A stretch of 36,213 nt of DNA from an uncultured beta proteobacterium (GTDB lineage Bacteria > Pseudomonadota > Gammaproteobacteria > Burkholderiales > SG8-41): contig CAIVHG010000013.1 of the NCBI GenBank assembly GCA_903905655.1, positions 1 to 36,213 on the forward strand, given 5' to 3'. The notes under the pieces are model-generated. The model searched no databases. It was not told where the DNA came from and saw nothing but the letters and a program-made list of their open reading frames with translations. Shown in pieces: positions 1 through 36,213 of this stretch. Numbering within the stretch: the first letter of the stretch is position 1; each line of letters opens with the position of its first letter. The translations under genes were made by a program, and so were the position numbers.

Positions 1-131
1 AGATCATCGACACCATCAACAAGGGCCACAACGACGTGATGCCGGCGCACAAAGACCTGCTCGACGAGGGCAAGATACACCTGCTCACGGCGTACGTTTA
101 CGGACTGTCGCACATCGCACCTCAGAAATAG
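1..131 (+). CDS. ccoP: cbb3-type cytochrome c oxidase subunit III (CcoP), C-terminal end only
   Basis: Only the last 42 codons are present; the reading frame starts at base 3 and ends with TAG at 129-131. The visible peptide contains NKGHNDVMPAHKDLL followed by a hydrophobic helix ending in YVYGLSHI. This matches the end of the second cytochrome c domain of CcoP, where the Met of the VMPAH segment is the usual axial haem ligand. CcoP is the membrane-anchored dihaem subunit that passes electrons to the CcoN catalytic subunit of the high-affinity oxidase. The assignment is supported by ccoG and ccoH immediately downstream on the same strand. The rest of the gene lies outside the window. Confidence 0.85.
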   Translation, partial: IIDTINKGHNDVMPAHKDLLDEGKIHLLTAYVYGLSHIAPQK

Positions 132-305
132 GGTTGCGCGTGATTTAGCGCCCTGGTGTTCCACCGTGCAGCGTGCACGCGGCGCGGCAACGCCGGCCCG
201 TGCAGGCACGACTGCAAAGACATGCGCCAGAAGCAAAAGGGAATGGATGATATTTGCCAGCATGGGCGTTGCGGCTCGAGCAGCGCTTCACCCCCAGGAT
301 CATAG

Positions 306-1721
306 ATGAACGCACCCGAAGCTCCGCGCAATGCGGCGCCTGATGGGATCGTGGCCGACCTCTATGAAGTCCGCCGCACCATCCATCCACGCTCGGTCCA
401 CGGCTGGTTCGCAAACTGGCGCATTGCGCTCGTGCTCATCACGCAGTTGGTCTTCTATGGCCTGCCGTGGCTCAACTGGAACGGCCGGCAGGCGGTGCTG
501 TTCGAACTCGCGGCGCGCAAGTTCTATATCTTCGGCCTCGTGCTGTGGCCCCAGGATTTCATCTATCTGACGGCGCTGCTCATCATCTGCGCGCTCTCGC
601 TGTTTCTGTTCACCGCAGTGGCCGGCCGCCTGTGGTGCGGCTACGCCTGTCCGCAGACCGTATACACGGAGATCTTCCTCTGGATAGAGCGCGTGATCGA
701 AGGCGACCGCATGCAGCGCATGCGTCTGGACCGCGCGCCGTGGAATCTTTCCAAGTCGTGGAAGAAGGCTAGCAAGCACGGGCTGTGGATCGCACTGTCG
801 CTGTGGACCGGATTCACCTTCGTCGGTTATTTTTCGCCGATGCACGATCTGGTGAGCGCCGTGCAGGGCCTGCATTTCAGTCCCTGGGAAAGCTTCTGGA
901 TCCTGTTCTATGGCTTCACCACCTATGGCAATGCGGGATGGATGCGTGAGCAGGTGTGCCTCTACATGTGCCCCTATGCGCGTTTCCAGAGCGTGATGTT
1001 CGATCCCGACACGCTGGTCATCACCTACGATGCGCCGCGCGGAGATCCGCGCGGCGCGCGCAGCCGCAGCGCCGACCGCAAGACGCTGGGGATCGGCGAT
1101 TGCGTGGACTGCGGCATCTGTGTGCAGGCCTGTCCCACCGGCATCGACATCCGGCGCGGGCTGCAATACGAATGCATAGGCTGCGCCGCGTGCATCGACG
1201 GTTGCAACCAGGTGATGGACAAGCTCGGCTACCAACGCGGGCTGATCCGCTATTCGACTGAAAACGCGGTGCGCGGCCGCGTCGACGAGCGCAGTATCGT
1301 GCGCCGCGTGTGGCGTCCGCGTACGCTCGTTTACGGCGCGCTATTATTTGCGATTTGCGCGGCCTTCGTGACTGCGCTCTCCATGCGCGTCCCGCTCAAG
1401 CTCGACGTCATCCGCGATCGCGCGACGCTGATGCGCGAAACCAGCGATGGCCTGATCGAAAACGTCTACCAGCTGCAGATCATGAATACCGGCGAGGAGC
1501 CACGCAGCTTGCTGCTCACGGTGAGCGGCATTCCCGGCCTGCGCCTGATGACACCGCAACCGATCGCCGTTGCCCCCGCCAGCAGCCTCAGCGTGCCAGT
1601 CGAGCTGCGCATCGATCCGGCATCCGTCACTCCCGGTTCACATGCGGTGCGCTTCGAACTGGTGGACAGCGCTCATGCGAATGTCAGGACTACCGCGAAA
1701 ACGATGTTCTATGTGCGCTGA
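306..1721 (+). CDS. ccoG: CcoG/FixG/RdxA, polyferredoxin-like cbb3 oxidase accessory protein
   Basis: A 471-residue membrane iron-sulfur protein needed for cbb3 oxidase maturation; the family has been linked to reduction of copper for delivery to the oxidase. Hydrophobic helices lie near residues 40-55, 85-107, 160-178, 192-205 and 340-360. Two classical [4Fe-4S] motifs are visible: C266-C269-C272-C276 followed by Pro, and C290-C293-C296-C300. Extra Cys pairs in the membrane part (WCGYACP at 110-116, CLYMCP at 218-223) are typical of the family. The C-terminal part from about 370 looks like the Ig-like periplasmic FixG domain. The ATG is preceded by AGGATC. The end overlaps the next gene by 11 bases, suggesting translational coupling. 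Confidence 0.95.
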   Translation: MNAPEAPRNAAPDGIVADLYEVRRTIHPRSVHGWFANWRIALVLITQLVFYGLPWLNWNGRQAVLFELAARKFYIFGLVLWPQDFIYLTALLIICALSLFLFTAVAGRLWCGYACPQTVYTEIFLWIERVIEGDRMQRMRLDRAPWNLSKSWKKASKHGLWIALSLWTGFTFVGYFSPMHDLVSAVQGLHFSPWESFWILFYGFTTYGNAGWMREQVCLYMCPYARFQSVMFDPDTLVITYDAPRGDPRGARSRSADRKTLGIGDCVDCGICVQACPTGIDIRRGLQYECIGCAACIDGCNQVMDKLGYQRGLIRYSTENAVRGRVDERSIVRRVWRPRTLVYGALLFAICAAFVTALSMRVPLKLDVIRDRATLMRETSDGLIENVYQLQIMNTGEEPRSLLLTVSGIPGLRLMTPQPIAVAPASSLSVPVELRIDPASVTPGSHAVRFELVDSAHANVRTTAKTMFYVR

Positions 1722-2244
1722 TCGTACCATTGCACCTGCTGCTGCGAACGGCATCCGCACACCGGCCAGGTGGTACGGCGAGCCCTGGCCCTGGCTGCTG
1801 ATGGCGGGCCCCGGGCTGGTCATCGTCGCGAGCATGATCACGCTGTGGCTGGCGGTGGCCTCGGACGACGGCATCGTCGCCGACGATTACTACAGCCGCG
1901 GGCTGGCCATCAACCAGGTGCTCACCCGCGCGCAGCACGCACACGAGCTCGGACTCGCGGCACACGCGGCCTTCGGGATGAATGCGCGGCACATGCGCAT
2001 CGCTGTTGCACCGGCCGACGGGCTGCCGCGCGCGCTGCGCCTGCGGCTGGTGCATCCTACACTGGCACTGGCCGATGAAACCATAGAGCTGCAACAGAGT
2101 GCGCCCGGCATCTACGAAGGCAGCCTCGCGGCGGCTGCCACCGGTAAGCGTGTGCTGATGCTGGAAGACGAGACGCGCACCTGGCGGCTCGCTGGCGAGA
2201 CTTCGGTCTATCCGGGCGCTACACTGGAGTTGGTACCGCAGTAG
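1711..2244 (+). CDS. ccoH: CcoH/FixH family protein, cbb3 oxidase assembly
   Basis: A 177-residue protein with one N-terminal transmembrane helix (about residues 25-45, preceded by WYGEPWPW) and a periplasmic domain. The segment DDGIVADDYYSRGLAIN directly after the helix is diagnostic of FixH, whose members share a DDYY(K/R)(K/R/G)G motif. FixH/CcoH interacts with and stabilises the cbb3 oxidase assembly complex. I chose the ATG at 1711, which lies inside the end of ccoG, because it puts the helix near the N-terminus; the frame is open further upstream but that part has no family resemblance. Gene order ccoP-ccoG-ccoH is the standard one. Confidence 0.88.
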   Translation: MCADRTIAPAAANGIRTPARWYGEPWPWLLMAGPGLVIVASMITLWLAVASDDGIVADDYYSRGLAINQVLTRAQHAHELGLAAHAAFGMNARHMRIAVAPADGLPRALRLRLVHPTLALADETIELQQSAPGIYEGSLAAAATGKRVLMLEDETRTWRLAGETSVYPGATLELVPQ

Positions 2245-2296
2245 AAGCCAGTAGCTAAAGCAACGACGCGCCGCGCTGCGGCGTTCGGGAGGAGGA

Positions 2297-2602
2297 ATGA
2301 TGCAACGTGCTATTTGGGTGCTATGGCCTGCGTTCATCGTGGGCGGAATCACGGAAACGGTGTTCTTCACGCTGTTCGATCCCGAGGACATGCGACTGTT
2401 CGGCGAAGCGATTACTCTGAGCCGCAGCGCGGTATACACGCTGGGCTTCTTCGTGTTCTGGATGCTCGCCGCGATCCCGAGCGTGCTCACCTGTTTTTTT
2501 CAGCGCAGCGCCGCCGACATCAACCACCTGTGCCCGCTCGAACCGCATGAACGGCCGCTGGGTTGCCCAAAGCGAGAGGACTGCGATCAGTGCCATCAGT
2601 GA
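2297..2602 (+). CDS. small membrane protein with Cys-rich tail, linked to the cco cluster
   Basis: A 101-residue protein of unknown function. Two hydrophobic segments are visible, about residues 5-27 and 45-66. The hydrophilic tail carries Cys at 79, 90, 96 and 99, plus C66 at the membrane edge, and ends CDQCHQ, which looks able to bind a metal. It is preceded by a very strong GGGAGGAGGA ribosome site; there are two adjacent in-frame ATGs (2297 and 2300) and the second has the better spacing. It lies 52 bases after ccoH and 52 before the SafE-like gene, so it is probably in the same operon. I recall similar proteins in cco clusters of other betaproteobacteria but know no assigned role; copper or redox handling during oxidase assembly is inference. 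Confidence 0.8.
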   Translation: MMQRAIWVLWPAFIVGGITETVFFTLFDPEDMRLFGEAITLSRSAVYTLGFFVFWMLAAIPSVLTCFFQRSAADINHLCPLEPHERPLGCPKREDCDQCHQ

Positions 2603-2654
2603 TGAGTGATGCCGCCAGTTGCATGCGGCTCCGCCCGCGATCAGGGGATGCCGC

Positions 2655-3404
2655 GTGAATGCGCTGCTCGGGATTGCGCTCGCCACCGCCTTTCTGGCGG
2701 GACTCGCCGGCGGCGTGCATTGCGCCGGCATGTGCGGCGGTATCGTACATGCGCTGTGCACGCGTCCGGCGCAGGAACCGCGCGCTACACAACTCACCTA
2801 CCTGCTTGCTTACAACGGCGGGCGGCTGACGAGCTACACGGTGGCAGGCATGTTGGTCGGCGCACTCGGCGCGGCGGGACTGCTCACGCACGCCGCACCG
2901 CAGATTCAGATCTTCCTGCTCGCGCTCGCGGGCGTGACGCTGACGTTGCTCGGCATGTACGTCGCCGGCGTCATGCCCTGGTTTGCGCGCCTCGAATCCG
3001 CCGGCACATGGCTGTGGCAGCGGATACAGCCCTGGACCTCGCGCCTGCTTCCGGTAACGACGCGCACGCGCGCCTTCGGGCTCGGTGCACTGTGGGGCTG
3101 GCTGCCGTGCGGCATGGTGTACGGAGTGCTGCTGATCGCGCTGGCCGCAGGAAGCGGGTGGCAGGGCGGCGCGCTGATGCTCGCCTTCGGACTGGGCACG
3201 GTACCCAATCTGCTCGGTATCGGATTGCTGTCACGCCAGCTGCACGCATTGCGCAGCGCGCGCCTGCCGCGGCTCGCCGCCGGCGGCGTGGTCGCCGCAT
3301 TCGGCATCTACACCATGGCGCAACTCATGCACCCCGCGATGCCCATGGCCAGCGGCGGACTGCTGTGCATCACCCCGCCCAGTTTCGCGGCATGGCTGCC
3401 CTAA
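2655..3404 (+). CDS. SafE/TauE-like membrane protein (COG2836 type) of the cco cluster
   Basis: A 249-residue polytopic membrane protein with about six hydrophobic segments. The N-terminal motif GLAGGVHCAGMCGGI, around residues 15-30, is the hallmark of the COG2836 branch of the sulfite exporter TauE/SafE family, which is often found with cbb3 oxidase genes and has been connected to copper supply. Later glycine-rich segments such as GALWGWLPCGMVYG (about residues 150-163) repeat the motif in the second half. The start is the GTG at 2655, preceded by AGGGG at good spacing; an ATG 12 codons upstream adds only unrelated residues. Transport substrate cannot be read from the sequence; a role in oxidase metalation is inferred from context. 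Confidence 0.85.
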   Translation: MNALLGIALATAFLAGLAGGVHCAGMCGGIVHALCTRPAQEPRATQLTYLLAYNGGRLTSYTVAGMLVGALGAAGLLTHAAPQIQIFLLALAGVTLTLLGMYVAGVMPWFARLESAGTWLWQRIQPWTSRLLPVTTRTRAFGLGALWGWLPCGMVYGVLLIALAAGSGWQGGALMLAFGLGTVPNLLGIGLLSRQLHALRSARLPRLAAGGVVAAFGIYTMAQLMHPAMPMASGGLLCITPPSFAAWLP

Positions 3405-3515
3405 GGAACCTCTGATCAACTCCCACGTATACTATGCAGCACAGCGCGGGCCGCGAAAATTCTCGCGCAAGCCTGACGATTTGTTACCGCGTCCGCGCAG
3501 CGCATTGAGGTATAC

Positions 3516-4010
3516 ATGAATTCGTATGTGGAATCGGTGCTCGCACAAGGCGAGCACATCGTCTATCGCGCGAGTATCTCGCGCTGGAAATATTGGATCT
3601 ATTACCTGCTGGGCACGGCATGCGCCCTGGGCGGCCTCTCCGCGCTGGTCGATGCGTACACTGCCGAGGACATATCGCCCGCAGTCGCCGCGGCGGCCAC
3701 GCTGCTGGGCGCGTGTACGCTACTCGCCGCCGCTGTGCTGCGTCTTTCCACCGAGCTTGTGCTTACCGACCGGCGCATCATCGTCAAGCGCGGCGTGTTC
3801 GCGCGCGACACGCTGGAGATGAACCTCGCCAAGGTGGAAACCATCCGCGTCAGCCAGGGCGTGCTCGGCAGAATACTAAACTATGGCAATGTTGCGGTGA
3901 TCGGCACCGGCTCTACCCTGGAACCGCTCGCGTTCGTTGCCCGCCCCCTGGAACTGCGCCGGCAACTCGGCGCAATTGCCACGGAAAGCACGCTGCGAAG
4001 CTTCGTATAA
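3516..4010 (+). CDS. PH domain-containing (DUF304/YdbS-like) membrane protein
   Basis: A 164-residue protein. The N-terminus (GEHIVYRASISRW) leads into two transmembrane helices at about 27-50 and 56-77, followed by a bacterial PH domain with the segment ELVLTDRRIIVKRGVFARDTLEMNL (split here as TDRRIIVKRG at about 86-95 and a VETIRVSQGVLGRILNYG stretch at about 110-127). This is typical of the bPH2/DUF304 family, whose biological role is not defined. TGAGG five bases before the ATG is a plausible ribosome site. The extreme 3' end of the gene is duplicated just past the stop codon (see repeat at 3947-4055). It converges on the Bug gene. Confidence 0.85.
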   Translation: MNSYVESVLAQGEHIVYRASISRWKYWIYYLLGTACALGGLSALVDAYTAEDISPAVAAAATLLGACTLLAAAVLRLSTELVLTDRRIIVKRGVFARDTLEMNLAKVETIRVSQGVLGRILNYGNVAVIGTGSTLEPLAFVARPLELRRQLGAIATESTLRSFV

Positions 4011-4055
4011 TTCGCCTGGAACTGCGCCGGCAACTCGGCGCAATTGCCACAGAAA
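3947..4055 (+). repeat. direct repeat, 41 bp, period 68 bp, at the 3' end of the PH-domain gene
   Basis: Bases 3947-3987 and 4015-4055 are the same 41-base sequence with one mismatch (36 identical bases, one change, then GAAA). The first copy encodes LELRRQLGAIATES near the C-terminus of the PH-domain protein; the second lies after its TAA stop and ends three bases before the stop codon of the convergent Bug gene. The 68-base period is not a multiple of three, so the second copy is not an in-frame domain repeat. Confidence 0.95.
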
Positions 4056-4058
4056 AGG

Positions 4059-5036
4059 CTACTCCTCGCCAGGCTTGATGTCGGCGTCGCGGATGAGCTT
4101 GCCCCATTTGGCAATCTCTTTCTTGATCATCGCCGCAGAATCTTGCGGCGTCATGCCCCCCGGATCGAGGCCGCCGCCCTCCAGACGATCTTTGACGCTC
4201 GGTGACTTGAGCAGCGCGCTCACTTCGTTGTAGAGCGTGCGCACCACCGCGGGCGGCGTACGCGACGGCGCAAGCAACACGTTCCACGTCGTCTGCTCGT
4301 AGCCCGGAACGCCCGCCTCGGCAATCGTCGGCACGTCCGGCAGCGTAGTCGAGCGCTGCGCGCTGCTCACGCCGAGCGCGCGCACCCGGTTCGCCTTGAC
4401 CAGCGGGGCGCCCGAGGACATGGGCGCAAAGTGCATGCTCACCTCATTGGCGAGCAGCGCATTGACCGCCGGTCCGCCCCCCTTATAGGGCACGTGCAGC
4501 AGCTTGACGCCGGCCATCGCATTAAAAAGCTCGCCGCCCAAATGCGTGCCCACACCAGTGCCGCCCGAGGAATAGCTCAGTCCCTCCGGCTTCGCCTTGG
4601 CAAGGGCGATCAGTTCCTTGAGGGTGCGCGCAGGCACTGCGTTATTCACGATCAGCACATTGGGATAGGTGGTAAGGATCGTGATGGCCGTAAAATCCTT
4701 CACCGAATCGAACGGCATCTTCTTGTACATGCTGGGCAGGATGGCGAGCGAGGAAGGCTCGACGAGCAGCGTGTAGCCGTCGGGCACGGCCTTGGCCACC
4801 AGGTCCGCGCCGATCATGGTCGCCGCTCCCGGGCGGTTGTCGACCACCACCGGCTGGCCGACGCGCTCGGAGAGCGCCAGCCCGACCAGGCGCCCCACGA
4901 AATTCGTCGCACCACCCGGGCTTTGCGGCACGATGATGCGTATCGGCCGCGATGGATAATCGTTCTGCGCAGCGCTCGCGCTTAGGGCCAGAACCGAGCA
5001 CACCATGCACATTAACCATCGTGCTTTGCACATCAT
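4059..5036 (-). CDS. Bug family tripartite tricarboxylate transporter substrate-binding protein
   Basis: A 325-residue periplasmic binding protein. The N-terminus MMCKARWLMCMVCSVLALSASAA is a Sec signal peptide. The mature start YPSRPIRIIVPQSPGGATN is the classical Bug signature, and VVDNRPGAATMIGADLVAKAVPDGYTLL and LHVPYKGGGPAVNALLANEV segments follow as expected for the family. Such proteins bind carboxylates or similar small organic ligands. No TctA/TctB membrane partners are in the window, so it is an orphan binding protein, which is common for this family in betaproteobacteria. I chose the ATG at 5036, six bases after GGAG. It follows the amidohydrolase gene by 59 bases on the same strand, so the ligand may be related to that enzyme's substrate (inference). 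Confidence 0.93.
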   Translation of the reverse strand: MMCKARWLMCMVCSVLALSASAAQNDYPSRPIRIIVPQSPGGATNFVGRLVGLALSERVGQPVVVDNRPGAATMIGADLVAKAVPDGYTLLVEPSSLAILPSMYKKMPFDSVKDFTAITILTTYPNVLIVNNAVPARTLKELIALAKAKPEGLSYSSGGTGVGTHLGGELFNAMAGVKLLHVPYKGGGPAVNALLANEVSMHFAPMSSGAPLVKANRVRALGVSSAQRSTTLPDVPTIAEAGVPGYEQTTWNVLLAPSRTPPAVVRTLYNEVSALLKSPSVKDRLEGGGLDPGGMTPQDSAAMIKKEIAKWGKLIRDADIKPGEE

Positions 5037-5095
5037 GTCATTCTCCAGATTGGATTGAACGTGATTTCGTATCAGTTTCGTATCAGAGTAGCGCC

Positions 5096-6076
5096 TCACA
5101 GCTTAAGCAGGCGCGCGGCATTGCCGCCCAGAATCAACGCACGCTCCGCGCCCGACAGGCTGCTCAGGCGCTCGACCGTATCCGCCGGCCGTACGCTGCC
5201 CATGTCCGCCGGATGGTCGCTGCCCAGAAGTACGCGGTCAGCGCCCACCTGGTGTATCAGGTTCAGGAGTATCTGGTCGTTGTGAGTGATGGTGTCGTAA
5301 TGAAAACGCCGCACGTATTCCGAGGGCGGTCGCGGCAATTTGATTTCGGGCCGCACTGCAGCGCCGTGATCCATGCGTCCCACCAGCGCCGGGAATGCGC
5401 CGCCGGCGTGCGCGAGCACGACCTCCAGCTTGGGAAAACGGTCCATGACGCCGCCGAATATCAATGACGCCGCCGCGATGCCCGTATCATAGGGATTGCC
5501 GAGCAGATTGCGCAAATGATACTTGCGCATGCGCTCGGCGCCCACGGTATTGAGCGGGTGCAGAAAGATCGGCCACCCGAGTTCCTCGCACTTGGCATAG
5601 ACCGGATCGAACTCAGGTTCGTCGAGGTTGGTGCCGTTGATCGAGGTCGCCATATAGACGCCGCGCAGGCCCGGCAGCTTTGCAGCGCGCGCTATCTCCT
5701 GCACCGCGAGTTCCGGCGCCTGCATGGGGGCCGCCGCCAGGCCGAGCAAGCGCTCCGGATAGCGCGACACCACCTCGGAGCAACGGTCGTTGTACAGGCG
5801 GGCGAGCTTGAGTCCGAAGGCGGCGGGCGCCCAATACACCGTCGGGCTGGTGAGCGAGAGCACGTGCATCGCGACCGCCGCCGCCGTCATCGCCTTGAAT
5901 CGTATCTCGAGGTCGGTGTACTCGGGCTTGAAAACGTACGACATCCCGGGCACGCGAAAGGTTACCTGGTCGTGGCCGTTGCGGCCGATCTCTGCACCAT
6001 TGGCCGCGCCTTCGCTCTCTATGAGCTGGACCCACTCCGCGGGAAACCAGTGGGTATGTGCATCGATCACGTTCAT
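5096..6076 (-). CDS. amidohydrolase family protein, ACMSD/carboxyvanillate decarboxylase-like
   Basis: A 326-residue TIM-barrel metalloenzyme of the COG2159 group, which contains aminocarboxymuconate-semialdehyde decarboxylase and aromatic acid decarboxylases. Metal-site motifs are visible in order: DAHTHW (H7, H9) at the start, IFLHP in the middle, LAHAGGAFP, and GSDHPADMG near residue 290 with the catalytic Asp. The ATG at 6076 is preceded by GGAAGG with seven bases spacing; an ATG five codons upstream overlaps this site and is less likely. It is transcribed first, followed by the Bug gene, suggesting uptake and decarboxylation or hydrolysis of an aromatic or unsaturated carboxylic acid. 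The exact substrate cannot be read. Confidence 0.88.
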   Translation of the reverse strand: MNVIDAHTHWFPAEWVQLIESEGAANGAEIGRNGHDQVTFRVPGMSYVFKPEYTDLEIRFKAMTAAAVAMHVLSLTSPTVYWAPAAFGLKLARLYNDRCSEVVSRYPERLLGLAAAPMQAPELAVQEIARAAKLPGLRGVYMATSINGTNLDEPEFDPVYAKCEELGWPIFLHPLNTVGAERMRKYHLRNLLGNPYDTGIAAASLIFGGVMDRFPKLEVVLAHAGGAFPALVGRMDHGAAVRPEIKLPRPPSEYVRRFHYDTITHNDQILLNLIHQVGADRVLLGSDHPADMGSVRPADTVERLSSLSGAERALILGGNAARLLKL

Positions 6077-6332
6077 GCCAGTGCCTTCCATCCGTTTCGT
6101 GGAGCAAAACTCCGTGCGCGAAACGATACACCGTTTGTATGGAATCGTGCAGGATTTTGCGGATCACTGCCCTGACCGCGGGCCCGTCGGATGCAGCACT
6201 GAAACACGGCCGCCAATTCCCCGCCGCAGCCAATCGCGTTATCATGCGCCTCTGCCTGCCTGCGCTGCTCTGAGCGGCCGCAGCGCGGGCACTGCAGTAA
6301 TCTCAGGATCAGCACCCTACAGGAGGAATGCC
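6077..6332. promoter_or_regulatory. divergent intergenic region with nested inverted repeats
   Basis: This 256-base region separates the divergent amidohydrolase and glutathione transferase genes and has no gene that I can support. Close to the amidohydrolase start it holds CGTTTCG (6093-6099) and its inverted copy CGAAACG (6119-6125), enclosing GGAG-CAAAA-CTCC (6101-6113). Immediately beyond lies ATACA-CCGTT-TGTAT (6126-6140). These spaced dyads look like operator sites for the amidohydrolase/Bug operon. A further inverted pair, GCGCTGC (6262-6268) and GCAGCGC (6280-6286), sits upstream of the glutathione transferase. No convincing -35/-10 pair could be assigned. Confidence 0.4.
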
Positions 6333-6932
6333 ATGAAATTATACGCCTCGCCGCGCAGCCCCTTTGTGCGCAAAGTGCGCATCGCGCTCGCAGAAAAAAA
6401 GATCAGCTGTGACCTCATCCTTGACCGTAAGGGCATCACCGAAGTCAACCCGCTCTCGAAAGTGCCGACCCTGATACGCGATGACGGCAAGGCGCTCTAC
6501 GATTCCCCGGTCATCGTGGAGTACCTGGACGGGCTGGTGCCTAAACCGCAGCTGATACCCGAAGCCTTCGAAGCGCGCATCGAAGTCAAGCGCTGGGAGG
6601 CGCTGGGCGACGGCGTCGCCGACGCCACGGTCGCGATCTCGCACGACCGTGTCCACCCGGAAGCGAAGCGCCAGGACAGCGCCTGGTACGCCAAGCAGCA
6701 ACTGAAGGTCGATCTCGGGCTCGCGCAAATGGCGCGCGATCTGGGCGATCGTACTTTTTGTCATGGCGACAGCTTCAGCCTGGCCGACATCGCCACCGGC
6801 TACGCGCTGTGCTATCTGGATCTGGTGCTCCCGGAAGTCGACTGGCGCACGCCGCACCCCAACCTCAAGCGCCTCATGGAACGCTACGCGGCGCGCGATT
6901 CGTTCAAGCTCACCGCACCGCCGGCAGCCTGA
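6333..6932 (+). CDS. glutathione S-transferase family protein
   Basis: A 199-residue cytosolic GST. The N-terminal thioredoxin-fold domain starts MKLYASPRSPFVRKVRIAL, where the Ser in SPFVRKVR is the likely glutathione-activating residue. It continues with NPLSKVPTL (cis-Pro loop) and YDSPVIVEYLD (glutathione gamma-glutamyl contact, Asp-Ser at about 59-60). The C-terminal helical domain contains SLADIATGYALCYLD, the conserved N-capping box. The length is normal for the family. The ATG at 6333 follows a strong AGGAGGA site by five bases; the frame is open far upstream but without GST similarity. Substrate unknown; it stands alone between a divergent operon and the radical SAM genes. Confidence 0.92.
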   Translation: MKLYASPRSPFVRKVRIALAEKKISCDLILDRKGITEVNPLSKVPTLIRDDGKALYDSPVIVEYLDGLVPKPQLIPEAFEARIEVKRWEALGDGVADATVAISHDRVHPEAKRQDSAWYAKQQLKVDLGLAQMARDLGDRTFCHGDSFSLADIATGYALCYLDLVLPEVDWRTPHPNLKRLMERYAARDSFKLTAPPAA

Positions 6933-6973
6933 TCACCGAGCATACTCGCAGCGGATGCGGGTGCGGCTTGAGG

Positions 6974-6979
6974 TAAAAT
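6974..6979 (+). promoter_or_regulatory. candidate -10 element, TAAAAT, of a possibly leaderless transcript
   Basis: TAAAAT lies only six bases before the ATG of the first radical SAM gene, so a start site at the usual distance would fall on or next to the initiation codon. There is no clear Shine-Dalgarno sequence and no good -35 box at 17 bases. A similar arrangement, TACACT seven bases before the ATG, occurs in front of trmB (11733-11738). Confidence 0.3.
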
Positions 6980-6985
6980 TCCGGC

Positions 6986-8254
6986 ATGGCTAAAGTCGGG
7001 CGTGAATTCCAGCTACTGGTAAAGCCGATCGCCGCAGTCTGCAACATCGACTGCCATTATTGCTATTACCTGGAAAAGAAGAATCTCTACCCGGGCAGCC
7101 GCCAGTGGCGCATGCCCGACGATCTGCTGGAAAATTACATCATCCAGCACATCGAGGCCGCCTCCACCGAGGTCATCCTGTTCTCGTGGCACGGCGGAGA
7201 GCCGACCGTGCTGGGCGTCGACTATTTCCGCAAAGTGGTCGAGCTGCAGCGCAAGCACCGCCCGTCCGGGCGCCAGATACTGAACGGCCTGCAGACCAAT
7301 GGCACGCTGCTCGACGATGAATGGTTCGCGTTCTTCGCCGCGGAAAAATTCTTCGTCGGGCTGAGCATGGACGGGCCGCAGGAGTTGCACGACGCCAATC
7401 GCGTCACGCGCTCGGGCAAGCCCACGCACGAGCGCGTCATGCAATCGTACCGCGGCCTCAAGGCGCACGGCGTCTCGTGCGACCTGCTGTGCGTCGTCAG
7501 CAGCGCAAACGTGCGTCACCCCGAGGCGGTCTACCGCTTCTTCAAGAGCATCGGCGCCGATTACGTGCAGTTCCTGCCGATCGTCAGGCGCGCGCCCGGC
7601 GGCGCGCTCACCCCCGAGAGCGTGCCGGCGCGCGAATACGGGACCTTCCTGAAAACGGTATTCGACGACTGGGTGCGCAACGACATCGGCCGCATCGGCG
7701 TGCAAAATTTCGACGAGGCGCTGCGCACCTGCGCAGGCATGGAGCACGCGCTTTGCATATTCAGAAAAACCTGCGGCGACGTCGCCGCGATCGAGCACAA
7801 CGGGGACTTCTACAACTGCGATCACTTCGTGGATCGCGCGCACAAACTGGGGAATATCCGCGAGCAGTCGATCACCGAGCTGCTGGAGCACCCCGCGCAG
7901 ATCGAGTTCGGGCGCCGCAAGGCCGACCTGCCGCGCTATTGCCGCGAGTGCAGCGTGCGCGACTTCTGCAACGGCGGCTGCCCCAAGGACCGTTTCATCG
8001 AAACCCCGGACGGCGAAGCAGGCCTCAACTATCTGTGCGCGGGGTTCAAGTCGTTCTTCACCTATAGCCGGCCCTACCTGCGGCGGCTCGCCGCCTGCCA
8101 GAAGTCCGGGAGTTCGATCGAAGAGTTCATGCGCTCGCTGCGCACGGAGGACAACGCTCCCACGCAACCGGCCGGACGCAACGACCCGTGCCACTGCGGT
8201 AGCGGGAAGAAATTCAAGAAATGCTGCCTCGCCAAACGCCGCGCCCTGGCGTGA
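6986..8254 (+). CDS. radical SAM/SPASM enzyme, anaerobic sulfatase-maturase type, with SEC-C tail
   Basis: A 422-residue enzyme of the COG0641 group. The radical SAM cluster motif is C19-x3-C23-x2-C26 (VCNIDCHYCYYLEK), followed by the SAM-binding GGEP at 70-73. The C-terminal SPASM/twitch region carries C257, C263, C278 (in FYNCDHFVD, whose Asp279 matches the proposed catalytic Asp of AnSME enzymes), C319, C322, C328, C332 and C351. The last 25 residues are a SEC-C zinc motif, GRNDPCHCGSGKKFKKCCL. Family members convert a Ser or Cys of sulfatases into formylglycine, but relatives modify other proteins or peptides. No sulfatase gene is in the window, so the substrate is unknown. It lies 92 bases before a second radical SAM gene on the same strand. 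Confidence 0.9.
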   Translation: MAKVGREFQLLVKPIAAVCNIDCHYCYYLEKKNLYPGSRQWRMPDDLLENYIIQHIEAASTEVILFSWHGGEPTVLGVDYFRKVVELQRKHRPSGRQILNGLQTNGTLLDDEWFAFFAAEKFFVGLSMDGPQELHDANRVTRSGKPTHERVMQSYRGLKAHGVSCDLLCVVSSANVRHPEAVYRFFKSIGADYVQFLPIVRRAPGGALTPESVPAREYGTFLKTVFDDWVRNDIGRIGVQNFDEALRTCAGMEHALCIFRKTCGDVAAIEHNGDFYNCDHFVDRAHKLGNIREQSITELLEHPAQIEFGRRKADLPRYCRECSVRDFCNGGCPKDRFIETPDGEAGLNYLCAGFKSFFTYSRPYLRRLAACQKSGSSIEEFMRSLRTEDNAPTQPAGRNDPCHCGSGKKFKKCCLAKRRALA

Positions 8255-8337
8255 GCTGATACGTGCGCCCTGCCGCCGTTGATAAACGCAATCTCCTGGG
8301 GTAATCTCCCCTCTCCCGCGACGATCACCAGGCCGAT

Positions 8338-8385
8338 GCCCTGCCTATGGATGTACTAGCTGCCCTGCCTATGGATGTACTAGCT
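8338..8385 (+). repeat. tandem repeat, 2 x 24 bp, across the start of the second radical SAM gene
   Basis: Bases 8338-8361 and 8362-8385 are identical 24-base units. Each contains an ATG, so the gene has two in-frame candidate starts (8347 and 8371), and the duplicated peptide is MDVLAALP / MDVLAAPP. The unit length is a multiple of three, so the frame is kept. No good ribosome site is present ahead of either ATG. Confidence 0.95.
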
Positions 8386-9525
8386 GCCCCGCCCGCGGCG
8401 AGTGCCGAAAGCGCTGCGCCAATCGTCGGAGAGCGCGTCGAACTGCAATTGCTCACGACCCTGCGCTGCAATCTGCGCTGCACCTATTGCTCGCTCGGCG
8501 TGGGTGAGGTCGTCGGCTCGCAGAGGAAGCCCACCTACACGCTGGACGCGCTCGACGCATTCATCGAGAAGCAGCTCGCCGGCCACGAGATCTACGTGAC
8601 CTTCTACGGCGGCGAGCCTACGCTCAACCTCGCGTTCATGACTGCGGTCATGGACCGCTATCCGCGCTTTCGCTTCCAGCTGCAGACCAACGGCACGCTG
8701 CTGCACAAGCTGCCTGTTGCCTTGCTGGCGCGGTTGTCCAACATCCTGGTCTCGATCGACGGCGGTCAGCAGGTGACCGACAGCTACCGAGGACGCGGCT
8801 GTTACCACAAAGTGATGAAGAACCTGGACCTGGTGCGCGGCAAAGTGGGCGGCACGCTCACCGCGCGCGTGACCTGGCACAACGAGGACACCAGCTTCGA
8901 AGAACTGGACGCGCTGACGCGCAGCTTCGATTACCTCTACTTCCAGTTCGTGGCGCAGGAAGGCGCCTACTCTGCCGCGGCCGTGGCCAAGAAGCGCGCG
9001 GTGCTGTCGCAGCTGATCGACAAGTTCTTCGCGAGCAGCACGCTCTATCCGGTGATTCCGATCATGGGCATCGTGCGCAACAAGGTGCTGCCGTCGCGGG
9101 CACGCGAGCTCTACGCTGGGCTCACCCAGTGCCGCGTCTCGACCCACCTGCTGAACGTCATGCCCGACGGCAAGATCTATCCCTGCCCGGACCTCATGTA
9201 CGAGCCCGGGATGCTGCAGGGCGACGTGACCCAGAATTGGCTCAAGCGCAGCGCGCTGCAGCCGCACCCCGACATGCCGTGCGCAGACTGCAGCGCCTTC
9301 CCGTATTGCCGGGGCAACTGCATGAAGAACCTCTATATCGCATATGTGAAGGCCGACGAGAATTACCGCCGCACGGTCGTGGAGCCGATCTGCGATTTGC
9401 TGCGCTTCCTGGGCGAGGAAGTCGACCGCCACGATCCCCACGCCTGGTATGGCCGCGCCGCCCTGCCCCTGCGCAACCGTGTTGCCAACTGCGAGGCCTA
9501 CGAATACGTGGAGATCATGCCCTGA
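8347..9525 (+). CDS. radical SAM/SPASM protein, putative peptide- or protein-modifying enzyme
   Basis: A 392-residue enzyme (384 if the second ATG is used). The motif C41-x3-C45-x2-C48 in TLRCNLRCTYCSLG binds the SAM-activating [4Fe-4S] cluster, and YGGEPTLN at 87-94 is the SAM site. A SPASM-like C-terminal part has C262, C280 (VMPDGKIYPCPD), C312, C315, C321, C325 and C349, enough for auxiliary clusters. It resembles the group of putative peptide-modifying enzymes called AF1577-like, but I am not certain of the subfamily. The first 24 residues are low-complexity Ala/Pro-rich and partly created by a 24-base duplication. It probably shares a transcript with the preceding SEC-C radical SAM gene. 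No precursor peptide gene was found in the gaps on either side. Confidence 0.85.
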   Translation: MDVLAALPMDVLAAPPAASAESAAPIVGERVELQLLTTLRCNLRCTYCSLGVGEVVGSQRKPTYTLDALDAFIEKQLAGHEIYVTFYGGEPTLNLAFMTAVMDRYPRFRFQLQTNGTLLHKLPVALLARLSNILVSIDGGQQVTDSYRGRGCYHKVMKNLDLVRGKVGGTLTARVTWHNEDTSFEELDALTRSFDYLYFQFVAQEGAYSAAAVAKKRAVLSQLIDKFFASSTLYPVIPIMGIVRNKVLPSRARELYAGLTQCRVSTHLLNVMPDGKIYPCPDLMYEPGMLQGDVTQNWLKRSALQPHPDMPCADCSAFPYCRGNCMKNLYIAYVKADENYRRTVVEPICDLLRFLGEEVDRHDPHAWYGRAALPLRNRVANCEAYEYVEIMP

Positions 9526-9598
9526 ACAGCGGCGGTTGCAAAACGTTTAACAAGCTGCAAGAATCTGTCAATCCGCATCTGAACCGAAACTCCATCCC

Positions 9599-9802
9599 TT
9601 GATCGCTCTCACCGTCAACGGCGAACCGCGCCGCTTCGAACAATCGCTTACCTGCCAGCAACTGCTCGAGCGCCTGGAACTCGGCGGCAAGCGGGTGGCG
9701 CTCGAATGCAACGGCGAAATCGTGCCGCGCAGCCGCCACGCGGCGCACCTGCTGGCCGACGGAGACCGCCTCGAGATCGTGGTCGCCGTCGGCGGCGGCT
9801 GA
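9599..9802 (+). CDS. thiS: ThiS, sulfur carrier protein for thiazole synthesis
   Basis: A 67-residue ubiquitin-like sulfur carrier. It begins (M)IALTVNGEPRRF, contains the CNGEIVPRS segment typical of ThiS, and ends VAVGGG; the C-terminal Gly-Gly is adenylated and converted to thiocarboxylate, the sulfur donor for the thiamine thiazole ring. The only start that gives the normal N-terminus is TTG at 9599, and no clear ribosome site precedes it, so expression may be weak or coupled. It is followed 33 bases later by thiG, its direct partner. No TPP riboswitch was recognised upstream. Confidence 0.92.
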   Translation: MIALTVNGEPRRFEQSLTCQQLLERLELGGKRVALECNGEIVPRSRHAAHLLADGDRLEIVVAVGGG

Positions 9803-9835
9803 GCCCTCACCTACGTTTATAAAGCAAAGACGCAC

Positions 9836-10651
9836 ATGAAACCTGAAGACCAGCTGCATCAACTGACCATCGCGGGCAAACCGTACAAGTCGCGGCTGCT
9901 GGTGGGCACCGGAAAGTACCGCGACTTCGCCGAGACGCGTGCCGCGATCGACGCCAGCGGCGCGCAGATCGTGACCGTCGCCATCCGCCGCACCAACATT
10001 GGCCAGGATCCCAAGCAGCCCAGCCTGCTCGAAGTGCTGCCGCCATCGCAGTTCACCATCCTGCCCAACACCGCCGGCTGCTACAACGCTGAGGATGCGG
10101 TGCGCACGCTGCAGCTCGCGCGCGAGCTGCTCGACGGGCACGACCTGGTCAAGCTCGAAGTGCTGGGCGACCAGAAGACGCTGTTCCCGAACATGGCCGA
10201 AACGCTGAAGGCTGCGAAAACGCTGGTGCAGGACGGATTCAAGGTCATGGTCTATTGCAGCGACGATCCGATTGCCGCCAAGCAGCTCGAAGAGATCGGC
10301 TGCGTGGCCGTGATGCCGCTCGCCTCGCTGATCGGCTCCGGCATGGGCATCCTCAATCCGTGGAACCTGCAGATCATCATCGACAACGCCAAGGTGCCGG
10401 TGATCGTCGATGCCGGCGTCGGAACCGCATCGGACGCCGCGATCGCGATGGAGCTCGGGTGCGACGGCGTGCTGATGAATACCGCCATCGCGACTGCCGG
10501 GAATCCGGTGTTGATGGCCTCCGCGATGAGAAAAGCCATCGAAGCTGGGCGCGAGGCATTCTGCGCCGGCCGCATGCCCAAGAAGCCGTACGCGGCCAGC
10601 CCGAGTTCACCCACCGAGGGTGTGTTTACCGCACGCGCTGCCAGCGCTTAA
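9836..10651 (+). CDS. thiG: ThiG, thiazole synthase
   Basis: A 271-residue cytosolic TIM-barrel enzyme that joins deoxyxylulose 5-phosphate, dehydroglycine and the ThiS thiocarboxylate to make the thiazole phosphate of thiamine. Family landmarks are [10 protein letters not shown] near residue 20, [17 protein letters not shown] at about 74-90, K106 in [10 protein letters not shown] (the Schiff-base lysine), and [31 protein letters not shown] near the end, which forms the phosphate-binding loops. The length is normal. There is a TTTATAAAG stretch just upstream but no strong ribosome site. It forms an operon with thiS. The downstream neighbour is not a thiamine gene but an ETHE1-like protein. 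Confidence 0.96.
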
Positions 10652-10699
10652 AACGCAGATCGATTACATGTATGAACGCATCCGCGCTTTAGTCAATCG

Positions 10700-11677
10700 A
10701 TGATCTTCCGCCAGCTCTACGACCCGGTTTCCCGCGACTACACGTATCTGATCGGCGACGAAGCATCGCGGCTCGCGGTGCTGGTCGATCCCATGCTCTC
10801 GCAGATCTACCGCGACCTCGGCACGCTCAAAGAGCTCGGCCTGAGGCTCGCCTATGTGCTGGAAACCCGCGTGCATGCTTCCCAGACGACCGGCGCTCCG
10901 AAGATGCGCGTGCTGACCGGATGCGGAGGCATCGCGCCCGATGCAGTGCAAAACGGATTCGCCGGCCGCTCTCTGCTCGACGGTGAAGTGCTGCGCCTCG
11001 GCGACATCAGCGTCACCGCCATCGCCGTCGCCGGCTACATGCAAAGCCACGTGGCTTACCGCATCAACGCGGACCGCGTGCTGGCGGGCGGTGCGCTGTG
11101 CGAGCAGCACGGCAGCGGGCTGCGGCATGACGATGCGCGCCGCCTGCGCGATGCGCTGATCCGGCGTCTCGCGACGCTGCCCGACGACACGCTGCTCTAT
11201 CCCGGCCACGACTACGGCGGTCTCACGGCGACGACCCTGGGCGAGGAACGGCACGCGCGTCCGCTGGCCGACCGCAGCGAGGATCCATTCAGCGCGTTCA
11301 TGGCGCGCCTCACGCAGCCACTGCCCGTAGAACTCATGCAGCCCGTGACTACGCACGCCGCAATGCAAAAGGACGTCATCGTTGCACGGGTTGCAAGCAA
11401 ACCGCGCAGGCAGCTGCACTTGCCCAAACGCATCGTCCGCACTACGCTACCCGGCCCGCAGCGTCAGGCGCAGATCGCCGCAGGCACGCTGGTGCTGATC
11501 GGGACTGCGCTCTCGGTGCTCTACTCGCCGTGGTTCCTGTTGCTGCCCGCGTTGATTGGCGGCCAACTGATCGGCGCCGGCGCGACCGGCAACTCGCTGC
11601 TGACGCAGTGGCTCGCGAAACTGCCCTTCAATCGGCCGCACGCCGGCAGCACGGCGCGGCCGCGCCCGAACGACTGA
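10700..11677 (+). CDS. degenerate persulfide dioxygenase (ETHE1)-like protein fused to a YgaP-type membrane domain
   Basis: A 325-residue two-domain protein. Residues 1-230 follow the bacterial ETHE1-like metallo-beta-lactamase pattern ([21 protein letters not shown] at the start, [15 protein letters not shown] at 162-174). The metal motif that should read HxHxDH is RVHASQ (R57, H59, S61, Q62). The PGHT loop is AGYM (Tyr113 for His), and GDAL is GGAL (Gly131 for Asp). Thus the positions of all three iron ligands of ETHE1 are changed, while H170 remains. Residues 250-312 are a DUF2892/YgaP-like double transmembrane hairpin ([18 protein letters not shown], then [12 protein letters not shown], ending LAKLPFNR). 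Dioxygenase activity is unlikely. The gene is intact, so a non-catalytic sulfane-sulfur binding or membrane role is possible (inference). Confidence 0.85.
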
Positions 11678-11745
11678 ACCGCGCGAACCGGCCCGCGCGG
11701 CGACGTCCGCCGCATGCGATGGCCCCGTGGGTTACACTCCACGCC

Positions 11746-12420
11746 ATGACGAACCCCGATTATTCAATACGCAGCTTCGTGCTGCGGCAGGGACGGGTTT
11801 CGAACGCGCAGCGCCGCGCGCACGAAACGCTGTTGCCCCGCTACGGCATCCCATACGCCGCGCAGGCGCTCGATCTCGACCAGATCTTTGGACGCAGCGC
11901 GCCCAAAGTGCTCGAAATCGGCTTCGGCATGGGCGAGACGACCGCGTCCACCGCCGCAGCGCATCCCGAATGCGATTACCTCGGCATCGAAGTGCACACG
12001 CCCGGCGTGGGCAGCCTGCTCAAACAGATCGATGAACTGGCGCTCACCAACCTGCGCATCATTCAGCACGATGCCGTCGAAGTGCTGAAGCACATGATCG
12101 CGCCCGCAGCGCTCGATGGCGTGCACGTGTTCTTTCCCGATCCGTGGCCCAAGAAGCGGCATCACAAGCGCCGGCTGCTGCAGCCCGAATTCATCGCGCT
12201 CCTGTGCACGCGCATGAAGCCGGGCGCCTATCTGCACGTGGCCACCGACTGGCAGGAATACGCCGAGCAGATACTGGAGGTGTGCACGCGCGAACCCGCG
12301 CTCGTCAACACCGCTCCTGGCTATGCGCCGCGCCCCGCGCACCGCCCTGAAACAAAGTTTGAGCAGCGCGGTCTCAGGCTCGGTCACGGAGTGTGGGACG
12401 TCGTATTCCAGCGCGTTTGA
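11746..12420 (+). CDS. trmB: TrmB, tRNA (guanine-N7)-methyltransferase
   Basis: A 224-residue SAM-dependent methyltransferase that makes m7G46 in tRNA. Landmarks are [10 protein letters not shown] near the N-terminus, the SAM-binding [10 protein letters not shown], the acidic [15 protein letters not shown], and the family signature [17 protein letters not shown] at about 128-144. The end [10 protein letters not shown] is also usual. The ATG at 11746 is chosen because it gives the standard length; the frame is open upstream into the previous gene. No ribosome site is apparent, and a TACACT -10-like element lies seven bases ahead. It converges on hemW, with only 15 bases between the stop codons. 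Confidence 0.95.
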
Positions 12421-12435
12421 CTGCAAGCAGCGCCG

Positions 12436-13644
12436 TTAGCGCGACTCTGGAAGAAAGATTTGCAGCAGGTCGTTGAGGAAGCGCCGACCGAGCGCGGTCG
12501 GCATGACACGCTGATGGTCGCGTGCGATCAGCCCCCGGCGCTCGGCCTCATTGAGCGGCTTCAGCACGCCCGCGAGTGGGTAGCCCGCGCGCTCCTCGTA
12601 TAGGGTCGGCGCAAAGCCCTGGTTCAGGCGCAGGGCGTTCATCATGAATTCGAAGCCAATGTCCTCGGTGCTCACCTCGTGCTCTTCCTGCAGTGCGCTT
12701 CCGGCCGCCGCGCTCTCCATGTACTTGCGCGGCTGGCGCTGGCGCACCTGACGCAGGATGCGGCCGGGAAAAGACAGCTTACTGTGGGCACCCGCGCCGA
12801 TGCCCAGGTAGTCACCAAAGGTCCAGTAGTTGAGGTTGTGGCGCGACTCGCGCCCGGGTTTGGCGAAGGCAGAGGTTTCGTAGTGACGGTAACCCGCACG
12901 CGCGAGGCGTGCTTCGATCGCCTGCTGCATTTCAGCGCTCACATCATCGTCGGGCAAGACCGGCGGATGACTGTGAAACCAGGTATTGGGCTCGAGCGTC
13001 AGATGATAGGCGGACAGATGCGCCGGCGCATACTCGAGCGCGGCTTCGATGTCGGCGCCGGCGTCGGCCGGCACCTGCGCCGGCAATCCGTACATCAGAT
13101 CCAGATTGAAGTTGTCGAACTGCGCACGCGCGATGTCGAGTGCTGCACGCGCCTGCGCCGCGTCGTGGATGCGGCCCAGAGCCTTTAAGTAACGGTCATC
13201 GAAACTCTGCACGCCGATCGAGAGGCGGTTGATTCCCGCAATGCGGAAGTCGTGAAATTTCTGCGCTTCGAAGGTCCCGGGGTTGGCTTCGAGCGTGATC
13301 TCGGCGTCCACCGCAAGCGGCATCCGCGCACGCACCGCCGCCAGCAGCCGGTCGATGCTGGCCGGCGCAAACAGACTGGGCGTGCCGCCGCCGAAAAAAA
13401 TGCTGTAAATCCTGCGCCCCCATACCAGCGGCAGCGCCGCCTCGAGGTCTGCGATCAGCGCGTCTACGTAGTGTTCCTCGGGCAGCGGGCCGTTCGCCGC
13501 ATGAGAGTTGAAATCGCAGTACGGGCATTTGCGCACGCACCACGGGATGTGGATATAGAGCGCGAGCGGCGGCAGCGCCTTGAACGACGGCGAGCGGGCC
13601 AGCATTGCAGCCGCGATTGGCGTGCCGCCTTGCACGGCGCTCAC
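12436..13644 (-). CDS. hemW: HemW-like radical SAM haem chaperone
   Basis: A 402-residue protein of the coproporphyrinogen III oxidase-like radical SAM group. The cluster motif is C36-x3-C40-x2-C43-x-F (YIHIPWCVRKCPYCDF), followed by FFGGGTPSLF, LEANPGTFE and GINRLSIGVQSFDD, then the HemW C-terminal domain with GIGAGAHSKL. The CxxxCxxC motif without the extra HemN cysteine, and the genomic position next to rdgB, favour HemW, which delivers haem, over the true oxidase HemN. The start is GTG at 13644, overlapping the rdgB stop codon (GTGA), so the two are translationally coupled. Confidence 0.92.
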   Translation of the reverse strand: MSAVQGGTPIAAAMLARSPSFKALPPLALYIHIPWCVRKCPYCDFNSHAANGPLPEEHYVDALIADLEAALPLVWGRRIYSIFFGGGTPSLFAPASIDRLLAAVRARMPLAVDAEITLEANPGTFEAQKFHDFRIAGINRLSIGVQSFDDRYLKALGRIHDAAQARAALDIARAQFDNFNLDLMYGLPAQVPADAGADIEAALEYAPAHLSAYHLTLEPNTWFHSHPPVLPDDDVSAEMQQAIEARLARAGYRHYETSAFAKPGRESRHNLNYWTFGDYLGIGAGAHSKLSFPGRILRQVRQRQPRKYMESAAAGSALQEEHEVSTEDIGFEFMMNALRLNQGFAPTLYEERAGYPLAGVLKPLNEAERRGLIARDHQRVMPTALGRRFLNDLLQIFLPESR

Positions 13645-14261
13645 CGCCTGCTCTGCGGCTGAGCGAGCCGCAGCCGCGCGGCCAGCGCCGCCAGCGCCTG
13701 CGCGCGATGGCTGATGCGGTTCTTGTGCGCGGGCGCGAGTTCGGCGCCGGTCTTGCCTAATTCCGGCACCAGGAACAGCGGGTCATAGCCGAAGCCGCCG
13801 CTGCCGCGCGGCTCGCGCACGATCTCGCCATGCCATTCGGCATCGCAGATGATCGGCTGCGGATCGAAAGCGGAGCGCACGAGCACGATCACGCAGTAGT
13901 AATGCGCCTTGCGGTTCTGCTCAGCGGCCAGCAACTCGAGCAGCTTGCGGTTGTTGCGCTCGTCCTGTGCATCGCGTCCGCCAGCGACCGCGTCCGCGAA
14001 GCGCGCGGAATGCACGCCGGGAGCACCGGCTAGCGCGTCCACGCAGATGCCGGAATCATCGGCCAGCGCCGGCAGCTCTGAGTAGCGGCTCGCCTGGCGC
14101 GCCTTGGCGAGCGCGTTTTCGACGAAAGTCGCATGCGGCTCTTCGGCTTCCGGCACGCCGAGCGTCGATTGAGCGACGATCTCGATATCGAGCGGCCCCA
14201 GGATGGCGGCGATTTCGTTGAGCTTGCCGACGTTGTTCGAGGCGATGACGATTTTATTCAT
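13641..14261 (-). CDS. rdgB: RdgB/HAM1, XTP/dITP diphosphatase
   Basis: A 206-residue nucleotide-sanitising enzyme that hydrolyses dITP, dXTP and XTP to monophosphates. Family motifs are IVIASNNVGKLNEI at the N-terminus (SxNxxK triphosphate site), ALADDSGICVDALAGAPGVHSARFA around residue 65 (catalytic Asp and metal site), and GSGGFGYDPLFLVPE followed by KNRISHRAQAL near the end. I chose the ATG at 14261 (MNKIVIASNN), five codons inside a longer open frame, because it matches the usual start. It is the middle gene of rph-rdgB-hemW on the minus strand. Confidence 0.95.
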   Translation of the reverse strand: MNKIVIASNNVGKLNEIAAILGPLDIEIVAQSTLGVPEAEEPHATFVENALAKARQASRYSELPALADDSGICVDALAGAPGVHSARFADAVAGGRDAQDERNNRKLLELLAAEQNRKAHYYCVIVLVRSAFDPQPIICDAEWHGEIVREPRGSGGFGYDPLFLVPELGKTGAELAPAHKNRISHRAQALAALAARLRLAQPQSRR

Positions 14262-14319
14262 CGGTAGTGCCTGCACTAAGCTGCGCGAACTGCGGCGGCG
14301 CGCCTATGATATACCCGGT

Positions 14320-15039
14320 TCATGCCTGTGCGAGTGCGGCCTTCTGCAGCGCGATCAGGCGCTGGATGCCGGCTTCGGCAAGATCGAGCATCGATGTCAG
14401 TTCGGGGCGCGTAAACGGCACGCCTTCCGCGGTGCCCTGTACTTCCACCAAGCCGCCGCTGCCGGTCATGACCACGTTCATGTCGGTTTCGCACGCCGAG
14501 TCTTCGGCATAGTCCAGATCGAGCACCGGCACGCCCTGATAGACGCCGACCGACACCGCGGCCACGAAATCCTGGATCGGCGATTCAGAGATCAGCTTGC
14601 TCTTGAGCAGATGCGCAAACGCGTCGTGCACCGCGACGAAGGCGCCGGTGATGCTCGCGGTGCGCGTGCCGCCGTCCGCCTGGATGACGTCACAGTCGAT
14701 CTTGATCGTGCGCTCGCCCATGCGCGAGAGATCGACCACTGCGCGCAGCGCGCGCCCGATCAAACGCTGGATTTCCTGGGTACGGCCCGATTGCTTGCCA
14801 CGCGCCGCCTCGCGGTCCATGCGCGTGTTGGTCGAGCGCGGCAGCATTCCGTATTCGGCAGTGAGCCAACCCTGCCCCTTGCCCTTCAGAAAGGCCGGCA
14901 CCTTGTCCTCGATGCTGGCGGTGCAGATCACTTTGGTATCGCCGCACTCGATCAGCACCGAACCTTCCGCATGCCGCGTATAGCGGCGGGTGATTCGAAT
15001 CTCGCGCAACTCACTGGGTAAACGCTTGCTGGGCCGCAT
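14320..15039 (-). CDS. rph: RNase PH
   Basis: A 239-residue phosphorolytic 3'-5' exoribonuclease that trims tRNA 3' ends. Landmarks are the N-terminus [31 protein letters not shown], the [14 protein letters not shown] segment, [20 protein letters not shown] with the phosphate-binding Arg residues, [17 protein letters not shown], and the catalytic [17 protein letters not shown]. Full length and no missing key residues were seen. It is divergent from yicC across 85 bases and is the first gene of the rph-rdgB-hemW unit. Confidence 0.97.
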
Positions 15040-15124
15040 AATGTGCTATCTTTCGACGTTAGCTAGGCAATCAAAATTGCAATTGTACGATGGTACTCAT
15101 CCCCAGCCACATGCACGGTGAAAC
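15040..15124. promoter_or_regulatory. divergent promoter region between rph and yicC
   Basis: These 85 bases are clearly richer in A and T than the flanks and contain the perfect palindrome AATTGCAATT (15075-15084). They must carry the start signals of both divergent units (rph-rdgB-hemW and yicC-gmk-rpoZ-spoT), but no -35/-10 pair stands out well enough to be placed. Confidence 0.35.
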
Positions 15125-15991
15125 ATGATCTATAGCATGACCGGATACGCGAGCGTAACACGTGAACTGGCGACTGCTGCGCTCGCCGTCGAGTTGCGCT
15201 CCGTCAATCATCGTTATCTGGATCTGCTGTTCCGGCTGCCTGAAGAGCTGCGCGCCCTCGAGCCCGGCCTGCGCGAGCTGCTGGTGGCGCAACTGCAGCG
15301 CGGCAAGGTCGAGTGCCGCATCACACTGACGCCGCTGGCGCAGGCGCAAAAGCCGGCTGAACTCAATGCCGAGGCCTTGAAACAGCTGCGCGCCCTCAGC
15401 GAAAAACTGCGCGTGTCGTGGCCCAGCGTCGCCGGTCTCACTGCTGCCGAGATACTGCGCTGGCCGGGAATCCTGGCCGCCGAGACAGTCTCGCTCGACG
15501 AGATGCGCGCGGCGTGCCATGTGGCGATCGAGTTGGTGCTGCAGGAATTTACCGCGACGCGCGCACGCGAGGGCGAGAAGCTCAAGGCGCTGCTGCTCGA
15601 GCGGGTGGCCGCGATGGAAGAACGTGTCGCCGTGGTGGCGCCGCGCATGCCGCAAGTGCTTGCCGCCTTCAAGGACAAGCTGACGTCACGCCTGCGCGAA
15701 GCGATGGCGGCGGACGACGACGAGCGCATCCGGCAGGAAATCACGCTGTTTGCCAACCGCATCGACGTCGATGAGGAGCTCTCGCGCCTCACCGCGCATC
15801 TGGATGAAGTGAAGCGCGTGCTCGAGGCTGGCGGCGCGGTCGGCAAGCGGCTCGATTTCCTGATGCAGGAACTGAACCGCGAAGCAAATACGCTGGGCTC
15901 CAAATCGGTGGACGTCGACGTGACGCGCGTGGCCTTGGATCTGAAGCTGCTGATCGAGCAGATGCGCGAGCAGATCCAGAACATCGAGTAG
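15125..15991 (+). CDS. yicC: YicC family endoribonuclease
   Basis: A 288-residue protein of the YicC/YloC family. It starts MIYSMTGYASV, followed by VELRSVNHRYLDLLFRLPEELR and GKVECRITL in the N-terminal domain, and ends with the conserved GKRLDFLMQELNREANTLGSKS and a final LKLLIEQMREQIQNIE. Members have been reported to be endoribonucleases. The gene sits directly upstream of gmk, its normal position. In several Burkholderiales I recall kinase and phosphatase genes between rph and yicC; none is present here. Confidence 0.93.
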   Translation: MIYSMTGYASVTRELATAALAVELRSVNHRYLDLLFRLPEELRALEPGLRELLVAQLQRGKVECRITLTPLAQAQKPAELNAEALKQLRALSEKLRVSWPSVAGLTAAEILRWPGILAAETVSLDEMRAACHVAIELVLQEFTATRAREGEKLKALLLERVAAMEERVAVVAPRMPQVLAAFKDKLTSRLREAMAADDDERIRQEITLFANRIDVDEELSRLTAHLDEVKRVLEAGGAVGKRLDFLMQELNREANTLGSKSVDVDVTRVALDLKLLIEQMREQIQNIE

Positions 15992-16066
15992 GCACCATAC
16001 TTTCAGGCGAACGCTCATGACGCCAGCGCGGACCATCGTCCGCACCGCGAATCCGGAGATACTGCC

Positions 16067-16675
16067 GTGACCGGCAATCTGTTCATCGTATGTGCCCCGT
16101 CGGGTGCAGGCAAATCCTCACTCGTGCGCGAGCTGCTCATCGCCGACTCGCAGGTCCGGCTCTCGGTTTCGTACACCACGCGCGCGCCGCGCACCAGCGA
16201 AGTAAACGGCCGCGACTACAATTTCGTCGAGGAGTCCACCTTTCAGGAGATGCTGGCGCGCGGGGATTTCGTGGAAAGCGCCCTGGTGCACGGCAATCAC
16301 TACGGCACGTCGCGGCTCTGGCTCGATGAGCAGCGCGCGACCGGAAACGACATCGTGCTCGAGATCGACTGGCAGGGCGCCGCGCAAATCCGCAAAATGA
16401 TCCCTGAGGCGATCGGCATCTTCATACTGCCGCCCTCGCTCGAGACCCTGATGCTGCGGCTCAACAAGCGGGCGCAGGACCCGCCGGATGCGATTGCGCG
16501 GCGGCTCGCCGCCGCCCGCGCCGAGATCGGCCATGTGGATGATTTCAACTATGTTATTATTAATGATGACTTCAGCGGGGCGGTGCTCGACCTGACGAGC
16601 ATCGTGCGCGCGGCGCGGCTCTGCGGCCCGCTGCAACTCACCCGCCACCGCGAACTGATTAACCGAATGAGGTAG
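16067..16675 (+). CDS. gmk: guanylate kinase
   Basis: A 202-residue enzyme that phosphorylates GMP to GDP. The P-loop [14 protein letters not shown] is near residue 10. The GMP-binding region [20 protein letters not shown] is at about 36-55, [12 protein letters not shown] follows at about 98, and the lid segment has [20 protein letters not shown]. The end [10 protein letters not shown] is typical. The start is GTG at 16067, preceded by GGAG at 16054-16057. The stop is five bases before rpoZ. Together with spoT, gmk tunes the GTP/(p)ppGpp balance. Confidence 0.96.
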
Positions 16676-16680
16676 ACCCC

Positions 16681-16887
16681 ATGGCACGCATTACCGTAGA
16701 CGACTGTCTGAAACTGGTCCCCAACCGCTTCGAACTGACGCTCGCCGCGACCTATCGCGCACGCCAGCTTGCCAATGGCGCAACGCCGATGGTGGAGGCA
16801 AACCGCGACAAGCCGACCGTGACCGCGCTGCGCGAAATGGCGGCCTCCAAGTACGGCGTCGAGATTCTGGTCAAAACCCCGAGTTGA
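16681..16887 (+). CDS. rpoZ: RNA polymerase omega subunit
   Basis: A 68-residue protein beginning [21 protein letters not shown], the standard omega N-terminus, with RARQLANG and [11 protein letters not shown] following. Omega helps assemble RNA polymerase and forms part of a ppGpp-binding site in proteobacteria. A GAGGTAG ribosome site overlaps the gmk stop codon, implying co-translation. It is followed by spoT after 53 bases. Confidence 0.97.
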
Positions 16888-16940
16888 CAGCGTGGCCGAC
16901 GCCCACTGAGCGGCATTGACGCGCTGCGCCCAAACCGTTC

Positions 16941-19055
16941 ATGGCTGAAGCCGAAGCGCTGTTCAAGGAGTGGGCCGGCTACCTGAAGCCGGAGGAGATG
17001 ACTCGGCTCGAGACCGCGTATAACTTCAGCAAGGCCGCGCACACCGGCCAATTCCGAGATTCCGGCGACCCTTATATCTCGCACCCGCTCGCCGTCGCCA
17101 ACATCCTCGCCGAGCTGCACCTCGATTCACAGGCGCTGACCGCCGCCCTGCTGCACGACGTCATGGAGGACACCTCCGTCACCAAGGCCGAGATCAGCAA
17201 CAAATTCGGCAAGCCGGTGGCGGAACTGGTCGATGGCGTGAGCAAGCTCGAACGCATCGAATTCGCGACCAACGAGCAGGCGCAGGCCGAAAACTTCCGC
17301 AAGATGCTGCTGGCGATGGCGCGCGACGTGCGCGTCATGCTGATCAAGCTCGCCGACCGTTTGCATAACATGCGTACGCTCGCCGCGCTGCCGCCGGAAA
17401 AACAGAAACGCGTGGCGCGCGAAACCATGGAGATCTACGCGCCGATCGCCAACCGTCTGGGGTTGAACGCCGTCTACCAGGAGCTCGAAGACCTCTCCTT
17501 CAGCTTTCTGAATCCAATGCGCAGCCGGGTGCTGTCGAAGGCGCTCAAGGCGGCGCGCGGCAACCGGCGCGAGGTGGTGAGCAAGGTTGCGGACGCCATC
17601 AAGAAGCGGCTGCAGCAGGACGGCATCGATGCCGTGGTGCACGGGCGCGAGAAGCACCTGCACAGCATCTACCGCAAAATGGACGAGAAGCACCTTTCAT
17701 TCGCCAAGGTGCTCGACGTGTTCGGCTTTCGCATCATCGTCAAGGACGTGCCCTCGTGCTATCTGGTGCTCGGCGCGCTGCACGGTCTGTACAAGCCGAT
17801 TCCGGGCAAGTTCAAGGATTACATCGCGATCCCCAAGGCCAACGGCTACCAGTCGCTGCACACCACCGTCTTCGGCCCCTTTTCGAGTCCGATCGAAGTC
17901 CAGATACGCACCCAGGAAATGCACAAGATCGCCGAAGCCGGCGTGGCCTCGCACTGGCTCTACAAGAGCTCGGATGCGACGCTCAACGACCTGCAGAAGA
18001 AGACCCATCAGTGGCTGCAGAGCTTGCTCGAAATGCAGTCGGGCGGCGGCGATTCGATCGAGTTCCTGGAGCATCTGAAATTCGACCTCTATCCGGACGA
18101 GGTTTACGCTTTCACGCCCAAGGGAAAGATCTTTCCGCTGCCGCGCGGCGCAACCGCCGTCGACTTCGCTTATGCGGTGCACACCGACATCGGAAATCGC
18201 TGCGTCGCGGTCAAGATCAACGACGAGCTGATGCCGCTCAGGACCGAGCTCAGAAACGGCGATCGCGTGGAGATTGTCACCGCTTCGCACGCCAAACCCA
18301 ATCCGCTGTGGCTCAATTACGTAATCACCGGCCGCGCGCGCTCCCATATCAGGCACTTCCTGAGGACCGTGCAGTCGCAGGAATCGGCGCAACTCGGCGA
18401 GCGGCTGCTCAATCAGGCGCTGGGATCGTTCAAGTCGAATGTCGGAGAGATCAAGGACGCGCATTGGGACAAGCTGGTCAAGGACATCGGCGCAAAATCA
18501 AAACTGGACATTCTCGCCGACATCGGGCTCGGCAAACGCCTGAGCGTAGTCGTCGCGCGCCGGCTGCTCGCCAGAGCGGAGGGCGCGGGCGAAGAACGCA
18601 AATCCGGGGCGCCGGTGGTGATCCGCGGCTCGGAAGGCATTGCGGTGCAGTTCGCCCAGTGCTGCAAGCCGATTCCCGGAGATCCGATCATCGGGCTCAT
18701 CAACAAGGGCCAGGGCATGGCGATCCACACACACGATTGCCCGGTGATCGGCAAGATGCGCGCCGATCCCGACAAGGTGTTCGATGTCGAATGGGCGCCC
18801 GACACCAAGAAGCTGTTCGACGTCAGCATCAGGCTGGTGACGGTCAATGAGCGCGGCGTGCTCGCCAAAGTGGCGGCCGAAATCGCGGAGGCGAATTCCA
18901 ACATCGACAACGTCGCGGTCGATCCTGCGGAAGGCGACCGCTACGCCACCATGCAGTTCACGCTGCAGGTGGCCAACCGCGTGCACCTCGCGCAGATCAT
19001 GCGCGCGCTGCGCCGCATCCCTCAGGTGATCCGGCTTACCCGCATCAAAACCTGA
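16941..19055 (+). CDS. spoT: SpoT-type bifunctional (p)ppGpp synthetase/hydrolase
   Basis: A 704-residue RelA/SpoT homologue. The HD hydrolase domain is intact: H48 in YISHPLAV and H72-D73 in ALLHDVMEDT, then LIKLADRLHNMRTL. The synthetase domain (about 200-330) has GREKHLHSIYRKM, FGFRIIV and KDYIAIPKANGYQSLHT. The motif before it reads KFKD (290-293), the basic RxKD-like type found in bifunctional enzymes rather than the acidic EFDD of RelA. A TGS domain (about 385-450), the conserved CCKPIPGDPIIG region and a C-terminal ACT domain complete the regulatory half. The enzyme makes and degrades the starvation alarmone. No clear ribosome site precedes the ATG. Confidence 0.96.
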   Translation: MAEAEALFKEWAGYLKPEEMTRLETAYNFSKAAHTGQFRDSGDPYISHPLAVANILAELHLDSQALTAALLHDVMEDTSVTKAEISNKFGKPVAELVDGVSKLERIEFATNEQAQAENFRKMLLAMARDVRVMLIKLADRLHNMRTLAALPPEKQKRVARETMEIYAPIANRLGLNAVYQELEDLSFSFLNPMRSRVLSKALKAARGNRREVVSKVADAIKKRLQQDGIDAVVHGREKHLHSIYRKMDEKHLSFAKVLDVFGFRIIVKDVPSCYLVLGALHGLYKPIPGKFKDYIAIPKANGYQSLHTTVFGPFSSPIEVQIRTQEMHKIAEAGVASHWLYKSSDATLNDLQKKTHQWLQSLLEMQSGGGDSIEFLEHLKFDLYPDEVYAFTPKGKIFPLPRGATAVDFAYAVHTDIGNRCVAVKINDELMPLRTELRNGDRVEIVTASHAKPNPLWLNYVITGRARSHIRHFLRTVQSQESAQLGERLLNQALGSFKSNVGEIKDAHWDKLVKDIGAKSKLDILADIGLGKRLSVVVARRLLARAEGAGEERKSGAPVVIRGSEGIAVQFAQCCKPIPGDPIIGLINKGQGMAIHTHDCPVIGKMRADPDKVFDVEWAPDTKKLFDVSIRLVTVNERGVLAKVAAEIAEANSNIDNVAVDPAEGDRYATMQFTLQVANRVHLAQIMRALRRIPQVIRLTRIKT

Positions 19056-19067
19056 GAGCCTTCTCAG
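19052..19067. terminator. weak hairpin between convergent spoT and lipoprotein genes
   Basis: CTGAGA-GCCT-TCTCAG forms a six-base-pair stem with a four-base loop over the spoT stop codon and just past the stop of the facing gene. There is no run of T on either side, so function as a terminator is doubtful. Confidence 0.25.
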
Positions 19068-19333
19068 CGCCGCGCGCAGATGTCATGCCCATCCTGCCAG
19101 CCCTGCGCATAATTCGCGTCCGCTTTGAAACGCGCTGAATCCCGCTTCAGCGCCGCACCAGCACTCGCGCTCGCACAGCCGTCCGCGTAGCCCGCACGAA
19201 ACGCCGGCGGGTAGCCCGAGAGATTGACGTTCGCACGCGGTTCCGCAGCGTTCCCCGGCAACTGCGCGCACCCCGCAAGCCAGACGAACGCCGCCAGCGC
19301 GATCTGCGCCCTAATGCAAAATATCGCGTTCAT
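19064..19333 (-). CDS. small putative lipoprotein with GYxDGC-type motif
   Basis: An 89-residue protein with a lipoprotein signal: a hydrophobic stretch then LAGCAQ, with Cys22 the likely lipidated residue. The mature part reads GYPPAFRAGYADGCASA, then a charged linker, then ANYAQGWQDGHDICARR. Two Gly-Tyr/Trp-x2-Gly-type repeats each end in a Cys, which suggests a disulfide-linked small fold. I recognise the pattern from hypothetical proteobacterial lipoproteins but know no function. I chose the ATG at 19333 because an upstream start would put 25 unlikely residues before the signal peptide. It is convergent with spoT. Confidence 0.7.
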   Translation of the reverse strand: MNAIFCIRAQIALAAFVWLAGCAQLPGNAAEPRANVNLSGYPPAFRAGYADGCASASAGAALKRDSARFKADANYAQGWQDGHDICARR

Positions 19334-19438
19334 GACGGATCCTCTCAGGGGGCCAGCGCACGCTGCGCAATATGATGCCCTCTTGATCGACCCGACCGGC
19401 GCGCACAAGTTCAGTTAACGCCTTCTGCCACGCGAGTG

Positions 19439-19467
19439 TTGCGGCGCTACCCTCCCTCGCGCACAAT
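19439..19467 (+). promoter_or_regulatory. candidate sigma70 promoter of the cystathionine beta-lyase gene
   Basis: TTGCGG (19439-19444) and CACAAT (19462-19467) are separated by 17 bases. The expected start is near 19474, giving a leader of about 65 bases that includes an inverted pair GCTGCA (19497-19502) and TGCAGC (19512-19517). No methionine-related riboswitch was recognised. Confidence 0.35.
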
Positions 19468-19538
19468 AGCGTATCCAAAATTCCATCCCCTCAGGTGCTG
19501 CACGCAAGCGATGCAGCGCGACACTAACAACCGCTTCC

Positions 19539-20717
19539 ATGACCGACAAACTTAAACTCGATACCCTGCTCACCCGCGTCGGACGCGATCCACAGAGCCA
19601 CTACGGCGCGGTCAACACGCCGGTGGTGCGCACTTCAACCGTTATTCACCCCGACGTTGCGAGCTACGAATCGGTCGACCCCAACGACTACAAGGCGATG
19701 CGCTACGGCACGCTAGGCACGCCCACCACCTTTGCGCTCGAGGACGCCATCGCCAGGCTCGAGGGCGGACACGCCGCCGTCGCGCTGCCGTCGGGACTCG
19801 CCGCGATCTCCGCTGCGCTGTGCGCCTTTGCGAAGAGCGGCGACCACCTTCTGATTTCCGACAGCGTTTACGGGCCGACGCGCGAGTTCTGCGAGCGTCG
19901 CCTGAAGCCCTTCGGCGTCGAGGTCGAGTACTACGATCCGCTGATCAGCAGCGGCATCTCCGCGCTCATCCGTCCCAACACCGCTGCGGTATTCTGCGAG
20001 GCCCCCGGTTCGCTCACTTTCGAGATGCAGGACATACCGGCGATCGCGGCGGCCGCGCACGCGAAGAACGTGCCGGTGCTCGCCGACAACACCTGGGGCA
20101 CGCCCTATTTCTTTCAGTCCTTCGAACACGGCGTCGACGTATCGATACACGCGGCGACCAAATACATCGTCGGCCACGCCGATGCGCTGCTCGGCGTCAT
20201 CGTCACCACCGAACCGTACTGGCTCAAGGTGCGCCGCTGTGTGGCCGACTTTGGATTCTGTGTGAGCCCCGAGGACTGCTATCTCGCGCTGCGCGGCCTG
20301 CGCACGCTGGGCGTGCGGCTCAAGCACCAGATGGAAAGCGCGCTCGAGGTCGCGCGCTGGCTCACGACTCGTCCCGAAGTGCTGCGCGTGCTCTATCCGG
20401 CACTCGAGAGCGATCCCGGGCACGCGCTGTGGAAACGCGACTTCAGCGGCGCGGCCTCGCTATTCAGCGTGATCCTGAAACCGGTGGCCCGGGAATCAGT
20501 CGCCGTTCTCATCGACGCGCTCAAGGTCTTCAGCATCGGTGTGAGCTGGGGCGGCTACGAAAGCCTCGCGATCCGCGCGGACGTCAGAAAGATTCGCAGC
20601 GCGACGCGCTGGAATCCCGGCGGGCCGCTGATACGACTGCATATCGGACTCGAAGACCCAGATGATCTGATCGCGGATCTGGAGCAGGCGCTCGCACGCA
20701 TGAACGCGCCCGCCTGA
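19539..20717 (+). CDS. metC: cystathionine beta-lyase, PLP-dependent
   Basis: A 392-residue enzyme of the Cys/Met metabolism PLP family, splitting cystathionine to homocysteine, pyruvate and ammonia. Visible residues include Y56-G57 in MRYGTLGTPT, ALPSGLAAIS (cofactor phosphate loop), D183 in VLADNTWGTPYFFQ, and K208 in SIHAATKYIVGHADAL, which forms the Schiff base. The late segment VSWGGYESLAI, with Trp-Gly-Gly, is characteristic of beta-lyases rather than gamma-synthases. A methionine-pathway role is expected; side activities on cystine could release sulfide. It stands as a single gene, convergent with the quinone reductase. Confidence 0.92.
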   Translation: MTDKLKLDTLLTRVGRDPQSHYGAVNTPVVRTSTVIHPDVASYESVDPNDYKAMRYGTLGTPTTFALEDAIARLEGGHAAVALPSGLAAISAALCAFAKSGDHLLISDSVYGPTREFCERRLKPFGVEVEYYDPLISSGISALIRPNTAAVFCEAPGSLTFEMQDIPAIAAAAHAKNVPVLADNTWGTPYFFQSFEHGVDVSIHAATKYIVGHADALLGVIVTTEPYWLKVRRCVADFGFCVSPEDCYLALRGLRTLGVRLKHQMESALEVARWLTTRPEVLRVLYPALESDPGHALWKRDFSGAASLFSVILKPVARESVAVLIDALKVFSIGVSWGGYESLAIRADVRKIRSATRWNPGGPLIRLHIGLEDPDDLIADLEQALARMNAPA

Positions 20718-20795
20718 TGCAACGCGTGAGTTCGCTGCCACCGCACCGCGCATGACATGCAACACTCGGAGCGCATCAGCCGGCCCGTGACGTGC

Positions 20796-21767
20796 TCAGG
20801 GCAAGAGCACGGTCGATCCGGTCGTACGGCGCGCCTCGAGATCGCGGTGCGCCTGCGCCGCTTCGCGCAGCGGATAGGTCTGGTTGATGGAAACCTTGAA
20901 CACCTTTTTCTTCACCGCCGAGAACACGTCCTGCGCGGCCTTCACGAGCTGTGCGCGCTCTGCCGTGTAATGAAAAAGCGTGGGCCGCGTCAGATAGAGC
21001 GACCCTTTTTGCGACAGCAGCAGCGGATTGAACTGGGTCACCGGACCCGAAGCGTTGCCGAAGCTCACCATCAGGCCGAGCGGCGCCAGGCAGTCGATGG
21101 ACCCCATGAAGGTGTCCTTGCCCACGCCGTCGTAGACCACCGGCACGCCTTTACCCTTGGTGATCGCGCGCACGCGCTCGACGAAATTTTCATGCGCCGT
21201 GACGATCACGTGGCGGCACCCGGCTTTCTTTGCGATCGCGGCTTTGGCGTCGCTGCTGACGGTGCCGATCACGGTGGCGCCCAGATGCTTCGCCCACGGG
21301 CACAGGATCGCGCCCACGCCGCCGGCCGCGGCGTGCACGAGTATGGTGTCGCCCGCCCTGACCTTGTACGTGCGCTTGAGCAGATACCACGCCGTCATGC
21401 CTTTCAGCATGATGGCCGCCGCCTGTTGCTCGGTGACGCCCTGCGGAATCTTCACCAGGCGCGCCGCCGGGCGCAGGCACAGCTCGGCATAGGCGCCGAG
21501 CGGCTGCGCGTAGGCGACGCGGTCGCCGACCTTGAAATCTTCGACCTTGGGACCGAGCGCCTCGACGATGCCGGCGCCTTCCTGGCCCAGCGTCGCCGGC
21601 AACGGAGCAGGATAGAGTCCGTTCCTGAAATACACATCGATGTAGTTGAGCCCGATGGCGGTGTTGCGCACCAGCACTTCGCCCGCGCCCGGCGCGCCGA
21701 CCGCGACCTCCTCCCAGCGCATTTGTTCTGGTCCACCGGTTTCATGTATACGGATTGCGTGGGGCAT
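20796..21767 (-). CDS. NADPH:quinone oxidoreductase, zinc-independent MDR family
   Basis: A 323-residue enzyme. It opens MPHAIRIHETGGPEQMRWEEV and continues with GLNYIDVYFRNGLYP and LGQEGAGIVEALG, the QOR1 signature. It has VHAAAGGVGAILCPWAKHLGATVIGTV as the NADPH-binding Rossmann fold and the YDGVGKDTF segment. Zinc-binding cysteines of classical alcohol dehydrogenases are absent, as expected. The ATG at 21767 follows GGAGGA with good spacing; the longer open frame upstream overlaps the divergent gene. It reduces quinones by one electron and is usually linked to detoxification. Only 46 bases separate it from the divergent 115-residue gene. Confidence 0.92.
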   Translation of the reverse strand: MPHAIRIHETGGPEQMRWEEVAVGAPGAGEVLVRNTAIGLNYIDVYFRNGLYPAPLPATLGQEGAGIVEALGPKVEDFKVGDRVAYAQPLGAYAELCLRPAARLVKIPQGVTEQQAAAIMLKGMTAWYLLKRTYKVRAGDTILVHAAAGGVGAILCPWAKHLGATVIGTVSSDAKAAIAKKAGCRHVIVTAHENFVERVRAITKGKGVPVVYDGVGKDTFMGSIDCLAPLGLMVSFGNASGPVTQFNPLLLSQKGSLYLTRPTLFHYTAERAQLVKAAQDVFSAVKKKVFKVSINQTYPLREAAQAHRDLEARRTTGSTVLLP

Positions 21768-21813
21768 AGGTGTCCTCCGGGTGTTGCGGTGACTGAATGA
21801 GATTGGAGCCATC

Positions 21814-22161
21814 ATGATAACTGAAGTCCAGCCGAGTCCAGACAGCGCAGCAACCGGGACAGTGGAGCGCATGCCGGCATGGCAATGCATCGGCTGCGGC
21901 CGCATCGAGGGCCTACAGACCTGCATCGGCGTATGCCAGGACGCCAAGGTGCAGTTCGTGTACGCCTCTGATTACGACGCAGCGCTGGCGAAGCTCACGC
22001 TTGCAACGCAACAGGCGGACCAACTGCGCGCGGTGCTGCGCCATCTCGCGTGGACCACCCCGCGCGCCGGAGAATGGGAGCGCTCGTACCGTGCGTTGCA
22101 GGCGGAAGCGCGCCGCGCCCTGGGAACGGGCGCGGATGCCGGAAAGGACAGCGGGCGCTAA
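21814..22161 (+). CDS. small zinc-ribbon-like protein, unknown function
   Basis: A 115-residue protein. The N-terminal half has WQCIGCGRIEGLQTCIGVCQD, with Cys at 25, 28, 37 and 41 in a C-x2-C-x8-C-x3-C arrangement that could hold one zinc or a cluster. A helical, possibly coiled segment follows at about 54-105. GGAG lies shortly before the ATG. The gene is divergent from the quinone reductase with a 46-base gap, so the two probably share control. I do not recognise a named family; the C-x2-C motif and conserved-looking FVYASDYDAAL segment suggest a real gene. Confidence 0.72.
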   Translation: MITEVQPSPDSAATGTVERMPAWQCIGCGRIEGLQTCIGVCQDAKVQFVYASDYDAALAKLTLATQQADQLRAVLRHLAWTTPRAGEWERSYRALQAEARRALGTGADAGKDSGR

Positions 22162-22170
22162 GGCGCCCGC
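22151..22170. terminator. hairpin between convergent genes, possible bidirectional terminator
   Basis: GCGGGCGC (22151-22158) and GCGCCCGC (22163-22170) form an eight-base-pair GC stem around a TAAG loop that contains the stop codon of the 115-residue gene. The dienelactone hydrolase gene ends 28 bases further on the other strand. T-runs are poor on both sides, so the call is tentative. Confidence 0.4.
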
Positions 22171-22197
22171 CTAATTCGAGAAATTTCAGTTCCCGCG

Positions 22198-23094
22198 TCA
22201 GCCCTGCAGATGAGTCTTGAAATGCGCCATCGTGCGCGACCAGGACAGCTTGGCTGCCGCCTCGTCGTAGCGCGGCGTGGTGTCGTTATGGAAGCCGTGA
22301 TACGCGCCCACGTACAAGAATTGCTCGTAGCGTACACCATTCGCCTTGAGTGCGGACTCGAATGCGGGCCATGCGGCGACCAAACGCTCGTCGAGGCTGG
22401 GATTGTGCATCATCATCGGCGCCTTGACCTTTGCGATATTGTCAGTGCCCGGAGAACTGCCGTAATAGGCGACTGAAGCGGCGAGATCGGGAAAACGCAC
22501 CGCCATTTGGTTAGCCATGCCTCCGCCGAAGCAGAAGCCGACGGCGCCTAATTTTCCATTGCACTCGGCACGCGACTTGAGATAGCCATGCGCGGCCATC
22601 AGGTCCTCGGTGCGTTTGCCTGCGTCGAGTTTGGCGAACAGCGCCGCGGCTTTTTCCTCGTCGTTCGGATAGCCGCCGACCGGCGTCAGCGCATCAGGCG
22701 CAAACGCCACGTAGCCATCGACCGCCAGGCGCCGCGCGACATCTTCGATATATGGATTGAGCCCGCGGTTCTCGTGTATCACCACGACTCCGGGCCGCTT
22801 GGCGCTGGCACTGGCATTGGCCGGCCGCGCGAGATATCCGCGCATGGTGCCAGAGCCCTGCGGCGAGGCGTAGCTCTCATAGCTGGTCCTGATCCGCGCA
22901 TCGTCCTTGGCTACCTGTTGGGCCCACGCGAAATTGGGGCGCAGGCTCTCCAGCATGGCCGCGGCCGTGAAGCCGCCGACCGCATACTTTGCTGCACTAT
23001 CCAGAAAATCACGCCGGCTCGTCCTGCCGTGCACATAACCGTCGAACAACTGCATGACCTCATGCGGAAAATCGCTTGCCTTTTTTCTCTCCAT
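22198..23094 (-). CDS. dienelactone hydrolase family protein with Tat-like signal
   Basis: A 298-residue alpha/beta hydrolase. The N-terminal region has GRTSRRDFLDSAAKYAVGGFTAAAML at 23-48, with the twin-arginine pattern S-R-R-D-F-L and a hydrophobic stretch ending at AWAQQ. Export by Tat is therefore likely. The hydrolase part shows VVVIHENRGLNPYIEDVARRLA with E108, C188 in VGFCFGGG (Cys nucleophile elbow), D235 in PSLDERL, and H266 in AYHGFHND, the full dienelactone-hydrolase catalytic set. The substrate is unknown; YghX-like members have this architecture. The ATG at 23094 follows GGGAGC. Confidence 0.88.
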   Translation of the reverse strand: MERKKASDFPHEVMQLFDGYVHGRTSRRDFLDSAAKYAVGGFTAAAMLESLRPNFAWAQQVAKDDARIRTSYESYASPQGSGTMRGYLARPANASASAKRPGVVVIHENRGLNPYIEDVARRLAVDGYVAFAPDALTPVGGYPNDEEKAAALFAKLDAGKRTEDLMAAHGYLKSRAECNGKLGAVGFCFGGGMANQMAVRFPDLAASVAYYGSSPGTDNIAKVKAPMMMHNPSLDERLVAAWPAFESALKANGVRYEQFLYVGAYHGFHNDTTPRYDEAAAKLSWSRTMAHFKTHLQG

Positions 23095-23605
23095 GAACGC
23101 TCCCAGATGACGATTCGGAACCCGAAAATCGGGCTGCAGCCTGTACACCGCGTTGTATGACCGCCGTGCACGCGCGTAGTTTCCCTCCTCGTATACGGGA
23201 TTCTCCCCGCGAAAATTCCCTGATCCCCGACGGCGGCGCCAAATATAGCAACAAAGCCGTTGCCGCGCGCATGCCCATCAGGTCCGCGTCCCCAAAGCGG
23301 GATGCAATGCGGCCCACCGCCCACGCCCCTCGCATCAACCCGCCCGCATCCGTGGCGCCGTGACAGGCATGGGCATATCGTGTCATCATGCGCAGGGTGC
23401 AGCCGTATGCGGCTACCTAAACTGTGGTGGAAACGCAACGATGCCATCAGGAATGCCGCAGTATCGGCTAAAATACGCAGTAATTCATGGGAGCCCCGTC
23501 GGCAACCCAAGTGCCCGCGAGAGAGATCGCGGACCTGCCCGTGCAGGCACCGCGGCATCAGTTTCATGCGCAGCAATTTGACGAACGACCGGCAATCGAG
23601 AAGCG
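23095..23605. other. long divergent gap with a candidate structured leader
   Basis: No gene can be supported in these 511 bases. TAAAAT at 23469-23474 (plus strand) is a plausible -10 element, without a good -35. The following leader ahead of the 60-residue gene contains CCGCGA-GAGAGA-TCGCGG (23515-23532) and CCTGC-CCGT-GCAGG (23534-23547). GTGCC (23511-23515) could instead pair with GGCAC (23546-23550), giving mutually exclusive folds. A GGCAACC stretch (23501-23507) precedes this. It matches no riboswitch class I can name. Confidence 0.3.
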
Positions 23606-23788
23606 ATGACTAAAGACCCTTCAAAGATTAAACGCTGCCCGGAATGCCGCCGGCTGGTCGAAGCGGCCACCATGCGTCCGCTGTCCCGCACCCGCTTTGG
23701 CGGCGGCGTGCGCTTTGCCTGCCCCGATTGTTTCAAGCGCGTGATGATGCTGAGAAAAGCCACACCAGGGGCGCGCAGCACCAAATAG
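23606..23788 (+). CDS. 60-residue protein with two CPxC motifs
   Basis: A small basic protein with CPEC at 11-14 and CPDC at 39-42, a spacing suited to a single zinc ribbon. The intervening segment is RLVEAATMRPLSRTRFGGGVRF, and a Lys/Arg-rich end follows. Function is unknown; DNA, RNA or protein binding through a zinc ribbon would fit. GAGAAG precedes the ATG. It lies alone, with a 511-base divergent gap upstream and a 239-base gap downstream. The reading is supported mainly by the paired CPxC motifs. Confidence 0.6.
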   Translation: MTKDPSKIKRCPECRRLVEAATMRPLSRTRFGGGVRFACPDCFKRVMMLRKATPGARSTK

Positions 23789-23941
23789 CGGCGTGCGCTG
23801 CGCAGCCTCCAGCGCTTCATCTACCTGAAATCCCCGCATCGGCGCGCCTGAGATTTGCTCCGGCGCATACGCATCGCTGAGCACGGCTCGCATTCGATCT
23901 CCGCAGATGCCGCACTGGTGGTGCAGCAAATGCATCCGATT

Positions 23942-23947
23942 TACAAT
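23942..23947 (+). promoter_or_regulatory. candidate -10 element upstream of the acyl-CoA dehydrogenase
   Basis: TACAAT within TTTACAATATAG lies 80 bases before the ATG and is the most promoter-like element in the 239-base gap 23789-24027. No matching -35 box is evident. The rest of the gap shows no gene or strong structure. Confidence 0.3.
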
Positions 23948-24027
23948 ATAGCCCCGCGCGACAACCAAAAAAAACCACCCGCCTCGCCGCAAGCACGCGT
24001 ATACACCTTCATTGGCACGGAAACCAC

Positions 24028-25182
24028 ATGGACTTCAAGTTCAGCAGTGAACAGCAGATGTTTCGCGACTCGGTGCGCGCTTTCGCGCAAAAGCACCTCG
24101 CACCCGGCGCGCTCGAGCGAGCGCACCGCGAGGATTACCCGTGGGAAGCCTCGAAGCTGATCGCCGAGCAGGGCCTGATGGGCATCACCATGAAAGAAGA
24201 AGACGGCGGACAGGGCGGCACGCTGATGGACGCCGTCATCGCGATCGAAGCGATCGCCGAGGCCTGCCCGCGCAGCGCTGATTGCGTGCAGGCCGGCAAC
24301 TTCGGGCCGGCGCGGGTGCTCGCAGAATTCGGCACGCGCGACCAGAAGGACCGCTTTCTCACCCCCATCCTGCGCGGCGAGGCCGTCACCAACGTCGGCA
24401 TGACCGAGCCCGAAGCGGGCAGCGCCGTCACCGATCTCAGGACCACCGCGACGCCCGACGGCGCGGGCTACCGCATCAACGGCGTCAAGGTCTTTCAGAC
24501 GCACGCTTCGTTTGCCGACATGATGCTCACCTACGTGCGCTTCGGCCCGGGCGTCGGCGGCATCGGTTCGGTGCTGATCCCGCGCACCGCGGAGGGATTC
24601 AGGCAGGGCAAGGCCTCGAAATTCCTGAACGGCGAGGAATGGGTGCAGACCTATCTGGACAACGTCTACGTCGGCCCTGAGAACGTGCTGCTCAAGGAAG
24701 GCGGCTTCAAGAAGCAGATCGCGGGCTTCAATGTCGAGCGCGTCGGCAACACGGTGCGCTCGCTGGCGCTCGGCCGCTACGCCTACGAGGTGGCGCGGCA
24801 GTGGGCGCTGCAGCGCAAGCAATTCGGGCGCCTGCTGTGTGAATTCCAGGGCGTGCAGTGGAAGTTCGCCGACATGAAGATGAAACTCGATGCCGGCCAA
24901 TTGCTGATCTACCGCGCCGCCGCCAGTGCCGTCGACGGCCTGCCGTCCGCCGACGACACCGCGATCGCAAAAGCATTCTGCAACCAGGCCGGGTTCGATA
25001 TCTGCAACGAGGCGATGCAGATCATGGGCGGCATGGGCTACACCGAGGAAACGCTGGTCGAATACTGCTTCCGCAAATGCCGCGGCTGGATGATCGCCGG
25101 CGGCTCGGTCGAAGTCCTCAAGAACCGCATCGCCGAGAGCGTGTTTGAACGTTCGTTCTCTCAGCGCCCGCCCAGACAATAG
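24028..25182 (+). CDS. acyl-CoA dehydrogenase with helix-G catalytic glutamate
   Basis: A 384-residue flavoenzyme oxidising an acyl-CoA to the 2-enoyl-CoA. Family features are TNVGMTEPEAGSAVTDL at 121-137 (FAD contact), RKQFGRLLCEFQGVQWKFADM at 263-283, and EAMQIMGGMGYTEE at 328-341. At the usual catalytic-base position, where most members have Y-E-G-T, it reads I-A-G-G-S (356-360), so that Glu is missing. A Glu is present at position 237 (FNVERV), which aligns with the helix-G base of isovaleryl- and long-chain acyl-CoA dehydrogenases. That places it in the alternate-base group. It lies 53 bases before an NDP-forming acyl-CoA synthetase, suggesting activation of an acid followed by dehydrogenation. 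Confidence 0.92.
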   Translation: MDFKFSSEQQMFRDSVRAFAQKHLAPGALERAHREDYPWEASKLIAEQGLMGITMKEEDGGQGGTLMDAVIAIEAIAEACPRSADCVQAGNFGPARVLAEFGTRDQKDRFLTPILRGEAVTNVGMTEPEAGSAVTDLRTTATPDGAGYRINGVKVFQTHASFADMMLTYVRFGPGVGGIGSVLIPRTAEGFRQGKASKFLNGEEWVQTYLDNVYVGPENVLLKEGGFKKQIAGFNVERVGNTVRSLALGRYAYEVARQWALQRKQFGRLLCEFQGVQWKFADMKMKLDAGQLLIYRAAASAVDGLPSADDTAIAKAFCNQAGFDICNEAMQIMGGMGYTEETLVEYCFRKCRGWMIAGGSVEVLKNRIAESVFERSFSQRPPRQ

Positions 25183-25235
25183 CCAGCGCCGGCTATAGCC
25201 CCTCACAATCGCAACAGAAGGCACGCGCTCTCACC

Positions 25236-27320
25236 ATGTCCAGCAACAAACTCTATGACGCGCTGTTCGCGCCCGAAGCCGTCGCGCTGATCGGCGCGTC
25301 CAGCGATGCAAAGAAGAACACTGCCCGCCCGCAGCGTTTCCTGCGCAATCACGGTTATAAGGGAAAGGTCATCCCGATCAACCCCGGGCGCGACGAGATC
25401 TTCGGGGAGAAGGCCTATCCGAACTTGAGCGCGGTGCCCGGCGCCATCGATCACGCTTTCATCATGGTGCCCGCCGACGCGGTTGCCGCAGCGGTCGAGC
25501 AGTGTGTGGCGAAGAAGGTCACGGTGGCAACGATCTACACCGACGGCTTTGCTGAGACCGGCGCCGAAGGCCGCGTTAAGCAGGAGCAGGTGCTAGCCAT
25601 CGCGCGCGCCGGCGGCGTGCGCCTGGTCGGCCCCAACTGCATCGGGCTCTTCAGCAGCAATCCTTCCTTCGCGCTGACGGTCAACGCGGTGCTTGAGAAA
25701 CTCGAGATCAGGCCCGGTCCGCTCGCGATCGTCTCGCAGTCCGGCAGCATGACCGGCGGGCTGCTGTCGCGCGGCCTGGGACGCGGCGCCGGATTCTCCA
25801 AGGTGATTTCCGTAGGCAACGAGTGCGACATCGGCGTGGGCGAACTCACCGACTGCATCGTCGACGATCCCGACACCAAGGCCATTCTGCTGTTCCTCGA
25901 AACGCTGCGCGACGCGGACCGCCTCGCGCACGCAGCGCGGCGCGCCTACAGCGCCGGCAAACCGATCATCGTCTATAAGCTGGGGCGCTCGCAGGTCGGA
26001 CAGGATCTGGCGGCCTCGCACACCGGCGCCATGGCGGGCGCAGATGAAGTCGCCGACGCCTTCTTCAAAGCGCACGGCATGCTGCGCGTGGACACGCTCG
26101 AAAGCATGTTCGAGCTGCCGATGCTGCTCGTCGGCCAGAAGCCGGCGCGCCGCCATCGCATCGCTGTGCTGACCACGACCGGCGGCGGCGCCGCCACGGT
26201 TGCCGACCGCCTGGGCACATTCGGCCTGGACGTGGTCGCGCCGAGCGCCGAAGTCATCTCCGCCCTCGCGCAGAAAAAGATAGCAATCACCAAGTCGCGC
26301 ATCACCGACCTGACGCTCGCCGGCACCCGGCCCGAGGTCTACGGTCCGGTGGTCCAGGCGCTGCTCGCCTCCGATCATTGCGACCTGGTGGTCGCAATTT
26401 CCGGAAGCTCGGCGCAGTTCACGCCGGAAATAACCATCGGCACGCTGGTGCAGGCCGACCGCCATGGCAAGCCGCTCGCGGTATTCGCCGCGCCGCATGC
26501 GGAGGTCGCGCTCAAGATGCTGTCCGACGCAGGGCTCGCGGGCTTTCGCACGCCCGAATCCTGCGCCGATGCGATCCGCGCCTGGAGCCACTGGAGGGAG
26601 CCCTCCCCCGCGCCCGCCATCGATGCGACGAAGATCAAGGCAGCCGAGCAGGTGCTCAAGTCGATGCCGGGCAAGCAGGTCAACGAGTACGATGCGTGCC
26701 GCGCGTTCGGCGCGCTCGGCATCACCCAGGCGCAGTCCGACATCATCACCACGCCGCAGCAAAAGACGCACATCGCATTTCCGGTGGTCGCGAAGATCCT
26801 CTCTCCCGATATCCTGCACAAGACCGATGCCGGCGGGGTGGCGCTCAACATCCGCGATGCGCAGCAACTCGCGCAGGCTGCTGAGAACATACTTAGCAGC
26901 GTGCGCGCCAAGCATTCGGCGGCGCACATCAACGGCATCCTCGTGCAGCGCATGGAAAAAGGCCTCGCCGAGGTGATCCTCGGCTTCCGCCGCGATCCGC
27001 AGGTCGGCCCGGTGGTGGTGCTCGGCATCGGCGGCGTGCTCGCCGAGATCTACAAGGACTTCGCGCTGCGGCTTGCGCCCACTAGCATCGCTGACGCCCA
27101 TGCGATGATCGAGGAAGTGCGCGGCCTCGCGCTGATCCGCGGCTATCGCGGCCTGCCCAAGGGCGACTGCGCGGCGCTGGCGCAGGCGGTGGTGGCGATG
27201 TCGCAGCTCGCAGCGCTGGAAGGCCGCGTGGTCTCGGAGGCCGAGATCAATCCGCTGATCGTGAAGCGCGAGGGCGAAGGCATCGTCGCAGTCGACGGCC
27301 TGATCGTGTTCCGCGATTGA
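25236..27320 (+). CDS. NDP-forming acyl-CoA synthetase (acetate-CoA ligase family), fused alpha-beta
   Basis: A 694-residue single-chain enzyme with a CoA-binding Rossmann domain (VALIGASSDAKKNTARPQRF at 16-35), a succinyl-CoA ligase-like domain (VGPNCIGLFSSNP at 131-143, IVSQSGSMTGGLLSRG at 165-180), and the phosphohistidine H262 in ASHTGAMAGAD. A C-terminal ATP-grasp half contains VVAKILSPDILHKTDAGGVALNI and PVVVLGIGGVLAEIYKDFALRLAP. It interconverts an acid, ATP and CoA with acyl-CoA, ADP and phosphate through His phosphorylation. It is probably cotranscribed with the acyl-CoA dehydrogenase upstream. The acid used is not readable from the sequence. Confidence 0.92.
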   Translation: MSSNKLYDALFAPEAVALIGASSDAKKNTARPQRFLRNHGYKGKVIPINPGRDEIFGEKAYPNLSAVPGAIDHAFIMVPADAVAAAVEQCVAKKVTVATIYTDGFAETGAEGRVKQEQVLAIARAGGVRLVGPNCIGLFSSNPSFALTVNAVLEKLEIRPGPLAIVSQSGSMTGGLLSRGLGRGAGFSKVISVGNECDIGVGELTDCIVDDPDTKAILLFLETLRDADRLAHAARRAYSAGKPIIVYKLGRSQVGQDLAASHTGAMAGADEVADAFFKAHGMLRVDTLESMFELPMLLVGQKPARRHRIAVLTTTGGGAATVADRLGTFGLDVVAPSAEVISALAQKKIAITKSRITDLTLAGTRPEVYGPVVQALLASDHCDLVVAISGSSAQFTPEITIGTLVQADRHGKPLAVFAAPHAEVALKMLSDAGLAGFRTPESCADAIRAWSHWREPSPAPAIDATKIKAAEQVLKSMPGKQVNEYDACRAFGALGITQAQSDIITTPQQKTHIAFPVVAKILSPDILHKTDAGGVALNIRDAQQLAQAAENILSSVRAKHSAAHINGILVQRMEKGLAEVILGFRRDPQVGPVVVLGIGGVLAEIYKDFALRLAPTSIADAHAMIEEVRGLALIRGYRGLPKGDCAALAQAVVAMSQLAALEGRVVSEAEINPLIVKREGEGIVAVDGLIVFRD

Positions 27321-27331
27321 TCGCGAACTCA

Positions 27332-27372
27332 GCGATACCGGCGATACCGGCGATACCGGCGATACCGATACC
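27332..27372 (+). repeat. tandem repeat of GCGATACCG, four copies plus a partial
   Basis: Four exact 9-base units run from 27332 to 27367, followed by ATACC. They lie 12 bases after the acyl-CoA synthetase stop codon in the gap between convergent genes. No function can be assigned; it looks like a slippage-prone minisatellite. Confidence 0.95.
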
Positions 27373-27445
27373 TTAACGTCCGGATGGCAGGTTACGGCGT
27401 GCGATGCGCGCCTAACCCACCATGCGTAGTGCAGCGGCTGCCGCC

Positions 27446-28918
27446 TTAGGACTGGATGCCGCCCATGCAGATGTACTTGATCTCCATGTACTCGTCGATG
27501 CCGTACTTGGAGCCTTCGCGGCCGATGCCTGATTCCTTGATGCCGCCGAAGGGCACGACCTCGCTCGCCATGAACGGCACGTTGACGCCGACCATGCCGT
27601 ATTCGAGCGCTTCCGCGACGCGCCAGATGCGGCCGATATCGCGGCTGTAGAAATACGAAGCGAGCCCGTACTCGGTATCGTTCGCGTACTCGATCAGCTG
27701 CTTTTCATCCTTGAAGCGGAACAGCGGCGCCAGCGGGCCAAAGGTTTCCTCGCGTGCGACTTTCATCTGCTGCGTGACTTCCGCGAGTACCGTCGGCTCG
27801 AAGAACGAGCCGCCCAAAGCGTGGCGCTTGCCGCCCGCGATCACACGTGCGCCCTTGGACACGGCATCGGTAATCTGCTCCTCGACTTTCTCGACGGCCT
27901 TCACATCCATCATCGGTCCCTGGGTCACGCCAGCGTCCACACCGTTGCCGGTCTTGAGCGTCGCGACTTTCGCGGTGAGCTTCTGCGCGAACTCGTCGTA
28001 GATGCTGTCCTGCACATAGATGCGGTTGGCGCCCACGCAGGTCTGTCCGCCATTGCGAAACTTGGCGCCGAGCGCGCCCGTGACCGCGGCGTCGAGATCA
28101 GCATCGTCGAACACGACGAAGGGCGCATTGCCGCCGAGTTCGAGCGAGAGCTTCTTGACGTTGCTCGCGCACTGCGCCATCAGCAACTGGCCGATCTCGG
28201 TCGAGCCGGTAAAGGAAAGCTTGCGCACGATCTTGTTGCCGGTGAGCTCGGCGCCGATTTCGGTCGCGCTGCCAGCGATCACGTTGAACACGCCCTTGGG
28301 CACGCCGGCGCGCTCCGCGAGTTCGGCGAGCGCAAACGCCGAATACGGCGTGTAGCTCGCGGGCCTGAGCACCATGGTGCAGCCCGCGGCGAGCGCAGCG
28401 CCCGCCTTGCGCGTGATGATGGTGTTGGGGAAATTCCACGGCGTGATCGCCGCGCACACGCCGATCGGCTGCTTGATGACGACGATGCGGCGGTCGGCCG
28501 CCGGCTGCGGTATGGCGTCGCCGTAGGTGCGCTTGGCTTCCTCGGCGAACCACTCGATGAACTGCGCGCCGCTCACGACTTCCGCCTTGGACTCCGCTAG
28601 CGGCTTGCCCTGCTCGCTGGTCATCAATAGCGCGAGATCGTCCTGGTTGGCGATGATGAGCTCGTACCATTTGCGCAGGATAATGGCGCGCTCGCGTGCG
28701 AGCTTGGCACGCCACGCCGGCCATGCCGCGTTGGCGGCCTCGATGGCGCGCCGCGTTTCGGCGGTGCCCATCTTCGGCACCGTGCCGAGCTTGACGCCGG
28801 TGGCGGGATTGTTGATGGTGAAGGTGCTCTTGTTGTCGGCGTCCTGCCAGCTGCCGTCGATGTAGCACTGCTCGCGAAACAGCTTCGCGTCCTTGAGCTG
28901 AAGCTTATTGGTGGTCAT
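27446..28918 (-). CDS. gabD: succinate-semialdehyde dehydrogenase-like aldehyde dehydrogenase
   Basis: A 490-residue ALDH very close in pattern to GabD over its whole length. Catalytic residues are present: N162 in TPWNFP, the general base E260 in LELGG, and C294 in GQTCVGANR. Two departures from the usual GabD are visible: Arg185 replaces the conserved Lys (VLRPASYTP) that contacts the cofactor ribose, and Gly296 replaces the second Cys of the CVC loop. The ATG at 28918 is nine bases from GAGGA; the ATG three codons upstream abuts that site. It oxidises an aldehyde, plausibly succinate semialdehyde, to the acid. It follows the ThDP enzyme gene with a terminator-like hairpin between them. Cofactor preference may be altered (inference). 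Confidence 0.88.
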   Translation of the reverse strand: MTTNKLQLKDAKLFREQCYIDGSWQDADNKSTFTINNPATGVKLGTVPKMGTAETRRAIEAANAAWPAWRAKLARERAIILRKWYELIIANQDDLALLMTSEQGKPLAESKAEVVSGAQFIEWFAEEAKRTYGDAIPQPAADRRIVVIKQPIGVCAAITPWNFPNTIITRKAGAALAAGCTMVLRPASYTPYSAFALAELAERAGVPKGVFNVIAGSATEIGAELTGNKIVRKLSFTGSTEIGQLLMAQCASNVKKLSLELGGNAPFVVFDDADLDAAVTGALGAKFRNGGQTCVGANRIYVQDSIYDEFAQKLTAKVATLKTGNGVDAGVTQGPMMDVKAVEKVEEQITDAVSKGARVIAGGKRHALGGSFFEPTVLAEVTQQMKVAREETFGPLAPLFRFKDEKQLIEYANDTEYGLASYFYSRDIGRIWRVAEALEYGMVGVNVPFMASEVVPFGGIKESGIGREGSKYGIDEYMEIKYICMGGIQS

Positions 28919-28950
28919 GATATGCATTCCTCAGAGTTAATCTGCGCGTC

Positions 28951-28985
28951 AGAAAAAAATGCCCGCGCTGCGAAGCGCGGGCATT
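28951..28985 (-). terminator. rho-independent terminator-like hairpin after the ThDP enzyme gene
   Basis: On the minus strand a perfect 12-base-pair GC-rich stem (arms 28958-28969 and 28974-28985, loop of four) is followed at once by seven T residues (complement of 28952-28958). This is a textbook intrinsic terminator. It sits 28 bases after the ThDP-enzyme stop and about 33 bases before the gabD start, leaving little room for a separate promoter. Confidence 0.85.
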
Positions 28986-29013
28986 CAGGCAAACTGCAAC
29001 CACAGCGCTGCGC

Positions 29014-30798
29014 TTACTTGTGCGGCGCACCGCCGCCTTCGATCGGGCCGGGCTTCCAGCTGTCGTAGAAGTTCGCCGGATAGGGGTACCACAGCGAACG
29101 GTAGCCCGTGACGTTGATCTCGATATCGACGCTGATCACCGTCGGCACTCCGCTGGCGAGCGCACTGCGCAGCGCCGGCGCATAGTCGTCGGCCTTGGTG
29201 ACCAGGATGCCCTTAGCACCCATCGCTTCCGCCCACTTGACGAAGTCGGGGTTCCACAGCTCCTTCTCGCCGAGGATGCGGTAGTCGCACAGCGCTTCGC
29301 GCTTGTAGAGCTTGACCATGAGTTCGCGCTCGACCTGCAGCGTACGGTTGTTGAAGATCACCCAGGTGATGGGCAGCTTCTGTTCGACCGCGGTAGCGAC
29401 CGTCGTGCCGCGCATCATGAACGAGCCGTCGCCCAAGAGTGCGAGCGCCGGTTTGTTGCCCTCCGCAATGCTGGCGCCGATGGCGGCGCAGGCGCTCCAG
29501 CCCATGCGGTGCATGAAGCCGCTGTGCATGATGCGGCGCGAAGAGCCCTTGAGGAACGCCGGCGCGAAGTTCAGCAGGTGGCCGGTGTCGAAAAATATCG
29601 GCATTTCGGGATTTTTTTCCGCGACCACGACGCCGGTGTCATGGCACACGCGCGCGTAGTGCAGCGGCGCGATGTTGGAGATGCGCAGATCGGCCACCGA
29701 CTTGTCCCACGCCTGCTTCTCGGTTGCAATATCCTTGAGCCAGTCGGCGTGCTTGGTCACACCCGCGGCCTTCGCCGCCGGCAACAGCGCTTCCAGGCCG
29801 AGCCGGGCATCGCAGGTCAACGCCACGGCCGTGGGATAAGCGCGTCCCAGCTCGGTGGTGTCAATGTCGATGTGGATGAGCTTGGTGTTCTTCGGAATGT
29901 CGAACAACGTCCAGCCGCCGGTGTCGATGTCGGTGAAGTGCGTGCCGACGCCGATCAGCACGTCGCAGCGCTTGGCTGTGAAATTGCCGTGGCCGGTGCC
30001 GGCGCGCCCGATGCCGCCCACCGACAGCTCGTGGGATTCGGGGAAGGAGCTCTTGCCGGTCGTGGTCGTGCCCACGGGGATGCCGGTGGCTTCGGCGAAC
30101 GCTTTCAGCGCGTCCCAGGCACGCGCATTGTGTATGCCACTGCCGACGACGATCATCGGCCGCTTGGCTGCCTTGAGCAGCGCCACCGCTTCAGTGACGC
30201 CTGCCGGATCCGGCGCCGGCGGATGAAATTTCATGTACGGCGCGGGATCTGGCAAATCATCCGAGATCAGCGTGTTCTGGATGTCGAACGGTATCTGGAT
30301 GACCACCGGCCCGGGGCGTCCCGAATACGCGGTCTGATAGGCGCGCAGGAACATGTCGATGACGGTGTCCGGGCGCGTCACCATGAACGCGCGCTTGGTG
30401 ATGGGCTTGATCGCCGCGGTCCAGTCCTCAGGACCGTTGCGATAGGCTTCCTCGATGCCGCCGCGGTCGAACCAGTGCGTGGCGCCCGCTCCGGCCAGCA
30501 CCAGCATGCCGATGGATTCGTAGAACGCAGTGGCGAGCGGGGGCACGATGTTCATGTTGCCCGGGCCCACGCTGGTAGTCACGATCGGCAGCGGCGCGCC
30601 GCGCTTCATGCGCCAGTAGCCGTCCGCCATCTCGATGGCGTGGTCTTCGCTCCTCGCCGCCACGCAGCGTATCTTCGACTGGTGCACGAACGCATCGAGC
30701 AGCGCCCAGTTGCCGTGGCCGTTCACACCAAACAGGATCTCGGTGCCCATCTTGTCCAGCATTCTGGCCAGCGCCTGCGATACGGTAATCTGTCCCAT
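29014..30798 (-). CDS. thiamine diphosphate-dependent enzyme, acetolactate synthase/decarboxylase family
   Basis: A 594-residue protein with the three-domain layout of the acetohydroxyacid synthase/pyruvate decarboxylase superfamily. E51 in AARSEDHAIEMADGY is the glutamate that activates the cofactor. The central domain is Rossmann-like (RPMIVVGSGIHNARAWDAL at 213-231). The cofactor motif GDG(456-458)...NN(483-484) spans LLGDGSFMMRG to VIFNNRTL. The start is ATG at 30798, six bases after AGGAG. The reaction is not known; non-oxidative decarboxylation of a 2-oxoacid or a carboligation are the main options. A neighbouring semialdehyde dehydrogenase favours decarboxylation to an aldehyde (inference). 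It follows the MmgE/PrpD gene by 55 bases. Confidence 0.88.
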   Translation of the reverse strand: MGQITVSQALARMLDKMGTEILFGVNGHGNWALLDAFVHQSKIRCVAARSEDHAIEMADGYWRMKRGAPLPIVTTSVGPGNMNIVPPLATAFYESIGMLVLAGAGATHWFDRGGIEEAYRNGPEDWTAAIKPITKRAFMVTRPDTVIDMFLRAYQTAYSGRPGPVVIQIPFDIQNTLISDDLPDPAPYMKFHPPAPDPAGVTEAVALLKAAKRPMIVVGSGIHNARAWDALKAFAEATGIPVGTTTTGKSSFPESHELSVGGIGRAGTGHGNFTAKRCDVLIGVGTHFTDIDTGGWTLFDIPKNTKLIHIDIDTTELGRAYPTAVALTCDARLGLEALLPAAKAAGVTKHADWLKDIATEKQAWDKSVADLRISNIAPLHYARVCHDTGVVVAEKNPEMPIFFDTGHLLNFAPAFLKGSSRRIMHSGFMHRMGWSACAAIGASIAEGNKPALALLGDGSFMMRGTTVATAVEQKLPITWVIFNNRTLQVERELMVKLYKREALCDYRILGEKELWNPDFVKWAEAMGAKGILVTKADDYAPALRSALASGVPTVISVDIEINVTGYRSLWYPYPANFYDSWKPGPIEGGGAPHK

Positions 30799-30853
30799 CA
30801 AGAACTCCTATAGATAATGCTTCAATTCAGAGCCGACTGCGCGGCCTTATTGA

Positions 30854-32221
30854 TTACGAGGTGAAAATCGTCGTGCAGGTCGGCAGATCGCGCGCCGATT
30901 TCAGCGAGTCGACCTTCTGCAGCAGCTCGAACAGCGCCCGCGCTTCCGCCTTCTGGTGCGTGTGCTCGGTGCACTCTGCGAATTTGGTCCACAGCTCTTC
31001 GGTGCTCAGCGGATCGTTGGCATGGCCGCGGATGAACGCGATCGGCCCGGTGTTGAGCGTCTCGCCGTTTTTGAGGCGGACCTGCACGCTCTCCGTCGGC
31101 GAGTAGACCGGATCGCGCGGATCGAATTCGTCGACGCCGATGAGCTTGACCTTGGCAAAGAAGGCCTGGATGTCGGGACGCCGCACGATTTCATCGGTGA
31201 ACACGGGCACGCCCATGCGGCCGAGGATGACCGCGGCAGCCATCGCGAAGTGGCCGCTGAACTTGGCCTCGAGCCCGGTCTGCGGACGGGCGTTGCAGAG
31301 CACGGTGATCTGTCCCTTGCCCATCGTCACTTCGACGGACTCGACGTCGTCGGCCTTGATGTTGCGCCCGGCCAGCATCTTGGCGGTGGACTCGAAGGAG
31401 CGATGCATGAAATAGCAGCATGGATAGCGCTTGATCAGCAGGCTGTGCTTGACCAGGTACCAGTCCTTGCCGAGGTTCACCGGGGAATCGCGGTCCGGCG
31501 CGTTCTCGGTCGAGTAGGCGCTGAGAAAGCCCTGCGGGTGCTCGAGCGCATCGGCCGCTGCCGACATGCCAGCGGCCACCAGCCGCGTGGAAATCAATCC
31601 ATTGCGCGCCGCCATCCCCGCGTGGTACGGCTTGGTCATGGTGCCAAAGTTGGAGCCCAGGCCGCCGGCGTGGCTCGCCGCCAGCGCCAGCGCTGCAGCC
31701 GCGCGCTCGGCGGGTAGCTTGTGCAGCACCGCCGCCGCTGCCGCCGCCGCCATCACGCCGAATACCGAGGTCGGGTGCCAGCCTTTGCGGTGATAATCGC
31801 GGTCGCGCCGCCACAGCTCGGACCACACCTCGTAGCCCGCGACATAAGCCGTGGCCATCTCGCGGCCGCTCGAGCCCAGCGTCTCGCCCTCGGCGAGAAT
31901 CGCCGGCACCAGCACGGCGCTCGGATGCCCTGAGAGCGACTGGTCGTCGTAGTCGAGCGTGTGCGCCGCGGTGCCGTTGAGCAATGCTGCATCCGGCCCC
32001 GCGCAGTACACCGCCGACAGGCAGGCGCGCGCATCGCGCCGGCCGCCCACTTCGACGATCGTGCGCCGCACGATATCGACCACCGGTTCGTTGATGCCGA
32101 CCATGATCACCGCGACGGTATCGGCGAACGCATTCCTGACCAGCTTCAGCGCCTCCTCGGGCAGCTGTTCGTACTTGATGTTCGCGAGAAACCGGCCAAG
32201 GTCGGCGGTCAATTTATTCAT
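30854..32221 (-). CDS. MmgE/PrpD family protein
   Basis: A 455-residue protein of the family that includes 2-methylcitrate dehydratase PrpD and cis-aconitate decarboxylase. Family elements are NGTAAHTLDYDD (82-93) leading to HPSAV with H99, then NFGTMTKPYHAGMAARNG with K197, and LLIKRYPCCYFMH at 261-273. Compared with cis-aconitate decarboxylase, Asp90, His99 and Lys197 fit active-site positions, while the Thr is Gln94 and the later His is Cys269; that activity is therefore not assured. The reaction remains open: dehydration or decarboxylation of a tricarboxylic-type acid. It is the first gene of the minus-strand unit with the ThDP enzyme and the aldehyde dehydrogenase. AGGGA precedes the ATG. 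Confidence 0.88.
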   Translation of the reverse strand: MNKLTADLGRFLANIKYEQLPEEALKLVRNAFADTVAVIMVGINEPVVDIVRRTIVEVGGRRDARACLSAVYCAGPDAALLNGTAAHTLDYDDQSLSGHPSAVLVPAILAEGETLGSSGREMATAYVAGYEVWSELWRRDRDYHRKGWHPTSVFGVMAAAAAAAVLHKLPAERAAAALALAASHAGGLGSNFGTMTKPYHAGMAARNGLISTRLVAAGMSAAADALEHPQGFLSAYSTENAPDRDSPVNLGKDWYLVKHSLLIKRYPCCYFMHRSFESTAKMLAGRNIKADDVESVEVTMGKGQITVLCNARPQTGLEAKFSGHFAMAAAVILGRMGVPVFTDEIVRRPDIQAFFAKVKLIGVDEFDPRDPVYSPTESVQVRLKNGETLNTGPIAFIRGHANDPLSTEELWTKFAECTEHTHQKAEARALFELLQKVDSLKSARDLPTCTTIFTS

Positions 32222-32381
32222 GTTTGGATTCCCTGCAGCTTAGTTGCGATCACAATGGTAATTTTGAAGCGGGCTCAGCGAGCGATCCACGCTCCATCTT
32301 GTTGGACTGCCGAAGCCCCTCGCACGGAGGCTCAGAGCATTGCGGACGCGTGCCGGGTGAACGCGGTTCAGCTTGGGGTCT

Positions 32382-32433
32382 GCAGGCTTCGCACCAGCAG
32401 CCTGCGCCCGGAAAATCAAAAAAGCGGATTATA
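32382..32433 (-). promoter_or_regulatory. candidate promoter and leader hairpin of the PrpD operon
   Basis: Read on the minus strand, 32433-32428 is a perfect TATAAT, though no good -35 box lies 16-18 bases further up. A start there would give a leader of about 200 bases containing the perfect seven-base inverted repeat GCAGGCT (32382-32388) / AGCCTGC (32399-32405). It is the best candidate in the 375-base divergent gap 32222-32596, the remainder of which shows no gene. Confidence 0.35.
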
Positions 32434-32534
32434 CCGTGCCTCAGGCGCGACGCGCGGATGCTGGCGCAGCGTCGGGTTTGCCATGACGGCCGCATGCACC
32501 CCGGGTGCGCGCCCCTCCATACAGGCTGCGCGCA

Positions 32535-32563
32535 TTGTGGCGCATGCGGCGCTGCGCTAAAAT
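32535..32563 (+). promoter_or_regulatory. sigma70-type promoter of the subunit 3-like gene
   Basis: TTGTGG (32535-32540) and TAAAAT (32558-32563) are 17 bases apart, followed by a short leader and an AAGGAG ribosome site (32585-32590) six bases before the ATG. This is the most convincing promoter seen in the window. Confidence 0.55.
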
Positions 32564-32596
32564 CACTGCGATAGCGTATTGCTCAAGGAGAAGGCA

Positions 32597-33250
32597 ATGG
32601 CAGAACCCAGCACAGCGCATGCCCATGCGTATAGCTTTCTGATTCAGCCGGAGGTCCGTTTTCTGGACGCGGCCGTTGCGCGGCTAATTCCCGCGGATGA
32701 ACTCGGCCCCGGCGCGAAGGAAGCCGACGTCACCTATTTCATCGACCAGCAGCTGGCGAGCGTGTGGGGCATGCACGGCCGCAACTACCGCATGGGGCCT
32801 TGGCAGGAAGGCACGCCGCAGCAGGGATTTCAATCTCCGCTCACGCCGCAGGAGATTTACCGCGCGGCGATCCGTGAGACCAATATCTATTGCACCAAGC
32901 AGTACGGCAAACGCTTCGACCTGCTCACGCCAGAGCAGCAGGACGAAGTGCTGCACGCGCTGGAAGACAACAAGATCGAGCTCGAATCGCTGTCCTCGAA
33001 ACTGTTTTTCGGACTGCTGCTGCGGAACACCGAGGAAGGATTCTTTGCGGATCCGATGTACGGTGGCAACCGCGACAAGGTGGGCTGGAAGCTGATCGGT
33101 TTTCCGGGCGTCGCCTCTTCGAGCTATGCCGAGCGCATGGCGGAACACAACGTGCCGTACCGCGTGGAGCCGGTGAGCATCCTTGACATCGAGCAGGGCC
33201 GCGCGCAAGTCGACGCGCAGGGCTATCCGAAGCACGTCAAGCTGAAGTAA
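32597..33250 (+). CDS. gluconate 2-dehydrogenase subunit 3 family protein, orphan
   Basis: A 217-residue protein matching the small (gamma) subunit of membrane FAD-dependent GMC-type dehydrogenases. Seen are FLDAAVARLIPADELGPGAKEADVTYFIDQQLA near the start, LTPQEIYRAAI, LTPEQQDEVLHALE, and the strongly conserved EGFFADPMYGGNRDKVGWKLIGFPG at about 150-175. In known three-subunit enzymes this partner, usually carrying a Tat signal, helps export the flavoprotein. Here the N-terminus (MAEPSTAHAHAYSFLIQPE) has no Tat or Sec signal, and neither the flavoprotein nor the cytochrome subunit gene is adjacent. It may work with a partner encoded elsewhere or have a different role. Confidence 0.85.
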   Translation: MAEPSTAHAHAYSFLIQPEVRFLDAAVARLIPADELGPGAKEADVTYFIDQQLASVWGMHGRNYRMGPWQEGTPQQGFQSPLTPQEIYRAAIRETNIYCTKQYGKRFDLLTPEQQDEVLHALEDNKIELESLSSKLFFGLLLRNTEEGFFADPMYGGNRDKVGWKLIGFPGVASSSYAERMAEHNVPYRVEPVSILDIEQGRAQVDAQGYPKHVKLK

Positions 33251-33321
33251 GGCTGAGCGCGGGAGACCGGTAGCGGCATCGCGGAACCTGAAATCCCGAA
33301 ATGGAGATCGAAAATCGCCTG

Positions 33322-33358
33322 GATTCCGGGTTCTGCCCTGACGGCCAGTCCCGGAATC
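33322..33358. repeat. inverted repeat with 9-bp arms in the gap before the DUF349 gene
   Basis: GATTCCGGG (33322-33330) and CCCGGAATC (33350-33358) are perfect inverted copies separated by 19 bases. The context CCTGGATTCCGGG resembles short dispersed palindromic elements of proteobacteria, but a second copy was not noticed in this window. It could also act as a weak terminator for the upstream gene. Confidence 0.5.
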
Positions 33359-33453
33359 ACGACCTTTAATCACCATTCATCCGCCCGCTGCGGGGTGCCT
33401 AACCCGGGAACGTGGCACAATACCCCCTAGTCCCGCACCTTAGCATCCCCACC

Positions 33454-36045
33454 ATGTTCGAAAATCCGTTCAGGAAAGACCCCGTCGCATCCGCGCCGAA
33501 GGAAACGCCGCAGCCGCACGCTGCGCAGGCTGCGCCAGAACTTTCGCCCGAGGAAGTGAAGGCTTGGCAGGAACGGATAGCGGCGGCCCAATCCGATGAT
33601 GCGCTGCTGCTGCAACTCGCGCACGAAGCGCCGAATGTGGACCTCAAGCTCGCCGCGCTGCACGCCCTGACGCAGGAAGAATCGCTACGGCAGGCGATGC
33701 GCGAATTTCGCGACCACGACAAGCGCCTGCTGCGCGCCGCAAAAACGCACTGGCAGGCGGTGCGCAACAAACGCGAAACCATAAGCGAAGCCGAAAGCTT
33801 GATCGCAACTGCGCGCACGCTGCTGGCGCAGGAAGTGGTTCCCGCCAATCGCGTCGCCGAGCTCGATCGCTCATGGGGCGCGCTCGATGCCGCACTGCTC
33901 GACCCAGCGCTGCACGCGCAATTCCCGCCGCTGCGCGCCGAGTTGGGCACGCGCGTGCGCATGCGCGGCGAAGGCGAACAGGCAATCACGCGCTGGGTCG
34001 CCGCGGTGGACACTGCAGTTGCCGAACTGCGCGCAAGCCTCGCCGACCTGGCGCAGGGCGTCGCATCGCCGATGAAAGCCGAAAGCCTGGCCGCCGGCCT
34101 GCTGGAATTGCTCGGCAGCGTCGCGGACGAAGGCGATGTGCGCTGCATCGAGAAAGGCGAAAGCGCCAAGCGCGCGCTGGCGCTCGCTTCGAGCGTCGCG
34201 CAGCGCGCCGAATTTCTCACCTCGCTGCCCGCGCCCGGCGTGGGCGACGCCGCTGCAGAGAAAGCAAAGACCGCCCAGTGGCGTGAATTCCCCGAAGTTG
34301 CCGACGGAGAATTGCAATCCGTACTGGCGAACCGCTACGCGGAGTGGCGCAATGACTGGCAGCGCGAACACAACGAGCGCCGCGCGCACGAACACGAACA
34401 CACAGCCGAGCAAAGCAAGCAGCGCCTGAGCGCGCTCACGCGCGAGGTCGAGGCGGCGGAAGCGGCGCACGCCGCAGGACAGGTCGCTGAGCTCACGCGA
34501 CTGATGACGGTGATCGATCGTGCGCTCAAGCGCGGCGCAGTGGATGGCGCGCTCAATCAGCGCATCGCGATCCTGCGCGCGGAGCAGCTGCGTTTGCGCG
34601 ACTGGCAGCGCTGGGGCGGCGGGCAGGCGCGCGAAGAACTGGTGGCCGAGGCACAGGCCCTGGCCACGACGGGCGCCGGCAAGATCGCGGTGAAAGCACA
34701 CGCCGAAGCGATCGACAAATTGCGCGAGCGCTGGAAGGAGCTGGACAAGCTCGGCGGGGCGACCAGCAAGCCGCTGTGGCTGTCCTTTGACAGCGCGCTG
34801 AAGAGCGCTTATGCGCCGGTGGCTGCGCATCTTGAAAAACTCAAGGCCGCGCGCACCGAGAACCTGCAGGCACGCAATCAGATCATCGATGGGCTGAAGG
34901 AAGCCGCGCAGAAATTCTTTCCCGCCGCCGCAGAAGGAACCGCTGCTGTAGCAGAGGGAACCGCTGCTGCAGTTAAGCCCGACCTGAGAATCGTCGCGCG
35001 CACGCTCGAGGAAGCGAAAGTCGCGTGGCGCAAGCTGGGCCCGATCGAGCACACCGTGCCGCGCAAAGCGCAGCAGGGCGATGGCTCGGTCAGCGCACGT
35101 TACGCCAAGGCAACACAGGCCCTGGAAGCACCGCTCGCACAGGCCTATCAGGAAGCGACGCGCGAACGCGAACAGCTCATCGCCGCCGCCCGCACCCTGG
35201 CCGGCGCAGAACAGCGCGACGTGGTGCGCAAGGTGCAGGAACTGCAGGCGCAGTGGCAGGCCCACGCCAAGGCGCTGCCACTGCCGCGACGCGAGGAAAA
35301 TAATCTGTGGACGGCGTTCAAGGCGGCGACCGATGCGATCTTCGCCGAACGCGACGCGGCGCGTGCGGCCAAGGAAGCCGAATTCGGCGACCGCATCAAG
35401 GCGCGCACCGACATCATGGCGCGCGTAGTCGCTCTAGCCTCCAGCAGCGATTCCTCGGAGATCAAGCGCGTGATGTCCGAATCAGAGACTGCATGGCGCG
35501 CCGCGCCGAACTTTGCCGGCCCGCAGGCGGTCAAGCTCGAGACGCGCTACCGCGCGGCACGCGACGCCGCCCGCAAACGGCTGGCCGAGCTTGCCACCCA
35601 TGCGCTGCAGGCATGCTACGATGCGCTGCTCTCGGCGATGGCGCTGTGCGGCGAGCGCGAAACCGCCACGGATTCCGGCACGGAGCCGACAGCCGATCTG
35701 CAAGCGCGCTTCGACGCGATCGCGGATTTTCCGCCGGCCTGGAAGGCCAAGCTCGAAACGCGGCTCAAAGGCGCTGCCCCGTCCGGGGAGAAGCTGCCGG
35801 AGATTCTGCTCAACCTGGAAGCCGCGTGCGGCATCGAAAGCCCTGAGGAATTCCACGCTGCCCGCCAGGCGCTGAAGCTGCGCGCACTCAAGGCCGCAAT
35901 GGAAGCCCGCCAGGCCACCGTGGTCACGCCGGCCGATATCGAGCGCTGGCTGCTCGATGCAGCTGCGACGCCGCGTCCCGACGACGCGTCGCGCGAACGC
36001 CTCACGAAGATCATCGCCGCGGTGCGGGTGCGCCGGACCGCGTAG
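33454..36045 (+). CDS. DUF349 domain-containing protein, long coiled-coil
   Basis: An 863-residue, Ala/Glu/Arg-rich, mostly helical cytosolic protein. Several DUF349-type repeats are visible, recognisable by Trp-Lys/Arg-x-Leu or Leu-Trp patterns: around RERWKELDKLGG (about 430-480), AKVAWRKLGPIEH (about 525-590), LQAQWQAHAKALPLPRREENNLWTAFKAATDAIF (about 595-640, given in two overlapping blocks), and ETAWRAAPNF (about 675-715). The function of the family is unsettled. The ATG at 33454 (MFENPFRKDP) is the usual start; a GTG 14 codons upstream is less likely. A 21-base imperfect duplication lies inside the gene. It is the last chromosomal gene before the IS-like end. Confidence 0.85.
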   Translation: MFENPFRKDPVASAPKETPQPHAAQAAPELSPEEVKAWQERIAAAQSDDALLLQLAHEAPNVDLKLAALHALTQEESLRQAMREFRDHDKRLLRAAKTHWQAVRNKRETISEAESLIATARTLLAQEVVPANRVAELDRSWGALDAALLDPALHAQFPPLRAELGTRVRMRGEGEQAITRWVAAVDTAVAELRASLADLAQGVASPMKAESLAAGLLELLGSVADEGDVRCIEKGESAKRALALASSVAQRAEFLTSLPAPGVGDAAAEKAKTAQWREFPEVADGELQSVLANRYAEWRNDWQREHNERRAHEHEHTAEQSKQRLSALTREVEAAEAAHAAGQVAELTRLMTVIDRALKRGAVDGALNQRIAILRAEQLRLRDWQRWGGGQAREELVAEAQALATTGAGKIAVKAHAEAIDKLRERWKELDKLGGATSKPLWLSFDSALKSAYAPVAAHLEKLKAARTENLQARNQIIDGLKEAAQKFFPAAAEGTAAVAEGTAAAVKPDLRIVARTLEEAKVAWRKLGPIEHTVPRKAQQGDGSVSARYAKATQALEAPLAQAYQEATREREQLIAAARTLAGAEQRDVVRKVQELQAQWQAHAKALPLPRREENNLWTAFKAATDAIFAERDAARAAKEAEFGDRIKARTDIMARVVALASSSDSSEIKRVMSESETAWRAAPNFAGPQAVKLETRYRAARDAARKRLAELATHALQACYDALLSAMALCGERETATDSGTEPTADLQARFDAIADFPPAWKAKLETRLKGAAPSGEKLPEILLNLEAACGIESPEEFHAARQALKLRALKAAMEARQATVVTPADIERWLLDAAATPRPDDASRERLTKIIAAVRVRRTA
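34930..34971 (+). repeat. tandem 21-bp duplication inside the DUF349 gene
   Basis: Bases 34930-34950 and 34951-34971 are 21-base units differing at two positions, coding for AEGTAAV / AEGTAAA in a linker between two DUF349-type repeats. The frame is kept. It is a recent, probably neutral linker expansion. Confidence 0.9.
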
Positions 36046-36213
36046 CCCGCCACAGGTTAATACCTCAGTACGCTAGTGTAGTGCTTCGTAATTAATGGAA
36101 CTAACCGTAATTCGTCGAATCCAAAGATTATCAGATGCGCTTGGAAGGCGGCGATGCGAGTGGCAAGTACGATTGAACTGGACTACGCGGAGCGGGAGAA
36201 ACTGGTGAAGCTG
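36046..36213 (+). mobile_element. left end of an IS630-type insertion sequence (incomplete)
   Basis: After the DUF349 stop codon, composition shifts to clearly lower GC (for example 36080-36135) and a transposase-like frame begins at 36154. The outer boundary cannot be fixed because the right end is outside the window. A CTAG at 36073-36076 is one possible target site, since IS630 relatives insert at TA or CTAG. Confidence 0.5.
36154..36213 (+). CDS. IS630 family transposase, N-terminal fragment
   Basis: Twenty codons are present before the window ends, reading MRVASTIELDYAEREKLVKL. This matches the characteristic beginning of IS630-type transposases, whose N-terminus leads into a helix-turn-helix. 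GGAAGG lies a few bases upstream of the ATG. The catalytic DDE part is not visible, so the assignment rests on this short stretch and on the change in base composition. Confidence 0.6.
   Translation, partial: MRVASTIELDYAEREKLVKL

Follow-up and report, generated by a model that had tools for sequence, protein, structure and literature searches.

Gene architecture at the thiG-trmB interval

The window, the whole 36,213-nucleotide stretch of DNA analysed here, comes from one draft assembly of one species (69.7% complete, 0.21% contamination, 113 contigs). Between thiG and trmB, it carries a 325-residue reading frame that is open from its ATG to its TGA and combines an ETHE1-derived domain with a YgaP-type membrane hairpin (Table 1). 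Upstream of thiS lie two adjacent genes (6986-8254 and 8347-9525) for radical-SAM-like proteins that carry CxxxCxxC motifs and are Cys-rich at the C-terminus.

The two parts of the protein were assigned by phmmer searches against the PDB. Residues 1-212 match the ETHE1 enzymes of Myxococcus (4ysb, E=1.5e-40) and human (4chl, E=6.6e-33). For residues 254-312, the match is to the transmembrane structure of YgaP (2mpn, E=3.2e-7), and a short linker of about 39 residues (213-251) joins the two parts. Profile libraries see less of this relationship. The sole Pfam match is YgaP-like_TM, which stays below threshold (16.9 bits versus a cut-off of 25.3, E=0.0072), and Lactamase_B has no Pfam match in the protein. 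NCBIfam returns glyoxalase II and the PDO-rhodanese family Blh, both far under their cut-offs (22.8 bits versus 625 for Blh, NF040641, covering part of the PDO domain only). No rhodanese domain is matched in the protein by either library, and a decayed rhodanese in the linker was considered and rejected, as the linker has no profile match and only about 39 residues. An earlier note on this DNA had described an ETHE1-like pseudoenzyme fused to a YgaP-type membrane domain that lacks its usual rhodanese partner, and both points are borne out by these searches and by the lost ligands described below.

The AF2 model of the soluble core is mostly confident (10-residue blocks mostly at 75-97 up to residue 130), with lower pLDDT in a remodelled loop (about 58-68) and in the membrane part (about 36-52). 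Its best Foldseek match in the PDB is 4ysb_A (E=7.1e-22, TMt 0.88), and all top matches are ETHE1/PDO structures. Codon use and GC3 (0.83) resemble those of the neighbouring genes except in the linker, where codon bias is near zero. No clear Shine-Dalgarno sequence precedes the gene, as is also the case for several neighbours.

Table 1. Coordinates of the gene, its parts and its neighbours in the window
Feature	Position	Strand	Basis or remark
thiS	9599..9802	+	start TTG; matched in syntenic relatives
thiG	9836..10651	+	48 bases upstream of the fusion gene
Entire gene (325 aa), ETHE1-derived pseudoenzyme domain followed by YgaP-type membrane hairpin	10700..11677	+	ATG to TGA; phmmer; codon use
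ETHE1/persulfide-dioxygenase-fold domain, residues 1-212, iron ligands lost (R57, Y113, G131)	10700..11335	+	phmmer, Foldseek, conserved columns
Former THxHADHxT motif, now T-R57-V-H59-A-S61-Q62-T-T64	10865..10891	+	alignment
Former TPGHT motif, now V110-A-G-Y113-M114	11027..11041	+	alignment
Former TGDxLLIRGxGRTDFQ loop, now A129-G-G131-A-L-C134-E-Q-H137-G-S-G-L-R-H-D144, in-frame deletion	11084..11131	+	alignment
Kept YPGHDYGG (H170, D171, Y172), non-ligand side of pocket	11198..11221	+	alignment
Linker, residues 213-251, in place of the YgaP rhodanese domain	11336..11452	+	little codon bias and low pLDDT; probably the fusion seam
YgaP-type membrane hairpin, residues 252-315, Ser299 in place of the conserved Cys	11453..11644	+	phmmer 2mpn; nearest relatives; hydropathy
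trmB	11746..12420	+	68 bases downstream of the fusion gene

Loss of the catalytic residues of both parent families

In the crystal structure of human ETHE1, the iron is held by His79, His135 and Asp154 (PMC4383860). Our alignment places R57, S61, Q62, Y113 and G131 of the window protein opposite human His79, Asp83, His84, His135 and Asp154, so that all three ligands are replaced (by R57, Y113 and G131); the earlier note had mapped these three positions correctly. Positions affected in human disease include Thr136, Thr152, Arg163, Thr164 and Asp165 (PMC4383860), and the counterpart of the Arg163-Thr164-Asp165 loop is remodelled here: the substrate-channel loop GCGRTDFQ, with its conserved RTDFQ, is replaced and partly deleted in frame. 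Compensating frameshifts in the 131-144 loop were considered and rejected, as the other two forward frames, read by eye, do not restore the motif. The remodelled loop also holds a new Cys134 and a new His137. On its non-ligand side, the pocket is intact, with Asp30, His59 and His170-Asp171-Tyr172 in place; in the conserved-column table, pocket columns 167-174, H59 and D30 are all retained.

The membrane hairpin has lost its conserved cysteine as well. In Escherichia coli YgaP, the second helix has Cys159 close to its end (PMC4730233), and a cysteine is found in 7/7 YgaP-like hairpins of the genus that we compared; the window protein has Ser299 instead, and its only remaining cysteines are Cys75 and Cys134. 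Judged by its sequence, the protein cannot be a persulfide dioxygenase by the known mechanism, nor can it be a rhodanese.

The remaining fold carries the mark of constraint

Orthologues were sought in sets of 15 (genus), 74 (family), 399 (order), 369 (class) and 398 (phylum) genomes, the last three being samples searched under strict thresholds, in which absence is not proof. In about 1,400 genomes searched whole, the same substitutions turned up in no homologue. Above its strict threshold, the phylum search yielded nothing further, and class matches were judged only by their alignment in the conserved-column table. A peptide-pattern scan of 84,980 species genomes likewise returned only ETHE1s with active motifs and none that shared the substitutions, the best match (46%) lying in a genome labelled Cyanobacteria. 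Viral contigs gave no match, and the best match among plasmids and phages reached 47%. In the matches whose translations were read, HxHADH is kept, except for one HADR variant (L049) and rows entered downstream of the motif. The nearest relative with an active motif is L038 (46%), whose contig belongs to a genome with the label Cyanobacteria (UBA11153), and similar genes (47%) occur on cyanobacterial plasmids. Neither another ETHE1 nor a rhodanese-YgaP protein was seen in the host draft genome, 30% of which may be missing. One of only two rhodanese-domain matches in that genome, L169 (G000:C71:29755-30042), is reported with an in-frame TGA.

In a tree of 91 ETHE1 domains, the window domain groups with L038, L141 and L151 (98/86), a clade that includes a cyanobacterial-labelled sequence and lies apart from the active ETHE1s of the host genus. 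The reading frame has stayed open along a terminal branch of 2.06 (median 0.11), a length that makes the exact place of the domain in the tree uncertain. The grouping speaks against descent from the genus's own ETHE1 or its ETHE1-rhodanese-YgaP proteins, subject to the same uncertainty of placement.

We compared the losses with those expected under neutrality. Fifty-five columns are conserved at 90% or more among 90 relatives, and the window protein keeps 33 of them. The losses concentrate in three active-site segments, with 14/23 columns lost there versus 5/28 elsewhere before the seam (Fisher p=0.0016, run on a nearly identical 5/29 table; p=0.012 with three seam columns included, 8/32); these segments were picked by eye after the losses were known, though they are natural ligand loops. 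Neutral evolution was then simulated from five active homologues under three mutational GC settings until active-site column loss equalled that observed (15 settings of 400, giving 6,000 runs). On average, the runs accumulated 2.8-7.0 stops and lost about 16 of the 28 outside columns, whereas the window gene shows no stops and 5 outside losses; a single run of the 6,000 combined no stop with at most 5 outside losses. In addition, 40/45 hydrophobic-core columns are still hydrophobic, versus 66-69% expected under neutrality, and the indels stay in frame. The earlier note had named two things that together would refute it, a lack of homologues with the same substitutions and relaxed selection; in the genomes searched no such homologue came up, but the distribution of the losses excludes neutrality as the source of every one of them, even if the gene may have passed through a brief neutral phase of late. 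The remaining ETHE1 fold thus carries the mark of constraint.

These results bear directly on recent decay, in which function was lost recently and the frame has not yet broken, a reading that the earlier note had also offered. It would agree with the lack of any orthologue in the genomes searched whole, the very long terminal branch, the combined loss of active site, substrate loop and hairpin cysteine, and the want of a clear ribosome-binding site. It fits poorly with the open frame and the pattern of losses, since neutral loss would have brought about 3-7 stops and about 16/28 structural-column losses where 0 and 5 are seen, and it sits no better with the kept hydrophobic core, native codon use and GC3, and in-frame indels. 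There may have been a short neutral phase in recent times, preceded by long altered selection; overall, we regard recent decay as improbable, if still the best-surviving rival.

A gene in the ygaP slot and its possible role

The thiG-trmB interval varies within the genus. The two genes are directly adjacent in five genus-mates (G004, G005, G008, G011 and G014; gaps 34-145 bases), and a rhodanese-YgaP gene lies between them in G007 and G012. G006 and G002 carry a divergent, BigR-like ArsR gene there, together with DUF2892-like, AhpD-like and rhodanese-YgaP genes; the DUF2892 and AhpD names are our own reading of the sequences, and rhodanese plus YgaP were Pfam-checked on the G012 protein. These sulfide-type islands span L126:1501-3090 and L127:1470-3051, respectively (oriented, thiG on +). 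A similar ArsR protein encoded at another locus of G002 (L157) scores 98.8 bits against NCBIfam BigR, with a cut-off of 155; BigR and its homologue YgaV are described as responding to sulfide (PMC5823870, PMC9774250). Adjacency is the plain state of thiG and trmB, and the interval between them is an insertion site.

The C-terminal part of the window protein finds its best matches among 60 relatives in the four syntenic YgaPs (of G002, G006, G007 and G012). The gene occupies the slot of the rhodanese-YgaP gene of sister species, whose YgaPs its tail resembles most. A tree built from thiG-trmB places the window species with those that have no insert (91/91), the insert-bearing species forming the sister group, and so the insert either was ancestral and then lost or arrived separately.

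The explanation that we consider best, at a probability of roughly 55%, is an ETHE1 pseudoenzyme that has preserved its fold, is anchored in the membrane by a YgaP hairpin and has a non-catalytic role. As the tail has its nearest relatives in the four syntenic YgaPs, we envisage an ETHE1 copy taking the place of the rhodanese in a ygaP: an ETHE1 gene would have been fused to the hairpin part of the resident ygaP as the rhodanese domain was lost, and the ETHE1 part would then have diverged far faster than typical with the fold kept. ETHE1 and YgaP both dimerise, and for this reason the product, presumably held at the inner membrane, is probably a dimer. It would act neither as a dioxygenase nor as a sulfurtransferase. 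Its partner could be another protein or a small ligand of the sulfide/persulfide response, for which it would be a docking, regulatory or decoy subunit. The most likely function, inferred from one draft genome, is that of a membrane-anchored non-catalytic scaffold or regulator.

The retained side of the pocket also invites a different reading, in which a neofunctionalised enzyme has built a new active site from His59, His170, Tyr172, Asp30, Cys134 and His137, with another metal or none. The full retention of columns 167-174, H59 and D30 and the appearance of Cys134 and His137 in the remodelled loop favour this idea, but the new residues are common to no relative, so that none can be called conserved, and confidence in the predicted loop is low (pLDDT about 58-68). 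We hold it to be a shade less probable than recent decay. More doubtful again is a role at the membrane in the service of ThiS-ThiG, as a sensor of sulfane sulfur or as a scaffold, which the earlier note had proposed from the position of the gene. The gene does follow thiG on the same strand after 48 bases, and ygaP takes the same spot in G007 and G012, but with thiG-trmB adjacency as the plain state and the interval an insertion site for rhodanese-YgaP genes, the thiS-thiG neighbourhood is an inherited position and not evidence of a sulfur-carrier role. A sensor of sulfane sulfur is further weakened because the rhodanese, the ETHE1 iron, the substrate loop and the hairpin cysteine, the known sulfur-reactive sites of both parents, are all gone, leaving only Cys75 and Cys134, neither of them known to be conserved. 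Finally, misassembly at the seam is possible, the linker being free of codon bias, but a chimera of two unrelated genes joined in the draft genome is very unlikely: the single assembly and the near-zero linker bias would allow it, whereas the loss of the iron site would be left unexplained, the flanking genes thiG and trmB show normal synteny and the tail is of the kind to be expected there.

Several known systems resemble the preferred pseudoenzyme in part. It shares fold and sequence over residues 1-212 with ETHE1 (4chl, 4ysb), including pocket residues H59, H170, D171, Y172 and D30, but lacks the three iron ligands and the Arg163-Thr164-Asp165 loop and adds a membrane tail. The PDO-rhodanese fusion BpPRF (5ve3) likewise places an ETHE1 domain first among fused sulfide-detoxification parts; in contrast to BpPRF and to Blh of the bigR operon, the window protein has no rhodanese, an inactive iron site and a membrane hairpin instead. 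Similar to the E. coli membrane rhodanese YgaP (2mpn), whose relatives fill the same genomic slot in sister species, it has a membrane hairpin, but with an ETHE1 pseudo-domain for the rhodanese and Ser299 for the conserved cysteine. Related in layout are three-domain ETHE1-rhodanese-YgaP_TM proteins of two genus-mates, with an N-terminal ETHE1 and a C-terminal YgaP hairpin (L010:925-2169 (-) of G002, Pfam-confirmed, and L012:1501-2763 (+) of G004). These differ in having intact motifs, HxHADH included, and a rhodanese, in lying at another locus and in belonging to a different ETHE1 clade; they may be a membrane-bound version of Blh. A further ETHE1-rhodanese gene, in G009 (L155:2431-2893 (-)), is broken, with its halves in different frames and the middle missing, through either a real deletion or an assembly error.

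MBL-fold pseudoenzymes are known from eukaryotic RNA processing, where CPSF100 and INTS9 are inactive, non-catalytic partners in complexes. Like them, the window protein keeps the MBL fold after metal-ligand loss, in their case for a non-catalytic role in a complex; unlike it, they partner eukaryotic nucleases, and no sequence or pathway link connects them to it. The Integrator core is the subject of PMC7980224. Our literature search found no paper on a pseudoenzyme derived from a persulfide dioxygenase. The parts are already known, their combination is a variant, and a single assembly underlies the case. A more ambitious proposal, which we advance tentatively and at well below even odds, is that a domain swap at the ygaP locus created a new kind of membrane protein with a dead persulfide-dioxygenase fold as its ligand- or partner-sensing head. 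This would be, as far as known, the first case of an ETHE1 pseudoenzyme dedicated to a non-catalytic role.

For annotation, the case is a warning, as the sequence could be labelled a sulfur dioxygenase, an activity impossible by the known mechanism. If the protein is made and used, it would provide a natural test of the role of the ETHE1 fold apart from catalysis, and of how a swap of the soluble domain changes the function of membrane sulfurtransferases.
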